Source: an uncultured Eubacteriales bacterium (lineage in GTDB: Bacteria; Bacillota; Clostridia; Oscillospirales; Oscillospiraceae). Taken from it: 64,000 nucleotides of DNA. The stretch is from NCBI GenBank assembly GCA_900317905.1, contig ONIN01000006.1, forward strand, positions 21,575-85,574, read 5' to 3'. The position numbers and the translations under genes were made by a program. This document shows positions 1-64,000 of this stretch, one piece after another; position 1 is the stretch's first letter; each line of letters starts with the position of its first letter. Below the pieces are notes generated by a model that was not told the DNA's origin, made no database searches, and saw only the letters and a list, made by a program, of their open reading frames with translations.

Positions 1-24
1 ATGAGGCCATGATGTACTATTTAT

Positions 25-60
25 AAAAAGATCGGATCTCTGATGAGATCCGATCTTTTT
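25..60. terminator. Bidirectional intrinsic terminator after lacI-type gene
   Basis: A perfect 16-bp inverted repeat (arms 25-40 and 45-60) starts with an A-run and ends with a T-run, so it can terminate transcripts on either strand. It abuts the stop codon of the minus-strand repressor gene. Confidence 0.85.
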
Positions 61-1048
61 ATTCTTTTGTGGTTCCTCCGGGGAGGTAGCTTATGGGGAG
101 ACAGACGTTGGTGGGTCTTGGCGCGTCCTCCGGCGGGTTTAAGAGAATTTCCACGGCGCTTTCGGCCATGTCCGCAATGGGCTGGACGATGGTGGAGCAG
201 AAGGGGCGGCGGCTGGCGTAGTGTACCATGCCGTCGTAGCCGATCACCTGTACATCCTCCGGGGCTTGAATGCCGCGGGAACGCAGATGGTCGAGTACCT
301 GCACCGCCAGACCGTCGGTATTGCAGAAGATCCCGTCGAATTGTAATTTGCCGTTTTCCGTGTGTGCATCCAGATAGCGGTAAAAAGCCTCCGGCGCTTC
401 CTCGTCCCGCAGGGACAGCATCGCATACTCCGCGCCGCAGTCCCGGCAGAAGCTCTCAAACCCGGCGCCGCGCTTGTCCGGCTCACCGTGTACGTCCGGC
501 CCGACCCGCACAAACAGCAGCTTCCTGCAGCCCAGAGACAGCAGCTTCTCCGCCGCCAGCTGGCCGCCGGCATAGTTGTCGGAGGAGACGCAGGGCACGC
601 TGGGACCCAGATGCCGGTCGATGGTCACGATGGGGATGGAGGCGTCCACCTCCAGATCCGCAGCATAGGTCAGGGCGATGACGCCGTCAGCCTTGTTCTG
701 CTGCACCAGATCGAAGCATTTCTGCTCCGCCTTGGGGTCGAAGTTCGTGATCATCAGCAGACTGCGGTAGCCCCGCCGCATGAGACAGGCGGTGATCTCG
801 TCCGTCAGGATCGCATAGAATGGGTGCTGCAGAGACGGCATCAGCAGGGCGACGCAGTTGGTCTTGTTCGTTTTGAGACTCCGGGCATAGGTGTTCACCT
901 GATAGCCCAGCCTTTCAATGGCCTCCTCCACCCGCCGGCGATAGTCCTCACCCACGGGCTTTCCGTTGATGACCTTGGAGACCGTGCCGAGGGAGACCCC
1001 TGCCTCCCGGGCAACATCTTTGATGGTGGGAGCTCCTGTGGAACTCAT
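59..1048 (-). CDS. LacI/GalR-family transcriptional repressor
   Basis: A 329-residue sugar-responsive repressor. Residues 7-30 form the LacI helix-turn-helix (TIKDVAREAGVSLGTVSKVI) followed by the hinge region. The rest is a periplasmic-binding-protein-like sensor domain (ALLMPSLQHPFYAIL, VIGYDG near the C-terminus). Length is normal for the family. It is transcribed divergently from the sugar ABC transporter/hydrolase operon. Two inverted copies of a LacI-type site (core AACGTT) lie in the shared intergenic region, so it most likely represses that operon and perhaps itself. The effector is unknown; a raffinose-family sugar or sucrose is inferred from the neighbours. The start is the ATG before SSTGAPTIKDV; its ribosome binding site is weak (GAGGA about 13 nt upstream). 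Confidence 0.93.
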   Translation of the reverse strand: MSSTGAPTIKDVAREAGVSLGTVSKVINGKPVGEDYRRRVEEAIERLGYQVNTYARSLKTNKTNCVALLMPSLQHPFYAILTDEITACLMRRGYRSLLMITNFDPKAEQKCFDLVQQNKADGVIALTYAADLEVDASIPIVTIDRHLGPSVPCVSSDNYAGGQLAAEKLLSLGCRKLLFVRVGPDVHGEPDKRGAGFESFCRDCGAEYAMLSLRDEEAPEAFYRYLDAHTENGKLQFDGIFCNTDGLAVQVLDHLRSRGIQAPEDVQVIGYDGMVHYASRRPFCSTIVQPIADMAESAVEILLNPPEDAPRPTNVCLPISYLPGGTTKE

Positions 1049-1137
1049 GGTGTTTCACATCCTCTTGAAATATAAGGGATCCGTAGATAATAAATAAATA
1101 TTATCATAACCATTCGGAAAAGAAAAGGGCTTTTCCG

Positions 1138-1148
1138 TGAAACGTTAT
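1138..1148. promoter_or_regulatory. LacI-type operator-like site O1
   Basis: TGAAACGTTAT contains the AACGTT core typical of LacI/GalR operators. It is the exact reverse complement of the site at 1288-1298. It lies 90 nt upstream of the repressor start codon, placed for autoregulation or looping. No footprint is available; the assignment rests on the sequence pair and position. Confidence 0.55.
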
Positions 1149-1243
1149 TTTTACGCCGCTTTATTTCATACAAATTTTCAAAGCATAAAATGTGAAAAAC
1201 GTACAAAATTATTCTTTGCCCGGGCAATTTGTTGCGCAATCTG

Positions 1244-1272
1244 TTGACACGGAAAGGGAAGTGTGTTAGTTT
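1244..1272 (+). promoter_or_regulatory. Putative promoter of the sugar uptake operon
   Basis: A perfect -35 TTGACA (1244-1249) is followed after 17 nt by a poor -10 (TAGTTT, 1267-1272). The operator-like site O2 sits just downstream, where bound repressor would block initiation. The 352-bp region between the two divergent genes holds this promoter and the two operators and nothing else recognisable. Confidence 0.5.
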
Positions 1273-1287
1273 TAACATCGTAGCCAT

Positions 1288-1298
1288 ATAACGTTTCA
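1288..1298. promoter_or_regulatory. LacI-type operator-like site O2
   Basis: ATAACGTTTCA is the exact reverse complement of O1 (1138-1148), about 150 bp away. It lies about 15 nt after the proposed -10 of the operon, a classical position for repression. Confidence 0.55.
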
Positions 1299-1400
1299 TG
1301 TGTCCATTATCAGGAAAATCGGGGAGGGAAGCCGGTCCATTCTGATTTGAACATAAAAGGGGCGTTATAGAAAATTTTCGGATTAGAAAGGACGAAAAAA

Positions 1401-2681
1401 ATGAAGAGAACTCTCGCAATTGTTCTGGCGCTCGTCATGGTTTTCGCTCTGGCAGCCTGCGGCAGCAGCGGCTCCTCCAGCAGCGGTTCCAGCGCGAGCA
1501 GCAGCGGTGACGGCACCGCCATCACCATCTTCAACTCCAAGATGGAAATCCAGAGCCAGATGGAAGAAATGGCTGAGGAGTATTCCGCGGCTAAGGGCGT
1601 TGACGTTGAGGTTTATTACTCCAACGACACCGTCGCGGCCCACATGTCCACCCGTTACGCCTCCAACGAGCCCTACACCATCGCCATGGTCGACGCCAAG
1701 GACATCTACTCCCTCGGCCCCGATCACGCCATCGATCTGAGCGATCAGGACTGGGTCAACGACACCACCCAGGCCATCTCCATCGACGGCAAGGTGCTTG
1801 GCTTCCCCGTCTGCGTTGAGGCCCGCGGCCTGCTGTACAACGGCGATGCCATCAAGGCTGCCACCGGCAAGGACTTTGATCCTGCCACCATCAAGACCAC
1901 CGCTGATCTGAAGGCCCTGATCGAAGAAATCGTCGCCGGCGGCAATGAGCTGCCTGTTGGCCTGCAGAAGGAAGACTGGTCTCTGGGCGCACACTACCTG
2001 GCTGAGGTCTATGAGCTGCAGCAGGATCCCGATGCCTTCATCGCCGGCATCAAGGACGGCTCCATCAAGCTGGCTGACGATCCCGTGTTCAACGCTCTGA
2101 TGGACACCTTTGATGTCCTGAAGGAGTACAACTACGCCAAGGACGCTCCCATCTCCGCGGAGCGTGAGGTCACCGAGATGAAGCTCGCCGAGGGCGACCT
2201 GTGCTTCAAGTTCGGCGGCAACTGGGACTGGTCCAACATGGTCGAGACCAACTACACCGAGAACCTGGGCATGATGCCTGTTCCCTCTGATCTGGGCGAC
2301 TACAACGAGATGCTCGTTGGCGGCGGCTCCAAGTACTTCTACATCGACAACAGCGTCTCCGCCGAGCAGCAGCAGGCTGCCAAGGACTTCCTGAACTGGC
2401 TGGTCTATGACGCCGACGGTCAGGACTTCCTGGTCAACAAGTGCGCTCTGGTTCCCGCGTTCAGCAACATCACTCTGCCTGTCAGCGATCCTCTGGGCGC
2501 TTCCGTCAAGGCCTTCGCCGATGCCGGCAAGCTGGTTGGCAACTACAACTACCTGCCCGACGATCACTACGCCAAGGTCGGCGCTTCCTTCCAGAAGTAT
2601 CTGGCCGGTCAGATTGACCGCGCCGGCTTCGCCGATGAGATCACCGCTTACTGGGCCACCGCTGAGGTTGGTGCTCACTAA
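1401..2681 (+). CDS. Sugar ABC transporter substrate-binding lipoprotein
   Basis: A 426-residue extracytoplasmic sugar-binding protein of the MsmE/MalE-like family 1 solute-binding type. Residues 1-20 are a lipoprotein signal (MKRTLAIVLALVMVFALAAC) with lipobox LAAC; Cys20 would be lipidated. A Ser/Gly-rich linker (residues 21-36) leads to the bilobed binding domain. The start has a good upstream GAAAGGA. It is the first gene of the operon and is followed by two hairpins and then the permeases. The intracellular alpha-galactosidase and sucrose enzymes downstream suggest a raffinose-family or sucrose ligand. That ligand is inference, since residues of the binding pocket cannot be read from sequence alone. 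Confidence 0.9.
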   Translation: MKRTLAIVLALVMVFALAACGSSGSSSSGSSASSSGDGTAITIFNSKMEIQSQMEEMAEEYSAAKGVDVEVYYSNDTVAAHMSTRYASNEPYTIAMVDAKDIYSLGPDHAIDLSDQDWVNDTTQAISIDGKVLGFPVCVEARGLLYNGDAIKAATGKDFDPATIKTTADLKALIEEIVAGGNELPVGLQKEDWSLGAHYLAEVYELQQDPDAFIAGIKDGSIKLADDPVFNALMDTFDVLKEYNYAKDAPISAEREVTEMKLAEGDLCFKFGGNWDWSNMVETNYTENLGMMPVPSDLGDYNEMLVGGGSKYFYIDNSVSAEQQQAAKDFLNWLVYDADGQDFLVNKCALVPAFSNITLPVSDPLGASVKAFADAGKLVGNYNYLPDDHYAKVGASFQKYLAGQIDRAGFADEITAYWATAEVGAH

Positions 2682-2694
2682 GTAACCTTTTTTC

Positions 2695-2760
2695 AAGGAG
2701 TCAAAATTGAATTTTGACTCCTTGATTCACTATGGAACGCTCGCGTCTTCGGACGCGAGC
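2695..2760 (+). promoter_or_regulatory. Two intercistronic hairpins between binding protein and permease genes
   Basis: The first stem-loop (2695-2723) has 14-bp complementary arms almost without a loop. The second (2739-2760) pairs GCTCGCGTC with GACGCGAGC around a TTCG-type loop. Neither has a strong T-run, so they look like mRNA-stabilising or partial-termination structures that keep binding-protein expression above that of the permeases, as is known for malE-like operons. Confidence 0.6.
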
Positions 2761-2875
2761 ATCCGGGTTTCTTCCGGGTTTAAGAGATTGGAGAATATCG
2801 GGAGAGAAACAGGCCGCTTGGAGCCTCCCGATCATCCCCCCCTGCGCAGCAAAGCGGCAGAATGGATGTTTCTAA

Positions 2876-3754
2876 ATGAAGCAAAATACCTTTTCGTATA
2901 AAGTCAAACAGTATCTGATGTTTGCCGGCCCCGGCACGATCCTGTTTCTGGCTGCGGTGGGTGTGCCGTTTATTTACGGTCTTTACCTGACCCTCACCAG
3001 CTGGGACGGTATCAGCGCCACCAAGGAGTTCGTGGCCTTCCAGAACTTCGGCGCCGCATTCAAGGATACTGCCTACTGGCAGGCCATGGGCCGCACGGTG
3101 ATTTACTCCGTATTTGCCGTGGTGCTCATCAACATCGTGGCCTTCGCGCTGGCCTATCTGGTCACCAGCGGCGTCAAGGGTCAGAACTTCTTCCGCGCCG
3201 GCTTCTTCGTGCCGAACCTGATCGGCGGCATCGTTCTGGGCTATGTGTGGAAGTTCGTGTTCAACCGTGCCTTCGTCGCCATCGCCGGCGCCATCTCCGG
3301 CGGCACCGCGCCATCCCTTTTGAGTACGCCCAACGGCGCCATGTTCTGCTTGATCCTGGTGTCCGTCTGGCAGTACGCGGGCTATATGATGCTGATTTAC
3401 GTTGCGGGCTTCATGAGCGTCTCCAAGGACGTGAAGGAAGCCGCCATGATCGACGGCTGCACCCCCAGCCAGGCCATGCGCAACGTCACCATCCCGCTGA
3501 TGCGCTCCAGCTTCGTGCAGTGCATCTTCCTGAGCATCACCCGCTGCTTCGTGGTTTACGACGTGAACCTGTCCCTGACCAACGGCGAGCCCTTCGGCTC
3601 CTCGGTCATGGCGGCCATGCACGTGTACAACCAGGCATTTACGTATAAGAATTACGGTCTGGGCCAGGCCGAGGCGCTGATCCTCTTCATCGTCTGCGCC
3701 ATTGTCGGCGTCACCCAGGTCATGGTCGGTAAGAAAGGGGAGGTGGAAGCATAA
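2876..3754 (+). CDS. Sugar ABC transporter permease, MalF/MsmF type
   Basis: A 292-residue inner-membrane permease with six predicted hydrophobic segments. The EAA cytoplasmic loop that docks the ATPase is visible near residue 190 (EAAMIDGCTPSQAMRNVTIP). It pairs with the MalG-type permease, whose ATG overlaps this stop codon by one base (TAATG), indicating translational coupling. The ATG is preceded only by a weak ribosome binding site, consistent with lower expression than the binding protein upstream. Substrate is inferred from the locus to be an alpha-galactoside or sucrose. Confidence 0.92.
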   Translation: MKQNTFSYKVKQYLMFAGPGTILFLAAVGVPFIYGLYLTLTSWDGISATKEFVAFQNFGAAFKDTAYWQAMGRTVIYSVFAVVLINIVAFALAYLVTSGVKGQNFFRAGFFVPNLIGGIVLGYVWKFVFNRAFVAIAGAISGGTAPSLLSTPNGAMFCLILVSVWQYAGYMMLIYVAGFMSVSKDVKEAAMIDGCTPSQAMRNVTIPLMRSSFVQCIFLSITRCFVVYDVNLSLTNGEPFGSSVMAAMHVYNQAFTYKNYGLGQAEALILFIVCAIVGVTQVMVGKKGEVEA

Positions 3755-4617
3755 TGACCGAGAACGAAAAAGCCGCGCGGCAGAAAAAGATCTCTCATGC
3801 GATCATGTGGATCGTGCTTCTGATCCTGTTTATCTGCTTTATCCTCCCGTTCATTCTGGTCGTCATCAACGTCTTCAAGACCAAGGCGGATATCACGATG
3901 AACCCCCTGGCCCTCATCGGCGCCCACGGGTTCACGTTCAAGAACTTCCCCGAGGCCATGAAGAAGATGAACTTCCTGACGGTGTTCGGAAATTCCTTCA
4001 TCATCACCCTCAGCGCCACGATCCTGACGATCGTCTTCTCTTCCATGATGGCCTTCGTCATCGTCCGCAACGGCAAGTGGAAGCTCTGCACCCTGATGTT
4101 CTCCCTGATGGTGGCCTCCATGGTCATCCCCTTCCAGGTGCTCATGGTTCCGCTGGTCTCCGTTTACGGCGGCCTGCTGGGCGTTCTGAACCACCGCATT
4201 ACCCTGATCCTGCTGCACGTAGGCTTCTCGGTATCCATGGCGGTGTTCATGTTCCATGGTGCGATCAAGACGAATATCCCGCTGGAGCTGGAAGAGGCTG
4301 CCACCATTGACGGCTGCAGCCGCTGGCAGACCTACTGGAAGATCGTCTTCCCGCTCTTGAAGCCCACCGTCGCCACCGTGGCCATCATCAACGCCATGGC
4401 CTACTGGAACGACTACCTGCTGCCCAGCCTGGTGCTGACCAAGAAGGAACTCTACACGATTCCCATTGCGACCCAGGCGTTCTACGGCACTTACTCGACG
4501 GACATCGGTCTCGTCATGGCGGCTCTGCTGCTGGCCATGCTGCCGATCCTGATCCTGTATGTGTTCCTGCAGCGCTATATCGTCGAAGGCGTTACCTCCG
4601 GCGCTGTCAAGGGCTAA
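3754..4617 (+). CDS. Sugar ABC transporter permease, MalG/MsmG type
   Basis: A 287-residue inner-membrane permease, second half of the transmembrane pore. Hydrophobic segments span the whole chain, and the EAA loop reads EEAATIDGCSRWQTYWKIVF near residue 178. The start overlaps the previous stop by one base. The ATPase for this importer is probably the MsmK-like protein encoded at 12031, since no other sugar-type ATPase lies in the operon. Confidence 0.92.
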   Translation: MTENEKAARQKKISHAIMWIVLLILFICFILPFILVVINVFKTKADITMNPLALIGAHGFTFKNFPEAMKKMNFLTVFGNSFIITLSATILTIVFSSMMAFVIVRNGKWKLCTLMFSLMVASMVIPFQVLMVPLVSVYGGLLGVLNHRITLILLHVGFSVSMAVFMFHGAIKTNIPLELEEAATIDGCSRWQTYWKIVFPLLKPTVATVAIINAMAYWNDYLLPSLVLTKKELYTIPIATQAFYGTYSTDIGLVMAALLLAMLPILILYVFLQRYIVEGVTSGAVKG

Positions 4618-4695
4618 GCTTTTTGACCGTTTCCTCTCTCCGCTCTTTTGGGCGGGGAGAGGATTCCCCCAAATAAACCCGAAAGGAGACCCGGC

Positions 4696-5319
4696 ATGCG
4701 GCAGATCTTTGATATGGACAATCCGTTCATGCGGACGCTGTCGATGGTTGCCGACCTCCTGATTTTGAATGTTCTCACGATGGTCTGTTCTCTTCTGGTG
4801 GTGACTGCTGGCCCGGCGCTGACGGCGCTGTATGACCGTACCCTCAGCATGGCCAGGATGGAGGACGCCTACATCATCAAACCCTTTTTCCGGGCGTTCA
4901 AGCTGAACCTGAAAAAGGGCCTGCTGCTGGGACTGCTGTTTCTGGTTCTGGCGGCGCTGCTGTATTTTGACTATTACGCGGCCAAGACCTTTGTGCCGGC
5001 CTTAAGCCCAGTGATCGCCGGCATCGGCGTGCTGGTCCTGGCGGTTTTGGAATATGCCTTCGCCCTTCTGGCGAGGTATGAAAACACCATCTGGGGCACG
5101 CTGAAAAACGCGGTGGCCCTGGCAATTGCCTATTTCCCGAGAACCCTCGCCATGGTGGTCTTTTCCCTGGCGCTGTGGCTGCTCTGCTGGCAGTATCTGA
5201 GCTGGGGCTCGCTGGTGCTGCTGATCTGCGGCGTTTCGCTGCCGGCGTTTGTGAACGCTCTGCTGCTGAACGGCGTGTTCAAAAAACTCGAAGCTGACGA
5301 TTCCAAACAGGAATCTTGA
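4696..5319 (+). CDS. DUF624 (YesL-like) membrane protein
   Basis: A 207-residue integral membrane protein of the DUF624/YesL family, which is commonly found inside carbohydrate ABC transporter operons in Firmicutes. The family signature is the N-terminal block around FDMDNPFMRTLSMVADLLIL and about five hydrophobic helices. The start at 4696 is chosen over upstream in-frame codons because GAAAGGAGAC sits at the right distance before it. The biochemical role is unknown; an accessory function in sugar uptake is inferred only from context. Confidence 0.82.
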   Translation: MRQIFDMDNPFMRTLSMVADLLILNVLTMVCSLLVVTAGPALTALYDRTLSMARMEDAYIIKPFFRAFKLNLKKGLLLGLLFLVLAALLYFDYYAAKTFVPALSPVIAGIGVLVLAVLEYAFALLARYENTIWGTLKNAVALAIAYFPRTLAMVVFSLALWLLCWQYLSWGSLVLLICGVSLPAFVNALLLNGVFKKLEADDSKQES

Positions 5320-5350
5320 TCATAGTTCTGCCGGAGGAGATTTCCGTTTT

Positions 5351-7564
5351 ATGAGCATATCCTACGATGCTGAAAGCCGTGTCTTCCGGCTGGAAACCCA
5401 AAATACGACGTATCAGATGCAGATCGGCCCCGTGGGGCACCTGCTGCATCTCTACTATGGCCGCCCGGTGCCGGACGCATTGGACTACCGGCTGCTGCCG
5501 CGGGACTGCGGCTTTTCCCCGAATCCCTACGATCTCCGGGAGCACCGGGGCTGGTCTCTGGACACCCTGCCTCAGGAGTACAGCAGCGCCGACAACGGCG
5601 ATTTCCGCTGTCCTTCCATCGATCTGCGCACCGCCTCCGGCTACCGGGGAACGGATCTGCGCTACGCGGAGCATGAGATTCAGAAAGGGAAGTACACCCT
5701 GGAAGGCCTGCCCGCCGCTTTTGACCGGGAGGGCGACTGCGAGACCCTTTCTGTCACCCTCAAAGACGAGGCTGCCGGGGTTGCCGTGGAGCTGCTCTAC
5801 GGCGTGTTCCCGAAGCAGGATGTGATCACCCGCGCGGCGCGCATCACCAACGGCGGGAGCGAATCCCTCCGGCTGACCCGGGCTGCCAGTGCATGCCTGG
5901 ATCTGCCCTTCGGCAGCTGGGAGCTGATGCACTTCCACGGCCGCCACTGCATGGAGCGGCAGCCGGAGCGCACGCCCCTGATCCACGGGGTGCAGACAAT
6001 CGCTTCCAATCGCGGCGCCTCCAGCCATCAGCACAATCCCTTCGTGATCCTCTGCGCGCCTGAGACGACTGAGGATACCGGAAGCTGCTTCGGCGTCATG
6101 CCGGTCTATTCCGGCGGTCACTTCACCGACGTGGAGCTGGATCAATCCGGCTCGGTGCGGCTGGTGACGGGCATTTCTGACGCGGGCTTTTCCTGGCGGC
6201 TTCTGCCGGGGGAGACCTTCACCACCCCGGAGGTGCTGTTTACCTACACCCACCAGGGTCTCACCCATCTGAGCCACACCTTCCACCGGTTTCTTCGCCA
6301 AAACCTCTGCCGGAGCAAGTTTGCCTCCGCCCCAAGGCCGGTACTGATCAACAGCTGGGAGGCTGCCTATTTCGATTTTGACGCGGATCTGATCCTCACC
6401 ATCGCCGAAGGAGCAAAGGATCTGGGAGCGGATCTGCTGGTGCTGGACGACGGCTGGTTCGGCCGCCGGAACCACGATAAAGCCGGTCTCGGCGACTGGT
6501 ATGTGAATGAGGAAAAGCTCCCCGGCGGGCTTAAGCCGCTGATCCGAAAGGTCAACGACCTGGGCTTGCAGTTCGGCCTCTGGGTGGAGCCGGAGATGGT
6601 GAACGAGGATTCCAACCTCTACCGCGCGCACCCGGACTGGGCGCTGCGGGTGCCGGGCCGCAAGCCCGCCGTGAGCCGGGATCAGCTGGTGCTGGATCTG
6701 TCCAGACCGGAGGTCACGGACTGGATCTATGAGACCATCGCCGCATTGCTGAGAGATCACCACATTCAATACATCAAATGGGACATGAACCGGCACCTGT
6801 CGGACGTGTTCAGCCGGGCCCTCCCCGCCGATCGGCAGGGGGAGACCGCCCACCGCTGGGTGCTGGGATTGTACAGCATCCTGGCGCGGCTGACTTCGGA
6901 ATTTCCCGATTTGCTTCTGGAGGGCTGCGCCGGCGGCGGGGGACGCTTTGATGCCGGCATGCTGGCCTACTGCCCGCAGATCTGGTGCAGCGACAACACC
7001 GACGCTTACAGCCGACTGGCCATCCAGCACGGCACCTCTTATGGCTATCCCGCCTCCTCGGTGGGGGCCCACGTTTCCGCCTCGCCCAACCATCAGACCG
7101 GCAGACGCACACCGCTGGGCAGCCGGGGGGCGGTCGCCATGGCAGGAATGCTGGGCTACGAACTGGATCCGGGAAAGCTCAGCGAGGAAGAACGCGAGGA
7201 GATCCGGCAGCAGATCCGGGATTACCGGGAGCTGGAGCCGCTGATCCGGCTGGGCGATCATTACCGGCTGGGAGAGAATGCCTGGATGTTCGTCTCGGAG
7301 AAGCGGGATCGGGCGCTGGTCACCGTCACGGTGCCGGCCCCGGAGGGGAACCCCCGACCGCTGCACCTTCGGCTCAAGGGACTGGATCCCGACGGTCGGT
7401 ATCAAATCAAGCGCATGACGTACTTCGGCTGTGAGCTGCAGCCGGAGCCGCTGCAAGGAACTTATTCCGGCGCTGCTCTGCTGTACGCGGGACTGACACT
7501 GCCGCAGCTGTTCGGGAATCTGCCCGGTGCGCAGCTGCTGCTGGAACAAACGGAGGCCTTATGA
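5351..7564 (+). CDS. GH36 alpha-galactosidase
   Basis: A 737-residue clan GH-D enzyme that removes terminal alpha-1,6-galactose from melibiose, raffinose or stachyose. An N-terminal beta-supersandwich (about 1-330) precedes the catalytic barrel. The nucleophile motif YIKWDMNR is near residue 475 and the acid/base motif CSDNTDAYSRL near residue 550; LVLDDGWFG marks the barrel entrance. Length matches bacterial GH36 group I. There is no signal peptide, so it acts on imported sugar. Its stop overlaps the next start by ATGA, showing translational coupling. Raffinose cleavage would yield galactose and sucrose, the latter feeding the next three enzymes. Confidence 0.93.
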   Translation: MSISYDAESRVFRLETQNTTYQMQIGPVGHLLHLYYGRPVPDALDYRLLPRDCGFSPNPYDLREHRGWSLDTLPQEYSSADNGDFRCPSIDLRTASGYRGTDLRYAEHEIQKGKYTLEGLPAAFDREGDCETLSVTLKDEAAGVAVELLYGVFPKQDVITRAARITNGGSESLRLTRAASACLDLPFGSWELMHFHGRHCMERQPERTPLIHGVQTIASNRGASSHQHNPFVILCAPETTEDTGSCFGVMPVYSGGHFTDVELDQSGSVRLVTGISDAGFSWRLLPGETFTTPEVLFTYTHQGLTHLSHTFHRFLRQNLCRSKFASAPRPVLINSWEAAYFDFDADLILTIAEGAKDLGADLLVLDDGWFGRRNHDKAGLGDWYVNEEKLPGGLKPLIRKVNDLGLQFGLWVEPEMVNEDSNLYRAHPDWALRVPGRKPAVSRDQLVLDLSRPEVTDWIYETIAALLRDHHIQYIKWDMNRHLSDVFSRALPADRQGETAHRWVLGLYSILARLTSEFPDLLLEGCAGGGGRFDAGMLAYCPQIWCSDNTDAYSRLAIQHGTSYGYPASSVGAHVSASPNHQTGRRTPLGSRGAVAMAGMLGYELDPGKLSEEEREEIRQQIRDYRELEPLIRLGDHYRLGENAWMFVSEKRDRALVTVTVPAPEGNPRPLHLRLKGLDPDGRYQIKRMTYFGCELQPEPLQGTYSGAALLYAGLTLPQLFGNLPGAQLLLEQTEAL

Positions 7565-9378
7565 AAAAACAGATGGAAGCAAGGCTCCAGGAGTGCTATG
7601 ACGAGCTGAAATGGCTCTACTGCGAGCTGTATCAGAACGATCAGAACGCATTTGAATATTTCGTGGAGATGCTGCGCCGCAGCTACGAGGAGCGGAAGCC
7701 TGCGCTGAGAAAGCAGGACGAGGCCCGTCTGGAGACTCCGGGCTGGCTGCGCTCCAACAAGATGCTGGGCATGATGCTCTATGTGGACGCCTTCGCCGGG
7801 AACCTGAAGGGCGTGGAGGCGAAGCTCCCCTACCTGCAGGAGTGCGGCGTGAACTATCTGCACCTGATGCCGCTTTTGAAGACCGTGAAGGGCAAAAGCG
7901 ACGGCGGTTACGCGGTGGCGGATTTTCGCAGCGTCCAGCCGGAGCTGGGCACTATGGCGGATCTGGAGCATCTGGCGGACGCCTGCCGGAAGGCGGGGAT
8001 CAGCCTGTGCCTGGATTTCGTCATGAACCACACCAGCGACGAGCACGAATGGGCAAAGGCCGCCAGAGCCGGCGATCCCATCGCCCGCAGCCGGTACTTC
8101 TTCTATGACAACTGGGACATCCCCAACCTGTATGAGCAGACCGTGCCCCAGGTGTTCCCCACCACCGCGCCGGGGAACTTCACCTGGCTGGACGACTGCC
8201 AGCAGGTGGTCATGACCTTCTTCTATCCCTATCAGTGGGACTTGAACTACGCAAACCCCATGGTGTTCAATGACATGACCGAGAACCTGCTGTTCCTTGC
8301 CAACCGGGGCATGGATGTGCTCCGCCTGGACGCCATTCCGTATATCTGGAAGCAGCTGGGCACCGACTGCCGCAACCTGCCCCAGGTGCACACCCTGTCG
8401 AGAATGCTGAAGCTGGCCTGCTACATCGTCTGCCCCGGCGTTGCGCTGCTGGGCGAGGTGGTCATGGAGCCGGAGAAGGTGGCGCCCTACTTCGGCACGC
8501 CGGAGAAGCCCGAGTGTGATATCCTCTACAACGTCACCACCATGTGCACCACCTGGCACACCGTCGCCACCCGCGACACGCGGCTGCTGCGGCGGCAGAT
8601 GGAGCAGGTCTGCGGCCTGCCGAAGGGGTGCCTGTTCCAGAATTATCTCAGATGCCACGACGACATCGGCTGGGGCCTGGATTACGGCTGGCTCAGCCAG
8701 TTCGGCATCGGAGAGACGCCCCACAAAAAATACCTCAACGACTGGTTCACCGGCAGATGGCCGGGCAGCTGGTCCAGAGGTGAGCTCTATAACGACGATC
8801 CCCGTCTCGGGGACGCCAGACTCTGCGGCACCACCGCCTCCCTATGCGGACTGGAGGACTGGGATCAGCTGCAGGCATTGAGCTGCGATCTCATGCTCCA
8901 CGCCTGGATGCTGACCCAAAGCGGCATCCCGGTGCTCTACAGCGGCGACGAGATCGGCCAGCTGAACGATTACAGCTACCACGAAAACCCCGATAAATGG
9001 GACGACAGCCGCTACCTCCACCGGGGCGCATTCCGCTGGGATCTGGCGGAGCTGCGTTCTGACCCGGAGACCATCCAGGGACAGCTGTTCCAGAGTCTGC
9101 GGCAGATGGAGGAGCTCCGCGCCGCCCACCCGGTGTTCCACGCCGACGCCAACGTCTGGCCGCTGGACGCGGGGGACAACACGGTGCTGGCCATCAGACG
9201 GCAGTACGGCAGCGAGACCCTGACGGCGCTGTTCAACTTCTCCGAGTACCCGAAGCTGCTGACGAATCCCGCCCCGGGCGGCGTGGATTTGCTGACGGGG
9301 GAGACCATCTCCGACCGCACCCTGGAGATGCCGCGCTACAGCTTCCGCTGGCTGCTGCAGGAGGATGAAAATGTCTGA
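7561..9378 (+). CDS. Amylosucrase-like GH13 enzyme (sucrose-acting)
   Basis: A 605-residue GH13 alpha-amylase-family protein resembling amylosucrase (GH13_4). It has the helical N-terminal domain (about 1-90), the motif DLNYANPMVF, the nucleophile block VLRLDAIPYIWKQLG, an acid/base block GEVVMEP and the third acidic block CHDDIGWG. Amylosucrase transfers glucose from sucrose to an alpha-1,4-glucan and releases fructose; a sucrose hydrolase or phosphorylase activity is the alternative. There is no signal peptide. It overlaps the alpha-galactosidase gene by 4 nt (ATGA) and precedes GH32 and fructokinase genes, which would handle the other sucrose route and the fructose. Confidence 0.85.
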   Translation: MKKQMEARLQECYDELKWLYCELYQNDQNAFEYFVEMLRRSYEERKPALRKQDEARLETPGWLRSNKMLGMMLYVDAFAGNLKGVEAKLPYLQECGVNYLHLMPLLKTVKGKSDGGYAVADFRSVQPELGTMADLEHLADACRKAGISLCLDFVMNHTSDEHEWAKAARAGDPIARSRYFFYDNWDIPNLYEQTVPQVFPTTAPGNFTWLDDCQQVVMTFFYPYQWDLNYANPMVFNDMTENLLFLANRGMDVLRLDAIPYIWKQLGTDCRNLPQVHTLSRMLKLACYIVCPGVALLGEVVMEPEKVAPYFGTPEKPECDILYNVTTMCTTWHTVATRDTRLLRRQMEQVCGLPKGCLFQNYLRCHDDIGWGLDYGWLSQFGIGETPHKKYLNDWFTGRWPGSWSRGELYNDDPRLGDARLCGTTASLCGLEDWDQLQALSCDLMLHAWMLTQSGIPVLYSGDEIGQLNDYSYHENPDKWDDSRYLHRGAFRWDLAELRSDPETIQGQLFQSLRQMEELRAAHPVFHADANVWPLDAGDNTVLAIRRQYGSETLTALFNFSEYPKLLTNPAPGGVDLLTGETISDRTLEMPRYSFRWLLQEDENV

Positions 9379-10846
9379 AGCCCTGCGGAAAGCCAGAGAA
9401 TATGAAGCTGCCCACCTGCCGGAAGTCCCGGCGGAGGCGCTGCCGGTGTATCACGTGACCGGAGGCGTGGGCTGGATCAACGACCCCAACGGGTTCTCCC
9501 GCTACCAGGGAGAATACCATCTGTTCTATCAGTATCACCCTTACAGCAAGCAGTGGGGCCCCATGCACTGGGGACATGTGAAGTCCAAGGATCTGATCCG
9601 TTGGGAGCGGCTGCCTGCCGCCATGGCTCCGGATACAGATGCGGATCGGGACGGCTGCTTTTCCGGCAGCGCCATCGAGTTCGCTGACGGCCGCCACGTG
9701 CTGATCTATACCGGCGTGCGGAAATTTTCCGACGGCGACGAGGTGCAGACCCAGTGCCTCGCCTTCGGAGACGGTGTGAACTACGAGAAATACGAGGGCA
9801 ACCCGGTCATCGACGGCAGCCTGCTCCCCGAGGGCGGCAGCCGGAGAGATTTCCGGGATCCGAAGATCTGGCGGGAGGGAGATTCCTTCTTCGCCGTGGC
9901 AGGCGACCGGGCCGCCGACGGCACCGGCACCATCCTGCTGTTTGAGAGCAAAGACCTGCTTCACTGGGAATTCCGCAGCGTGGTCGCCGCCTCCAAGGGG
10001 CGCTACGGCCGGATGTGGGAGTGCCCGGATCTGTTTCAGTTGGACGGCAAGCATGTGCTGATCACCAGCCCCCAGGAGATGACGGAGTCTGGTCTGGACT
10101 TCATCGAGGGCAACTGCACCCTCTGCCTCATCGGCACCCTGAACCCGTATACGCTGACCCTCAGCGAGGAGCGGCCCCAGACCATCGACTACGGCCTGGA
10201 TTTCTACGCACCCCAGACCCTCCTGACCGAGGACGGCAGAAGAGTCATGATCGGCTGGATGCAGTATTGGGGCAGCGTGGACGCGGCCCCGGAGGAGCTG
10301 CCCTTCTTCGGCCAGATGACTGTGCCGAGAGAGCTTCGGGTGAAAGGCGACAAGCTGATCCAGAATCCCGTCCGGGAGCTGGAGCGGTATCGCCGGAACC
10401 CGAAACGCCTGGAATGCGTGCTGATTACAGAAGAGACCGCACTGCCTGAGATTTCCGGCCGGTGTCTGGATCTGACCCTCACCCTCAGAGGGGACTACCG
10501 ATACTTCCGGCTCTGCGCCGCGAAGGATTCGGAACATGAGACGGTCATCCGCTATGACCGGAAACAGAGCACCGTCACCGTGGATCGCTCGAAAAGCGGC
10601 TTCGCGCCGGAGATCCGGAATGTCCGGAGCTTCCGGGTGCAGGAGCGCAATGGCCTCCTGAAGTTCAGACTGCTGCTGGATCGCTACAGTCTGGAGCTTT
10701 TCGTGAACGACGGGGAGCAGGCAGCGTCCTTCACGGTGTACACCCCTCAGTCCGCCAGGGACATCACCTTCGCGGCGGAGGGCACGGCGGTTCTGGATGC
10801 GGATTTTTACGAGCTGGAGGTTTCAGAAGATGGAGAAGCGCTTTGA
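9371..10846 (+). CDS. GH32 sucrose/sucrose-6-phosphate hydrolase
   Basis: A 491-residue beta-fructofuranosidase. The five-bladed propeller carries the nucleophile WINDPNG (about residue 37), the transition-state stabiliser RDPKIW (about 160) and the acid/base block ECPDLFQ (about 217). A C-terminal beta-sandwich follows. There is no signal peptide, so it is intracellular. The start at 9371 is chosen because AGGAGG ends six bases before it; an ATG at 9365 directly abuts that sequence. It overlaps the preceding gene's end. With no PTS gene in the locus, free sucrose rather than sucrose-6-phosphate is the likelier substrate. Confidence 0.92.
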   Translation: MSEALRKAREYEAAHLPEVPAEALPVYHVTGGVGWINDPNGFSRYQGEYHLFYQYHPYSKQWGPMHWGHVKSKDLIRWERLPAAMAPDTDADRDGCFSGSAIEFADGRHVLIYTGVRKFSDGDEVQTQCLAFGDGVNYEKYEGNPVIDGSLLPEGGSRRDFRDPKIWREGDSFFAVAGDRAADGTGTILLFESKDLLHWEFRSVVAASKGRYGRMWECPDLFQLDGKHVLITSPQEMTESGLDFIEGNCTLCLIGTLNPYTLTLSEERPQTIDYGLDFYAPQTLLTEDGRRVMIGWMQYWGSVDAAPEELPFFGQMTVPRELRVKGDKLIQNPVRELERYRRNPKRLECVLITEETALPEISGRCLDLTLTLRGDYRYFRLCAAKDSEHETVIRYDRKQSTVTVDRSKSGFAPEIRNVRSFRVQERNGLLKFRLLLDRYSLELFVNDGEQAASFTVYTPQSARDITFAAEGTAVLDADFYELEVSEDGEAL

Positions 10847-11792
10847 TGTGACTGCCCTGGGCGAGCTGTTGGTGGACTTCACCATGAACGGCATGAGCCA
10901 GCAGGGCAATCCGATCTTCGAGGCCAACCCCGGCGGCGCCCCCTGCAACGTGCTGGCCATGCTGCGGAAGCTGGGCCGCAGCTGCGCCTTCGTCGGCAAG
11001 GTGGGGGACGATCTCTTCGGCAGAGATTTGAAGCAGACCGTCATGGACGCAGACATCTGCGTCGACGGGCTGATCCTGGATCCCGAGGCCCACACCACTC
11101 TGGCCTTTGTGAAAACCTTCGAAAACGGCGACCGGGACTTCTCCTTCTACCGGGATCCCGGAGCCGATATGCTGCTGACGGAGGAAGAGCTTCCCGAGGA
11201 TTTGATCACCGGGGCGAAGATCTTCCACTTCGGCACCCTGTCCCTGACCCACGAGGGCGTCCGGGCCGCCACGAAAAAGGCGGTAAAGCTGGCAAAGGAC
11301 GCCGGCGCCTGGATCTCTTTTGACCCCAACCTGCGGCCGCCGCTCTGGAGGGATCTGGAGGAGGCAAGAGGCCAGATCGAGTGGGGTCTCAGCCAATGCG
11401 ACATTTTGAAAATCGCGGACAATGAGTTGGAATTCATGACCGGCGAGACGGACTTTGACCGGGGCGCCGCGATCCTGAGAGCGAAATATCCCAACATCAA
11501 GGTGCTCTGCGCCACCGCCGGGCCGGACGGCAGCTACTGCTGGTCGGGCGACGCCAGAGCCTTCGTCCCGGCGTTCCTGCTGGGCGGTACCATCGAGACC
11601 ACCGGCGCGGGGGACACCTTCTGCGCCTGCATGCTCCACCATGTGCTGGAGCACGGTGTGGAGGGACTGGACGAGGCCTCCCTCACCGAGATGCTGCGCT
11701 TCGCCAACGCCGCCGCCTATCTGGTCACCACCAGAAAGGGCGCCATCCGCTCCATGCCGGAGCGCGCCGAGGTGGAAAAGATCCTCGGCTGA
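10830..11792 (+). CDS. Fructokinase, PfkB family
   Basis: A 320-residue PfkB-family sugar kinase. The N-terminal signature GGAPCNVLAMLRKLG (about residue 32) and the C-terminal catalytic/anion-hole motif ETTGAGDTFCACML (about 250) are intact, with the catalytic Asp in GAGD. It would phosphorylate fructose released by the GH32 and GH13 enzymes. The start at 10830 overlaps the end of the GH32 gene by 17 nt and is preceded by GGAGG, so the two are coupled. Other PfkB sugars cannot be excluded, but context supports fructose. Confidence 0.88.
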   Translation: MEKRFDVTALGELLVDFTMNGMSQQGNPIFEANPGGAPCNVLAMLRKLGRSCAFVGKVGDDLFGRDLKQTVMDADICVDGLILDPEAHTTLAFVKTFENGDRDFSFYRDPGADMLLTEEELPEDLITGAKIFHFGTLSLTHEGVRAATKKAVKLAKDAGAWISFDPNLRPPLWRDLEEARGQIEWGLSQCDILKIADNELEFMTGETDFDRGAAILRAKYPNIKVLCATAGPDGSYCWSGDARAFVPAFLLGGTIETTGAGDTFCACMLHHVLEHGVEGLDEASLTEMLRFANAAAYLVTTRKGAIRSMPERAEVEKILG

Positions 11793-12030
11793 AAAACGTG
11801 CCAAACCGGATTTCCGGTGCAACAGGCGCCGCCGCTGCGCCATACAAAGCGGCATACTAAACCATGGCGGGCAGCCACTCCACTCCTTGGCTGTTCGTAC
11901 ATACAAAAAAGGAGGAAATTCCGTGAGCTCGCGGTGCGGCAGTGTGGAGACCTGTCGTAATGCGGCGCGCCCCTTCGCGGGCGGTCGCGAGGCGGTTTTG
12001 GAGGAGTCCTGACCGTTAGAGCAATGCAGT
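11793..12030 (+). other. 238-bp gap with a possible 29-codon leader peptide
   Basis: There is no terminator with a T-run here. A near-ideal AGGAGG (11910-11915) precedes a GTG at 11923 by 7 nt, opening a 29-codon frame (VSSRCGSVETCRNAARPF...) that stops at 12012. The following ABC ATPase gene starts 18 nt later with almost no ribosome binding site of its own. Either this is a leader peptide coupled to that gene, or a G+C-rich insert of about 108 bp has separated the original ribosome binding site from its ATG. Confidence 0.35.
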
Positions 12031-13239
12031 ATGGCTGAAGTCATTATGAAAAGCCTGAAGAAGATCTACCCCCACATGAACGGCAAGAAAGAGTCCGCCG
12101 GCGTGACGAATCTGGAGGTCACGGACGAGGGCGTCATCGCTGTTCACGACGTGAACCTGCACATCAAGGACAAGGAATTCATTGTCCTGGTCGGCCCCTC
12201 CGGCTGCGGCAAGTCCACCACCCTGCGCATGGTCGCGGGTCTGGAGGATATCTCCGGCGGCGAGCTGTGGATCGACGGCAAGCTGGTCAACGACGTGGCG
12301 CCGAAAGACCGCGACATCGCCATGGTCTTCCAGTCCTACGCGCTGTACCCCCACATGACCGTGCGTGACAACCTGGCCTTCGCTCTGAAGCTGAAGAACA
12401 CGCCCAAGGAGGAGATCGACAAGAAGGTCGCTGAGGTCGCTGAGATCCTGGACATCACCCAGTACCTGGAGCGTAAGCCCAAGGCGCTGTCCGGTGGTCA
12501 GCGTCAGCGTGTCGCCATCGGCCGCGCCATGGTTCGTAACCCCAAAGTGTTCCTGATGGACGAGCCGCTGTCCAACCTGGACGCCAAGCTCCGTAACCAG
12601 ATGCGTGCTGAGATCATCAAGCTCCGCCAGCGCATCGACACCACCTTCATGTACGTCACCCATGACCAGACCGAGGCCATGACCCTGGGCGACCGCATTG
12701 TCATCATGAAGGACGGCGTTGTCAACCAGATCGGCACGCCTCAGGAAGTCTTCGGCAAGCCCGTGAACCTGTTTGTCGCCGGCTTCATCGGCATGCCCGT
12801 TATGAACTTCTTCGACGGCTGCAAGCTGCTGCTGGAGGACGGCGTCTACTATGCCGAGATCCGCGGCGAGAAGTTCAAACTCTCCGATTTCCAGCAGAAG
12901 GCCCTGACCCAGAACGGCCAGAAGCCCTGCGACATCATCGCCGGCATCCGCCCGCAGCACATCACCGTGGGCGAGGGCAACCTGTCCGCCACCATCGAAG
13001 TTTCCGAGATGCTGGGCAGCGAGTTCAACCTCCACGCCCGCAGCGGTGACGACGAGGTCGTCATGGTCATCCCCACCGTCGGCCTGGAGGAGGACGTCTC
13101 CATGGGCAAGACCGTGAAGTTCACCACCGAGCCTGAGCTGATCCAGCTCTTCGACAAGGAGACCAGCCGGAACCTGATCTGGTTCGACCAGAAGTCCTTC
13201 GAGGACAACTCTCCTGTCTGCAAGAACTACGAGTTCTAA
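12031..13239 (+). CDS. Multiple-sugar ABC transporter ATPase (MsmK/UgpC-like)
   Basis: A 402-residue CUT1-family ATPase. It has Walker A GPSGCGKST (about residues 54-62), Q-loop FQSYALYPHM, signature LSGGQRQRVAIGRAM and Walker B VFLMDEPLS. A C-terminal OB-fold regulatory region follows (about 240-402). An insert after residue 15 (NGKKESAGVTNLEV) is longer than usual. It probably energises the permeases at 2876-4617, although MsmK-type ATPases are often shared among several sugar importers. The ATG has no good ribosome binding site. Confidence 0.92.
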   Translation: MAEVIMKSLKKIYPHMNGKKESAGVTNLEVTDEGVIAVHDVNLHIKDKEFIVLVGPSGCGKSTTLRMVAGLEDISGGELWIDGKLVNDVAPKDRDIAMVFQSYALYPHMTVRDNLAFALKLKNTPKEEIDKKVAEVAEILDITQYLERKPKALSGGQRQRVAIGRAMVRNPKVFLMDEPLSNLDAKLRNQMRAEIIKLRQRIDTTFMYVTHDQTEAMTLGDRIVIMKDGVVNQIGTPQEVFGKPVNLFVAGFIGMPVMNFFDGCKLLLEDGVYYAEIRGEKFKLSDFQQKALTQNGQKPCDIIAGIRPQHITVGEGNLSATIEVSEMLGSEFNLHARSGDDEVVMVIPTVGLEEDVSMGKTVKFTTEPELIQLFDKETSRNLIWFDQKSFEDNSPVCKNYEF

Positions 13240-13260
13240 TTTCGTTTTTGAAACCCCAGA

Positions 13261-13296
13261 AAGGCTCCGGCCCCATCCAAACGGCCGGAGCCTTTT
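13261..13296 (+). terminator. Intrinsic terminator after the sugar ATPase gene
   Basis: A G+C-rich stem pairs AAGGCTCCGGCC with GGCCGGAGCCTT and ends in TTTTTCTTC. It closes the sugar operon 22 nt after the ATPase stop codon. Confidence 0.88.
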
Positions 13297-13317
13297 TCTT
13301 CACAGAAAGGAACCCTT

Positions 13318-15225
13318 ATGTCCGAAGCCTATTATCGGGAAGCCCTCAAACGGGGACAGAAGGACGCCCGCGCCAGAGCCTCCAAGGGCCAATCGCCCTG
13401 TCTGCCGGTGCTGGATGATTTCGTCCCCGCTACCCAGTCCCTCAAGGGGATCGACCTGGGCGTGGTGCAGGTGCCTGCCGCCTTCGTGGTGGGCACGAAA
13501 AGCCGCGCCAGAGAAAACGCCTTTGCTGCCAACTTCATGCCGGTGATGGATGTGAAAAGCGAGTTTGCCGTCAAGTGGCAGCGGCTGTGCCAGGCCCATC
13601 TCTCCGAGGGCATCCGAGAACCCGTCAAGGTCTACGAATACTTCAACCGCTTCTATGTGGAAGAGGGCAACAAGCGCGTCAGCGTGCTGAAATTCTTCGA
13701 CGCCCCCCAAATCACCGCCCACGTGATCCGGATCCTGCCGGAACGCACGCCGGAGAACGCCGGGTATTTCGAGTTCGTGGATTTCTATGCCCAGAGCCGG
13801 ATCAACGAGATCGAGTTCTCCCGCCCCGGCGGCTATGCCGAGCTGCTGTCCCTGCTGGGAAAGGCGCCGGACGCAGTCTGGACGGAAGACGAGCGGAAAC
13901 GGCTTCGCACGGTGTGGTACTATTTCCGCACGGCCTTCGACCGCTGCGGCGGCGAAAAGCTCTCGCTGCTGCCGGGGGACGCGCTGCTGGTCTCGCTGGA
14001 GGTTTATGGCTACGAGGCCCTGCAGCATCAAGGCGTCGAGGCTTTACAGCAGATGCTGAAAAAAGTCTGGGAGGAGCTGGTTCTCAAGCAGGAGCCGGAG
14101 CCGGTGGAGGTGCACCTGACCCCGCCGGAGGAGAAGACCGGTCTGATCCAGAAGGTCTTTCCCGCCGGCACGTCGAAGCCGACCCGGGCGGCCTTCCTTT
14201 ATGACGGCAACCCGGACAGCGCTGCCTGGACCCGCGGCCACGAGCAGGGCAGACTGGATGCCCAGAAGGCTCTGGAGGGTCAGGTGGAGACCACGGCCTA
14301 TTTTGACGTGTTTTCCGAAAGCCCGGATGCCGCCATCGAGCAGGCGGTGAAGGAGGGGAACACGGTGATTTTCGCCACCTCCCCGCGTCTGCTGCCCGCC
14401 AGCCTCCGTGCCGCGGTGGAGCACCCGGAGGTCACCTTCTTCAACTGCGCTTTGAACACCAACCACCGCTACATCCGCACCTACTACGCCAGAATGTATG
14501 AGATCAAATTCATCATCGGCGCCATCGCCGGGGCCATGGCCGGAGGCGAGCCGGTGGGCTATCTGGCGGACTACCCGATCTACGGCCAGGTGGCGGGGGT
14601 CAACGCCTTCGCCCTGGGTATGCAGATGGTGAATCCGAGAGCCCGTGTCCTCCTGGAGTGGTCCAGTGTCGGCGGCCACGAGGCTGCGGAAAAGCGGCTG
14701 CTGGATCGCGGCGTGCGGCTCATTTCCTCCCAGGATCTGACCCGCTGGGGACAGGACGATCGGGAGAGCCTGGGGCTTTCTCTGATCACCGAGAGCGGCA
14801 ACGTGATCCTGGCCCAGCCCCTGTGGCAGTGGGGCACCTACTACGAACGTCTGCTGCGGCTGGTGCGCTCCAACTCCGCCAAGCAGGAGTATACCGGCAC
14901 CAGCAGAGCCCTGAACTACTACTGGGGCCTCTCCGCCGGGGTGGTGGATCTCCGATATGCCGAGACCCTGCCCCCGCCGGTGATCCGGCTGGCCGAGACC
15001 CTGAAAAACGCGGTGCGCAGCGGCATCTGCCGTCCCTTCACCGGGCCGCTCTACGATCAGAACGGCAAGGCCATCGAAATGGACGGCGACCTGACCCCGG
15101 AGCAAATCATCCGCATGGAGGAACTGATGGAGAACATCGACGGCTCTATCCCGCAGTACAACGAACTGACCGACCTCGCCAAGGCCACGGTGGACATGGT
15201 GGGTGTCGACAAGGCGCGGGGGTGA
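13318..15225 (+). CDS. Cytosolic BMP-family protein with ParB-like N-terminal region
   Basis: A 635-residue protein without signal peptide. Residues about 45-140 resemble a ParB/sulfiredoxin-like fold (a charged RARENAF stretch, then FYVEEGNKRVSVLKFF, comparable to the ParB dGhRR box). Residues about 285-560 resemble the BMP/Med (PnrA-like) nucleoside-binding domain that is normally an extracytoplasmic lipoprotein (AAFLYDGNPDSAAWTRGHEQ, GAIAGAMAGGEPVGYLAD). A cytoplasmic sensor role for a nucleoside or other small molecule is inferred, not shown. It heads a tight operon with a metallophosphoesterase (4 nt downstream) and an esterase. Ribosome binding site AAAGGA precedes the ATG. Confidence 0.7.
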   Translation: MSEAYYREALKRGQKDARARASKGQSPCLPVLDDFVPATQSLKGIDLGVVQVPAAFVVGTKSRARENAFAANFMPVMDVKSEFAVKWQRLCQAHLSEGIREPVKVYEYFNRFYVEEGNKRVSVLKFFDAPQITAHVIRILPERTPENAGYFEFVDFYAQSRINEIEFSRPGGYAELLSLLGKAPDAVWTEDERKRLRTVWYYFRTAFDRCGGEKLSLLPGDALLVSLEVYGYEALQHQGVEALQQMLKKVWEELVLKQEPEPVEVHLTPPEEKTGLIQKVFPAGTSKPTRAAFLYDGNPDSAAWTRGHEQGRLDAQKALEGQVETTAYFDVFSESPDAAIEQAVKEGNTVIFATSPRLLPASLRAAVEHPEVTFFNCALNTNHRYIRTYYARMYEIKFIIGAIAGAMAGGEPVGYLADYPIYGQVAGVNAFALGMQMVNPRARVLLEWSSVGGHEAAEKRLLDRGVRLISSQDLTRWGQDDRESLGLSLITESGNVILAQPLWQWGTYYERLLRLVRSNSAKQEYTGTSRALNYYWGLSAGVVDLRYAETLPPPVIRLAETLKNAVRSGICRPFTGPLYDQNGKAIEMDGDLTPEQIIRMEELMENIDGSIPQYNELTDLAKATVDMVGVDKARG

Positions 15226-15229
15226 GGAC

Positions 15230-15820
15230 ATGCGGATCCTTGCGGTCTCCGATCAGGTCTCGCCCTATTATTACGATTACTACACCCCCGGCAGGCTGAA
15301 GGAATTTGACCTGATCCTGTCCTGCGGGGATCTGCCGAAGAACTATCTGGAATTTCTGGTGACCATGGCACGCTGCCCGCTGCTGTATGTCCCGGGGAAC
15401 CATGACGAATCCTATCGGACCGCGCCGCCGGAGGGATGCGTGAATGTGGACGGAAAGCTCTACGTCCACGACGGTCTCAGGATCCTGGGTCTGGGCGGCG
15501 CCCACCGCTACCGGGAGGGGCCCTATCTCTACTCCGAGCGGCAGATGGCATGGCGGGTGCGGAGAGCGGCCCCGCAGATCCGCAGGGCCGGCGGCGTCGA
15601 CCTGCTTCTGACCCATGCGCCGGCGCTGCACCTGAACGACATGGACACCATGGCCCACCGGGGCTTTCAATGCTTCCGGGATCTGCTGGAACGGCATGAG
15701 CCTGGGTATTTCGTCCACGGCCACATCCACCAGAGCTACGGCACCCACATCCCAAGGGTGACGGACTTCGGCAATACAAAAGTCATCAACGCCTGCGGAC
15801 ATTACGCATTTTCCATTTGA
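15230..15820 (+). CDS. Calcineurin-like metallophosphoesterase
   Basis: A 196-residue metallophosphoesterase with motifs GD (SCGDLP), GNHDE, a THAP histidine and the final GHIH, which together form a di-metal site. The first motif, normally DxH, reads SDQ, so one metal ligand is replaced by Gln. The start at 15230 follows GGTGAGGAC and lies 4 nt after the upstream BMP-like gene. The substrate is unknown; phosphodiesters such as cyclic nucleotides are typical of the fold. Co-transcription with a ligand-binding protein and an esterase is evident from spacing. Confidence 0.82.
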   Translation: MRILAVSDQVSPYYYDYYTPGRLKEFDLILSCGDLPKNYLEFLVTMARCPLLYVPGNHDESYRTAPPEGCVNVDGKLYVHDGLRILGLGGAHRYREGPYLYSERQMAWRVRRAAPQIRRAGGVDLLLTHAPALHLNDMDTMAHRGFQCFRDLLERHEPGYFVHGHIHQSYGTHIPRVTDFGNTKVINACGHYAFSI

Positions 15821-15833
15821 TAAGGAGGCAATT

Positions 15834-16619
15834 ATGGCAAGCGGCAGAATGGAATTTCACGCACGATCCATCATGCAGCACGCGAATTTTTCCTTCGTGC
15901 TGCCCAACGATGTGGAGATGGAGGAGGTCAGAGACAAGCGGCACTATGAGCGCCCGACGAAAACCCTGATCCTGCTCCACGGTCTCACCGGCACGGATAC
16001 GGACTGGCTCTTCGGCGGCGTTGCGCAGCAGGTGGCCATCCAGTATAATCTGGCGGTGTTCATGCCCACCTGCGGCAACAATTTCTATCTGGATCGGGGC
16101 TATGAGGGCGGCAACTACGCTACCTTTGTGGGGAAGGAGCTTCCCTATTACATCCGCAGCGTCTTCGGATTTGCCCAGAGCCGGGAGGATACCCTCATCG
16201 GCGGCCTCTCCATGGGCGGTTACGGCGCGATCCACACGGCCTTTGCCTTCCCGGAGACCTATTCCGGCTGCGTGGCGCTGTCTTCTGCCCTTCGGATTCA
16301 CGCGATGGCGGAGGGAGAATTTGACGGTGTCATGCCGGAGGCTATGGTGCGGGATGTGTTCGGGAACCTGGAGGGCATCGAAAACACCGACCGGAACCCG
16401 GAGTATCAGTATCTGCAGCTGAAAAAGGCCGCTGTGAAGATCCCGAAGGTCTATATGGCCATCGGCACCGAGGACGCCCTCTACCGCTCCAACCAGCGGT
16501 TCCGCAAGTTTCTGACGGAGCAGAGCGCCGACTTCCAATACGAGGACGGCCCCGGGAAGCACGACTGGTTCTTCTGGAACGAATACCTGCCCAAGGGCCT
16601 CCAATGGCTCCTGAAATAA
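15834..16619 (+). CDS. Alpha/beta-hydrolase esterase (tributyrin esterase/EstA-like)
   Basis: A 261-residue cytosolic serine esterase of the EstA/esterase D group. The nucleophile elbow is GGLSMGGYGAIH (about residue 125), an acidic residue lies in AIGTEDALY, and the catalytic His is in KHDWFFWNEY near the C-terminus. The HGLTGTDTDW block supplies the oxyanion hole. Its ATG has an excellent ribosome binding site (AAGGAGG) and lies 13 nt after the metallophosphoesterase, closing a three-gene operon. Short-chain acyl esters are the usual substrates of the family. Confidence 0.87.
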   Translation: MASGRMEFHARSIMQHANFSFVLPNDVEMEEVRDKRHYERPTKTLILLHGLTGTDTDWLFGGVAQQVAIQYNLAVFMPTCGNNFYLDRGYEGGNYATFVGKELPYYIRSVFGFAQSREDTLIGGLSMGGYGAIHTAFAFPETYSGCVALSSALRIHAMAEGEFDGVMPEAMVRDVFGNLEGIENTDRNPEYQYLQLKKAAVKIPKVYMAIGTEDALYRSNQRFRKFLTEQSADFQYEDGPGKHDWFFWNEYLPKGLQWLLK

Positions 16620-16620
16620 C

Positions 16621-16656
16621 AAAAAACCTGAAGTCTCACGGACTTCAGGTTTTTTG
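16621..16656 (+). terminator. Intrinsic terminator after esterase gene
   Basis: An inverted repeat AACCTGAAGTC/GACTTCAGGTT with a short loop and a six-T tail starts 2 nt after the esterase stop. Confidence 0.88.
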
Positions 16657-16704
16657 CCTGGAGGCGGAAGCATGCCGGACAGCGCAAGTTTCTGCTTCCC
16701 TCTA

Positions 16705-16733
16705 TGGACAATCTGAATGGAGAATGCTATACT
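16705..16733 (+). promoter_or_regulatory. Promoter of the FAD oxidoreductase operon
   Basis: TGGACA (16705-16710), a 17-nt spacer and TATACT (16728-16733) form a near-consensus sigma-A promoter, 47 nt upstream of the TTG start codon. Confidence 0.75.
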
Positions 16734-16779
16734 TGTAACAATCGGGACGAAAACTTGAAAATGAGAAGGAGGAATTGAT

Positions 16780-18321
16780 TTGCAGTTTTACAAGGATCAC
16801 TATGATGTGATCATCATCGGCAGCGCGCTGGCGGGCATGTCCGCGGCGCTGCAGCTCCAGCAGAAGGGTGTCAAGGACATCCTGATCCTGGAGAAGAACA
16901 ACATGCCCGGCGGCGTGGCCACGGACTTTGTGCGCAACGGCTTCGAGATCGAGGCTTCTCTCCACGAGATGATGTCCATCGGCCCCAAGGACAACCGCAT
17001 GGTGGTGGGCGCCTGGTTCGACGAGGTGGGCGTGGACGTGGACTGGCTGCCGGTTCCTGAGTGCTACCGCGTGCTGTTGCCGAAGGAGGGCATCAACGCC
17101 ATCCTCCACGACGGCTTTGAGCAGATGGCCCGGGACGTGGACGCCGTCTGCCCCGGCACCTACCAGAAGGTCTATGACCTGATCATGCTCTGTGACCGCG
17201 TGACCCGCAGCATGGACGTGATCTCTGTCACCCCCATGAGCAAGGTCAAGATGCTCAAGGATCATCCAGACTTCGTGAAGGTGGCGGGATACAGCGCCAG
17301 CGAAGTGATCAAGACCTTCGATCTGCCCCAGAAGGCCATCGATATGCTGGTGCCCTACTGGATCTATGTGGGCGCGCCCATGGACGATCTGCCCTTCACC
17401 ATCTACGCCTACTGCATGGCGGATTACTTCCGCGGCAGCTTCATTCCCCGTCACCGCTCCCACGAGATGAGCATGAAGATGCAGCAGAAGGTGGAGGAGA
17501 ACGGTGCCCAGATCGAGTTCCGCCAGGAGGTGGAAAAGATCCTGGTGAAGGACGGCCAGGTCTACGGCGTCCGCACCGCCAGAGGCGACGAGATCCACTG
17601 CGATTATGTTATCTCCGGCGCGTACCCCAACCGGGTCTACACCTCCATGATCGAGCCCCTGAGCGAGGTGCCGCCCCAGGCCATCAAGTTCGTCAACGGC
17701 ATGGAGCTGGGCGTCTGCCCGGTGAGCGTCATGCTGATCCTCGCCGGCACCCCGGAGGAGAACGGCTTTGTGAACTACAACACCTTCTCCGGCGACACCA
17801 TGGACACCAACGAGATCTGGGAAAACGGCAAGAACCTCACGGAGCCCTATCCCTTCCTCACCACGGTGTGCCTCAACTACGCGGTTCCCGACTGCGTGCC
17901 CGAGGGCTACACCCACGTCTCCATCACGAACCTGGTGCCCACGGATCCCTTCCTCAATGTGAAGGAGGAGGACTACTACGATCTCAAGCGCCGCCTGGCC
18001 TCTGAGATGATCGACAAGTTCATCGAGCACAACGGCGTCGACTTCCGCGACCGCATCGCCGAGGTGGAGGTCTCCACCCCCATGACGATCAACCACTATG
18101 TCGGCGCGTGGAAGGGCGCCATCTACGGCTACCGCCACTCCATGAAAAACCACCTCATCGGCCGCCGCACGATGGATGTGAACGAGCACTACATCAAGGG
18201 CCTGGAGTTCGCCGGCGCCCACGCCGTGGTCGGCGACGGGCAGGCGCCGCAGATCAAGAACGGCCGACTGGCCGCAAAGGCGGTGCTGACCGCCATGGCA
18301 GAGAAGAAGGAGGGCAAGTGA
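16780..18321 (+). CDS. CrtI/retinol-saturase-like FAD-dependent oxidoreductase
   Basis: A 513-residue flavoprotein. The dinucleotide-binding motif is at the N-terminus (DVIIIGSALAGMSAALQLQQ, an imperfect GxGxxG: GSALAG) followed by ILEKNNMPGG. The C-terminal FAD-binding block is AHAVVGDGQAPQIKNGRLAA. The overall plan matches phytoene desaturase, carotenoid isomerase and retinol saturase relatives, which act on hydrophobic polyenes or enones; the actual substrate is unknown. The start is TTG, supported by GAAGGAGG eight bases upstream. The stop overlaps the next gene's ATG by one base, so it is probably reduced by the FNR/[2Fe-2S] protein encoded there. Confidence 0.8.
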   Translation: MQFYKDHYDVIIIGSALAGMSAALQLQQKGVKDILILEKNNMPGGVATDFVRNGFEIEASLHEMMSIGPKDNRMVVGAWFDEVGVDVDWLPVPECYRVLLPKEGINAILHDGFEQMARDVDAVCPGTYQKVYDLIMLCDRVTRSMDVISVTPMSKVKMLKDHPDFVKVAGYSASEVIKTFDLPQKAIDMLVPYWIYVGAPMDDLPFTIYAYCMADYFRGSFIPRHRSHEMSMKMQQKVEENGAQIEFRQEVEKILVKDGQVYGVRTARGDEIHCDYVISGAYPNRVYTSMIEPLSEVPPQAIKFVNGMELGVCPVSVMLILAGTPEENGFVNYNTFSGDTMDTNEIWENGKNLTEPYPFLTTVCLNYAVPDCVPEGYTHVSITNLVPTDPFLNVKEEDYYDLKRRLASEMIDKFIEHNGVDFRDRIAEVEVSTPMTINHYVGAWKGAIYGYRHSMKNHLIGRRTMDVNEHYIKGLEFAGAHAVVGDGQAPQIKNGRLAAKAVLTAMAEKKEGK

Positions 18322-19511
18322 TGAGCATCAAAGTCAAAGGATTTCTGAAGGACGTGGGCGGCGCCAGCCGTGTGACCAAGGCCCGTCAGGAAGCGCTCAA
18401 AAACGCCTCTCCGGTGCCTCAGCCCAAGGACGCCATCCGGGAGCTCACCGACAAGCTCCACCCGCTGGAGATGCAGTTCAAGGTCACCGAGATCCGGGAC
18501 GCCTCTCCCACCAGCAAGACCTTCCGTCTGGAGTCGCTGGACGGCCACATCCCGGTGTTCCAGTCCGGCCAGTACGCCAACTTCCGGCTGAAGATCGGCG
18601 ACAGCCTCCTGACCCGCCCCTATACGATCTCCTCCGCCCCCTACGAAGCCAGAGGCAGCCGCCCGTTTTTCGAGATCACCGTCCGCAAGAACGCACCCTA
18701 TCTGGTGCCGGATTATCTGTTTGAGAACGTGAAGGTGGGCGATGTGCTGGACGGCGCCATGCCCTTCGGCTTCTTCTACTACGAGCCCCTCAGAGACACG
18801 AAGAATCTGGTGGCCCTGGCCGGCGGCAGCGGCATCACGCCCTTCTACTCCATGGCCAAGGAGATCGCCTTCGGCAAGCTGAAAGGCGTGAAGCTCACGA
18901 TCCTCTACGGCTCCGTCCACAGCAGCGATATCATTCTGAAGGACGAGCTGGATGCCATCGCCGCCCAGTGCCCCGATGTGAAGATCGTCCACGTCCTCTC
19001 CGACGATCAGGATTGGACGGGGGAGAAGGGCTTCATCACCAAAGAGATCATCCAGAAGTATTCCGAGACCGACAGCACCTACCTCTTCTGCGGCCCGCTG
19101 GCCATGTACCAGTTTGTCTCCAAGGCGCTGGAGGAGCTGGGGGTGCCGAAGTACCGCTTCCGCCACGATGTGGTGAACAATCCCGCCGACGTCTCCAGCC
19201 TCCCCGGCTATCCCAAGGGGACGGAGCAGAAGACCTTCAAGATCACCGTGGTGCGCGGCATCCACGAGGACGTGATCGAGGCCAAAGGCTCCGAGCCGGT
19301 GGCGGTGGCCCTGGAGCGCGCTGCCATCCCGGTGGACACCCACTGCCGCAACGGCGAGTGCGGCTTCTGCCGCAGCCAGCTTCTGAGCGGTGAGATCTTC
19401 GTCTCGCCCATCGGCGACGGCAGAAGAGAGATGGACAAGCAGATGGGCTGGTTCCATGCCTGCTCCAGCTGGCCCCTCACCGATCTCAAGATCAAAATTC
19501 CGATTCTCTAA
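18321..19511 (+). CDS. FNR-type flavin reductase with C-terminal [2Fe-2S] ferredoxin domain
   Basis: A 396-residue electron-transfer protein. Residues about 48-150 are the FAD-binding domain (RPYTISSAP motif). Residues about 160-270 are the NAD(P)H-binding domain (ALAGGSGITPFYSM, FCGPLAMY). A C-terminal plant-type ferredoxin domain has the cluster ligands CRNGECGFCRSQ plus the late Cys in FHACSSW. Such proteins pass electrons from NAD(P)H through FAD and a [2Fe-2S] cluster to a partner. Its ATG overlaps the upstream flavoenzyme's stop (TGATG), so that flavoenzyme is the probable partner. An N-terminal extension of about 45 residues precedes the FAD domain. Confidence 0.88.
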   Translation: MSIKVKGFLKDVGGASRVTKARQEALKNASPVPQPKDAIRELTDKLHPLEMQFKVTEIRDASPTSKTFRLESLDGHIPVFQSGQYANFRLKIGDSLLTRPYTISSAPYEARGSRPFFEITVRKNAPYLVPDYLFENVKVGDVLDGAMPFGFFYYEPLRDTKNLVALAGGSGITPFYSMAKEIAFGKLKGVKLTILYGSVHSSDIILKDELDAIAAQCPDVKIVHVLSDDQDWTGEKGFITKEIIQKYSETDSTYLFCGPLAMYQFVSKALEELGVPKYRFRHDVVNNPADVSSLPGYPKGTEQKTFKITVVRGIHEDVIEAKGSEPVAVALERAAIPVDTHCRNGECGFCRSQLLSGEIFVSPIGDGRREMDKQMGWFHACSSWPLTDLKIKIPIL

Positions 19512-19520
19512 AAAGAAAAG

Positions 19521-19550
19521 CCTTCCCGGGATCCGCGGATCCCGGGAAGG
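19521..19550. terminator. Bidirectional terminator between convergent genes
   Basis: A perfect palindrome (CCTTCCCGGGATCC with GGATCCCGGGAAGG) sits between the convergent reductase and hydrolase genes, with A-rich sequence on the left and a T-rich tail on the right. Confidence 0.88.
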
Positions 19551-19554
19551 TGTT

Positions 19555-20469
19555 TTATTGAGAAATCCGATTGAGAAATGCGGTCACATATTCCTGATAC
19601 AATTCCGGCGCGGTGAGGATCGACTCCGCGTGACCGGCGCCGGGGATCAGGTGGAATTCCTGATAGCCCTTCGTGCGCGCTGCCATGTCCTCGGAGTTTT
19701 TCGGGAGGATGAAGGTGTCCTCCGCACCGTGAAGGAACAGGATCGGGATCGTGTTTGCGTCCAGAGCGTCGATGGGCCGCATCTGCTTCAGCGAATAGTG
19801 ATACCGGATCCTTCCGGTGAAGTCCGTAACATCCACCAGAAACACCGGCACGTGGGCGTTCTGGTATCCGCCCCGCAGGACGTTTTCAATGTCGGAGAAG
19901 CCGCAGTCCGCCACGGCGAAATCCACCTCCGGCCGGTATTGCAGGCAGGTGAGGGTGGTAGCGGCGCCGAGGGATTCCCCGTGGAGCCCCAGCTCCGTGA
20001 GATCCGGATATCGGGCGCGGGTGTCATCGATCAGGCATTTCAGATCCTTCGCCTCCCGGATACCGTAGGTGGTGAAGTCCGATGCATTTTCCCCGTGGCC
20101 ACGGAGATCGTAGATCACGCAGCTGTAGCCCAGCGCCAGATACATTTTCGCGTATTTCAGCGAGCCCATGCGGTTGTCGGTGTAGCCGTGGGAGAGGATG
20201 ATGTACTTCCCGGTGGGGTTCTCCGGCGCCAGCAGCTCCGCGTGCAGCTGGTAGCCCTCAAAGCCGGTTACCAGATAGTCGCTTTTCTTCGACGCCGGAT
20301 AGAAGCCGGTGTCATAGCGCTCGCTCTGCCACTGAAAGGCCTGCTCCAGTGTCTGCCGCTGGCCCGTCATCACGTAAGATGGCAGCCAGAAAGCGAATGC
20401 GGCAAAGGCGATGAGCAGAAGACAGAAAACGATCAGTAATACGGTCATGGTTCGATTCCTCTTTTTCAT
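19555..20469 (-). CDS. Membrane-anchored alpha/beta hydrolase
   Basis: A 304-residue serine hydrolase. An N-terminal signal anchor (residues 9-32, LLIVFCLLLIAFAAFAFW core) places the catalytic domain outside the membrane. It has HGYTDN (oxyanion region), nucleophile LHGESLGAAT, catalytic Asp in HGAEDTF and His in GAGHAES. The family resembles BAAT/YqkD-type hydrolases of Firmicutes; the substrate is unknown. The ATG at 20469 is chosen because the hydrophobic anchor starts there; longer in-frame starts would read into the neighbouring promoter region. Confidence 0.85.
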   Translation of the reverse strand: MKKRNRTMTVLLIVFCLLLIAFAAFAFWLPSYVMTGQRQTLEQAFQWQSERYDTGFYPASKKSDYLVTGFEGYQLHAELLAPENPTGKYIILSHGYTDNRMGSLKYAKMYLALGYSCVIYDLRGHGENASDFTTYGIREAKDLKCLIDDTRARYPDLTELGLHGESLGAATTLTCLQYRPEVDFAVADCGFSDIENVLRGGYQNAHVPVFLVDVTDFTGRIRYHYSLKQMRPIDALDANTIPILFLHGAEDTFILPKNSEDMAARTKGYQEFHLIPGAGHAESILTAPELYQEYVTAFLNRISQ

Positions 20470-20499
20470 GAGATCTCTGCTTTCTTCGATGCTGCTCTT

Positions 20500-20505
20500 A
20501 TTATA
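20500..20505 (-). promoter_or_regulatory. Extended -10 promoter of the alpha/beta hydrolase
   Basis: On the minus strand TATAAT (20505-20500) is preceded by TGC, an extended -10; no clear -35 is seen. It lies 31 nt upstream of the start codon. Confidence 0.55.
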
Positions 20506-20543
20506 GCAAATCCTCCTGCGGTTGCGCAACCACCAAAGGGCGG

Positions 20544-20572
20544 TTGCAGTCGGGGCAGATCTCTGGTAAACT
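20544..20572 (+). promoter_or_regulatory. Promoter of the 20597-22096 operon
   Basis: TTGCAG (20544-20549), a 17-nt spacer and TAAACT (20567-20572) with a TGG extension form a reasonable promoter 24 nt before the first start codon. Confidence 0.6.
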
Positions 20573-20596
20573 GTGAGCAAAAAGGAGGGATCTCCC

Positions 20597-20818
20597 ATGC
20601 GATTTGGACAAAAATCGAATCCTGCCGCGCTGTTTCCTCCGGAGCGGTATGAGCCGGTGATCCGCAGCAGCATCTGCACCGGGGAACGCACCGCATGCAT
20701 GCGGAACCGGGAGACCGGGAAGATCCACGAGATCATGGTGCTGCGCACCGAGCGGGATCTTACCGAATTTGCAAAGCAGTACGGCGCGGATCTGAGCGGC
20801 ATCCGGACCATCTATTGA
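20597..20818 (+). CDS. Small conserved-looking protein of unknown function
   Basis: A 73-residue soluble protein starting MRFGQKSNPAAL, with an excellent ribosome binding site (AAAGGAGGG, seven bases before the ATG). Features that look constrained are the block RSSICTGERTACMRNR and the acidic helix RTERDLTEFAKQYG near the C-terminus. I recall similar short proteins in other Clostridia but cannot assign a function. It begins a three-gene operon; the DUF4256 gene follows 20 nt later. Confidence 0.72.
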   Translation: MRFGQKSNPAALFPPERYEPVIRSSICTGERTACMRNRETGKIHEIMVLRTERDLTEFAKQYGADLSGIRTIY

Positions 20819-20837
20819 ACACACCGGAGGTGGGAAC

Positions 20838-21359
20838 ATGCTAAGCATTCTGAAAACCCGATTTGAGCAGAACCCCGCGCTCCATCCGGATTTGACGTGG
20901 GCAGAGGTGGAGCAGCGGCTGCTGGCGCATCCCGAGGCCCTTGCGGTGCTGGAGCGGATGGAGGAGACCGGGGGAGAACCGGATGTGCTCGGCGTCTCCG
21001 GGGAGGGCGGAAAGCTCCTCTTCTGCGACTGCTCGAAGGAGACGCCCGCAGGCAGACGGAGCCTGTGCTACGATGAGGCGGCCCGCCTGAAGAGAAAGAA
21101 GAATCCGCCAGCGGGCAGCGCGGAAGCGCAGGCGGCGGAGATGGGCGTTTCGCTGATGACAGAGGCCATCTATCGGGCGCTGCAGGCGCGGGGTGCATAT
21201 GATCTCAAAACCTCCTCCTGGATCCTGACGCCGCCTGAGATCCGGCAGCTGGGCGGAGCGCTGTTTTGTGAGCGGCGCTACGGTGCAGTATTTACCTTCC
21301 ACAACGGGGCGGATTCTTACTATTCTGTCCGAGGCTGGCGCGGCTGCCTTTGGGTCTGA
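20838..21359 (+). CDS. DUF4256 family protein
   Basis: A 173-residue protein matching DUF4256: TWAEVEQRLLAHPEAL, EETGGEPDVLGV, FCDCSKETPAGRRSLCYD, YDLKTSSWILTPPEIRQLGG and the C-terminal ALFCERRYGAVFTFHNGA. This family is widespread and has no known biochemical function. The full-length domain is present. The ATG follows CGGAGGTGGG. It sits in the middle of a small operon between an unknown 73-residue protein and an esterase-like protein. Confidence 0.88.
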   Translation: MLSILKTRFEQNPALHPDLTWAEVEQRLLAHPEALAVLERMEETGGEPDVLGVSGEGGKLLFCDCSKETPAGRRSLCYDEAARLKRKKNPPAGSAEAQAAEMGVSLMTEAIYRALQARGAYDLKTSSWILTPPEIRQLGGALFCERRYGAVFTFHNGADSYYSVRGWRGCLWV

Positions 21360-21379
21360 GAATGTGGGGGAGAGATACT

Positions 21380-22096
21380 ATGCTGATTACGATGACCATC
21401 GGCGGGCGGGCATGCCCCGTTTTCTGTGGCAAGCGCCCGAACATGATCCTGCTCCAGCCTGTCGACGAAAATGACCTGCGGGGGCTGGAAAACCAGATCG
21501 CCCGGATGGAACAGCGCTGCGGAGGGGACTTCCTCTTCGCGGCGATTCCGATTCAGGACTGGAACCGGGAGCTCTCCCCCTGGGAGGCTCCCGCCGTCTT
21601 TGGAAAAGCGGACTTCGGCAGCGGAGCAGGGGAGACCCTCAACTTTATTCTGCATAGGCTGCTGCCGGAACTGCTGCGGGAGTTTTCACTTTCGGAGACG
21701 CTCCCGGTGATCCTCGGCGGCTACTCACTGGCGGGGCTCTTCGCCCTCTGGAGCGGCTGCCAAAGCGACCGGTTCTCCGCCATCGCGGCGGCGTCCCCTT
21801 CGGTGTGGTTCCCGGATTGGATTGCATATGCAAAAACCAACCGGAACCATGCAGAGCATGTCTATCTCAGTCTGGGTGACCGGGAGGCGCGGACGAAAAA
21901 CCCCGTCATGGCGACGGTGGGAAGCTGCATCCAGACCCAGCTGGAAATCCTCCGGGAGAGCGGAATTGATTGTATTCTCGAATGGAATCAAGGCAATCAC
22001 TTCCAAGACCCGGAAAAGCGCACCGCCGCGGCTTTTTCCTGGTGCATGGATAAAGTGCTGGAAAACCCATGGATCGGGCAGTCCACATTCTGTTAA
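21380..22096 (+). CDS. Putative alpha/beta-hydrolase esterase
   Basis: A 238-residue predicted serine esterase of the IroE/BesA-like fold. The nucleophile elbow is GGYSLAGLFALW (about residue 115). SPSVWFPDWI follows, and a catalytic His is likely in NQGNHFQDP near the C-terminus, all expected of this group. There is no signal peptide. The start at 21380 follows GGGGGAGAG. It is the last gene of the 20597 operon. The substrate is unknown; family members hydrolyse esters such as siderophore or phenolic esters, but nothing here points to one. Confidence 0.8.
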   Translation: MLITMTIGGRACPVFCGKRPNMILLQPVDENDLRGLENQIARMEQRCGGDFLFAAIPIQDWNRELSPWEAPAVFGKADFGSGAGETLNFILHRLLPELLREFSLSETLPVILGGYSLAGLFALWSGCQSDRFSAIAAASPSVWFPDWIAYAKTNRNHAEHVYLSLGDREARTKNPVMATVGSCIQTQLEILRESGIDCILEWNQGNHFQDPEKRTAAAFSWCMDKVLENPWIGQSTFC

Positions 22097-22103
22097 ATGT
22101 ACC

Positions 22104-22132
22104 TTGCATTTTGATGCATTCAATGATAAAAT
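22104..22132 (+). promoter_or_regulatory. Promoter of the opp operon
   Basis: TTGCAT (22104-22109), a 17-nt spacer and TAAAAT (22127-22132) with a TGA extension lie 75 nt upstream of oppB. Confidence 0.7.
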
Positions 22133-22207
22133 ATTCAAATCAGCAAGTACGGGTCAGAGCAGGGCGGTCTGCCGTCTTTTCCTTCTGATCCGAGGAACAG
22201 GTGAAGC

Positions 22208-23137
22208 ATGAATACCAAAACATTACTGTATATCCTCAAACGGCTTGCGCTGGCGATCTTCACGATCTGGGTGGTCATCACGATCACCTTCTTCGTCATG
22301 CACGCGGTGCCCGGCGGCCCCTTCGCCAGTGAAAAGGCGACGACCCCGGCGGTGAAAGCTGCGCTGGAGGCGAAGTACGGCCTGGACAAGCCGCTGAGCC
22401 AGCAATACTGGACGTATTTGAAGGATGTTGTGACAAAGTTCGACTTCGGCCCCAGCCTGAAGCAGCGCGGCCGCATGGTGGTGGACATCATCTCCGACGG
22501 CATGAAGACCTCTGCCAAGCTGGGCGTCATCGCCGCGGTGGGCTCCGCCATTGTGGGCATCGTCCTGGGCGCCATCGCAGCCCTTAGAAGGAACAAGTTC
22601 ATTGACCGTGTCATCATGGTCATCACCACGGCCTTCGTCTCCATGCCGAGCTTCATCATGGGCTCGCTGCTGTTGGCGCTGTTCGCGGTCAAACTTGGGG
22701 TTCTGCCTGCCAACGGCACCACGGCGGCCGGTCTGGTGCTGCCCATCATCACCCTGGCGCTGTATCCCATGGCCTACATCACCCGCCTGACCCGCTCCAG
22801 CATGCTGGACGTTCTGGGTCAGGACTACATCCGCACGGCCAAGGCCAAGGGCGTCTCCGGCGGGCGGATCATCTTCGGCCACGCGTTGAAAAACTCGCTG
22901 ATCCCGGTGCTGACCTACTTCGGCCCCATGCTGGCCTACATCGTCACCGGCTCTCTGGTGGTGGAGCAGATCTTCGCCGTGCCGGGCATCGGCCGCGCCT
23001 TTGTCAGCAGCATCACCAACCGTGACTATCCCATGGTCATGGGCACCACCATCGTGCTGGCTGCCCTGATCGTGATCATGAACCTGGTGACCGACATCCT
23101 GTATAAGGTCGTCGATCCCCGGATCACCCTGGAATGA
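22208..23137 (+). CDS. oppB: Oligopeptide ABC transporter permease OppB
   Basis: A 309-residue inner-membrane permease of the OppB/DppB type. The N-terminal block RLALAIFTIWVVITITFFVM and the early PGGPF motif are typical. The cytoplasmic EAA-like loop appears as RTAKAKGVSGGRIIFGHALK near residue 220, and FAVPGIGRAF lies toward the C-terminus. Length is standard. It heads oppB-oppC-oppD-oppF-oppA. The ligand could be oligopeptides, dipeptides or nickel; the binding protein at the operon end favours peptides. Confidence 0.92.
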   Translation: MNTKTLLYILKRLALAIFTIWVVITITFFVMHAVPGGPFASEKATTPAVKAALEAKYGLDKPLSQQYWTYLKDVVTKFDFGPSLKQRGRMVVDIISDGMKTSAKLGVIAAVGSAIVGIVLGAIAALRRNKFIDRVIMVITTAFVSMPSFIMGSLLLALFAVKLGVLPANGTTAAGLVLPIITLALYPMAYITRLTRSSMLDVLGQDYIRTAKAKGVSGGRIIFGHALKNSLIPVLTYFGPMLAYIVTGSLVVEQIFAVPGIGRAFVSSITNRDYPMVMGTTIVLAALIVIMNLVTDILYKVVDPRITLE

Positions 23138-23151
23138 GGAGGGAACACAAT

Positions 23152-24210
23152 ATGAAAAAGAACCCTCTGAGTCTCCAGGTGGATCTGGAGCAGTTCATCC
23201 CCGCCACCGAGGAAGACAAGGCCTACATGGTGCAGATGCGCCCCAGCTCCACCTTCTTCAAGGACGGCGTCAAGCGTCTGGTGAAGAACAAGGTGGCCTT
23301 CGTGAGCTTCATCCTCATCGTGGTCATCACCCTTTCGAGCATTTTCATCCCCATGTTCTGGCCCTATTCCTACGACAACCAGCTGGGCGTCACCCCGGGC
23401 CGGCCTGTGGATGCTTCCTATAACAACCTGAAGCCCTTTGAATACGGCCGCACGGAGCTCAAGCAGATGGAGGACGGCGAAAAGCTCTTCCCCCACGTCT
23501 TCGGCACCGACGCCGCCGGACGTGACTATTTCATCCGCGTGGTCTACGGCACCCGTGTGTCCCTGGCGGTGGGCTTCTTCGCCAGCATCATCGTGCTGGT
23601 CATCGGCATGCTGGTGGGCTCCATCTCCGGCTACTGCGGCGGCAAGGTGGATCTGATCATCATGCGCATTGTGGATATTATCTATTCTCTGCCGGATATG
23701 CTGATGGTCATTCTGCTGGCCTCGGTGCTGCGCCTGACGCTGGCGCCGAAGATCGAGGGCACCGCCCTGGAGTCCATCGGTTCCAACATCATCAGCCTGT
23801 TCATCGTGTTTGCGCTGCTCTACTGGGTGAGCATGTCCCGCCTGATCCGCGGCCAGATCCTCTCCCTCCGCGAGCAGGAGTATGTCCTCTCCGCCCAGGC
23901 CACCGGCGCCAAGGGCAGCTGGATCATCCGCAAGCATCTGATCCCGAACTGCATCAGCGTCGTGATCATCTCCGCCGCGCTGCAGATCCCCTCTGCCATC
24001 TTCACGGAGAGCTACCTCTCCTTCCTGGGCCTGGGCGTCAACGCGCCGATGCCCTCTCTGGGCTCGCTGGCTTCGGACGCCCTCAACGGTCTGACCAGCT
24101 ATCCCTATCGTCTCGTCATCCCGGCTGTGGTCATTTCGCTGATCGTGCTGAGCCTGAACCTCTTCGGTGACGGCCTGCGCGACGCCTTTGACCCGAAGCT
24201 GAACGGTTAA
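23152..24210 (+). CDS. oppC: Oligopeptide ABC transporter permease OppC
   Basis: A 352-residue inner-membrane permease of the OppC/DppC type. It has an N-terminal cytoplasmic segment, a first membrane helix near residue 50, the HVFGTDAAGRDYFIRVVYGT motif ahead of the transport domain, and the EAA loop LSAQATGAKGSWIIRKHLIP near residue 250. The ESYLSFLGLGV block is characteristic. The ATG at 23152 is chosen for its GAGGAGGG ribosome binding site; an in-frame ATG at 23134 would overlap oppB by 4 nt. Confidence 0.92.
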   Translation: MKKNPLSLQVDLEQFIPATEEDKAYMVQMRPSSTFFKDGVKRLVKNKVAFVSFILIVVITLSSIFIPMFWPYSYDNQLGVTPGRPVDASYNNLKPFEYGRTELKQMEDGEKLFPHVFGTDAAGRDYFIRVVYGTRVSLAVGFFASIIVLVIGMLVGSISGYCGGKVDLIIMRIVDIIYSLPDMLMVILLASVLRLTLAPKIEGTALESIGSNIISLFIVFALLYWVSMSRLIRGQILSLREQEYVLSAQATGAKGSWIIRKHLIPNCISVVIISAALQIPSAIFTESYLSFLGLGVNAPMPSLGSLASDALNGLTSYPYRLVIPAVVISLIVLSLNLFGDGLRDAFDPKLNG

Positions 24211-24224
24211 GGGGGTGCAGGAAT

Positions 24225-25250
24225 ATGGCATTGCTTGAAGTCAAAGACCTGCGCACCTCCTTCTTTACCGACGCCGGCGAGGTGAAGGCCGTCAACGGTA
24301 TCTCCTTCAACCTCGAGCGCGGCAAGGTGCTGGGCATCGTGGGCGAGAGCGGCTCCGGCAAGAGCGTCACCGCCTACTCCATCATGCAGATCCTCGCTGG
24401 CACCGGCAAGATCGTCGGCGGCAGCGTGAAGCTGGACGGCCAGGAGCTGGTCGGCGCCGGCGAAAAGGTCATGAAAACCGTCCGCGGCAACAAGATCTCC
24501 ATCATCTTCCAGGACCCCATGACCTCCCTGAATCCCACCTACACCATCGGCCACCAGCTGGTGGAGGCCATCACCCTCCACACCGGGCGCAACCGGAAGG
24601 AAGCCTGGGACCGTGCGGTGGAAATGCTCCGGCTGGTGAACATGAACGAGCCGGAAAAGCGCATGAAGCAGTACCCCTATGAGTTCTCCGGCGGTATGCG
24701 GCAGCGCGTCATGATCGCCATGGCCTTGGCCTGCGAGCCGGACATCCTCATCGCGGACGAGCCCACCACGGCGCTGGATGTGACCATCCAGGCGCAGATC
24801 CTGGAGCTCATGGCTTCCCTGCAGGAAGAGCTGGGCATGGCCATCATCATGATCACCCATGACCTGGGCGTCGTGGCCCAGATGTGCGACGAGGTCATCG
24901 TCATGTACGCCGGCTCCATCTGCGAGCAGGGCACGGCGGACGAGATCTTCTACAATCCCTGCCACGAATACACCAAGGGCCTCATGCGGTCCATCCCCAC
25001 GGCGGACACGGCGGGCACCCGGCTGCATCCCATCACGGGCACGCCCATCGACCTGCTGAACATGCCCAAGGGCTGCCCCTTCGCCCCCAGATGCGACAAC
25101 GCCATGAAGATCTGCATCGAGCAGCGCTGCGAGCGCATGGAGATCAACGACGAGCATGCGGCAGCCTGCTGGATGAACGTCAAGAAGGGCATCGAGGACG
25201 GAAGCATCGTCCCGGAAAAGAAGCAGGAAGGCGGTGAGGAAAATGGCTGA
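24225..25250 (+). CDS. oppD: Oligopeptide ABC transporter ATPase OppD
   Basis: A 341-residue ATPase. It has Walker A GESGSGKS (about residues 40-47), Q-loop [10 protein letters not shown], signature [16 protein letters not shown] and Walker [13 protein letters not shown]. The C-terminal oligopeptide-transporter extension has the Cys-rich block [15 protein letters not shown] plus CWM, which in this family can carry an Fe-S cluster. It pairs with OppF, whose start overlaps its end by 8 nt. Confidence 0.94.
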
Positions 25251-26217
25251 AACTTTGATCCAGGTCAAAGATCTGAAGCAGTATTTCCCCATCAGCACGG
25301 GCCTGTTCCGTACCAAGCCGCTGAAGGCTGTGGACGGCGTCAGCTTCTCCATCAACAAGGGCGAGACCCTGGGTCTCGTGGGTGAGAGCGGCTGCGGCAA
25401 GACCACCGTGGGCCGCACGATCCTGCATCTGTATAAGCCCACCGGCGGCGAAGTCATCTACGACGGCAAGCCCATCAAGACCAAGGAGGACATCCGGAAT
25501 TTCCGCAAAAAGGCCACCATGGTCTTCCAGGATCCCTATTCCTCTCTGAATCCCCGTATGACCGTCTCCGACATCATCGGCGAGCCGCTGGATGTGCACA
25601 AGCTTTGTTCCAATAAAAAGGAGCGCGAGGAGCGCATCCTCCAGCTGATGGATTACGTGGGTCTGAACAGCGAGCACGCCGCCCGCTACGCCCATGAGTT
25701 CTCCGGCGGCCAGCGGCAGCGCATCGGCATCGCGAGAGCTCTGGCGGTGGATCCGGACTTCATCGTCTGCGACGAGCCGGTTTCCGCTCTGGACGTGTCC
25801 ATCCAGGCGCAGGTCATCAACATGTTCGACGAGCTGCAGGAAAAGCTGGGCCTGACCTATCTGTTCATCGCCCACGACCTCCTGGTAGTGCGCCACATCT
25901 CCGACCGGATCGCGGTCATGTATCTGGGCCACATGGTGGAGATGGCGGACGCGGGGGAGATCTACAGCCACCCGCTGCACCCCTACTCCCAGTCGTTGCT
26001 GTCTGCGGTTCCGGTGCCGGATCCCAAGGTGGCCAGAGCCAACAAGCGCATCGTGCTCACCGGCGACATCCCCAGCCCCCTGAACGCCCCCAGCGGCTGC
26101 CCCTTCCGCACCCGCTGCCGCTACGCCACCGAGGCCTGCGCCGAGAAGATGCCCGATTTCAAAGAAGTGGAAAAGGGCCACTTCGTCGCGTGTCATCGCG
26201 TGAAGGAAATCAACTGA
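25243..26217 (+). CDS. oppF: Oligopeptide ABC transporter ATPase OppF
   Basis: A 324-residue ATPase partner of OppD. It has Walker A GESGCGKT, Q-loop FQDPYSSLNPRM, signature FSGGQRQRIGIARALA and Walker B FIVCDEPVSALD. The C-terminal extension has the Cys-rich GCPFRTRCRYATEAC block. The ATG at 25243 is preceded by GGTGAGGAAA and overlaps the oppD end. Both ATPases keep all catalytic motifs, so both sites should hydrolyse ATP. Confidence 0.94.
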   Translation: MAETLIQVKDLKQYFPISTGLFRTKPLKAVDGVSFSINKGETLGLVGESGCGKTTVGRTILHLYKPTGGEVIYDGKPIKTKEDIRNFRKKATMVFQDPYSSLNPRMTVSDIIGEPLDVHKLCSNKKEREERILQLMDYVGLNSEHAARYAHEFSGGQRQRIGIARALAVDPDFIVCDEPVSALDVSIQAQVINMFDELQEKLGLTYLFIAHDLLVVRHISDRIAVMYLGHMVEMADAGEIYSHPLHPYSQSLLSAVPVPDPKVARANKRIVLTGDIPSPLNAPSGCPFRTRCRYATEACAEKMPDFKEVEKGHFVACHRVKEIN

Positions 26218-26276
26218 CGTAATTACCTGTTCGAAAGAGCAGTTAATTAAAAATTTCAGAAAGGACGAAACTCAAA
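26218..26276 (+). promoter_or_regulatory. Short intercistronic region with an imperfect inverted repeat
   Basis: Between oppF and oppA, ATTACCTGTTCG and AGAGCAGTTAAT form an imperfect inverted repeat followed by A/T-rich sequence and the oppA ribosome binding site GAAAGGAC. It may be an mRNA-processing or stabilising structure that raises binding-protein levels, or a secondary promoter region. Confidence 0.35.
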
Positions 26277-28115
26277 ATGAAGAAGAGAATCGCCGCAATG
26301 ATCCTGGTTCTGGCCATGGTCTTTGCACTGGTTGCCTGCGGAAGCAAGGAAGCCAGTACCCCCGCCGGTTCCGCTGACGAGGCCGCTGCGCCCGCCGGTG
26401 GCTCCAGCATCGCCGTGTGCCTGGCTTCCGAGCCCGACACCATCGACCCCGCGCTGAACTCCGCCGTGGATGGCGCCACCATGCTGGCCCACCTGTTCTC
26501 CGGCCTGGCCAAGTGGGCTCAGGACGCTGACGGCAACCTCACCATCGTCCCCGATGCTGCTGAAGAGCTGACCGAGGGCGTTGTGAACGACGACGGCACT
26601 GTCACCTACACCTACACTCTGCGCGACGGCCTGGTCTGGTCTGACGGTCAGCCTGTCACCGCCAACGACTTTGTGTTCGCATGGCAGCGTGCCGCTTCCA
26701 CCGATCTGGCTGCTGACTACGGCTACATGTTCGAGGTCGTTGACGGCTACGCCGACATCTGGGAGACCGATGATGACGGCAACTTCGTCAACCCCGACGC
26801 GAAGCTGAATGTCGAGGCTCCCGACGACAAGACCATCGTGGTCACCCTCGCCAACGCGATCTCCTACTGGAACGAGCTGCTGGCCTTCCCGACCTACTTC
26901 CCCGTCCGTGAGGACGTCGTCGCTGACGAAGCCTGGGCAACCGATCCCAGCACCTATGTCTGCAACGGCATGTACACCATGACCGGCTGGGACCACAACA
27001 GCCTGATCACCCTGACCAAGAACCCCAACCACCCCGACGCCGATGAGGTCACCATGGACACCATCGAGTTCTACCTCTCCGACGACGCCAACAACCAGCT
27101 GTCCAACTTCAAGAACGGCACCTGGCAGCTGATCGACGACGTGCCCACCAACGAGATCGCCAACCTGAAGGCTGAGTATCCCGACGAGTTCGTCGTTGCT
27201 GGCCAGATTGGCACCTACTATGTCTGCTGGAACGTCAATGAGAACATCCTGCCCGCTTCCTCCACCCTGACCGGTGTTGAGGCTGAGGCTGCCAAGGCTG
27301 AGATCCGCAACGCCATCAGCCTGCTGTTCGACCGTGAGTACATCGTTGACGAGATCGCTCAGGGCGGCCAGGTCCCCGCTGCCTCCTTCGTGGCCATGGG
27401 CATGACCGACGCTGACGGCTCCGAGTTCTACAAGAACGCCAACGGCACCGGCGGCTACTACGACGCCTCCGCCGACGCCGTGCAGGACAACTTCGACAAG
27501 GCTGTCGAGGTCCTGAAGAAGTACTACACCTTCGACGAGTCCACCGGCAAGTTCACCGACTTCCCGAGCCTGACCTACCTCTACAACACCTCTGAGGGCC
27601 ACAAGGCCATCGGCGAGTATCTGCAGAGCGCTCTGGACGCTGTGGGCATCACCATGAACCTGGAGAACCAGGAGTGGAACACCTTCCTGAACACCCGTAA
27701 GCAGGGCGATTACTCCATCGCTCGCAACGGCTGGCTGGCCGACTACAACGATCCCATCTGCTTCCTGGATATGTGGACCACCGCCTCCGGCAACAACGAC
27801 GTCCAGTTCGGCAAGGGCGACCACGCTGATGTCGCTTGCTACAACCTGGATCTGACCGAGTACGGCTATGACGTCAAGGTCGAGAACGGCACCTGGGCTG
27901 AGACCTACGACGTGCTGATCTCCACCATCAAGAGCTGCACCGACAACGAGGCCCGCTACGCTATGATGCACATCGCTGAGGATATGCTCATGGCCACCGG
28001 CTGCATCTGCCCGCTGTACTTCTACACCGATCTGTACATGATCGACGACAGCGTTCAGGGCTTCTTCTCCAACCCCCTCGGCTACAAGTACTTCATGTAC
28101 TGCACCGTGGGCTAA
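26277..28115 (+). CDS. oppA: Oligopeptide-binding lipoprotein OppA
   Basis: A 612-residue family 5 solute-binding lipoprotein. Residues 1-21 are a lipoprotein signal with lipobox LVAC (Cys21). The mature domain shows the family signature near residue 105 (LRDGLVWSDGQPVTANDFVF) and DPICFLDMWTT late in the chain. Unusually for the family it is the last gene of the operon, after both ATPases. Ribosome binding site AGAAAGGAC precedes the ATG. The downstream hairpin at 28157 ends the transcript. Peptides are the probable ligand. Confidence 0.92.
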   Translation: MKKRIAAMILVLAMVFALVACGSKEASTPAGSADEAAAPAGGSSIAVCLASEPDTIDPALNSAVDGATMLAHLFSGLAKWAQDADGNLTIVPDAAEELTEGVVNDDGTVTYTYTLRDGLVWSDGQPVTANDFVFAWQRAASTDLAADYGYMFEVVDGYADIWETDDDGNFVNPDAKLNVEAPDDKTIVVTLANAISYWNELLAFPTYFPVREDVVADEAWATDPSTYVCNGMYTMTGWDHNSLITLTKNPNHPDADEVTMDTIEFYLSDDANNQLSNFKNGTWQLIDDVPTNEIANLKAEYPDEFVVAGQIGTYYVCWNVNENILPASSTLTGVEAEAAKAEIRNAISLLFDREYIVDEIAQGGQVPAASFVAMGMTDADGSEFYKNANGTGGYYDASADAVQDNFDKAVEVLKKYYTFDESTGKFTDFPSLTYLYNTSEGHKAIGEYLQSALDAVGITMNLENQEWNTFLNTRKQGDYSIARNGWLADYNDPICFLDMWTTASGNNDVQFGKGDHADVACYNLDLTEYGYDVKVENGTWAETYDVLISTIKSCTDNEARYAMMHIAEDMLMATGCICPLYFYTDLYMIDDSVQGFFSNPLGYKYFMYCTVG

Positions 28116-28156
28116 AATCCGCTTTAGAATCAACGGTTTTTAGGTAATCTACGAGG

Positions 28157-28200
28157 CGCTGCCTCCACCGGTTTTCCGCCGGTTGGAGGCAGCGTTTTTT
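28157..28200 (+). terminator. Intrinsic terminator of the opp operon
   Basis: Arms CGCTGCCTCCACCGG and CCGGTTGGAGGCAGCG around a short loop, then six or more T residues; 41 nt after the oppA stop. Confidence 0.9.
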
Positions 28201-28297
28201 CATTTTTATCGCAGTCGGAATCCAAAAAAAACAGCGCCTTGTTTTGGCTGTTATTAACAAAATTAATTCTTAATATCTTAATATGTGGACATGGAAA

Positions 28298-28335
28298 TTG
28301 ACAGTGATTTCTTTCTATGGTAACATTTTGTTACC
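28298..28335 (+). promoter_or_regulatory. Promoter with overlapping palindrome GGTAAC-N5-GTTACC
   Basis: TTGACA (28298-28303), a 17-nt spacer and TAACAT (28321-28326, preceded by TGG) form the promoter. A perfect 6-bp inverted repeat spaced by 5 nt (28319-28335) overlaps the -10 element, placed like an operator for an unknown regulator. Confidence 0.6.
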
Positions 28336-28376
28336 GTATATTGTGTAAGTGTTAACAATAAGAAAGGAGTCTTCCA

Positions 28377-30806
28377 ATGCGCAAAAGATTACTGAGCGTT
28401 CTGCTGGTTATTGCCATGGTTCTCACGCTGATGCCCATGGCTGTTTTCGCGGCAGACAATGACGGCGCACCCGCCGGCAGTGCGACCGTCGCAGTCCCGG
28501 TCTACGGAAAGTTTATTGCCGACATCATCAACGATCCCACTTTGGATCTTCAGAAGCTGTCTCAGAAGCTGAAGACCGCCGCCCAGGATGTCATTGCCGG
28601 CGCCAAGATCCCGGATGTGGACATGGTGCTCGTCAGTGACGACGGCTATGAGTATCCGCTGGTCAACAACGGTGCTTCCGACGCCAACTTCCTGACATCC
28701 GTCTGCCTGGAGGCCGACGGCATGATGAGCATGGGAGCCGACGCGGTCAAGACGATCCAGGACTTCATCGGCAAGATGATTTCTGCCATGCCCGGCATGG
28801 ACACCCTGGACAGCCTGAACCAGTTCTACAAGCTCTACGGCGCTGAGAACGTGCCCGCTGGTGAGTACACCCTCAAGGTAAAGGCCATCCGCACCGACGG
28901 CTATGTCCTCATCCAGCCCGAGAGCGGCAGCGTCCGCGTCAATGTGGTGGACGGCCGCGTGAATTACGTCGGCTATAAGAAGGTTCTGGCTGAGTTCGAC
29001 ACTGCCGCCAAGCTGAAGGAAAGCCTCTATGCTGTGGCGGACAAGCTGGGAGTTTTAGCCGATGGCGCCAAGGCCGTCGTAGACAAGATGATGGCCGCTC
29101 CCGACAAGGCGGTCGAGCTTGTCAACAGCGTACCCGGATTCGGGGACCTGCTGAATAGAATGATGCCCGGCTGGTCGGATCTGCTGAAGCTCCCGGTCGT
29201 CACCGTGAGCCTGCCCGGCGTGTTCCTCACCACCAGGGATCCCGGCTTCAGCTTCACCTCTGCTGACTTCGGCGGCAACCCGCTGCCCGGCTGCGAGTTC
29301 CTGATGGTCAACCGCGAGGAGACCGAGAAGATCGTCAAGGCCGCGGTCGCTATGGGTCAGGAGACCTTCCAGAACGCCATGTCTCTGGTGGGCTCCGAAG
29401 GCTTCACCTGGGACGAGCTGAACTTCCTCAAGGCGGACATCGTCGCCATGGACGAGGAGACCCAGCAGCTGTCCTTCAACCCCGATCAGATCATCAAGCT
29501 CCTCGGCACCTACTGGGCTCTGTTTGAGGCCTCTGCCAACGAGCCCTTCAACAAGTTCATGAGCGCGGAGACCGACCTCCGCCTGCCCGCCATCCTCAAG
29601 GCTGTTGCGGACGAGAACGGCCTCGTCACCTTCAATGAGGACAGCAACATCACCCTCACCTGGTCTGTCCAGATCCTCATCAAGATGGGCCACCTCACCG
29701 CCCAGATGATCGAGGACGCCGAGATCCCCGAGAACGCGTTTGAAAACGAGAGTCTCCAGTCTGTGGTGGAGCTGATCCTCAAGGTCTCCAAGGTCGCCGC
29801 CAAGTACGGTGAGAAGTTCATTGACGAGTCCGGCGAAGTGGTCACCAACCTGCTCAACGACTGGGTCTATTACCTGCTGATGAACGACGATCTGGCTTCC
29901 GCCGGTCGTGACATTCTGGAGCGCTTCGGCATGATGGACGAGGATACCCTGTCTCTGCTGGATCTGCTGCCCACCCACGCGCTGCTGACTGCCAAGATGC
30001 CCACCGGTCATTACATCCTCTTCGAGACCAAGACCCCCGAGGGCTTCACCCGCAGCCCGCTGTTCTACACCGTCGTGGTCACCTGGAACACCGAGTCTGA
30101 GGACGTCCGTGACTGGTGCTATGTGAACGTTGCCAACCTGGGTGTCATCGGCCCCTACATTGCCGAGGATCTCTACACCACCGTCCGCAACACCAGTTAC
30201 GTTGCCAAGGCGGATGAGCTGCTCAACCAGTTCACCGGCGGCAAGAGCGGTACCCTGCTGCAGAACATCTTCACCGGCAAGGTCGCAGGCACCGGCGAAA
30301 CCTTCGACATGAGCGCTCTGGCCATCGCCTATCAGGCGAACCTGATCTACAACAGCCTGGGCGGCAAGAACATCTACGAGTCCGAGCAGGCCTGCGCCGA
30401 TGCTCTGGCCAAGTACCTCTATGCCCACGGCCGTACCTACCAGAATATGCTGATGTTCAGCTATGAGGTCGCTGTAAAGTCCAAGGCGGTCATCACCAGC
30501 GAGATTACCCCCGACTGGATGTTCTACACCCCCTCCACCAGCATCCGCACCAACATCGCGCTGAAGGCCAAGGCCATCGGCCAGAAGATCGCTGACGGCA
30601 TCTACGCCGGCGACAGCAAGCTGCTGAGCGGCACCAAGGATGCCCTGAACAGCATCGTGGACAAGATCGACACCAGCAACCATGTCCAGCCGATCCTGAA
30701 TAAGATCCAGGCCAAGATTCAGGAGACCACCACCAGCATGGTGACCAAGGCGATCGAGAATACTACTTCTGCCGTGAAGGGACTTCTGTCCAGACTCTTC
30801 AAATAA
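28377..30806 (+). CDS. Large secreted protein with SpaA/prealbumin-like repeats
   Basis: An 809-residue exported protein with a signal peptide ending at VFA-AD (about residue 25). Two stretches look like SpaA-type prealbumin folds: VPAGEYTLKVKAIRTDGYVL (about 160) and MPTGHYILFETKTPEGFTR (about 541). The latter has the E/TPEGF ending typical of collagen-binding B-type or pilin domains. The rest is alpha-rich and unassigned. There is no LPxTG sorting motif or C-terminal membrane anchor, so it may be released or held non-covalently. It is monocistronic, with a strong promoter and terminator. Adhesin-like function is inference. Confidence 0.62.
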   Translation: MRKRLLSVLLVIAMVLTLMPMAVFAADNDGAPAGSATVAVPVYGKFIADIINDPTLDLQKLSQKLKTAAQDVIAGAKIPDVDMVLVSDDGYEYPLVNNGASDANFLTSVCLEADGMMSMGADAVKTIQDFIGKMISAMPGMDTLDSLNQFYKLYGAENVPAGEYTLKVKAIRTDGYVLIQPESGSVRVNVVDGRVNYVGYKKVLAEFDTAAKLKESLYAVADKLGVLADGAKAVVDKMMAAPDKAVELVNSVPGFGDLLNRMMPGWSDLLKLPVVTVSLPGVFLTTRDPGFSFTSADFGGNPLPGCEFLMVNREETEKIVKAAVAMGQETFQNAMSLVGSEGFTWDELNFLKADIVAMDEETQQLSFNPDQIIKLLGTYWALFEASANEPFNKFMSAETDLRLPAILKAVADENGLVTFNEDSNITLTWSVQILIKMGHLTAQMIEDAEIPENAFENESLQSVVELILKVSKVAAKYGEKFIDESGEVVTNLLNDWVYYLLMNDDLASAGRDILERFGMMDEDTLSLLDLLPTHALLTAKMPTGHYILFETKTPEGFTRSPLFYTVVVTWNTESEDVRDWCYVNVANLGVIGPYIAEDLYTTVRNTSYVAKADELLNQFTGGKSGTLLQNIFTGKVAGTGETFDMSALAIAYQANLIYNSLGGKNIYESEQACADALAKYLYAHGRTYQNMLMFSYEVAVKSKAVITSEITPDWMFYTPSTSIRTNIALKAKAIGQKIADGIYAGDSKLLSGTKDALNSIVDKIDTSNHVQPILNKIQAKIQETTTSMVTKAIENTTSAVKGLLSRLFK

Positions 30807-30849
30807 GTCCCCAAACAACGGTCTGAAAACCGATTGAATCCAAGCAAGA

Positions 30850-30886
30850 ACAACCCCCGTACCGTGGTACGGGGGTTGTTCTTTTT
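30850..30886. terminator. Bidirectional terminator
   Basis: A near-perfect stem, ACAACCCCCGTACC with GGTACGGGGGTTGT, then TTCTTTTT, between the convergent secreted-protein and phosphatase genes. Confidence 0.88.
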
Positions 30887-30889
30887 GTA

Positions 30890-31669
30890 TTACAGCTTCA
30901 GATAGTCCTGAATGGCTTTTGGCGCTCCGGCGAGGATGCCGGGCTTGCTGCCGTCTCTGGGGAGCGGCGTGCCGTCGGGCTTCAAGCACTGCCCACCGGC
31001 TTCCTCTACGATCAGCGCGCCGGCGGCGTAGTCCCAGAGACTCACCTGCAGCTCGAAGTACAGCCCGGCGCGTCCGGCCGCCACGGTGCAGAGATCCAGG
31101 GCGGCGGAGCCCTCTCTGCGCAGATCGAGACTGGCGGCAAAGACCTTCTTGGCGATATCGAAGGTCTGTTCGGCAAGGGCGGCGTCGTAAGGGGCCGTGC
31201 CGAAGACTGCGACGTTTTCCTTCAGATCGCCGTCGGCAACGTGGATCGGGCTGCCATTGAGGAAGGCGCCCCGCCCTTTGATGGCAGTGAACATTTCATC
31301 TACATAGGGATTGTACACCGCGCCCGCCGCCACCGTGCCCTTCTCGGCATAGGCCACGGAAATGCAGCTGTGGTGGAACCCGTGGACGAAGTTCATGGTG
31401 CCGTCGATGGGGTCGATGATGAACAGCTGCTCCGAGTCCAGCCGATCCCGATCCTGCATCTCCTCGCAGAAGAAGTGGGCATCCGGAAACGCCGTGCGCA
31501 GTCGCTCCATCAGCAGTTCCTGCACCCGGCGGTCATATTCGGTGACCACGTCCCGGCGTCCGGTTTTGGTCTCCGCCAGAATGCCCCGGGCCTGGAGCAT
31601 CAGCTCTGCCGCCTCCCGCTGGGCAGCTTCGATGTGTTTGAGAATGGTTTCGTAACGATTGGCTTCCAT
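30890..31669 (-). CDS. Inositol monophosphatase family protein
   Basis: A 259-residue Mg-dependent phosphatase of the IMPase/SuhB fold. Metal-binding motifs are intact: EE in FFCEEM, DPIDGTMNFVHG and the late WDYAAGALIVEEAGG. Length is normal. The start at 31669 follows AAAAGGAG. It lies 19 nt after the SGNH hydrolase gene on the same strand, so the two are probably co-transcribed. Inositol phosphate, 3'-phosphoadenosine phosphate or fructose-1,6-bisphosphate are all possible substrates. Confidence 0.9.
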   Translation of the reverse strand: MEANRYETILKHIEAAQREAAELMLQARGILAETKTGRRDVVTEYDRRVQELLMERLRTAFPDAHFFCEEMQDRDRLDSEQLFIIDPIDGTMNFVHGFHHSCISVAYAEKGTVAAGAVYNPYVDEMFTAIKGRGAFLNGSPIHVADGDLKENVAVFGTAPYDAALAEQTFDIAKKVFAASLDLRREGSAALDLCTVAAGRAGLYFELQVSLWDYAAGALIVEEAGGQCLKPDGTPLPRDGSKPGILAGAPKAIQDYLKL

Positions 31670-31688
31670 CTTTTTCTCCTTTTCGGAA

Positions 31689-32375
31689 TCAGACCGCGTA
31701 ATCGCGGAGAATTGCGGTTTTGTCCGGATCCAGCCGGATGCGGGCGGCCTCCGCCGACTCAATGGCCAGGGGAAGACCGTTTTCCCCTTCGAAATCTGCC
31801 CTGAAATCCACACCATCATCGGGGAGGGCGGAGAGATCCTGCTCTCCGGTCAGCAGCGCGGCGAATATGGCGGCGATCAGATAATCCCCGTAGGCGGAGG
31901 CGTGGGCACCGTCCGTCCAGAAGAGGTCGATCTCCGGGTGCGCCTGCTGCACCTGCTCGAACCGCTCGCCCACCGGGGCCAGCAGTGCGCCGCACTCCGC
32001 CGCCAGACGGCGATAGCAGTCCGACATCTGCTTCGTGACCTCGGACTCGCCCCGCATGGCCCAGGTCATGTAGACCACCGGCCTCGTTCCCGCGGCTTCG
32101 CAGAGCCGGAAGATCCGCTTCGCGTTTTCGAAGGTTGTCTGCTCGTCGGGGAAGGGGTGTGCCTGCTGCTGCAGGACGCAGAAATCGTAGTTGCCGTAGA
32201 GGATCGCGAACCGCACCGCGAAGTATTCCTCCCGGTGCCAGGCCAGATCCTTGTTGGAATAGGCCAGCATGGTGACCTCCGGCTTTTCACCGGTGAGACT
32301 TTGCACCATGTTTGCAAAGGTGTGGGGCATATCGTTGAAATAGGTGTGGCTGTTGCCGACGAACAGGACGCGCAT
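31689..32375 (-). CDS. SGNH/GDSL-type hydrolase
   Basis: A 228-residue cytosolic SGNH-fold protein. Block I is VLFVGNSHTYFNDMP with the nucleophile Ser in GNSHT. The C-terminal catalytic dyad block is TDGAHASAYGDYL (Asp-x-x-His). The middle contains the QQQAH region in place of a canonical block III. The ribosome binding site is GGAGG, nine bases upstream. It is co-oriented with and 19 nt from the inositol monophosphatase gene. The ester substrate is unknown. Confidence 0.82.
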   Translation of the reverse strand: MRVLFVGNSHTYFNDMPHTFANMVQSLTGEKPEVTMLAYSNKDLAWHREEYFAVRFAILYGNYDFCVLQQQAHPFPDEQTTFENAKRIFRLCEAAGTRPVVYMTWAMRGESEVTKQMSDCYRRLAAECGALLAPVGERFEQVQQAHPEIDLFWTDGAHASAYGDYLIAAIFAALLTGEQDLSALPDDGVDFRADFEGENGLPLAIESAEAARIRLDPDKTAILRDYAV

Positions 32376-32450
32376 GGCGAAACCTCCATTATGAACGGTT
32401 TTTCTCTGTAAATTTTATCCGATTCCAATCAGAATTGCAATCCCATCCAA

Positions 32451-32482
32451 CAAAAAATGCCCACCCGGTTTTCCGGGTGGGC
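32451..32482 (-). terminator. Terminator of the BspA/SLH surface protein gene
   Basis: GCCCACCCGG and CCGGGTGGGC form the stem; the A-run on the left side gives a U-tail for minus-strand transcripts. It lies 16 nt beyond the stop codon. Confidence 0.85.
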
Positions 32483-32497
32483 AAAAGGGATCGCTGC

Positions 32498-35455
32498 TTA
32501 CTTGGCAGGATTGAAATCGCGATACAGGAAGGTCACGATCTCGCTGCGGGTGCAGACTTTGGTAGGCTCGAAGGTGGTGGGAGTGGTGCCGGTGGTGATG
32601 TCGGCCTGAACAGCCCACAGGACAGCATTGTAGTACCAGTCAGCGGTGGCCACATCGGTGAAGGGGTTGGCAGTCACAACGACAGGAGACTTGGCAAAGC
32701 GCCACAGGAAGGTAACGCTCTCAGCACGGGAAACCTGAACGTTGGGGCTGAAGGTGGTGGGAGTGGTACCGGTGGTGATCTTCTCCTGGACAGCCCACAG
32801 GACTGCATTGTAGAACCAGTCGGCGGCGGTCACGTCGGTGAAGGGGTTCACGGTGTTGGTGACAACGGGCTGACCGGCGGCACGATACAGGAAGGTGACC
32901 ATCTCGGCACGGGTGCAGTTGTTATAGGGCTCGAAGGTGGTGGGAGTGGTGCCGGTGGTGACCGCGGGCTTGGCGTTCACGGCCCAGACAACCGCCTTAT
33001 AGAACCAGTCGCCGGTGTTGACATCGGTGAAGTTCTCGGTGGGCTCCTCAGGCTTGACGGGATCCACATCGCGCTTCTCGGTGTGAGCGGCGTCACGCTT
33101 GCAGACGCGGGTCTCCTCGCCCTTCTCGGTGGCGGTGGCGGCCTTGGTCACGGTACACTCGCCCCAGTCATGACCCAGAGCGGCGACTTCCTCGCCCTTC
33201 TTGATGGTCTTGCCGCAAACCTTGCAGATCTCGTCGCCGCTGTAGCCCTTCTCTTCGCAGGTGGCGGGCTTGACGTTCTTCAGCTCGGTGTCGTGGGTGA
33301 CGCAGTCAGCGTAGTGGATGGTGGCGCTCTTCAGAACGTCGTTCCCGGCCTTGACAACCACGTTGGTCCAATCCTGGCTGGTGCTGCCGTAGTAGACGTC
33401 CTTCACGTTGGTGCCGTCAAAAGCGTTGTTCTCAACCTTGACCAGGCTCTTCGGGAGCGTCACGGACTTGAGGCCGAGGCAATCATAGAAAGCGTTGAAG
33501 CCGATGGTGGTGACACCCTCGGGAACCTTGACGCTGGTGAGCTTGTCGCAGCCTCTGAAAGCGCCGTCAGCAATGGCGCTGACCGGCAGACCGTCCAGAG
33601 TCTCGGGGATCACCAGATCGCCGGAAGCGGTCTTCTGGCAGCCGGTGATGACCACGGACTTGCCGTCAGCAGCGGGCGCCCAGGTCAGGGGGCTGGCATC
33701 CTCGGCATAGTGCACGGTGACCTTGTCGTTGTTGCGATACAGATCGCCGAGCTTGATCCAATCCTGCTCGCCGCTCTGGAAGTAGATGTCCTTCAGGGCG
33801 GGATCGCTGGCGAAGGTGTCGGCGGCCAGGCTCTTCAGGCTCTTGGGCAGGGTGGCGCTGGCCAGCTTGGCGCAGTTGGCAAAGGCCTCTTTATCGATGG
33901 TGGTGACACCCTCGGGCACGACCACGCTGGTCAGGGACACGCAGCCCTTGAAGGCGCGGGCGCCAATGACGGTGACAGCCTCGGGGATGTTGACGTTGAC
34001 CAGCTTGCTGCAGCCGTTAAAGGCGTCAGCACCGATGGCGGTGACAGTGGAGGGGATGGTGACGTCGGTGATCTTGGCCTTGTTGGCGTTCTTCGCGAAA
34101 GCCTCCTCGCGGATGGCGTTGACCAAAGCGGTGCCGACCTTGTCGGGGATGACGACCTTCTCAGCAGAGCCAAGGTACTCCTTGATGCTGGCGGTCTTCT
34201 TATCGACGCTGATCACATAGATGAAGTTGGCGTCCTTGACTTCGGTGGGAGAGGGGATCTTCCAGGTGCCGTCCTTGACGTTGTAGGTGACCTCGGTGGG
34301 CAGATCGCTCTGGTAATCATAGACGGTGGCGCCAACGATGGAGGCAGCCTCCTCGCGGGTCACCACGGTGTCGGGAGCGAACTTCTTGTCAGCGGGGACG
34401 GAGACGTACTCCTTCTCCACGGCCCACAGGATGGCATCGTAGTAGGGGGAATTCTCGGTGATGTCAGTAAAGGGATTCTTGGTGGTCTCGGCGTTGGCAG
34501 TCTTCATGCCGTCAGCGTACCACTTCAGCCAGACGATGTTCACGCGCTTGTTGGGAACGGTGATGGACTCGGTGGCCTCGTTCAGCAGCTCAGCCTTGGC
34601 GGGCGCAAGCTTGGTGCCGGCAGGGATGGTGACCTTCTCAACATGGCTCTTGTCTCTGGTGCAGGTGCGCTGCTCCACGCCGTCCTGAGAATCGGTGACC
34701 TTGGTGGCCAGTCTCCAGTAACCCCAGTCATGGCTCAGAGCGGGAACCTTCTGGCCGTACTTGGGATCGCTGTTCTTGGTGCCGCAGACCTTGCAGATGC
34801 TGTCGCCGGTGTAGCCGTCTTCAGTGCAGGTGGCGGCGCGGGCGTTCAGGGTCTCGAACTCGTGCTTGTCAGAATCGCAGATGACGTCCCACTTGAGGTC
34901 CAGTAGCTTGTCGTTGCCAGTCTTCGCGATGCCGTTTCTGGTGAGGTTCTCGGCCTGCTTGGTGCCGCCGAAATAGACCTTCTCCAGAGCGGTGCCCTTG
35001 AATGCATTCTGGGCAATGCTCTTGACGGTGGGAGCCAGGGTCAGCTTGGCCAGCTTGGAGCAGCCGGAGAAGGCGTTCTCGTCAATGCTGGCAACATCCG
35101 CCGGAATGGTGACGCTCTCCAGAGCGGTGCAGCCGGCGAAAGCAGAGCTGCCGATCTTCGTGGCAGACTTCGGGATGGAGACGCTCTCCAGGGCGGTGAA
35201 GCCGTTGAAAGCGAAGTTGCCGATGGAAGTCACGCCCTCTTCCACGATCACAGTCTTGACCGTGGTCTTGAGGCTGCTCCAATCAGCCGGTTTGGTGGCG
35301 GTGTAGTTCGGCATAGCGCCGTTGCAGCTGACCATCAGCACAGTGTCGTTGTCGCGGGTCGAGTAGATGACCTCGTCTGCGGCAAGCGCGCCGAAAGGCA
35401 GCAGCGTGAGCATCATGCATGCAACCAGCAGGATGCTCCACAATCTTTTCTTCAT
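32498..35455 (-). CDS. BspA-like leucine-rich-repeat surface protein with SLH domains
   Basis: A 985-residue exported protein. Signal peptide residues 1-25 (cleavage near ALA-AD). BspA-type LRR_5 repeats (AFxGCxxLxxVxIP pattern) at about 50-150 and 415-700. Two Cys-pair modules (CTEDGYTGDSICKVCG near 203 and CEEKGYSGDEICKVCG near 730), each followed by HDWG. One degenerate SLH-like unit (NPFTDITENSPYYDAILWAV) is internal near 325. Three SLH repeats close the protein (about 802-985), which should bind it to pyruvylated secondary cell-wall polymer. It is probably a cell-surface adhesin or ligand-binding protein; BspA relatives bind fibronectin. The SLH DNA shows obvious near-repeats at 32560-32960. 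Confidence 0.88.
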   Translation of the reverse strand: MKKRLWSILLVACMMLTLLPFGALAADEVIYSTRDNDTVLMVSCNGAMPNYTATKPADWSSLKTTVKTVIVEEGVTSIGNFAFNGFTALESVSIPKSATKIGSSAFAGCTALESVTIPADVASIDENAFSGCSKLAKLTLAPTVKSIAQNAFKGTALEKVYFGGTKQAENLTRNGIAKTGNDKLLDLKWDVICDSDKHEFETLNARAATCTEDGYTGDSICKVCGTKNSDPKYGQKVPALSHDWGYWRLATKVTDSQDGVEQRTCTRDKSHVEKVTIPAGTKLAPAKAELLNEATESITVPNKRVNIVWLKWYADGMKTANAETTKNPFTDITENSPYYDAILWAVEKEYVSVPADKKFAPDTVVTREEAASIVGATVYDYQSDLPTEVTYNVKDGTWKIPSPTEVKDANFIYVISVDKKTASIKEYLGSAEKVVIPDKVGTALVNAIREEAFAKNANKAKITDVTIPSTVTAIGADAFNGCSKLVNVNIPEAVTVIGARAFKGCVSLTSVVVPEGVTTIDKEAFANCAKLASATLPKSLKSLAADTFASDPALKDIYFQSGEQDWIKLGDLYRNNDKVTVHYAEDASPLTWAPAADGKSVVITGCQKTASGDLVIPETLDGLPVSAIADGAFRGCDKLTSVKVPEGVTTIGFNAFYDCLGLKSVTLPKSLVKVENNAFDGTNVKDVYYGSTSQDWTNVVVKAGNDVLKSATIHYADCVTHDTELKNVKPATCEEKGYSGDEICKVCGKTIKKGEEVAALGHDWGECTVTKAATATEKGEETRVCKRDAAHTEKRDVDPVKPEEPTENFTDVNTGDWFYKAVVWAVNAKPAVTTGTTPTTFEPYNNCTRAEMVTFLYRAAGQPVVTNTVNPFTDVTAADWFYNAVLWAVQEKITTGTTPTTFSPNVQVSRAESVTFLWRFAKSPVVVTANPFTDVATADWYYNAVLWAVQADITTGTTPTTFEPTKVCTRSEIVTFLYRDFNPAK

Positions 35456-35595
35456 CTTGTTGCCTCCTAAAGTACATATTTGCCGAAAGGAAATCCCTTC
35501 CGGCTGTTGACATAATGATTTTACCATCAACTACGCATAAAATCAAGTGTTAACATAATTTTTGTTAGATTTTTTTACATTTTGGGGCAAAAATC

Positions 35596-35624
35596 TTGCA
35601 TTTTCGATACACTTGGGTTATGAA
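35596..35624 (+). promoter_or_regulatory. Promoter of the P-loop ATPase gene
   Basis: TTGCAT (35596-35601), 17-nt spacer, TATGAA (35619-35624). The A/T-rich region 35456-35595 must also hold the minus-strand promoter of the surface protein, which I could not place confidently. Confidence 0.5.
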
Positions 35625-35673
35625 TAGGAGGGAAGTGTCCCAAAAAACGCAACCAGTCAGAGGAGGCGCCTGC

Positions 35674-36384
35674 ATGAAAAAAGTAGTGATTTTAATTGGG
35701 AATTACGGCTCGGGAAAAACGGAGATCGCGTTGAACATCGCGGTGAGATCCGCCGCCGAGGGAAAGCGCACCCAGGTGATCGATCTGGACCGCATCAACG
35801 ACTATTTCCGCATGTCCGACCATGTGAAGCTGCTGGACGCGAAAATGATCGATCTGGTGTCGCCCACCTTCGTGGGAGCCGGCGTGACCCAGACGAACAT
35901 GCCCGCTGCCGTGGGGTCTGCCTTTGCGAAGGACTGGGATCTGGTGATCTTCGATGTGGGCGGCGATCCCGCGGGAGCGCTGTCTCTGGCAAGGTACCAC
36001 ATGGATTTCGCGCAGCTCCAGCCGGAGCAGCTGGAGGTCTGGGACATCATCAACACCCGCAGACCCATGTCCGAGACGGCGGAGAAGATCCTCCAGCTCA
36101 AGGAGGACATGGAGGGATTCGCCAGACAGACTGTCACCGGCTTTGTCCACAACTCCAATCTGCAGGCCTGGGCCAGCGCCGAGGATCTGAGAGCCGGTTA
36201 TCCGGTGGTGAAGGAGGCCAGCGAATTGAGCGGCATCCCGGTGATTTACACCACCGGCCGACAGGAGTTTCTGGAGGAATTCCTGAAGGACGACGGACTC
36301 GATCCCAAATTCATCGGAACCCCGCTGCCTCTGGAGACCTATATGCACCGAAGCTGGGACTCCTTTGCAAAAGGCGGAATTTAA
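35674..36384 (+). CDS. P-loop ATP-binding protein of unknown function
   Basis: A 236-residue SIMIBI/MinD-like P-loop protein. Walker A is GNYGSGKTE (residues 9-17), switch-like VIDLDRINDYFR follows, and Walker B-like VIFDVGGDPAGA is near residue 90. NTRRPMS resembles the adenine-binding region of ParA/MinD relatives. The lysine-signature Lys of ParA is not evident. There is no signal peptide or membrane segment. It is monocistronic, with ribosome binding site AGAGGAGG. Function is unknown; metallochaperone or regulatory NTPase roles are both possible. Confidence 0.72.
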   Translation: MKKVVILIGNYGSGKTEIALNIAVRSAAEGKRTQVIDLDRINDYFRMSDHVKLLDAKMIDLVSPTFVGAGVTQTNMPAAVGSAFAKDWDLVIFDVGGDPAGALSLARYHMDFAQLQPEQLEVWDIINTRRPMSETAEKILQLKEDMEGFARQTVTGFVHNSNLQAWASAEDLRAGYPVVKEASELSGIPVIYTTGRQEFLEEFLKDDGLDPKFIGTPLPLETYMHRSWDSFAKGGI

Positions 36385-36390
36385 AATGGT

Positions 36391-36424
36391 AAAACCCTTC
36401 TGTCTCACGGCAGAAGGGTTTTTG
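36391..36424 (+). terminator. Intrinsic terminator after P-loop ATPase gene
   Basis: AAACCCTTCTG and CAGAAGGGTTT flank a short loop, followed by TTTTGA; the A-run on the left also lets it serve the small minus-strand gene that ends at 36437. Confidence 0.86.
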
Positions 36425-36436
36425 AAATCAAATCAA

Positions 36437-36631
36437 TTAGAAAACGTAGTGGCAGTCCATGCAGACGTGCTTGCCAGTGGCGGGGCAGAACCAGATAGTC
36501 TCGGTCAGCGCGCAGAGAGGACATGGCATACCGTCACGCACCAGCTCGATGGAGTCGGCACCGCCGGTGAGCTCCTGGATGGCTTCCTCGCTGAGACCCA
36601 GCGCACGGATTTCCTCAACGGTCTTTTTCAT
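36437..36631 (-). CDS. Small zinc-ribbon-like protein
   Basis: A 64-residue protein with two Cys pairs, CPLC (about 37-40) and CMDC (about 57-60), plus a further Cys and His in FCPATGKHVC between them, so a structural zinc site is likely. The N-terminal half is a helical segment (VEEIRALGLSEEAIQELTGG). The ribosome binding site AAGGAGG is excellent, and an extended -10 (TGCTATAAT, 36678-36673 on the minus strand) lies upstream. Function is unknown. Confidence 0.7.
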   Translation of the reverse strand: MKKTVEEIRALGLSEEAIQELTGGADSIELVRDGMPCPLCALTETIWFCPATGKHVCMDCHYVF

Positions 36632-36672
36632 GGAAAGTGGCCTCCTTTCTCGCAGTTTTTGTTTGCAGAAGT

Positions 36673-36678
36673 ATTATA
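36673..36678 (-). promoter_or_regulatory. Extended -10 of the small zinc-ribbon gene
   Basis: On the minus strand TATAAT preceded by TGC, 42 nt upstream of the start codon; the -35 is weak. Confidence 0.5.
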
Positions 36679-36778
36679 GCACACTTTTTTCCCGATGAAA
36701 AGATGTTTTCTGCCCGGATTGACAGCGGGCCGCCCCATCGGGTAGAATTTAGAAAAACGCGGGAAGCGGGGGATGGAC

Positions 36779-37348
36779 ATGATCTATATCATCCGGCACG
36801 GCCAGACCGAAAAGAATATGGCCATGGTGCTCCAGGGCCGCAGCGACCAGCCGCTGAACGAGGCGGGCATCCGGCAGGCGGAGCAGGCGGGGGCGTACTT
36901 CCGAGAAAAGGGCATTCGCTTCGACCGGGTCTGGTCCAGCCCCTTGATCCGGGCGGTGCAGACGGCGAAGCTCGTGGCCCCGGAGGCGGAGGTGCTGACC
37001 GACGAGCGGCTGCTGGAGATGGACTACGGCCCCTACGAGGGTGCCAGTCTGGAGGATCCCGCCCCGGAGCTGCTGCACTTTTTCATGGATTTCGTGCACA
37101 ACCCGGCGCCGAAGGGGATGGAGTCTCTGGATTCCGTGGTCCGGCGGCTGGGGGCCTTTCTGGAGGAGATCCACGAGACAGGCAACATCCTGATCTCCAC
37201 CCACGCCATCGCCATGAAGGGTGCCCTGGAATATCTGACCCCCGATGCCAATGGCGCCTACTGGTCGAAGCACATCAAAAACTGCGCGGTCTACACCGCA
37301 GAGCAGACCAAGACCGGCTACACGGTGCCCATCGAATTGAAAATCTGA
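36779..37348 (+). CDS. Histidine phosphatase family protein
   Basis: A 189-residue phosphoglycerate-mutase-like phosphatase. The phospho-accepting His is in the N-terminal IYIIRHGQTEKN motif, the VWSSPLIRAVQTA block supplies an Arg, and the second catalytic His is in LISTHAIAM. The start at 36779 gives proper spacing to GGGGGA; an in-frame ATG at 36773 overlaps that sequence. Possible roles include alpha-ribazole phosphatase or general sugar-phosphate phosphatase; context does not decide. Confidence 0.87.
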   Translation: MIYIIRHGQTEKNMAMVLQGRSDQPLNEAGIRQAEQAGAYFREKGIRFDRVWSSPLIRAVQTAKLVAPEAEVLTDERLLEMDYGPYEGASLEDPAPELLHFFMDFVHNPAPKGMESLDSVVRRLGAFLEEIHETGNILISTHAIAMKGALEYLTPDANGAYWSKHIKNCAVYTAEQTKTGYTVPIELKI

Positions 37349-37350
37349 AA

Positions 37351-37378
37351 AACGCCGACGGTTTCCCGTCGGCGTTCT
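37351..37378. terminator. Terminator between convergent genes
   Basis: AACGCCGACGG pairs with CCGTCGGCGTT, preceded by AAAA and followed by CTATTTT, so it works on both strands. Confidence 0.82.
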
Positions 37379-37381
37379 ATT

Positions 37382-38260
37382 TTAAATGGCTTTCCATAAA
37401 AGCTGGCTGTTGTCAAACACCGCTTCGAGACGGCCGGACTCCTTCAGCCAGGTGAGATACGACCGCACCGTGCTGCCCACCAGGACGTACTGCTCGAAAT
37501 TCATGGTGAGCTGGTACTCCGTGAACAGCTTTTGCAGCAGGGCTTCGAACATCATCGGCTCCTTACAGAGGTTGCAGATCCGCTCCGCGATCTCCAGCAC
37601 CACGTCGATGTTGTACTGGGCCAGGGGCGCGATGTCCTCGGTGGCCTCGGCGTGGGCCGGGACGAAGATCTTCGCCGCCATGGTCTTCACTCGCTCCAGC
37701 GTATTGAGATAGGCACCCACGTCGTAGATGAAGCCGATGCGGTACTTCTCCAGGGTTTCCCGGCTGGAGAGGCAGTCCGCCAGATAGACCACGTCCTCCG
37801 GCGCGCGGAAGCCCACCATGTCGAAGAAGTGGCCGGGCAGCGGGAGCAGCTTGAACCCCTCCGGCAGCGTCTCCGGCGTCAATTCCTCGGCCGGGCTGGG
37901 CTGCGCCATGAGGAACTTGTGCCGAAGCTCCTTCGGCGGGAAGCCGCCATAGAGGAAGGAGGGCTCCAGCAGCGGGTGGCGGGTGAAGTCCTGCTCGATC
38001 CCCGGCGCGAAGATCCTGCACCCGGTCTGCTTTTGCAGATAGGCGTTGCCGCCGATGTGGTCGGCGTTGGAGTGGGTATTGTAAATGGACCGCAGCGTCC
38101 AGCCGTTTTTGTCCAGATGCTGCCGCACCTTGCGCCCCGCCTCCTTGTCGTTGCCGCTGTCGATGAGACAGACTTCGGTATCGCTGAGCTTCACCAGCCC
38201 GATCTTGGCCGGGCTCTGAATGTAATAGCACCGCTCGGTGAGTTGGATCAGTTCATACAT
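37382..38260 (-). CDS. MBL-fold metallo-hydrolase
   Basis: A 292-residue metallo-beta-lactamase-fold protein. The metal motif reads THSNADHIGG rather than the standard HxHxDH, with Asn at the second His position. Further ligands are plausible in LPGHFFDM and YLADCLSS (Asp). A C-terminal extension (about 215-292) looks helix-rich and winged-helix-like (YVLVGSTVRSYLTWLKESG). The start at 38260 follows AGGGAGGCG. The substrate is unknown; glyoxalase-II-like thioester or nucleic-acid substrates are known in the fold. Confidence 0.84.
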   Translation of the reverse strand: MYELIQLTERCYYIQSPAKIGLVKLSDTEVCLIDSGNDKEAGRKVRQHLDKNGWTLRSIYNTHSNADHIGGNAYLQKQTGCRIFAPGIEQDFTRHPLLEPSFLYGGFPPKELRHKFLMAQPSPAEELTPETLPEGFKLLPLPGHFFDMVGFRAPEDVVYLADCLSSRETLEKYRIGFIYDVGAYLNTLERVKTMAAKIFVPAHAEATEDIAPLAQYNIDVVLEIAERICNLCKEPMMFEALLQKLFTEYQLTMNFEQYVLVGSTVRSYLTWLKESGRLEAVFDNSQLLWKAI

Positions 38261-38302
38261 GGGTGACGCCTCCCTGCTGAAAATAAGGAATGCTCTGCCC
38301 AT

Positions 38303-38331
38303 AGAATAACAGATATTTCCGCCTCCCGCAA
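38303..38331 (-). promoter_or_regulatory. Promoter of the MBL-fold gene
   Basis: Minus strand: TTGCGG (38331-38326), 17-nt spacer, TATTCT (38308-38303). Confidence 0.6.
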
Positions 38332-38335
38332 GTTG

Positions 38336-38362
38336 CGCACCGCCGTTGGCGGTGCGTTTTTC
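38336..38362 (+). terminator. Orphan terminator-like hairpin in a divergent intergenic region
   Basis: CGCACCGCC and GGCGGTGCG with a tight loop, followed by TTTTTC. It lies between two divergent start codons, where no plus-strand gene ends. The rest of the 340-bp gap 38261-38600 holds the two promoters and no other gene that I can see. Confidence 0.6.
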
Positions 38363-38544
38363 TGTCCAAATGGGGCGATTTTTAAGCTGATCTCAGCCAG
38401 CTGGGGTATCTTCGAATTGAGAACGGCGCCTCTGCTCAACACTTTTGAATTGATGTGTCAATCATTCACAGAAAGTTTACACAAAAACGGCAAAGCGGCC
38501 CGGAATCGGACGAGCCGCGTCGGCCGATTCGTGAAATGTGCACA

Positions 38545-38573
38545 TTGAGCCGGGTGGGCGGGTCTGGTATAAT
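38545..38573 (+). promoter_or_regulatory. Promoter of the C39-like peptidase gene
   Basis: TTGAGC (38545-38550), 17-nt spacer, TATAAT (38568-38573) with a TGG extension; 27 nt before the start codon. Confidence 0.75.
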
Positions 38574-38600
38574 AGACAGCGTTTTCAGAAAGGAGTATCT

Positions 38601-39314
38601 ATGCAAATAGTACAAAAATCGAAACGAGTTTTAAGCATTTTGCTCATTGCAATTTTATGTTTTGGCCTGCTGGCGGCGGTTGCCGCTCCGGCACAGGCGG
38701 TGCAGGATCTGCCGGAGACCTTCTACATGGAGCAGTCCCGGGGCGGGATCTGCACCATGGTCTCCTCGGCCATGTTGCTGCGCTCCGCTCTGTACCTGAA
38801 CGGGGACAGCCGCTGGGAGGACATCTCCGAGAGCGTGGCCGCCTCCGCCTGCTGGATCTGGGGCATCGGCCTTGCCTATGACTGGAGCTATGAGGCGGAC
38901 GACATCTCCATCACCGTGGGCCACACGGATCTCTACGGCGTCTCCGTGGAGGAGCTGAAGGCCCTGCTGGACGCGCATCCCGAAGGCATCGTGTTCTACT
39001 GCGGCGGCGTGCCCCATGCGGTGCTGCTGACGGACTATGAGGACGACACCTTCTACTGCGCCGATCCCGCGCCCTACTGCAGCGGCAGCCGGGTGGCCCT
39101 GGCCGATTCCTGGCTGGGCTATCGTCTCGGCAGTCAGGAGAACATCCTTCGCTGCGCCACGGCCTACTGGTCCATCACGGACAGCAATCTGGAGGCCCTG
39201 TCCCAGACTACCGAGGACGCCCCCGTGACCGTCACCGCCCAGAAGGCGGAGATCCAGGAGACCCTGGGCACGACCGTCACCAAGGTGAACGCGCCCAAGG
39301 CCATGACGGCTTGA
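38601..39314 (+). CDS. Secreted C39-like (papain-fold) cysteine peptidase-type protein
   Basis: A 237-residue exported protein with a signal peptide (residues 1-33, cleaved near AQA-VQD). The mature part resembles Peptidase_C39_2: a candidate nucleophile Cys in GGICTMVSSAMLLR, a His in GGVPHAVLLTDYEDD and an Asp in CADPAPY, in the canonical order. The domain appears minimal; a 40-residue tail follows. There is no wall-anchoring motif. The ribosome binding site AAAGGAG is good. The protein could be a peptidase or a catalytically altered binding domain; the Cys and His are present, so activity is plausible. Confidence 0.75.
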   Translation: MQIVQKSKRVLSILLIAILCFGLLAAVAAPAQAVQDLPETFYMEQSRGGICTMVSSAMLLRSALYLNGDSRWEDISESVAASACWIWGIGLAYDWSYEADDISITVGHTDLYGVSVEELKALLDAHPEGIVFYCGGVPHAVLLTDYEDDTFYCADPAPYCSGSRVALADSWLGYRLGSQENILRCATAYWSITDSNLEALSQTTEDAPVTVTAQKAEIQETLGTTVTKVNAPKAMTA

Positions 39315-39326
39315 ATGATCGAAAAG

Positions 39327-39354
39327 ACCCATCGCTTCGGCGGTGGGTTTTTCC
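39327..39354 (+). terminator. Intrinsic terminator after the C39-like gene
   Basis: ACCCATCGC/GCGGTGGGT with a TTCG tetraloop and a TTTTTCC tail. Confidence 0.82.
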
Positions 39355-39375
39355 GTTTCGAGAAGCGAGATCGGG

Positions 39376-39403
39376 TTGACAATCTCAAAGAATCTGCTAT
39401 AAT
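39376..39403 (+). promoter_or_regulatory. Promoter of the ACT-domain gene
   Basis: Perfect TTGACA (39376-39381) and perfect TATAAT (39398-39403), 16-nt spacer; 38 nt before the start codon. Confidence 0.85.
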
Positions 39404-39441
39404 TCCAACCATTGGCAATTGAAACCGATGGAGGGATCGAC

Positions 39442-39846
39442 ATGATTCAACAGCTTTCGATTTATACAGAAAACAAGCGCGGCGCCATGAACCGGATCAC
39501 GGACACCCTGGCGAAGGGCGGCATCAACATCAACGGCTTCATCACCAACGACAGCGCCGAGTTCGGCACCGTGCGGATGATCGTCTCCGACGCCCAGGAA
39601 GCCCAGCGGCTGCTGCGGGAAGCGGGCTATCTGACCAAGCTGGCCCCGGTGGTGGCGGTGGAGGTCTCCGACGAGGTGGGCAGCCTGAACCAGCTGCTCT
39701 CTGCAGTCAGCCGGGCCAACATCAGCATCAATTATATGTATGCCACCTTCGACCGGGACGGCGCGGCCCCCATCATCGTGATCCAGGCCGACGACATGCC
39801 GGAGCTGGAGAGCTATCTCCTTTACAGCGGAATTCGCGTCCGCTGA
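39442..39846 (+). CDS. Tandem ACT-domain protein
   Basis: A 134-residue cytosolic protein made of two ACT domains (QQLSIYTENKRGAMNRITDTLAKGGI, residues 3-28; and VVAVEVSDEVGSLNQLLSAV, from about 70). ACT domains bind amino acids and regulate metabolic enzymes. No catalytic domain is attached and no biosynthetic gene is adjacent, so it probably acts as a stand-alone amino-acid sensor. It is monocistronic with a consensus promoter. The start at 39442 follows GGAGGGAT. Confidence 0.85.
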   Translation: MIQQLSIYTENKRGAMNRITDTLAKGGININGFITNDSAEFGTVRMIVSDAQEAQRLLREAGYLTKLAPVVAVEVSDEVGSLNQLLSAVSRANISINYMYATFDRDGAAPIIVIQADDMPELESYLLYSGIRVR

Positions 39847-39860
39847 ATGAACACAATAAA

Positions 39861-39898
39861 ACATCCCCCGAAATCCTCGGATTTCGGGGGATGTTTGT
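39861..39898. terminator. Bidirectional terminator
   Basis: ACATCCCCCGAAATCC pairs with GGATTTCGGGGGATGT between A-rich and T-rich flanks, separating the convergent ACT-domain and CotH-SGNH genes. Confidence 0.9.
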
Positions 39899-39905
39899 TT
39901 CTTGC

Positions 39906-42900
39906 TTACTTCTTTCCGAAGAGGGAAGTAAAGCCGCTGACGATCTTGGCATTGGTGTTGCTGATCGCCTGGTTCACGGAAGTCTTGCCGTAACCGACGG
40001 TGTAGGTGGGCACGTTGACGGTGCCGGTGGGGGTCACGAACTTGCCGGAATCCAGCACCTCACCGCAGTCGGCGCAGACGGTCTTGCCGATGTACTGGAA
40101 GCCGATGATCAGCTTCTTGCTCTCATAGACCACCTTGGTGTTGGTGTGGCGGCAGTGGTTGATCTCCACCATCTTGGCCAGCACGCGGTCAGCCATGTAG
40201 CGGTGGCCGGCGGCATCGGGGTGCAGACCCTTCAGGACGCTCATTTCCTTGTTCTGCAGGGCCTGGAGCACCGTGGTGCCCTCGGTATAGATGGTGGTGG
40301 CGTCCGGCACGTCCACATAGTAGACGTTGTCATACTTGGCAGCCAGCTCGGCGTAGTAGTCATTCAGGCTGACCAGCGCGGCGCCGATCAGGTCGAGGAT
40401 CGGGGAGAAGCCGCTGCCGGGCAGCACCCGCAGGGCTTTGGTGGCGTTGTACATGCCGACCACCAGCACATCAGCGTCGGGGGAGAGGGCGATGACGTCC
40501 TTGATGACCTCATCGGAATTCTTCCGCAGCTCCAGCACACCCTGATTGAAGGCGCGGGTCACGTTGGTGAGGACCGTGGGGCTCTTGGCCACGTTCTTCA
40601 TGGCGGTGGCGAGATAATCGGCCACGTCCTTGGCGTCAGAGATGGAGGTGAGCTTCTCAACATCCACCAGACCGCCGGCCTCCAGCGCGTTGACCAGCAG
40701 GGAGCTCAGATCGTTGATGCCGGCCTGCACGGTGACGAGATCAGACTTGCGGATCTGCTCGCATATGCTGGGCCACTGCTCCCGCAGAGCGTTGGTGCGG
40801 ACAGCGTTCCGGTTGCCGAACCAGTCGTCGGGATAGGTGTAGGGATCCTCCACGCCGAGACCCCGCTCCAGGATCATGCGGAAGTCGCTCATGCGGCCGC
40901 CGGAGCTGGCGGCAGAATAGACCTCAGCGTCGGGGTTCACAGCTTCCAGCACCTTGCCCACCAGATCGGTGAAGGAGCCATCGATGCGGGCGCAGACCAG
41001 ATTCGGATCCGCGTGACCGTCCGCGGGATCCAGGCCGTAGCCCCAGGAGATGCTGTCGCCGATGTAGGTGTAGCACTGGTAGGGGAGCTTGGCGTACTCC
41101 GGCTTCACGGTGAGGGTCTGGGTGGTCTCCACGTCGATGGTCACAGGCTCCAGGGTGGAGGCGGCCATGGCCTTGGTCCAGCCGCCGTGGGTGGTGTAGA
41201 TGTCCACACCCTCGTTGGTCACGTAGCAGCGATACCGGTTGCCGTTGTAAGCGGCGGCGTCGGTCAGGGTGAGAGTCGCCTCGTTGGCGCCTTCAACATC
41301 CGTCCAGACCACGCCGTCGGAAGAAACCTGCCACTGGAAGGTATTGACGTCGTTACCGGCGGAGAACACGGTGCTGAGCACCACATCGTCGCCCTGCTTA
41401 TCCATGACGATGGAGCCCAGAGGCGCGCGGGCGTAGAGATGATCAGACAGCCACAGCACACGTTTGGTGGCAAACTCCTTGAGGTTGTTGACGTAGTTTT
41501 CCCAGGTCAGGGTGACCTCGTAATTGAGCGCGTACTGACCGGTGCCCAGGGCGCGCATGGTGTTGGGGGCGACCAGGTAGTCTGCGCACAGCGATTGGGT
41601 GCCCCAGAGCTCGTTGTTCATCAGGGCGGAGGAGCGCAGGATCTCCCGCTGGCGGTCAACGTTCGCCGGAATGTCCTCAAACACAGCCTTGTTGGCGTTG
41701 TAGACCTTCGCGACCGCCTGCATGAAGCTGGCGTGCTTGCCGAGCTCCTGCAGCAGGCTCACAGGCTTGTCGACGGAGATGAGGCCGATGCTGTCGTTAT
41801 ACCAGCCCTCGGCGTTGAGCTGCACGGGCTCTGCGATGCCGACGAGGAACTTATGGAGCGTGCGGCCGAAGGCCACGTCATAGTCCCAGGCGGGGCCGGC
41901 AACGAGCTTGGAGTTCGGGTCCTTCACATTGTCGCGGTGCATCAGAAGGCTGCCCGCGAAGCAGTCATAGGTCTTGGAGACCTCATACATGAGGAACATC
42001 TTCGCCCAGGAATCGAGGTCGAAGTAGTTCTGATAGTTCTCGCTGTCAAAGTCCTCGAGGGCGTTCCACGCCTCGGTGAAATACTCCTCGACCTTCGCGG
42101 CGTCCCAACCGGCCTTCTTCGCGTCCTTGCCGATCTTCTTGATGGTCATGAGGTTAAAGTAGCCGTCGTCATTGAGCGTGTCGCCGATGGCATACATGCC
42201 GGGGATCTTGAACTGCGGGTCCTCGGAATCAACATAGTTGTCGTTCTCGAGGTGGAAGCCGCCCTTCGGCGCTTTGTAGTCGCTCTTCGGCGTCATGAGA
42301 TAGTTGCCGAGATACTCGCCGTTCATCCAGATATCGACATAGCGGCTGGGAAGACCGATGCCGAGACCGTCGGCCAGATCCATGGCGACCTTGTTGCGGA
42401 TGAGAGAATTGTCAAAGTAGTTGGCCAGCAGAGACCACTTCTCCGCAACGACGCCGGGGATCATCGCGTCGTCATTCTTAAGCGTGATGTTATAGGGCTT
42501 CTTGGGCAGACCCCAGGTGGAGTTGCCGCGGCCCTTCATGGACATGGCTCTGGTCTGGCCGTCGAAAATCACGTTGCCGACGCACTTGGTCTCGTGGGTC
42601 TCATCGGCGTTCATGGCCTCGATTGTGCCCTGAGACTCGTCGAGCTCGAGGAACATGGGCTCAACGTCCGCAGAACCCTGGACGGTCTTGACCGTCACAA
42701 GCGCCAGCGCGGCGCCCTTGGTGATCTTGTAGGTGATGCTCTTGCCGGGGGCGGCCAGGGGGGCGGTGCCGCTCTCGTAGGTCTCGCCGTTTTTGGTGAC
42801 GGTGATATCGGGGTCATCCCAGCAGAAGTACAGCTGAGAAACGTCCGTCTTGCCCGGCAGGTAGACCTTCGCAACGCTGCCCAGAGCGTCATACTTCACG

Positions 42901-43238
42901 TTGACTCTGCCTTCCAGACCGGCGGCCTCGTTGGCCGGGACGTACAGGGCGGCATAGAGCACGCTCTTGACGTTGGAGGTGCTGCCGGCGGCCTCGGCGG
43001 TCTGTTCCACCGCTTCCTCGGCCTCAGCCTCGGGCTGGGCGGCGTCAACGGCGTCGGCTTCGATTTCTGGTGCCTCAGGTTCTGCAGCCTCAACGGTCTC
43101 GACGGCAGCAGCTTCCGTCGCCTCGACGACTTCCGCCTCCGCCTCTGCGTCCACGGCTGCGGCACTCAGCGCCATGCCGGGGAACAGCGCAGCGAGCATG
43201 CAGACCAGCAGCAAAACAGAGATCAGTCTTTTTTTCAT
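39906..43238 (-). CDS. Secreted CotH-kinase/SGNH-hydrolase fusion protein
   Basis: A 1110-residue exported multidomain protein. Signal peptide about 1-28; an acidic Ala/Glu/Val-rich low-complexity segment (30-85); a CotH-type kinase-like domain (about 215-610) with the conserved KGRGNSTWGLPKKPY block near 238 and metal-binding WDYDVAFG near 451; an Ig-like stretch with FQWQVSSDGVVWTDV near 634; an SGNH esterase domain (about 722-1010) with nucleophile YIGDSISWG, VQAGINDLS and LHPDAAGH; and a C-terminal CxxCG module near 1054. CotH proteins are spore or surface kinases; SGNH enzymes remove acyl groups from glycans. Surface location is inferred from the signal peptide; no SLH or LPxTG is present. 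Confidence 0.84.
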   Translation of the reverse strand: MKKRLISVLLLVCMLAALFPGMALSAAAVDAEAEAEVVEATEAAAVETVEAAEPEAPEIEADAVDAAQPEAEAEEAVEQTAEAAGSTSNVKSVLYAALYVPANEAAGLEGRVNVKYDALGSVAKVYLPGKTDVSQLYFCWDDPDITVTKNGETYESGTAPLAAPGKSITYKITKGAALALVTVKTVQGSADVEPMFLELDESQGTIEAMNADETHETKCVGNVIFDGQTRAMSMKGRGNSTWGLPKKPYNITLKNDDAMIPGVVAEKWSLLANYFDNSLIRNKVAMDLADGLGIGLPSRYVDIWMNGEYLGNYLMTPKSDYKAPKGGFHLENDNYVDSEDPQFKIPGMYAIGDTLNDDGYFNLMTIKKIGKDAKKAGWDAAKVEEYFTEAWNALEDFDSENYQNYFDLDSWAKMFLMYEVSKTYDCFAGSLLMHRDNVKDPNSKLVAGPAWDYDVAFGRTLHKFLVGIAEPVQLNAEGWYNDSIGLISVDKPVSLLQELGKHASFMQAVAKVYNANKAVFEDIPANVDRQREILRSSALMNNELWGTQSLCADYLVAPNTMRALGTGQYALNYEVTLTWENYVNNLKEFATKRVLWLSDHLYARAPLGSIVMDKQGDDVVLSTVFSAGNDVNTFQWQVSSDGVVWTDVEGANEATLTLTDAAAYNGNRYRCYVTNEGVDIYTTHGGWTKAMAASTLEPVTIDVETTQTLTVKPEYAKLPYQCYTYIGDSISWGYGLDPADGHADPNLVCARIDGSFTDLVGKVLEAVNPDAEVYSAASSGGRMSDFRMILERGLGVEDPYTYPDDWFGNRNAVRTNALREQWPSICEQIRKSDLVTVQAGINDLSSLLVNALEAGGLVDVEKLTSISDAKDVADYLATAMKNVAKSPTVLTNVTRAFNQGVLELRKNSDEVIKDVIALSPDADVLVVGMYNATKALRVLPGSGFSPILDLIGAALVSLNDYYAELAAKYDNVYYVDVPDATTIYTEGTTVLQALQNKEMSVLKGLHPDAAGHRYMADRVLAKMVEINHCRHTNTKVVYESKKLIIGFQYIGKTVCADCGEVLDSGKFVTPTGTVNVPTYTVGYGKTSVNQAISNTNAKIVSGFTSLFGKK

Positions 43239-43421
43239 GTTGTTCCACCTTTCTCATTCAGGATCTGATGGGACTCTTGAACCATCCAAATAAAGAAATA
43301 CACTTTATATTAACATAAAAACCATGGGCAGGTAAAGATTCTTTAAGATTTTTTAAGTAAAATTTACGCCACAATTTTCGTTGATTTGTCCGAAAAAATC
43401 GGGAAAAATTTCATATTTTTC

Positions 43422-43450
43422 TTCCATCTGCGACGGAACTGTGGTATAAT
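43422..43450 (+). promoter_or_regulatory. Promoter of the DUF1232 gene
   Basis: TTCCAT (43422-43427), 17-nt spacer, TATAAT (43445-43450) with a TGG extension. The A/T-rich region 43239-43421 probably also contains the divergent CotH-SGNH promoter. Confidence 0.65.
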
Positions 43451-43509
43451 GCATAATAGCGTACAAAAATACACGAAACTGTTTGAATTGCATACAAGGA
43501 GGGTCATAC

Positions 43510-43923
43510 ATGGACATCAGCATTGAAAAAGCCAAGGGCGTACTGGAGAGCGGTTTGAATGAAGCCAAGGAGCTTTTGAAGGACACCGGCAAGGTGGACG
43601 AGCTGCTGAAAAAGGCGGAGCTGAAGCTCAAGGACGTCCCCGTGGCCGGATCCGTTCTGGCAGACGTTCCCACTATGATCGCCATGGTGAAGGGCTACAT
43701 CACCAAATCCTATACCGAAGTCTCCATCAAAGTGATCGCCACCATGGTCGCCGCCTTCATCTATGTGGTGAAGAAGCAGGATCTGATCAACGACGACGTG
43801 GCCGTGGTGGGTTATCTGGACGACATCGCCATCCTCGCTGCCGCCTTCATGCTCTGCGAGCCGGAGCTGAAAGCCTTCGTGGAGTGGCGCGACGGAAAAG
43901 CCGAACCGGAAAAAGAAGCATAA
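43510..43923 (+). CDS. YkvA-like DUF1232 membrane protein
   Basis: A 137-residue protein. The C-terminal half matches DUF1232/YkvA: ADVPTMIAMVKGYI, then IATMVAAFIYVVKKQDLINDD and VVGYLDDIAILAAAFML, where the D-x-I-x-D/VGYLDD pattern is diagnostic. The N-terminal 45 residues are a Lys/Glu-rich helix likely to form a coiled coil. One or two membrane-associated hydrophobic segments are expected. The function of the family is unknown. The ribosome binding site AAGGAGG is strong. Confidence 0.8.
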   Translation: MDISIEKAKGVLESGLNEAKELLKDTGKVDELLKKAELKLKDVPVAGSVLADVPTMIAMVKGYITKSYTEVSIKVIATMVAAFIYVVKKQDLINDDVAVVGYLDDIAILAAAFMLCEPELKAFVEWRDGKAEPEKEA

Positions 43924-43950
43924 GCTTTTTTGATACCTCACACCTCAGGC

Positions 43951-43984
43951 AACTCCCCATCGGTTTTTCCGGTGGGGAGTTTTC
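43951..43984 (+). terminator. Intrinsic terminator after the DUF1232 gene
   Basis: AACTCCCCATCGG/CCGGTGGGGAGTT around a T-rich loop, followed by TTCTG. Confidence 0.82.
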
Positions 43985-43999
43985 TGTCCAAAAAACAGA

Positions 44000-44028
44000 T
44001 TGATTCCAAAAGGAAAAACCGATATAAT
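44000..44028 (+). promoter_or_regulatory. Promoter of the aldo/keto reductase gene
   Basis: TTGATT (44000-44005), 17-nt spacer, perfect TATAAT (44023-44028); 30 nt upstream of the start codon. Confidence 0.75.
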
Positions 44029-44057
44029 ATTCCCATCAAATGACAGGAGGAACGTAT

Positions 44058-45185
44058 ATGGAAACCTGGTTTGGAAAGGAGACCCCGAAGCTGGGGTTCG
44101 GCCTCATGCGTCTGCCGAAGCTGGCTGACGGCAGCATCGACATCGAGCAGACCTCGAAGATGGTGGATCTGTTCCTGGAAGCGGGCATGACCTATTTCGA
44201 CACCGCCTACGTCTATGACAACGGCGACTCCGAGCGGGCGGCCAAGGCGGCGCTGGTGGATCGGCACCCCAGAGACAGCTTCACCCTATGTACCAAGCTC
44301 AACGCGGTGATGGGCGCGACGGATGCCGAGAGCGCAAAGCAGCAGCTTTTCACCAGCCTGGAGCGCACCGGCGCGGGGTACTTCGACTATTACCTGCTCC
44401 ACGCGGTCATGCAGAGCAACTATGAAAAGTACGAGGAATACGGTCTCTGGGACTTTGTGAAGGAGCAGAAGGAAAAGGGCCTCATCAAGCACTACGGCTT
44501 TTCCTTCCATGCTACCCCGGAGCTTTTGGATCAGCTGTTGACACAGCACCCGGATGTGGACTTCATCCAGCTGCAGCTGAACTATGCCGACTGGGAGAAC
44601 CCCGCTGTCCAGTCCAGAGCCTGCTACGAGGTGGCGAGACGCCACGGCAAGTCCGTCACAGTCATGGAGCCGGTGAAGGGCGGCACCCTGGCAAACCCGC
44701 CGGAGTCTCTGCAGAAGCTGTTCAAAGCGGCCAATCCCGAGGCGTCCTTCGCCTCCTGGGCCATCCGCTACATCGCCTCCATGCCCGGCATCCTCACGGT
44801 GCTCTCCGGCATGTCCAACGTGGCGCAGATGGAGGATAACCTCTCCTATATGCGGGATTTTAAGCCCATGACCGAGGAAGAAAACGCCGTCATCCGCGAG
44901 GCGCAGCGGCTGCTCAGTGCGGTCGACACCATCCCCTGCACCGGCTGCCGCTACTGCACCAAGGGCTGCCCCATGCAGATCCCAATCCCGCAGATCTTCT
45001 CCGCCAGAAACAGGCAGCTGCTCTGGAGCCAGTCCGAGCAGGGTGAGAAGGATTACGCCCGCGTGACCAAAGACCACGGCCGGGCTTCTGACTGCATCGG
45101 CTGCGGACAGTGCGAGGGCGTCTGTCCCCAGCACATTGAGGTGATCACCAGACTGAAGGACTGCGCAAAGGTCTTTGATCGCTGA
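44058..45185 (+). CDS. Aldo/keto reductase with C-terminal 2[4Fe-4S] domain
   Basis: A 375-residue oxidoreductase. Residues 1-285 are an aldo/keto reductase barrel with catalytic Asp and Tyr in FDTAYVYDNG, Lys in LCTKLN and His in YLLHAV. Residues 290-375 form a bacterial ferredoxin-like tail with CTGCRYCTKGCP and CIGCGQCEGVCP, enough for two [4Fe-4S] clusters. The combination is common in anaerobic Firmicutes and implies ferredoxin-linked rather than purely NADPH-linked reduction. The physiological carbonyl substrate is unknown. The alpha/beta hydrolase gene follows within 14 nt. Confidence 0.9.
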   Translation: METWFGKETPKLGFGLMRLPKLADGSIDIEQTSKMVDLFLEAGMTYFDTAYVYDNGDSERAAKAALVDRHPRDSFTLCTKLNAVMGATDAESAKQQLFTSLERTGAGYFDYYLLHAVMQSNYEKYEEYGLWDFVKEQKEKGLIKHYGFSFHATPELLDQLLTQHPDVDFIQLQLNYADWENPAVQSRACYEVARRHGKSVTVMEPVKGGTLANPPESLQKLFKAANPEASFASWAIRYIASMPGILTVLSGMSNVAQMEDNLSYMRDFKPMTEEENAVIREAQRLLSAVDTIPCTGCRYCTKGCPMQIPIPQIFSARNRQLLWSQSEQGEKDYARVTKDHGRASDCIGCGQCEGVCPQHIEVITRLKDCAKVFDR

Positions 45186-45198
45186 GCGGCGCGGAAGG

Positions 45199-45921
45199 AT
45201 GAAGGATTTGAAGAAGAAAAAATGGTGGCTGATCCCGGTGCTGCTTCTGCTGGCGTTGGTGATCGCCTTTGGGATTTACGCCTCGATCTATTACCGCGCC
45301 GACGAGACCGCGCTGGCGGCATTGGAATCGGATGATCAGGTCGCCGTGTCCCAGACGGACTACGGCTGGCTGTTCGACGGCCCGGGGGAGGCGGACGCGC
45401 TGATCTTCTACCCCGGCGCCAAGGTGGAGGCCACGGCCTACGCGCCCTTCCTGCACCGGCTCTCGGCGCAGGGGATGGACGTCTGTCTGGTGGAAATGCC
45501 GCTGCGGTTCGCCTTTTTCGGCATCAACGCCGCGGATGACGTGATGCAGGAAGCCGACTATGAAAACTGGTACATCGGCGGCCACTCTCTCGGCGGTGCC
45601 ATGGCGGCCTCCTACGCTTCCAAGCACGGGGATGCGCTGAAGGGCGTGATCCTCTGCGCCGCCTACCCCACTTCGGAACTGGACGAAGACCTCACGGAGA
45701 TCCTGCTCTACGGCTCCGAGGATCAGGTGGTGAATCTGGAGAAGATCGAAGCCGGGGAGCAGTACGCACCTTCGGATTACACCGAGACCGTCATCGCCGG
45801 CGGCAACCACGCCCAGTTCGGCAGCTACGGCTTCCAGAAGGGCGACGGCATCGCCTCTATCCCCGCTGAGGAACAATGGGAGGAAGCGGCGGAGCTGATC
45901 ACCAGTCATACCATCTACTAA
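45199..45921 (+). CDS. Membrane-anchored alpha/beta hydrolase
   Basis: A 240-residue hydrolase with an N-terminal membrane anchor (residues 8-28, WWLIPVLLLLALVIAFGI). The nucleophile elbow is YIGGHSLGGAMAAS (about 127), the acid lies in YGSEDQVV and the His in GGNHAQFG near the C-terminus, as in the alpha/beta-hydrolase_5 group. The ATG at 45199 is preceded by GGAAGG at unusually short distance; an in-frame TTG at 45175 overlapping the reductase is an alternative. It is likely co-transcribed with the aldo/keto reductase. The substrate is unknown. Confidence 0.82.
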   Translation: MKDLKKKKWWLIPVLLLLALVIAFGIYASIYYRADETALAALESDDQVAVSQTDYGWLFDGPGEADALIFYPGAKVEATAYAPFLHRLSAQGMDVCLVEMPLRFAFFGINAADDVMQEADYENWYIGGHSLGGAMAASYASKHGDALKGVILCAAYPTSELDEDLTEILLYGSEDQVVNLEKIEAGEQYAPSDYTETVIAGGNHAQFGSYGFQKGDGIASIPAEEQWEEAAELITSHTIY

Positions 45922-45929
45922 ATCAAAAA

Positions 45930-45957
45930 ACACCGGCTCAGAGAGCCGGTGTTTTTC
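45930..45957. terminator. Bidirectional terminator at the end of the atp operon
   Basis: ACACCGGCTC/GAGCCGGTGT with A-run on the left and T-run on the right, between the hydrolase (+) and atpC (-) stops. Confidence 0.88.
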
Positions 45958-45964
45958 TGTCTTT

Positions 45965-46387
45965 TCAGATGTGGCGTTTCTTTGCCATGTGCGCGGCGTT
46001 CTGTCTGGAGATGGCTCGAAGGAGCGCGGCCTCGGCGCGGACGATGTCCAGATCCGGGGTGCGGTTTTCAAGACGCTCTCTGGCGCGCTTTTCGGCGGCG
46101 ACGGCACGGTCGAGATCGATGTCCTCGGCGTTTTCCGCTGCCCGCACCAGGATCTTCACCTCGTTTTGCACCACGTTGACCACGCCGATGCCCACAGCGG
46201 TATAGTCCTTGGAGCCGTCGGAATGGGTGATCTCCACCACGCCGGTGGACACGGCCCCCATCAGAGGCGCGTGGTCGGCCAGCACGCCGATGCTGCCGCC
46301 GTCCAGCGGGATGTTGACGGCAGAGGCCTGCCCGTCATAGACCACGCCTTTGGCGGTGACGATCTGCAGATGGATGCGGTCGTCCAT
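45965..46387 (-). CDS. atpC: ATP synthase F1 epsilon subunit
   Basis: A 140-residue epsilon subunit of the central stalk. The N-terminal beta-sandwich (IHLQIVTAKGVVYDGQASAV, then HAPLMGAVSTG) and the C-terminal helical hairpin (AAEKRARERLENR onward) are both present, so the ATP-inhibitory domain is retained. It is the last gene of the operon. Its ribosome binding site (GAGGTG) lies within the end of atpD, 3 nt away. Confidence 0.94.
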   Translation of the reverse strand: MDDRIHLQIVTAKGVVYDGQASAVNIPLDGGSIGVLADHAPLMGAVSTGVVEITHSDGSKDYTAVGIGVVNVVQNEVKILVRAAENAEDIDLDRAVAAEKRARERLENRTPDLDIVRAEAALLRAISRQNAAHMAKKRHI

Positions 46388-46390
46388 GGC

Positions 46391-48671
<2,281 letters not shown>

Positions 48672-48743
48672 AGCCGCACCTCCTTTCAATGGATGATTTT
48701 CCGCAGTTGGCGAGGAACGGTTCCCCGCCCTGCTGTTGGTTCA

Positions 48744-50981
48744 TCAGAATGTCTCTTTGAATGCTTCGATCACGCCGCGGAGCTCGGTGAGGCGCTCGGC
48801 GGGGAGCTTCTTGCCGGTGAGGATCTCGTCTCTGAGACCGGGCAGCTTCCGATGGACTTCATTCAGCAGCCCTTCCTCAAAGGCGGCCACCTTGTCCAGC
48901 GGGTATTCGTCGGTGTAGCCCTCGGCGGCGGCGAAGATGGAGACCACCTGGTCGGCCGCGTCCATGGGCTGATACTGGGGCTGCTTCAGAAGCTCGGTCA
49001 TGTGCGCGCCGCGATCCAGGGTCTGTCTCGTGGCCTTGTCCAGATCGGAGCCGAACTGGGCGAAGCTCGCCAGCTCGCGGTACTGGGCCAGATCCATTCT
49101 CAGACGGCCTGCCACCTGCTTCATGGCGCCCAGCTGGGCCGCGCCGCCCACACGGGAGACGCTCAGACCCACGTTCACCGCCGGACGGATGCCGGAGTGG
49201 AACAGGTCGGTCTCCAGGAAGATCTGACCATCGGTGATGGAGATCACGTTGGTGGGGATATAGGCGGAGATGTCGCCGGCCTGGGTCTCGATGATGGGCA
49301 GGGCGGTCATGCTGCCGCCGCCCAGCTCCTCGGAGAGTCGGGCGGCGCGCTCCAGCAATCTGGAGTGCAGATAGAACACGTCGCCGGGGTAGGCCTCGCG
49401 TCCGGGCGGACGCTGCAGCAGCAGAGAGATCTCGCGGTAGGCCACAGCCTGCTTGGAGAGATCATCGTAGATGATGAGAACGTCCTTGCCTCTGTACATG
49501 AAAGCCTCACCGATGGCGGCACCGGCGTAGGGCGCGATGTAGAGCATGGGCGCGGGCTCCGACGCATGGGCGCAGACCACGGTGGTGTAGTCCATGGCGC
49601 CGTTGGAGCGCAGCGTCTCCACCACGCTTGCCACAGTGGATTCCTTCTGACCGATGGCCACATAGATGCACAGCACGTCCTTGCCCTTCTGGTTCAGGAT
49701 CGTGTCGATGGCAATGGCGGTCTTGCCGGTCTGGCGGTCGCCGATGATCAGCTCACGCTGGCCGCGGCCGATGGGGATCAGAGCGTCGATGGCCTTGATG
49801 CCGGTCTGCAGCGGGACGCTGACGGGCTGACGGTTCAGCACGCTGGGGGCGGGACTCTCGATGGCGCGGTGCTCAGTGGCCTCGATGGGGCCTCTGCCGT
49901 CCACCGGGCGGCCAAGGGCGTCCACCACGCGGCCAATCATGCCGTCGCCCACGGGAACCTCGATGATGCGGCCAGTGCGGCGGACGCTCATGCCCTCCTG
50001 CACGTGCTCGAAGTTGCCCAGCAGAACGACGCCCACGTCCTCCTGCTCCAGGTCCATGACCATGCCTCTCAGATCGCCGGGGAACTCCAGCATCTCGCCG
50101 GCCATGACGTCGGCCAGGCCGGAGACGCGGCAGATACCGTCGGAGACGCTGATGACCTCGCCGGTCTGGAACACGTCGATGTCCGTGTCCGGGGCCTCCA
50201 GCTTTTTGCGGATGCCCTCGGCGATGGACTGGGTCTCCTTGTCGCTGCGCATCGTGGCGTTCTCCACGTCCTGGGTCAGGCGGTCGAGGGAGTGGGCCAG
50301 AGTGCCGTCATAGACGGTGTCGCCCACGCGCATCTTCACGCCGCCGATCAGATCCTTGTCCACCTCGTTGTGGCAGGAGATGAAGGTCTCGCAGATGATC
50401 TGCGTCAGCTTCTTCATTTCCTCCTCGGTAAGGGGCTCGGCGCTGGAGATGGAAATATCCAGTTTCTTTAATTCATTCATAGTCAAAATGTCACTCGGCA
50501 TTGCTGCCACCAAATTCCTGATCTGCTCGATAAAGCTGTCTGTGAGTCCCTGCCGTGCCTCGGCATAGCGATCCTGCTTCAGCGCCTCGCCGGTGAGCTC
50601 CGCTACCCGCTTGAGTGCCTTTTGCTGAACCCGGCGCTCCATGTCGTCCCGGAGCTGCGCTTCCGACTGCTCGGCGCTGAGACTGAGCGCCTCCACCTCT
50701 TCGGCACGTTCGGCGGCAGCGGCGCGGCTGTTCTCCTCGGCGCGGTCGGCTGCCTCCTGCAGCATGGCCGCGTGGGCGGTTGCCGCTTCGGCGTTGGCGG
50801 CGCTGATGTCTGCCTGGACACGCTCAGCGTCGGCGCGGGCGGTCTCAGCGTCCTCCAGATCCTTTGCGATCCGATCCTGACGGCCCTTGAAGGTCTTGGC
50901 AATCAGCTTCCGTGTCAGGAAGAACAGGGCGCCGAAGAGAATCAGGAAGTTGATCAGGCTGTACAGAAATTCTTTCCACAT
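48744..50981 (-). CDS. Fused ATP synthase b'-delta-alpha polypeptide
   Basis: One uninterrupted 745-codon frame. Residues 1-27 are a membrane anchor ([20 protein letters not shown]) and 30-160 an Ala/Glu/Arg-rich coiled coil, together an F0 b-type stator subunit. Residues 174-243 match the delta (OSCP) C-terminal domain: [33 protein letters not shown], ending [11 protein letters not shown]. Residues 244-745 are a complete alpha subunit with Walker-type GDRQTGKT at 414-421. The delta N-terminal domain is missing. Mycobacteria have a known b-delta fusion, but the extension into alpha is not one I recognise. It begins 7 nt after atpF. Met244 (ATG 50250-50252) is where alpha normally starts, so internal initiation could also make free alpha of 502 residues. 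Confidence 0.87.
50240..50266 (-). promoter_or_regulatory. Possible internal translation start for free alpha subunit
   Basis: Minus strand: GTGGAG followed nine bases later by ATG (50252-50250), exactly where standard alpha proteins begin ([19 protein letters not shown]). The Shine-Dalgarno is weak. Initiation here would give a 502-residue alpha, the usual length. Confidence 0.35.
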
Positions 50982-50988
50982 GTCCCGA

Positions 50989-51414
50989 TCACCTCTTTCC
51001 CGCCAGCAGCGCGGCCGTCAGGGTTTCCACCAGCTCCGGCATCTGCGCCTCGAGGGTTTCCTCCGCCGCGGCCTCCTCCTTCTGGAGCTGGGCCTTGGCG
51101 TCCTTCATGGCGTCGGCGTTCTGCTTGTGAGCCTCGGCCAGGGCGTCGGCCCGGGCCTTCTCATCCCTGGCGCGGGCCTCAGCCAGAAGCTGGGCAGCCT
51201 CGGCGGCCTTGGCCTTGCACTTTTCCTGCAGCGCCCGGTCGTTGGCCTCTCGGGCGGCCTCGGCCTCTTTGCCGGCGGCGATGCCCGCGTCCACCTTCGC
51301 CTTGCGCTCGTCCATGAAACGGATCAGCGGATCAAAAAGCAGTTTTTTCAGCACAAACAGCAGCACGAGAAAGCAAAGGATCGTCCAGATCAGTTCTGAA
51401 ACGTTGATGCTCAA
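50989..51414 (-). CDS. atpF: ATP synthase F0 b subunit
   Basis: A 141-residue stator subunit. The N-terminal membrane helix ([20 protein letters not shown]) is followed by the conserved [13 protein letters not shown] turn and a long Ala/Glu/Lys coiled coil. The start is TTG, with AGGAGG eight bases upstream. It is the second b-type sequence in the operon, because the next gene begins with another; this suggests a b/b' heterodimer like that of mycobacteria or cyanobacteria. The C-terminus is short compared with E. coli b (156). Confidence 0.92.
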
Positions 51415-51450
51415 AACGTGTGCCTCCTATTGTAATGATGGATGGGCTGA

Positions 51451-51681
51451 TCAGATCTTGCCGACCAGCATGAAGGCAATGACGAGGCCGTAGATGGTCA
51501 GCGCCTCCATCATGGCCAGAGCCACGATCATGTTGGTACGGATGGTGCCGGCGGCTTCCGGCTGACGGGCGATGGCCTCCATGGCCTTGGCGGCGGTGAG
51601 ACCCTGGCCGATGGCGGGGCCCAGCGTGCTGAATGCGATGGCGATGGCTGCGGCCAGCGCAATGATAGCGGATGCGGTCAT
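51451..51681 (-). CDS. atpE: ATP synthase F0 c subunit (rotor ring)
   Basis: A 76-residue hairpin of two membrane helices joined by the polar loop ARQPEA. The ion-binding Glu is in helix 2 (MMEALTIYG, Glu about residue 59). Helix 1 carries the Gln of the sodium-binding signature (GPAIGQG). However, the residue after the Glu is Ala, whereas sodium-type rings such as Ilyobacter have Ser there. Coupling to protons is therefore likelier, but the motif is intermediate. The ribosome binding site TAGGAGG is excellent, as expected for the most abundant subunit. Confidence 0.96.
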
Positions 51682-51729
51682 GATTTGTTTCCTCCTAAGT
51701 TTTATGTCTTAAATTTATTTGCTTACGAA

Positions 51730-52413
51730 TTATTCTTCCTCGCCGAGGGCCTCGGTGAGATAGATGGACACCAGCATGGTGAACACCATGGCCTGAATCA
51801 GACAGAACAGCAGACTCAGCACATGCATCACGATGGGCAGACCGATGGCGGCCAGACCGCCCAGCTGCTCCGCTGCCAGCTCCTCGCCGTAGAGGTTGCC
51901 GTAGAGTCGCAGCGACAGGGAGACCGGGTGGACCACCTGCTCGATCAGGTTCAGCGGCAGCATCAGGATGCACAGGAACATGGGCTGCATCAGGCTTTTG
52001 AAGTAGCCGCCCACGCCCTGATGGCGGATGCCCTCTTCCTGCACTACCACGAAGCTGATGGCAGCCAGCGCCGCCGTCACCGACAGGCTGGTGGTAGGCA
52101 CCGCGAAGACGCTTCCGGCGCCGGGCAGCAGGCTGGAGTAGTTGGAGACGACGATGAAAATGAAGAATGTCGCCATCAGCGGGAAGTACCGCCGCATGTT
52201 TTCTTTTCCGAGAATGCCGCCGAAGAAGCCCTGCAGCGCCTCAATGGCCATCTCTGCCGCGTTCTGCAGCTTTCCGGGAACGGCCTTCAGATTCCGGGTC
52301 GCGAGAAAACTGAAAATCGCCAGCACGGCCACCAGCACCCACATGGATACGACGGTTTTCGTCACCTCCAGCGGGCCGATGGAAAACAATACGTTTGCTT
52401 CATGCAAGGTCAT
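51730..52413 (-). CDS. atpB: ATP synthase F0 a subunit
   Basis: A 227-residue membrane subunit forming the ion half-channels. The essential Arg is in SLSLRLYGNLYGEELA (about residue 150) and helix 5/6 contacts lie in HVLSLLFCLIQAMVFTMLVSIYL. The first catalytic-region block is NAAEMAIEALQGFFGGI. Length is typical of Firmicutes. It overlaps the upstream atpI-like gene by 4 nt (ATGA), so the two are translationally coupled. Confidence 0.95.
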   Translation of the reverse strand: MTLHEANVLFSIGPLEVTKTVVSMWVLVAVLAIFSFLATRNLKAVPGKLQNAAEMAIEALQGFFGGILGKENMRRYFPLMATFFIFIVVSNYSSLLPGAGSVFAVPTTSLSVTAALAAISFVVVQEEGIRHQGVGGYFKSLMQPMFLCILMLPLNLIEQVVHPVSLSLRLYGNLYGEELAAEQLGGLAAIGLPIVMHVLSLLFCLIQAMVFTMLVSIYLTEALGEEE

Positions 52414-52760
52414 TCACCTCCCTCGTCCGCAGCCTCCGGTTTCGGAGCGCTGTCCATTTCCTTTTTCATCTGTCTCGTCAGCCGCAGCACAAACAGCGGA
52501 TTCGCCGCCGAGAGCACCAGCGCGCAGCTTAAGAGCGTTGCGTAGAAGTTCATGGGAACCATGTTTCTGGTAAAGAAGATCAGCGCCAGCACCGCAAAGT
52601 TTACCACCATGCGGGCGAAATTCGTGGCGGTCACTGCGGCCAGACCGTCGCCGCCGTTGCGCTTCACCGCCGCACGGGTAATGCACATATTCAAATATCC
52701 CGCAAGGATACCCAACACCGCGCCGACTGCAATGCCCAGCGCGATCTCGCCGTAGTTCAT
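52410..52760 (-). CDS. atpI: ATP synthase subunit I-like membrane protein
   Basis: A 116-residue membrane protein with about four hydrophobic segments at the head of the atp operon, the position of AtpI, an assembly factor for the c-ring and possibly a cation channel. Sequence similarity to AtpI families is generally weak, so the call leans on size, topology (LGIAVGAVLGILAGYLNMCI, FARMVVNFAVLALIFF) and the 4-nt overlap with atpB. The C-terminal tail is charged (KKEMDSAPKPEAADEGGE). Confidence 0.78.
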   Translation of the reverse strand: MNYGEIALGIAVGAVLGILAGYLNMCITRAAVKRNGGDGLAAVTATNFARMVVNFAVLALIFFTRNMVPMNFYATLLSCALVLSAANPLFVLRLTRQMKKEMDSAPKPEAADEGGE

Positions 52761-52817
52761 GTCCGGCAGCCTCCCTTCTTAGCGCATTCTTAGCACGCTA
52801 TTGTATACTTAATCAAT

Positions 52818-52846
52818 ATTCTATCATGTCTTATTCTGGATGTCAA
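52818..52846 (-). promoter_or_regulatory. Promoter of the atp operon
   Basis: Minus strand: perfect TTGACA (52846-52841), 17-nt spacer, TAGAAT (52823-52818). It lies 58 nt upstream of atpI and has no competitor in the region. Confidence 0.8.
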
Positions 52847-52928
52847 AGCATCCTGCACAAAAAAACAGCGTTAAATAGATAACAATTTACGCAAGGCTTC
52901 CGATTCCGGAAAAAAGTCGGGAAAGCAC

Positions 52929-52957
52929 TTTGCAGAATTGAGAAATTGGTATATAAT
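52929..52957 (+). promoter_or_regulatory. Promoter of ispE
   Basis: TTTGCA (52929-52934), 17-nt spacer, TATAAT (52952-52957); divergent from the atp promoter. Confidence 0.65.
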
Positions 52958-53052
52958 AAAACAAACTGGGTTTTTATGTCCAAATCCGGCGGATTTCGAC
53001 CTTTTTCCCTGCTGAAAAAAGGTCGGAACGGGAATGATGAAAGCGAGTAAGC

Positions 53053-53964
53053 ATGATGAATCTGAATTGCCGCATGACAGGCGGGGAGCACCCCGATCTG
53101 CTGTGTGAAAGTGCATACGCCAAGCTGAATCTCTCTCTGGACGTGCTGGGCAAGCGCGAGGACGGGTACCACGATCTGTGCATGGTGATGCAGAGCGTCA
53201 GCCTCCACGACGATGTGAGCATTCTCCTGAACCGGGAGGGGCGCTTCCGGGCCCAGAGCGACCGAAGATACCTGCCCTGTGACGAGCGGAATATCGCTCT
53301 CAGAGCGGCGAAGCTCTATCTGGAGCGCACCGGTCATGGGGATCTGGGCGCCAGCGTCCGGCTGAAAAAGCGCGTTCCGGTCTGTGCCGGTCTGGGCGGC
53401 GGCTCCTCGGACGCGGCCGCGGTGCTGCGGGCATTGAACCGGCATTTTGGAAATCCGCTGAGCCTTTCGGAGCTGGAGCTTCTGGGACTGGAGCTGGGCA
53501 GCGACGTGCCCTACTGCATCGCCGGCGGCACCATGCTGGCAAAGGGGAGAGGCGAGGAGCTCACCGCCCTGACGCCCATGCCGGAGACCTGCGTGGTCAT
53601 CTGCAAGCCGGATTTCCCGATCTCCACCCCGGATCTGTTCCGCCGGATCGACGCCAGAAACTCCCGCTGCCGCCCGGACACCGACGGCATCTGCAAAGCG
53701 CTGGAGCAGGGCGACGTCCTCGGCGTCAGCCAGCGGATGTACAACGTGTTTGAGGATGTGCTGGAGCACCGCTCCGGTGACATCAACGCCATTAAGAGCA
53801 CCCTTCTGGGCGCCGGAGCCGCCGGCAGCGTCATGAGCGGAACCGGCTCGGCGGTGTTCGGCCTGTTTCTCGACCGGAAAATGGCAGAGAGTGCCGCCAA
53901 GGCCCTGAAAGCCCAGTATCGTGAGACCTTTTTGACCCAGACCATCGACCGTTTGAATGTTTGA
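53053..53964 (+). CDS. ispE: 4-diphosphocytidyl-2-C-methyl-D-erythritol kinase
   Basis: A GHMP-family kinase (303 residues) of the MEP isoprenoid pathway; it phosphorylates CDP-methylerythritol. The substrate block AYAKLNLSLDVLGKREDGYH (about residue 20) and the ATP-binding glycine-rich loop PVCAGLGGGSSDAAA (about 110) are diagnostic. The late motif GAGAAGSVMSGTGSAVFGLF is also present. Upstream in-frame Met codons at 53053, 53056 and 53083 have weak ribosome binding sites; the first is used. The polysaccharide deacetylase gene follows 20 nt later. Confidence 0.93.
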   Translation: MMNLNCRMTGGEHPDLLCESAYAKLNLSLDVLGKREDGYHDLCMVMQSVSLHDDVSILLNREGRFRAQSDRRYLPCDERNIALRAAKLYLERTGHGDLGASVRLKKRVPVCAGLGGGSSDAAAVLRALNRHFGNPLSLSELELLGLELGSDVPYCIAGGTMLAKGRGEELTALTPMPETCVVICKPDFPISTPDLFRRIDARNSRCRPDTDGICKALEQGDVLGVSQRMYNVFEDVLEHRSGDINAIKSTLLGAGAAGSVMSGTGSAVFGLFLDRKMAESAAKALKAQYRETFLTQTIDRLNV

Positions 53965-53984
53965 GAAAAAGATGGAGGAACCCC

Positions 53985-55289
53985 ATGCAGCAATATGTAT
54001 CCCGTAGATTTTTGTCCGTACTTCTGATCCTGGCACTGCTGGCGTCGCTGGTGGTTTTCCTGGTGCAGTGCGGCAAGACCGACAGCACCGGCACCGATGC
54101 CGATGCCGCCTCCGCCGCAGAAACCAATGTGCCGGAGACGACCCAGCCCACAGCAACCCCGGAACCGAAGTCCGAAGACCCTTACGACGCCGTGAAGAAC
54201 TACTGGTCGGAGGATCAGCTCACCCAGGCCTGGGGCCCGGATCAGGTGGTGGAGCACCTGTTCTTCCACCCGATCATCGCCTATCCGAAGTACGCCTTCT
54301 ATGAGTCCGGCGCCTCCCAGGCCCAGCGCTACGGTCTGGATGACTGGATGGTCACCGTGGACGAGTATAAAAAGATCATCCAGAGCGTCTATGACAGGGG
54401 CTACATTCTGGTGGCCATGGAGGACGTCTGGAGCGAAGTCACCGACGACAGCGGCACCCATATGGTGCGCAACACCCTGATGCTCCCGGAAGGGAAGAAG
54501 CCGCTGGTCATCTCCTTCGACGACGTGAACTACTACCCCTATATGCTGGAGGAGGGCTTCACCTCCAAGCTGGTGGTGGGGGACGACGGTGAGATCTGGG
54601 CAGAGTGCGTGGATCCCTACTCCGGGGAGACCTTCCTGACCCAGGATCTGGACGCTACACCCATTCTGGACCAGTTCGTCTATGAGCACCCGGACTTCTC
54701 CCTGAACGGCGCCAAGGCCATCTTCTCCCTCACCGGCTATGAGGGCGTCCTCGGCTACCGGACCCAGATCGACTCCCAGATCCCTGCCGGGACGGAAGCG
54801 GAGTATGAGGCCAACCGCCAGAAGGAGATCGAGGCGGTCAAGCCCGTCATCGCACGCCTCAAGGAGACCGGCTGGACCTTCGGCAGCCATACCTGGGGCC
54901 ACATCAACCTGGCCCAGTCCAGCACCGACCTCGGCTGGGTGCAAAAGGATACCCAAAAGTGGCTGGATGAGGTGGGCTCCCTGGTGGGCCCGACGAACAT
55001 CCTGTTCTATCCCCACGGCGCCAGACCCGACGGTGACGACTGGCACACCACCGGCCCGAAGTTCCAGTATCTCCACGATCAGGGCTTCCGCATCTTCGCC
55101 AGCGTGGGCGTGAATTCTTTCTCCTATATTAAAGAGGACATCTCCGCCGTCATCTGCGACCGACTCCACCCCGACGGCACCACCCTCCGCTCCGGCGCCT
55201 GCATCCCAGAGTACAGCAAGTTCTATGACACCTACGAGGTCTTTGACCCCATCCGACCGGATTTGGGGAACACCTGGCCCACGTCGTAA
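53985..55289 (+). CDS. Secreted/membrane-anchored polysaccharide deacetylase
   Basis: A 434-residue extracytoplasmic NodB-type deacetylase. An N-terminal signal anchor (residues 11-30, LSVLLILALLASLVVFLV) ends in QCGKT; this is a poor lipobox because Gln precedes Cys. A Thr/Pro-rich linker follows. The catalytic blocks are ISFDDVNYYPY (metal-binding Asp pair) and FGSHTWGHINL (two metal-binding His). An insert between them carries SLTGYEGVLGYRT. Likely substrates are peptidoglycan or surface glycans. The start at 53985 follows TGGAGG. It is co-oriented with ispE. Confidence 0.86.
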   Translation: MQQYVSRRFLSVLLILALLASLVVFLVQCGKTDSTGTDADAASAAETNVPETTQPTATPEPKSEDPYDAVKNYWSEDQLTQAWGPDQVVEHLFFHPIIAYPKYAFYESGASQAQRYGLDDWMVTVDEYKKIIQSVYDRGYILVAMEDVWSEVTDDSGTHMVRNTLMLPEGKKPLVISFDDVNYYPYMLEEGFTSKLVVGDDGEIWAECVDPYSGETFLTQDLDATPILDQFVYEHPDFSLNGAKAIFSLTGYEGVLGYRTQIDSQIPAGTEAEYEANRQKEIEAVKPVIARLKETGWTFGSHTWGHINLAQSSTDLGWVQKDTQKWLDEVGSLVGPTNILFYPHGARPDGDDWHTTGPKFQYLHDQGFRIFASVGVNSFSYIKEDISAVICDRLHPDGTTLRSGACIPEYSKFYDTYEVFDPIRPDLGNTWPTS

Positions 55290-55371
55290 TGGGCGCACTC
55301 CACTACGCAACTGCGGCATAGGCTTCGCCTGTGCCGCACCGGCTCCGTATCCGTTTCCCCATTACTCCTTT

Positions 55372-55548
55372 CCGATTCAAAGCCTCCAGCTTTGAATCGG
55401 TTTGTGAACGGTGCCGCCTCGCAGGCTCGCCGTCTCGCTCATTCCGCAGTCACTCCTTTCCAAATCAAGGCGGGAGCCTTGATTTGGTGAAACGAAAGCG
55501 AGTCACGCCTTTCCACCCCGAAGCATTTGCTTTGGGGTGGTTTTTTAT
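55372..55548 (+). repeat. Three successive hairpins, the last a terminator
   Basis: Three inverted repeats at 55372-55400, 55460-55487 and 55513-55540 have unrelated arm sequences but the same architecture: a 10-12 bp stem, short loop, and an upstream CxCCTTTCC-like box. Only the third is followed by a T-run (TTTTTTATT), making it the terminator of the deacetylase transcript. They fill much of the 485-bp gap between 55290 and 55774. Confidence 0.7.
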
Positions 55549-55554
55549 TGCCAG

Positions 55555-55690
55555 ACCCACTTGGCTCCCCCTTTGGGGGAGCTGGCGCGAGCTTTCGAGC
55601 GACTGAGAGGGTTTGCTGTCGCTTTTGACGCAAACATAACTTGTCATTGCGAACCAGTGACCGACGTCACTGGTGTGGCAATCCGTTCTC
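55555..55690. repeat. Intergenic repeat-like elements
   Basis: Two stretches look like dispersed intergenic repeats of Clostridia rather than genes: 55562-55616 (TTGGCTCCCCCTTTGGGGGA, then GAGAGGG) and 55641-55686 (TTGTCATTGCGAACCAGTGA, then CACTGGTGTGGCAATCC, itself an inverted repeat). I recall similar elements in related genomes; no second copy lies in this window. Confidence 0.45.
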
Positions 55691-55710
55691 TAATTACAAA
55701 AATATTTCTC

Positions 55711-55739
55711 TGTACATTTTCCCACCAAAATGCTATATT
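55711..55739 (+). promoter_or_regulatory. Promoter of the methionine synthase operon
   Basis: TGTACA (55711-55716), 17-nt spacer, TATATT (55734-55739) with TGC extension; 36 nt before the first gene. No SAM, T-box or cobalamin riboswitch fits in the short leader. Confidence 0.6.
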
Positions 55740-55774
55740 AAAGAAACGTACTGGAAAAGAAAGGGGGTCATCCG

Positions 55775-56428
55775 ATGCAGGTGGATCTGACTGAGGCGCT
55801 GCGCTATCTGGGCGCGGGGCAGGCGGACGAGGAACTCTTAAAGTCCGTGCGGCGGGTGGCCTCGGAACTGGAGCAGACTGCCCAGCCGAAATGGCGATAT
55901 CGGGTCGCGGAGCTGGAGCACACTTCCGACGGTGAGCGGGTGGCGGGCCTGTGCCTCACCGGTGAGATGGCGAAAACCATGCTCGCGGAGTGCAATCAGG
56001 CGGCGCTGCTGATCTGCACCCTGGGCGCACCTTTTGAAAATTTGCTTCGACGAAAACAGGCCAGGAGCATGGCAGAGGCTGCCATTCTGGACGCCTGCGG
56101 CAGCGCCTTCGTGGAGGTTGGCTGCGACGCGGCGGAAAAAGAGCTGGCGGCCCGATTTCCGGGGAGGTATCTCACCGACCGGTTCAGCCCCGGTTATGGG
56201 GATTTGCCGCTTTCCATCCAGCCGGAGTTTTGCGCCGCGCTGGACGCCCAGCGGCAGCTGGGGATCACCGTGACGGAGAGCCTCCTCATGGTGCCCACCA
56301 AAACCGTCACCGCGGTGATCGGCATATCCGACAACCCCCAGATCGCCCGCATCCGTGGATGTGATTTCTGCCAGAGGCGGGAGAACTGCACATTTCGAAA
56401 AGGAGGTCGTACCTGTGGAGCTTCGTGA
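55775..56428 (+). CDS. Stand-alone methionine synthase reactivation domain protein
   Basis: A 217-residue protein resembling the C-terminal SAM-binding activation domain of cobalamin-dependent methionine synthase. It has AILDACGSAFVEVGCDAAE and the diagnostic RFSPGYGDLPLSIQPEF block, and ends in a Cys-rich CDFCQRRENC tail. The domain normally provides SAM for reductive methylation of oxidised cobalamin. Here it is separate from MetH, whose gene starts inside this one (14-nt overlap), so the two probably act together. The ribosome binding site is AAGGGGG. Confidence 0.87.
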   Translation: MQVDLTEALRYLGAGQADEELLKSVRRVASELEQTAQPKWRYRVAELEHTSDGERVAGLCLTGEMAKTMLAECNQAALLICTLGAPFENLLRRKQARSMAEAAILDACGSAFVEVGCDAAEKELAARFPGRYLTDRFSPGYGDLPLSIQPEFCAALDAQRQLGITVTESLLMVPTKTVTAVIGISDNPQIARIRGCDFCQRRENCTFRKGGRTCGAS

Positions 56429-58784
56429 ACTGCTCAGACAAAACCCGTTTCTGATCCTGGACGGCGGCATGGGCACGACCCTGCAGAAAAACGGATTAAA
56501 ACCCGGCGATGTGCCGGAGCTGCTGAATCTGGAGCGGCCGGAGCTGATCGCCTCCATCCATCAGGCCTATGTGGAGGCCGGGGCGCAGGTGGTCTACACC
56601 AACACCTTCGGTGCCAATACATTAAAATTAAAGCGCACCGGAAAAACCACCGCGGAGATCATCACCGCTGCCGTGAAGCTGGCAAAAGAGGCCGTGGGCG
56701 GCCGGGCGCTGGCGGCGCTGGACATCGGGCCGCTGGGTGAGCTTCTGGAGCCCATGGGCCAGCTCACCTTTGAAAGAGCCTATGAGCTGTTTGCCGAGAT
56801 CGCCGAGGCGGGGGCCGCCGCCGGGGCGGATCTGGCGGTGATTGAGACCATGACGGATCTCTACGAGACCAAGGCTGCCCTGCTGGCGGTAAAGGAGAAA
56901 ACCAATCTGCCGGTGCTGGTCACCATGTCCTTCGAGGCCTCGGGCCGCACCTTCACCGGCTGCACTGCCGAGAGCATGGCCCGCACCCTGGAGGGCCTGG
57001 GCGCCGACGCCATCGGCGTCAACTGCTCCGTGGGGCCGGATCAGATGGGTGACATTTTGAAAACCATTTGCCGCTGCACCCGACTTCCCGTGATCGCAAA
57101 GCCCAACGCGGGCATGCCGGATCCGTTGGACGGCAGCTATTCCATGGGGCCGGAGGAATTCGGAAAACTGACGGCGGAATTCGCGGATCTGGGCGTCACG
57201 ATCTTCGGCGGCTGCTGCGGCACCACGCCGGAGTTTGTCAGAGAAATCGTTGCGTCTCTGAAAAACAAAAAACCCGTATCGCGGGAATACGATCAGGTCA
57301 GCTTCGTCTGCACCCCGGTGACGCCGCTCCGGATCGAGGGCGTCCGGGTCATCGGCGAGCGGATCAATCCCACCGGTAAAAAACGCTTCCAGCAGGCACT
57401 GCTGGAGAACGATCTGGATTATATTCTGGAGCTGGGCGTTCAGCAGGAGGATGCCGGCGCGTCGATTCTGGACGTGAACGTGGGCTATCCCGGCGTGGAC
57501 GAAGTGGAGATGCTTCCCAAAGTGGTGAAAAAGCTCCAGAGCGCCCTGAGCATCCCGCTGCAGCTGGACTCTTCCAACCCTGCGGCGCTGGAGGCGGGGC
57601 TCCGGGTCTACAACGGCAAGCCCGCCGTGAACAGCGTCAACGGCAACGCCGAGGTCATGGCGCGGATCCTGCCGCTGATCAAAAAATACGGCGCGGCGGT
57701 GGTGGGCCTCACCCTGGACAGCGACGGCATCCCCCAGACCGCCGAGGGCCGGGTGGAGATCGCAAAGCGGATCCTGGACACCGCCCGCAGCTATGGTGTG
57801 GCGGATGAGGATCTTTGGATCGACTGCCTGACGCTGACGGTCTCCGCCCAGCAGGAGCAGGCGGCCGAGACCCTGAAAGCCGTCCGCACTGTCCACGAGG
57901 CGCTGGGTCTGCAGATCGTGCTGGGCGTTTCGAACATTTCCTTCGGCCTGCCGAACCGCGGGCTGATCACGCAGAATTTCCTGATTCAGGCCATGCACTG
58001 CGGCCTGACCCTGCCCATCATCAACCCCAACCAGACCGAGATGATGGATGCGGTGGCGGCCTTCCGGGTGCTGTCGGGAGAGGATGTGGGTTCCAACGCC
58101 TTCATCCGGCGCTTTGCCGACGTGCCGCAGCAGAAGGCGGCGCCGGTTCCGAACGGGAAAGAGGAACTGACCCTGGAGCTGGCGGTCATGCGCGGCCTCC
58201 AGGGAGACGCCGGGCGGATCGCGAAGGAGCTGATCCAAACCGAAGAGCCTCTGGCGCTGGTGGAGAACTACCTGATCCCGGCGCTGAACAAGGTGGGGGA
58301 CGACTACGAAAAGGGCGTCCTGTTCCTCCCGCAGCTTTTGAGCGCGGCCCAGGCGGCCCAGAGCGTGTTCGAGGTCATCCGCACGGCCCTGGCTGAGAGT
58401 GGAGCCGAGCCCGTGAAGCGGGGGAAACTGGCCATCGCCACCGTCCAGGGCGACATCCACGACATCGGCAAGAACATCGTCCGCACGGTTTTGGAAAACT
58501 ACGGCTATGAGGTCATCGACCTGGGTCGGGACGTGCCGCCGGAGGTAGTGGTGCAGACCGTGGAGGAAGAGGAGCTGAAGCTCGTGGGCCTTTCGGCGCT
58601 GATGACCACGACCCTCCCGGCCATGGAAGAAACCATCCGGCTTTTGAAAAAGCTACCGAACCCGCCGATGGTCATGGTGGGCGGCGCGGTAGTCACACCG
58701 GAGTACGCCGAACACATGCAGGCGGATTTTTACGCCAAGGACGCCAAGGAGTCCGCCGAGATCGTGAAAAAGGTCTTGGGATAA
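56415..58784 (+). CDS. metH: Cobalamin-dependent methionine synthase lacking the activation domain
   Basis: A 789-residue protein. The homocysteine S-methyltransferase barrel (1-290) has zinc-binding Cys in GGCCGTTPEF (about 265) and an N-terminal DGGMGTTLQ. The pterin/methyl-THF barrel spans about 305-560 (GERINPTGKKRFQQA, DVNVGYPG). The helical cap and cobalamin-binding domain (570-789) carry the lower-ligand motif GDIHDIGKNIV at about 678. It stops before the activation domain that makes E. coli MetH 1227 residues long; that function is encoded by the overlapping upstream gene. The start is GTG at 56415, supported by AGGAGG nine bases upstream. Confidence 0.93.
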   Translation: MELRELLRQNPFLILDGGMGTTLQKNGLKPGDVPELLNLERPELIASIHQAYVEAGAQVVYTNTFGANTLKLKRTGKTTAEIITAAVKLAKEAVGGRALAALDIGPLGELLEPMGQLTFERAYELFAEIAEAGAAAGADLAVIETMTDLYETKAALLAVKEKTNLPVLVTMSFEASGRTFTGCTAESMARTLEGLGADAIGVNCSVGPDQMGDILKTICRCTRLPVIAKPNAGMPDPLDGSYSMGPEEFGKLTAEFADLGVTIFGGCCGTTPEFVREIVASLKNKKPVSREYDQVSFVCTPVTPLRIEGVRVIGERINPTGKKRFQQALLENDLDYILELGVQQEDAGASILDVNVGYPGVDEVEMLPKVVKKLQSALSIPLQLDSSNPAALEAGLRVYNGKPAVNSVNGNAEVMARILPLIKKYGAAVVGLTLDSDGIPQTAEGRVEIAKRILDTARSYGVADEDLWIDCLTLTVSAQQEQAAETLKAVRTVHEALGLQIVLGVSNISFGLPNRGLITQNFLIQAMHCGLTLPIINPNQTEMMDAVAAFRVLSGEDVGSNAFIRRFADVPQQKAAPVPNGKEELTLELAVMRGLQGDAGRIAKELIQTEEPLALVENYLIPALNKVGDDYEKGVLFLPQLLSAAQAAQSVFEVIRTALAESGAEPVKRGKLAIATVQGDIHDIGKNIVRTVLENYGYEVIDLGRDVPPEVVVQTVEEEELKLVGLSALMTTTLPAMEETIRLLKKLPNPPMVMVGGAVVTPEYAEHMQADFYAKDAKESAEIVKKVLG

Positions 58785-58807
58785 ATTGAAAAACGAGGCA
58801 AACCGAC

Positions 58808-60574
58808 ATGGACATTCTTGAATATCTGAAAAGCGGCAGCCGGCTGATCTTCGACGGCGCCATGGCTACGTTTTTTAATAGTATCCCCGGGAGAGAGCAG
58901 ATCCGCAGCGACACTGCCAACGTGGCGCATCCGGAGGAAATCCTGGGCATCCACCGCGGCTATCTGGAGGCCGGGGCCCAGGCCCTCAAAACAAACACCT
59001 ACGGCGCCAGCGAGGACTTCGCCTCCGGCCGCATGGAGGATGGCGAGGCCTTCCTCCGCGTCGGCTGCAGACTGGCACTGGAGGCCGCCGCGCCCTTTGA
59101 CGCGCTGGCTTTCGGCGATCTGGGCCCGGCGCCCCAGGGCGGATTTCTCACCCCGGCGGAGAGCTACTGCCGCGCCATCGACATCATGCTGGAGGAAGGG
59201 CTCCGCTGCTTCCTTTTGGAGACCCTGGGCTCCGATGACGGCATCCCCGAGGCGGCCCGGCATCTGAAAGAGAAGTGCCCGGAGGCGTTTTTGATCACCT
59301 CCTTCACCGTGGGCTACGACGGCGTCAGCCGCGACGGTATTCTGGGCAAGGATCTCTACCAGCGCGGCTGCGCCGTTCCTGAGATCGACGTGGTGGGCTT
59401 CAACTGCGGCTCCGGCCCTCATCATCTGCTGGAGTTCCTGAGAACGCTGGATCTGGACGGCAGCCGTCCCATGTCCGTCATGCCCAACGCCGGCAACCCC
59501 ACCATCATCGGCCATCAGGCGGTCTACCACGGCACGCCGGAGTACTTCGCCGGAAAGATGCAGCAGATCGCGGCCCTGCCCGGTGTGCAGATCGTGGGCG
59601 GCTGCTGCGGCACCACCCCGGAGCACATCGAGGAAATGATCGCGGAGCTGAAACGCAATCCGCCGGTGTCCGTTCAGGTCACGCCGAGGAGCGAGACCGA
59701 AAGCCAGCGCAAGGCCGACCCCAACCCCTTCTGGGAGAAGCTGGAGCGTGGCGAGCGGGTGGTGGCTGTGGAGCTGGATCCGCCGGTAGACGACGAGGTG
59801 GGCTTCTTCCTCGACGGCGTCCGCACCCTGAAAAACGCCGGGGCAGACATCGTGACCATCGCCGACTGCCCCATCGGCAGACCCCGGGCCGACAGCAGCA
59901 TCCTGGCCTCCAAGGTGCGCCGGGAGCTGGACATGGAGCCGCTGCCCCACATGACTTGCCGCGACCGAAACCTCAATGCCACCAAGGCGCTGCTGCTGGG
60001 TCTCACCATCGAAGGCGTCCACAACGTCCTGCTGGTCACCGGCGACCCGATCCCCTCTGAAAACCGCGATGAGGTCAAGAGCGTTTTCAACTTCAACTCC
60101 CGCAAGCTGGCACGCTTCGTCACCGGCCTGAACGAGACCACCTTCCGCACGCCCTTCCGGGTCTTCGCGGCGCTGAACGTGAATGCCAGGAATTTTGACA
60201 TTCAGCTGCGCATGGCCCAGGAGAAGGAGGAGGCGGGGGTTTCCGGCTTCCTGACCCAGCCGGTGCTGTCTCCCGAGGGACTGGAAAACCTCCAGCGCGC
60301 CAGAGAGACCCTCAGCGGCAAGCTGCTGGGCGGCATTTTCCCGGTGGTGAGCCACCGCAACGCGCTCTTTTTAAATAATGAGATCGCCGGCATGCGCGTC
60401 AGCCAGGAGATCATCGACCGCTACGCCGGAAAAGACCGGGACGAGGCCGAGGCCCTGGCCGTGGAGATCTCCGCCGAGATCGCAGAGAAGATCAAGCCCT
60501 ACACCGACGGGCTCTATCTCATGACCCCCTTCAAACGGGTGCCCCTGATCGAGAAGATCATGAAAGCGATCTGA
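58808..60574 (+). CDS. Bifunctional homocysteine S-methyltransferase/MTHFR
   Basis: A 588-residue fusion. Residues 1-285 are a homocysteine methyltransferase barrel with zinc ligands in GGCCGTTPEH (about 264). Residues about 300-588 are a 5,10-methylenetetrahydrofolate reductase (MetF) domain (VVAVELDPP, VLLVTGDPI, SGFLTQPVL). This is the Firmicutes YitJ-type arrangement. MTHFR supplies the 5-methyl-THF used by MetH immediately upstream (23-nt gap). The methyltransferase half may use methyl-THF/cobalamin via MetH or another methyl donor. It completes a three-gene methyl-transfer operon. Confidence 0.92.
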   Translation: MDILEYLKSGSRLIFDGAMATFFNSIPGREQIRSDTANVAHPEEILGIHRGYLEAGAQALKTNTYGASEDFASGRMEDGEAFLRVGCRLALEAAAPFDALAFGDLGPAPQGGFLTPAESYCRAIDIMLEEGLRCFLLETLGSDDGIPEAARHLKEKCPEAFLITSFTVGYDGVSRDGILGKDLYQRGCAVPEIDVVGFNCGSGPHHLLEFLRTLDLDGSRPMSVMPNAGNPTIIGHQAVYHGTPEYFAGKMQQIAALPGVQIVGGCCGTTPEHIEEMIAELKRNPPVSVQVTPRSETESQRKADPNPFWEKLERGERVVAVELDPPVDDEVGFFLDGVRTLKNAGADIVTIADCPIGRPRADSSILASKVRRELDMEPLPHMTCRDRNLNATKALLLGLTIEGVHNVLLVTGDPIPSENRDEVKSVFNFNSRKLARFVTGLNETTFRTPFRVFAALNVNARNFDIQLRMAQEKEEAGVSGFLTQPVLSPEGLENLQRARETLSGKLLGGIFPVVSHRNALFLNNEIAGMRVSQEIIDRYAGKDRDEAEALAVEISAEIAEKIKPYTDGLYLMTPFKRVPLIEKIMKAI

Positions 60575-60688
60575 GACACGAAACCACAACATATCGTGCC
60601 GATTTTGAAAAAAGATCTACATCTTCGATTCTCTCCATTTTCCACAAAAATGGAGAGAAAATTTCTGCAAAAAAGTAGAAAAATTTTC

Positions 60689-60717
60689 TTGACATTTGTT
60701 AGACGGTCTGATATTCT
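60689..60717 (+). promoter_or_regulatory. Promoter of the S10 ribosomal protein operon
   Basis: Perfect TTGACA (60689-60694), 17-nt spacer, TATTCT (60712-60717), in an A/T-rich region after the MTHFR gene. It lies 293 nt upstream of rpsJ. Confidence 0.85.
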
Positions 60718-61009
60718 ATGAAAGCGCCTGTGCGAAGATATGGGCGTATTATGCGATGAAGCGGGAGATTGCAGCGAACGCTGGTAACTTCCGTGGAGTA
60801 TGTCCGCTGCGGAGCGATCCGCAGGCAATCGGGCGGCTGAAAGCGCGTACACTGCGTATATCACCCGAACGATGCCGGCTGAAAGGCCGGTAAATATTTC
60901 GGGCGGGGTTTGATACGCACGGTTGAGTGTACAGCTCTTTCACCCGTGCGAACCAAATCTGGCAGAACCCAATGCTGCCAAACAACATTCGTATCGGAGG
61001 AACACACAA
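60718..61009 (+). promoter_or_regulatory. Long structured leader of the S10 operon
   Basis: About 285 nt of untranslated leader with several hairpins: 60807-60824 (CTGCGGA stem closed by a GCGA tetraloop), 60876-60891 (CCGGC stem) and 60917-60949 (GCACGG/CCGTGC). It has no T-run and contains no convincing ORF. In other bacteria such leaders bind a ribosomal protein of the same operon (L4 in E. coli); a similar autoregulatory role is inferred here. Confidence 0.6.
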
Positions 61010-61324
61010 ATGGCAACCAACAAAAAGATGATCCGCATTCGTCTCAAGGCCTATGACCATCAGCTGATCGACAAGGCCGCCGAGAAGATCGTCGAAACCG
61101 CAAAGCGCACGGAAGCCCGGGTCTCCGGCCCCATTCCGCTGCCCACCAAGACTGAGATCGTCACGATCCTGCGCGCTGTCCACAAATATAAAGACAGCCG
61201 CGAGCAGTTTGAGCGCCGCACCCACAAGCGCCTGATCGACATCATGAACCCGACCCAGAAGACGGTCGAGGCTCTGACCACTCTGGAGCTGCCTGCGGGC
61301 GTCGAGATCGACATCAAACTCTAA
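61010..61324 (+). CDS. rpsJ: 30S ribosomal protein S10
   Basis: A 104-residue S10 (NusE) of the 30S head and of transcription antitermination complexes. The conserved core [20 protein letters not shown], the GPIPLPTK loop and [18 protein letters not shown] are all present. The ATG at 61010 follows CGGAGG. It is the first gene of the S10 operon, in the standard bacterial order. The next gene follows after an unusually long 116-nt gap. Confidence 0.97.
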
Positions 61325-61440
61325 ACCATTAACCCACTCACTACCCATCCCGCAGCTTGCGAATGCGGGCGGGTCAAGTCAGAAGCCTCTGTCGGCAAAG
61401 CCGTTAAGCGGTCTGACCAATAACCTGAAGGAGGATACCT

Positions 61441-62160
61441 ATGAAACATGCCATCATTGGCAAGAAGGTCGGCATGACGCAGATCTTCGATGAAGCAGGC
61501 AAGGTCGTTCCCGTCACTGTGATCGAGGCCGGCCCCTGCACGGTCACCGCGAAGGCGACCGCAGAAAAGGAAGGCTATGACGCCGTCCAGCTCGGCTACG
61601 AGGACGTTGCCGAGAAGAAGCTGACCAAGCCGGAGAAGGGCCACCTGGACAAGGCCGGCGTTGGTTACAAGAAGCACCTCAAGGAGTTCCGTCTCGAGGA
61701 TTGCGCCGCTCTGAATGTGGGCGATGTTGTGAAGGCCGACGTGTTCGCCGAGGGCGACAAGGTCGACGTGACCGGCATCAGCAAGGGCAAGGGCTACGCC
61801 GGCGTCGTCAAGCGCTTCGGCCAGGGCCGTACCCCCACCACCCACGGCGGCGGCCCTGTCCACCGTCACGCTGGCTCCATGGGCTCCAGCACCGATCCCT
61901 CCCGCATCTTCCCCGGCAAAAAGCAGGCCGGCCACATGGGCGTGGAGCAGGTCACCGTGCAGAACCTTGACATCGTTAAGGTCGACCCCGAGCTCAATAT
62001 GATCGTCATCCGCGGCGCCATCCCCGGCCCCAAGGGCGGCATCGTGTACGTGAAGAGCACCGTCAAGAAGCTCATCGTCAAGAAGGGCGACGCTGGTGTC
62101 TCCTCCAACCCGCAGAAGGCTTCCGGCCGCAACCCGCAGAAGGCTTCCGCCAGAAAGTAA
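61441..62160 (+). CDS. rplC: 50S ribosomal protein L3
   Basis: A 239-residue L3. The N-terminal [20 protein letters not shown] and the central [20 protein letters not shown] loop near the peptidyl transferase centre are conserved. The C-terminus carries an extra basic tail with a duplicated [16 protein letters not shown] unit beyond the usual end of L3 (about 210 residues). The ribosome binding site GAAGGAGG is strong. Confidence 0.97.
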
Positions 62161-62178
62161 GGAAAGGAGAGATAGAAC

Positions 62179-62802
62179 ATGCCGAACGCAAAGCTTTTCA
62201 ACATGGCCGCCGAGAATATCGGCGAGGTTACGCTCTCCGATGCTGTTTTCGGGGTGGAACCGAACAAGTCCGTGCTGCATGACGCAGTGAAGAATCACCT
62301 GGCCAACTGCCGTCAGGGCACCCAGAGTGCGCTGACCAAGGGCGAAGTGAGCTACACCACCGCCAAGCCCTGGCGCCAGAAGGGCACCGGCCGCGCCCGC
62401 GCCGGTTACAAGGGCTCTCCCGTGTGGACCCACGGTGGTATCGCCTTTGCTCCGAAGCCCCGTGATTACAGCTACACCCTCAACAAGAAGGTTCGCCGCC
62501 TGGCTCTGAAGAGCGCTCTGAGCGCCAAGGCCGCCGAGGGTGCCATCTACGTGATCGACAACCTCCACATGGACGAGATCAAGACCAAGGCCTTCCAGAG
62601 CTTCCTTTCCAAGCTCGGCGTCGAGGGCAAGGCGCTTGTCATCACCGAGAACGTGGACGAAGTCATCGTCAAGAGCTCCCGCAACATCCCCGGCGTGACC
62701 AGCACCACGGCCACCATCATCAGCCCCTACACGGTGCTGAACAACCGCGCTCTGATCGTCGATCAGGCCGCGCTGAAGAAAATCGAGGAGGTGTTCGCAT
62801 GA
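62179..62802 (+). CDS. rplD: 50S ribosomal protein L4
   Basis: A 207-residue L4, lining the exit tunnel. The extended loop KPWRQKGTGRARAGYKGSPV is intact and ITENVDEVIVKSSRNIPGV is in the C-terminal globular domain. In some bacteria L4 represses its own operon; the structured leader upstream makes this possible here. Its stop overlaps the L23 start by 4 nt (ATGA). Confidence 0.96.
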   Translation: MPNAKLFNMAAENIGEVTLSDAVFGVEPNKSVLHDAVKNHLANCRQGTQSALTKGEVSYTTAKPWRQKGTGRARAGYKGSPVWTHGGIAFAPKPRDYSYTLNKKVRRLALKSALSAKAAEGAIYVIDNLHMDEIKTKAFQSFLSKLGVEGKALVITENVDEVIVKSSRNIPGVTSTTATIISPYTVLNNRALIVDQAALKKIEEVFA

Positions 62803-63095
62803 AAACCGCTTACGACGTGATCCTCCGCCCGATCATCACCGAGCAGTCCATGGAGGACATCGACATCAAGAAGTACGTTTTTGAGGTCGCCCCCACCGCC
62901 GGCAAGATCGAGATCAAGAAGGCCATCGAAGAGATCTTCGACGTGAAGGTCATCAAGGTGACCACCACTTATATTCACCCGAAAGAGAAGCGCCAGGGTG
63001 CGCAGCCTGCCGGCTACACCGCCAAGCGCAAGAAGGCGGTTGTCAAGCTCAGCGCCGATTCGAAGAACATCGAGCTCTTCGAGGGCATGGTGTAA
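62799..63095 (+). CDS. rplW: 50S ribosomal protein L23
   Basis: A 98-residue L23 at the tunnel exit, docking site for trigger factor and SRP. It has VILRPIITEQSM at the N-terminus and KYVFEVAPTAGKIEIKKAIE. It overlaps rplD by 4 nt, indicating translational coupling. Confidence 0.96.
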   Translation: MKTAYDVILRPIITEQSMEDIDIKKYVFEVAPTAGKIEIKKAIEEIFDVKVIKVTTTYIHPKEKRQGAQPAGYTAKRKKAVVKLSADSKNIELFEGMV

Positions 63096-63109
63096 GGAGG
63101 TAAAGAGGA

Positions 63110-63946
63110 ATGTCTATTAAAACTTATAAGCCTACTACACCCGCCCGCCGCAACATGACGGTTTCCGGCTTCGACGGTGTCGACAAGCACGCCAAGCCGC
63201 AGAAGGAGCTCGTAGAGGTTCTCAAGAAGCACTCCGGCCGCAACAGCTACGGCCGCATCACCGTTCGCCACCAGGGCGGCGGCAACCGCAGAAAGTACCG
63301 CGTCATCGACTTCAAGCGCAACAAGCTGGACATGAGCGCCAGCGTCCTGCGTCTGGAGTATGACCCCAACCGCAGCGCTTTCATCGCGCTGGTGGAGTAT
63401 GAAGACGGCGAGCGCCGCTACATTCTGGCTCCTGTGGGCCTGAAGGTTGGCGACACCATCGTCTCCTCCGCTGCTGCCGACATCAAGCCCGGCAACGCGC
63501 TGCCTCTGGCCAACATCCCCGTGGGTACTGTCATCCACAACATCGAGATGTACCCCGGCAAGGGCGCTCAGCTCGTCCGCTCCGCCGGCGTCGCTGCGCA
63601 GCTGATGGCCAAGGAGAACGGCATGGCGACCGTGCGTCTGCCCAGCGGTGAGTTCCGCAAGGTTCGCATCAACTGCTTTGCCACCATCGGCCAGGTCGGC
63701 AACGTCGACCACGCCAACATCTCCATCGGTAAGGCCGGCCGCAAACGTCACATGGGCATCCGTCCCACCGTCCGCGGCTCCGTCATGAACCCGAACGACC
63801 ACCCCCACGGCGGCGGCGAGGGCAAGAGCCCTGTCGGTCGTCCCGGCCCTGTTACCCCCTGGGGTAAGCCGGCCATGGGTTACAAGACCCGCAAGAAGAA
63901 AAACGCCAGCGACAAGTATATTGTCAAGCGCCGCAACGCGAAGTAA
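63110..63946 (+). CDS. rplB: 50S ribosomal protein L2
   Basis: A 278-residue L2, required for subunit joining and peptidyl transferase activity. It has [36 protein letters not shown] and the C-terminal [19 protein letters not shown], which contains the functionally important His in the preceding NDHPHGG. Length and order are standard. Confidence 0.97.
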
Positions 63947-63960
63947 GGAGGAGTTAAACA

Positions 63961-64000
63961 ATGAGCAGAAGTGTCAAAAAAGGCCCGTTCGCCGCTCCGG
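63961..64000 (+). CDS. rpsS: 30S ribosomal protein S19, 5' end only
   Basis: The window ends 40 nt into this gene. The visible start MSRSVKKGPFAAP is the highly conserved beginning of S19. The ATG follows AAGGAGG, 14 nt after rplB, as expected for the S10 operon order. Confidence 0.93.
   Translation, partial: MSRSVKKGPFAAP

Follow-up and report, generated by a model that had tools for sequence, protein, structure and literature searches.

A natural fusion of a b'-type stalk arm, the delta C-terminal domain and alpha in ATP synthases of Oscillospirales, and a candidate multi-stalk enzyme

An uncultured bacterium of the Oscillospiraceae encodes, in a single uninterrupted frame of 745 codons, a b'-type membrane anchor with its long helix, the C-terminal domain of delta (OSCP) and a complete alpha subunit of the F-type ATP synthase. 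The triple fusion is real and is shared by many relatives. The attachment of b' to alpha, in addition to that of the delta C-terminal domain, appears to be new. We consider it probable, at about 0.6, that this protein belongs to a natural ATP synthase with more than one peripheral stalk and a raised ion/ATP ratio, a reading built on the sequences and on analogy with an engineered enzyme.

The fused gene and its operon

The features found in the window, i.e., the whole stretch of 64,000 nucleotides analyzed here, are collected in Table 1. The fused gene starts with ATG, ends with TGA and has no internal stop codon. In a Pfam scan, ATP-synt_B matched residues 5-126 with 39.6 bits (cut-off 28), OSCP matched residues 169-237 with 48.9 bits, and ATP-synt_ab_N, ab and ab_C all fell within residues 273-741. 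TIGR00962 (atpA) covered residues 250-745 with 799.6 bits against a curated cut-off of 484.45, using positions 4-501 of the 503 in the model, which places the alpha part among F-type alpha subunits over the full model. The OSCP match spans only positions 98-170 of the 172 in the profile; the delta N-terminal domain is therefore absent, and the protein has the C-terminal domain alone of the complete two-domain delta (PF00213). No second OSCP match was found in the draft genome of the window at E 0.001. The chain combines two layouts: a delta C-terminal domain without its N-terminal domain is in frame with alpha, and delta is itself preceded by an anchor and helix of the b type. With the whole fusion as query, PRK13428 (NF009961, cut-off 328 bits) lay outside the best 25 of 63 NCBIfam families.

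The intact frame together with the Pfam and TIGR00962 matches bears out the preliminary description, in which a triple fusion had been read from one 745-codon frame; its domain limits (1-160, 174-243 and 244-745) are correct to within a few residues. It had also taken the parts to be joined directly with no linker, which is nearly so, except that about residues 246-252 form a variable, low-confidence linker.

Table 1. The fused gene, its parts and the surrounding atp operon, in positions of the window.
Feature	Position	Strand	Basis
AtpI-like small membrane protein, weak match	52410..52760	-	ATP-synt_I 18.3 bits, under cut-off 25.1
Subunit a	51730..52413	-	Pfam and NCBIfam
Subunit c	51451..51681	-	Pfam and NCBIfam
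b subunit encoded on its own (141 aa), probably pairing with b'	50989..51414	-	Pfam and NCBIfam
b'-deltaCTD-alpha fused gene, 745 aa	48744..50981	-	Open frame, Pfam and NCBIfam
b'-type part, residues 1-160, with N-terminal membrane anchor and a long helix	50502..50981	-	Pfam ATP-synt_B, AlphaFold2 helices
Delta (OSCP) C-terminal domain, residues 171-245, without N-terminal delta domain	50247..50471	-	OSCP profile, AlphaFold2, Foldseek
Delta-alpha linker, variable, residues 246-252	50226..50246	-	pLDDT below 50 (residues 245-250), dN/dS 0.496 (residues 237-250)
Internal ATG (Met244), GGAG upstream, alpha-start-like, non-conserved	50250..50252	-	Sequence and relatives
Full alpha subunit (residues 250-745; motifs: Walker A GDRQTGKT, SVSRVGG)	48747..50234	-	TIGR00962, alignment
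Gamma subunit	47808..48689	-	Pfam and NCBIfam
Beta subunit	46391..47773	-	Pfam and NCBIfam
Epsilon subunit	45965..46387	-	Pfam and NCBIfam

The gene order is ordinary by Pfam and NCBIfam: AtpI-like, a, c, b, the fusion, gamma, beta and epsilon. As the operon has its own b gene besides the b' of the fusion, the cell has two b-type parts, one free and one fused. Among 68 distinct triple-fusion loci, a separate b frame lies just upstream of the fusion in 67 (the exception is L043), and 65 of these 67 frames have a hydrophobic anchor within the first 60 residues; L045, being in the wrong frame, was left out of the seeds of the b-gene search model. The RL(Y/F)GN motif of subunit a, which we take to carry the essential arginine, was detected in 65 of the 68 loci, and an overly strict pattern for subunit c in 17.

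A V/A-type A-subunit homologue occurs in seven of the ten genomes of the genus at E 1e-100, none of them above the curated cut-off of the model, so that the role of the F-type enzyme may be a different one. In its extreme form, this reading would make the complex a divergent F1-like machine with some other job and no ATP synthase at all. We regard that as very improbable, since the other subunits in the operon (a, c, b, gamma, beta and epsilon) belong to normal families, Walker A and SVSRVGG of alpha are invariant or nearly so across the alignment of triple fusions, and subunit a keeps its motif at the frequency just given. RnfD is encoded in eight of the ten genomes of the genus and, taken with the V/A-type homologue, makes it likely that an ion pump is present besides the F-type enzyme. 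In the genome of the window, the V/A-type homologue and RnfD lie at G000:C23:108110-109846 and G000:C37:9753-10679.

Conservation of the fusion

The fusion protein was matched in all ten genomes of the genus and the delta-alpha junction was spanned in nine. The match in G585 ends with its contig after residue 184, short of the junction, while that in G581 begins at residue 134 and that in G588 is split in two fragments. A stop codon or frameshift near the junction in relatives had been set beforehand as the test of the fusion, and none was found in the nine junction-spanning genomes of the ten; the frame is open across the junction in the seven genus sequences that were aligned. OSCP matches were obtained in nine of the ten genomes, every one inside positions 94-170 of the profile.

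Across several families of the order, at least 79 triple-fusion rows with at least 68 distinct junction peptides were pooled, the window's own among them. The pool consists of 59 contig loci and 20 rows from genome searches, two sources that overlap, with triples classed by frame length. The contig loci come from a scan of named contigs, in which the best 80 of 365 relatives comprised 59 triple fusions, two deltaCTD-alpha fusions and 19 loci without an in-frame alpha motif. The last are mostly separate delta genes; two (L132 and L174) are incomplete and one (L203) is a 793-aa frame that is possibly a triple. The carriers are assemblies of Clostridia and Oscillospiraceae, many from animal guts, and include records of Candidatus Cacconaster stercorequi, an uncultured Oscillibacter, Christensenella sp. 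UBA3857 and bacterium MS4 / 'Amazonia massiliensis' (L141).

Each of the 68 distinct triple fusions carries a hydrophobic anchor toward its N-terminus, and a simple delta motif was matched in 63 of them. For eight pairs selected among five sequences of the genus, dN/dS was below 1 in every segment, from 0.125 in alpha to 0.496 in the linker (residues 237-250), with 0.323 in b', 0.307 in the b'-delta link, 0.219 in the delta domain and 0.311 in the N-helix of alpha. The genome of the window is a draft of 38 contigs that is 79.6% complete, which leaves room in principle for an assembly or sequencing error that erased stop codons. Such an error is hardly credible here, as the same fusion recurs in at least 68 distinct sequences from many assemblies, and an assembly artefact was rejected.

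Predicted structure and comparison with known systems

AlphaFold2 was run on 20 sequences; L045, which has masked residues, was omitted from the folded alignment. The full model reached a mean pLDDT of 73.5 and pTM of 0.54, and a model of residues 1-262 reached 79.6 and 0.43. Only the local folds were used, because the models are moderate, the placement of their parts is unreliable and pieces of alpha are of low confidence. Helices are predicted for b' at residues 2-134 and 137-157, and the delta C-terminal fold is predicted to extend to residue 245 (E175-180, H186-197, E202-207, E215-219, E222-225 and H228-245). The linker to alpha has pLDDT below 50 at residues 245-250.

In a Foldseek search with the whole model, three chains of 9jc1 ranked first (E 1e-57 to 1e-60, TM 0.49-0.51 by query, rmsd about 16). 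The same entry was on top in a sequence search of the PDB, where residues 180-745 aligned with 10-576 with one gap column at the junction. With residues 1-262, mycobacterial b-delta chains ranked first at E about 1e-5 and a TM of only about 0.24, and weak fold matches of the b'-delta arm to V-ATPase stalk chains were also obtained.

The entry 9jc1 is the FoF1 of Bacillus PS3 engineered by Ueno et al. in 2025, in which the delta N-terminal domain was removed and the remainder was fused to alpha (PMC12229609). Cryo-EM particles of this enzyme had 0, 1, 2 and 3 stalks in 15, 51, 26 and 8% of cases, respectively; by gel it contained about two a-subunits on average, about twice the wild type, and its H+/ATP was 5.8 against 3.0, with a pumping activity lower than that of the wild type (PMC12229609). 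The authors blamed grid preparation for the loss of stalks and called stably bound stalks necessary (PMC12229609). They also suggested that multi-stalk enzymes possibly exist in nature, pointing to natural delta-alpha fusions without the delta N-terminal domain, likely multi-stalk, in Acidaminococcus fermentans and in UniProt G4Q3K6 and A0A1I2C5T3 (PMC12229609). Compared by description only, these proteins resemble the window protein in having delta on alpha and lacking the delta N-terminal domain; they differ in that the window protein also has b', and the Discussion of that paper mentions no joined b. The window fusion agrees with 9jc1 in the missing delta N-terminal domain and in the delta C-terminal domain on the N-terminus of alpha, with the difference of a single gap column. 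Unlike 9jc1, it is natural and has b' in the same chain, which gives the stalk a covalent connection to the head, and its partner b comes from a different gene. With b' joined to delta-alpha, every alpha brings half a stalk.

The mycobacterial b-delta enzyme has one stalk. V-type ATPases have several peripheral stalks per head, unfused to it; the window protein resembles them in the weak fold matches of its arm and differs in being made of different subunits. As in the delta/b fusion of mycobacteria and Gordonia (Niu 2017, PMC5709465; structures such as 7nkq and 7jg5), a b-type anchor and helix is fused to delta in the window protein, whereas alpha is a separate chain there (7jg5_A). The N-ATPases (TIGR03321/TIGR03324) likewise have no separate delta subunit (PMC5706428). 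Membership among them was rejected, since the window alpha scores 650.5 bits with TIGR03324, below its cut-off of 750.5 and below the score for ordinary atpA, and the operon order is ordinary.

No description of b joined to delta-alpha was found in the literature searched, which did not include preprints and most subscription journals, nor does the triple fusion figure in the excerpted COGcollator account (PMC5706428). The joining of b-delta to alpha had at first been put down as unfamiliar. This appears to hold for the joined b' and does not hold for deltaCTD-alpha, which is known, has been engineered (PMC12229609) and is common in the order.

Is alpha also made on its own?

It had been argued from the start that, with three alphas per head, there must be three anchors as well, barring processing of the protein or parallel production of free alpha, and this was the right question. 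If free alpha were supplied by an internal start or by proteolysis, one fusion and two free alphas would give an ordinary one-stalk enzyme. In the window alone, an internal start looks convincing: Met244 is an ATG where alpha would begin, with GGAG nine bases upstream. The codon is AGG in G586, which is 99% identical, and is not ATG in five other aligned members of the genus. Over 68 distinct junctions, the window's own included, an ATG with a Shine-Dalgarno-like match occurred in the alpha-start region in six, compared with 0-19 in eight control stretches. When every kind of start codon was admitted, the count with a Shine-Dalgarno-like match rose to 12, compared with 8-38 in the controls; ATG, GTG and TTG are all missing from this region in 19. 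Synonymous change is not lowered in the linker (pS 0.441 against 0.402 in alpha, for a small region). Since Met244 is unconserved, starts are unenriched and synonymous change is unreduced, a conserved internal start for alpha finds no support as an escape from the three anchors, and Met244 was rejected in this role. As regards proteolysis, the linker is variable in the alignment of triple fusions and no conserved cleavage motif was seen in it by eye. Free alpha by either route is improbable, although processing by proteolysis may occur.

Met168 (MNELKKLD), a possible start of a free deltaCTD-alpha, is present in seven of 11 sequences, and the separate gene of G041 starts near the same place. 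It is an unlikely start, as no Shine-Dalgarno-like match was seen upstream by eye and the residue is missing in G079, G584 and G004.

An ordinary alpha encoded elsewhere was also sought. No second alpha gene was found in 13 of 15 genomes with a triple fusion by the family and order searches, the window genome included; some of the 13 are incomplete (G000 79.6%, G139 66%, G304 62%), and these drafts leave some doubt. The other two genomes, G148 and G235, have an extra canonical alpha beside the triple fusion.

A proposed multi-stalk enzyme

Known F-type ATP synthases have a single stalk and a single a-subunit. The delta N-terminal domain normally sits on the three-fold axis and is said to restrict the enzyme to one stalk. 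We propose that the 745-aa chain would serve as the working alpha at each of the three alpha sites in the head. Together with its delta C-terminal domain, every copy would bring a b' arm that reaches the membrane and pairs there with a free b. In the absence of the delta N-terminal domain, the number of b-b' stalks could reach three, and each stalk could keep an a-subunit of its own in contact with the c-ring. More ions would then pass per ATP, which would allow ATP synthesis at lower ion-motive force, and the covalent b' link would prevent the loss of stalks. By analogy with the engineered fusion, the natural enzyme would thus have more than one stalk and a raised ratio.

Alternatively, all three alphas may be fused while only one b'-delta arm forms a working stalk with b and a, the other two being free, head-bound or trimmed. 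Canonical F-ATPases are single-stalked. On grids, the engineered fusion had mostly one stalk (51%), with three in only 8% of particles (PMC12229609). Moreover, in some delta-alpha fusions of the order (664-706 aa) the delta N-terminal domain is retained wholly or in large part, and this is the domain said to permit one stalk; fusion alone, therefore, need not mean many stalks. Against this, the limiting domain is absent from the triple fusions, the hydrophobic anchor is kept in 68 of 68, and two idle membrane-anchored helices per enzyme would presumably be a steady cost. A single working arm is on balance unlikely, though it deserves serious consideration, and we favor the multi-stalk enzyme.

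Distribution and evolution

The census of the family covers 92 alpha rows from 150 genomes, classed by open-frame length and partly checked; most genomes in the counts are draft assemblies. At least 43 of the 92 rows are delta-alpha fusions, which are thus common in the family: eight triples (741-815 aa), 26 with no more of delta than its C-terminal domain (583-619 aa, apart from a tandem case of 681) and nine with full or nearly full delta (664-706 aa). The remaining 49 are free alpha or fragments, including two fragments of G103 that are possibly a fusion and were counted as unfused. Three rows (L066, L083 and L128) were dropped because the Walker pattern was unmatched. A sample of 197 genomes at the level of the order added seven more triples, from families f18, f19 and f20.

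A tree of 84 alpha domains was built by a quick method with SH-aLRT support only, the fused parts being excluded and L127 (cut at the 5' end) and L129 left out. All 20 triples and G041 form one clade with support 99. G041 (L053) has its delta C-terminal domain joined to alpha, and an apparent b' lies in a 242-aa frame of its own, which exceeds the usual b in length. As G041 lies inside the triple clade with b' apparently unfused, the b' link is not essential. The supported branches force a minimum of two changes in the triple label, five in deltaCTD-alpha and three in the full delta-alpha class. In another clade, four loci (L049-L052) have a free delta C-terminal domain gene of 72-76 aa beside free alpha, with fused relatives next to them in the tree; in a third, full delta-alpha fusions adjoin deltaCTD-alpha ones. 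These results suggest that the delta N-terminal domain was lost, and fusion took place, more than once and in differing orders.

Other arrangements were also seen. In L049, L050, L051 and L052 the delta N-terminal domain was lost without fusion, and these enzymes are possibly multi-stalk too. L079 (G015:C17:38055-40046) has tandem delta C-terminal domains before alpha in a 681-aa frame with two OSCP matches. Within the genus g65, represented by L080 (G143) and L090 (G064), one member has separate delta and alpha genes overlapping by four bases and the other a single 681-aa frame. L047 (G053) and L048 (G097) show an apparent joint of b and the delta C-terminal domain, 226-227 aa long, beside free alpha; the two fall outside the clade of the triples. 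L116 (G190:C26:150111-151589) is a 539-aa alpha with a short N-terminal extension that resembles only the last helix of delta.

A fuller picture, to which we give somewhat less than even odds, would have three covalently locked stalks, up to three a-subunits and an ion/ATP ratio of up to about three times one third of the c-number. In it, lineages of the order would have responded to low ion-motive force by losing the delta N-terminal domain and attaching parts of the stalk to alpha, step by step and repeatedly.

Implications

By engineering, Ueno et al. showed that an F-type enzyme is not bound to one stalk and that going beyond this limit doubles the ion/ATP ratio (PMC12229609). The triple fusions form a widespread natural family in which a part of the stalk is covalently bound to every alpha. 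If more than one stalk assembles, the ion/ATP ratio would be altered by the number of stalks and not by the size of the c-ring. A raised ratio would fit ATP synthesis at a low gradient and, if true, would bear on how ATP is produced near the energy limit of life.
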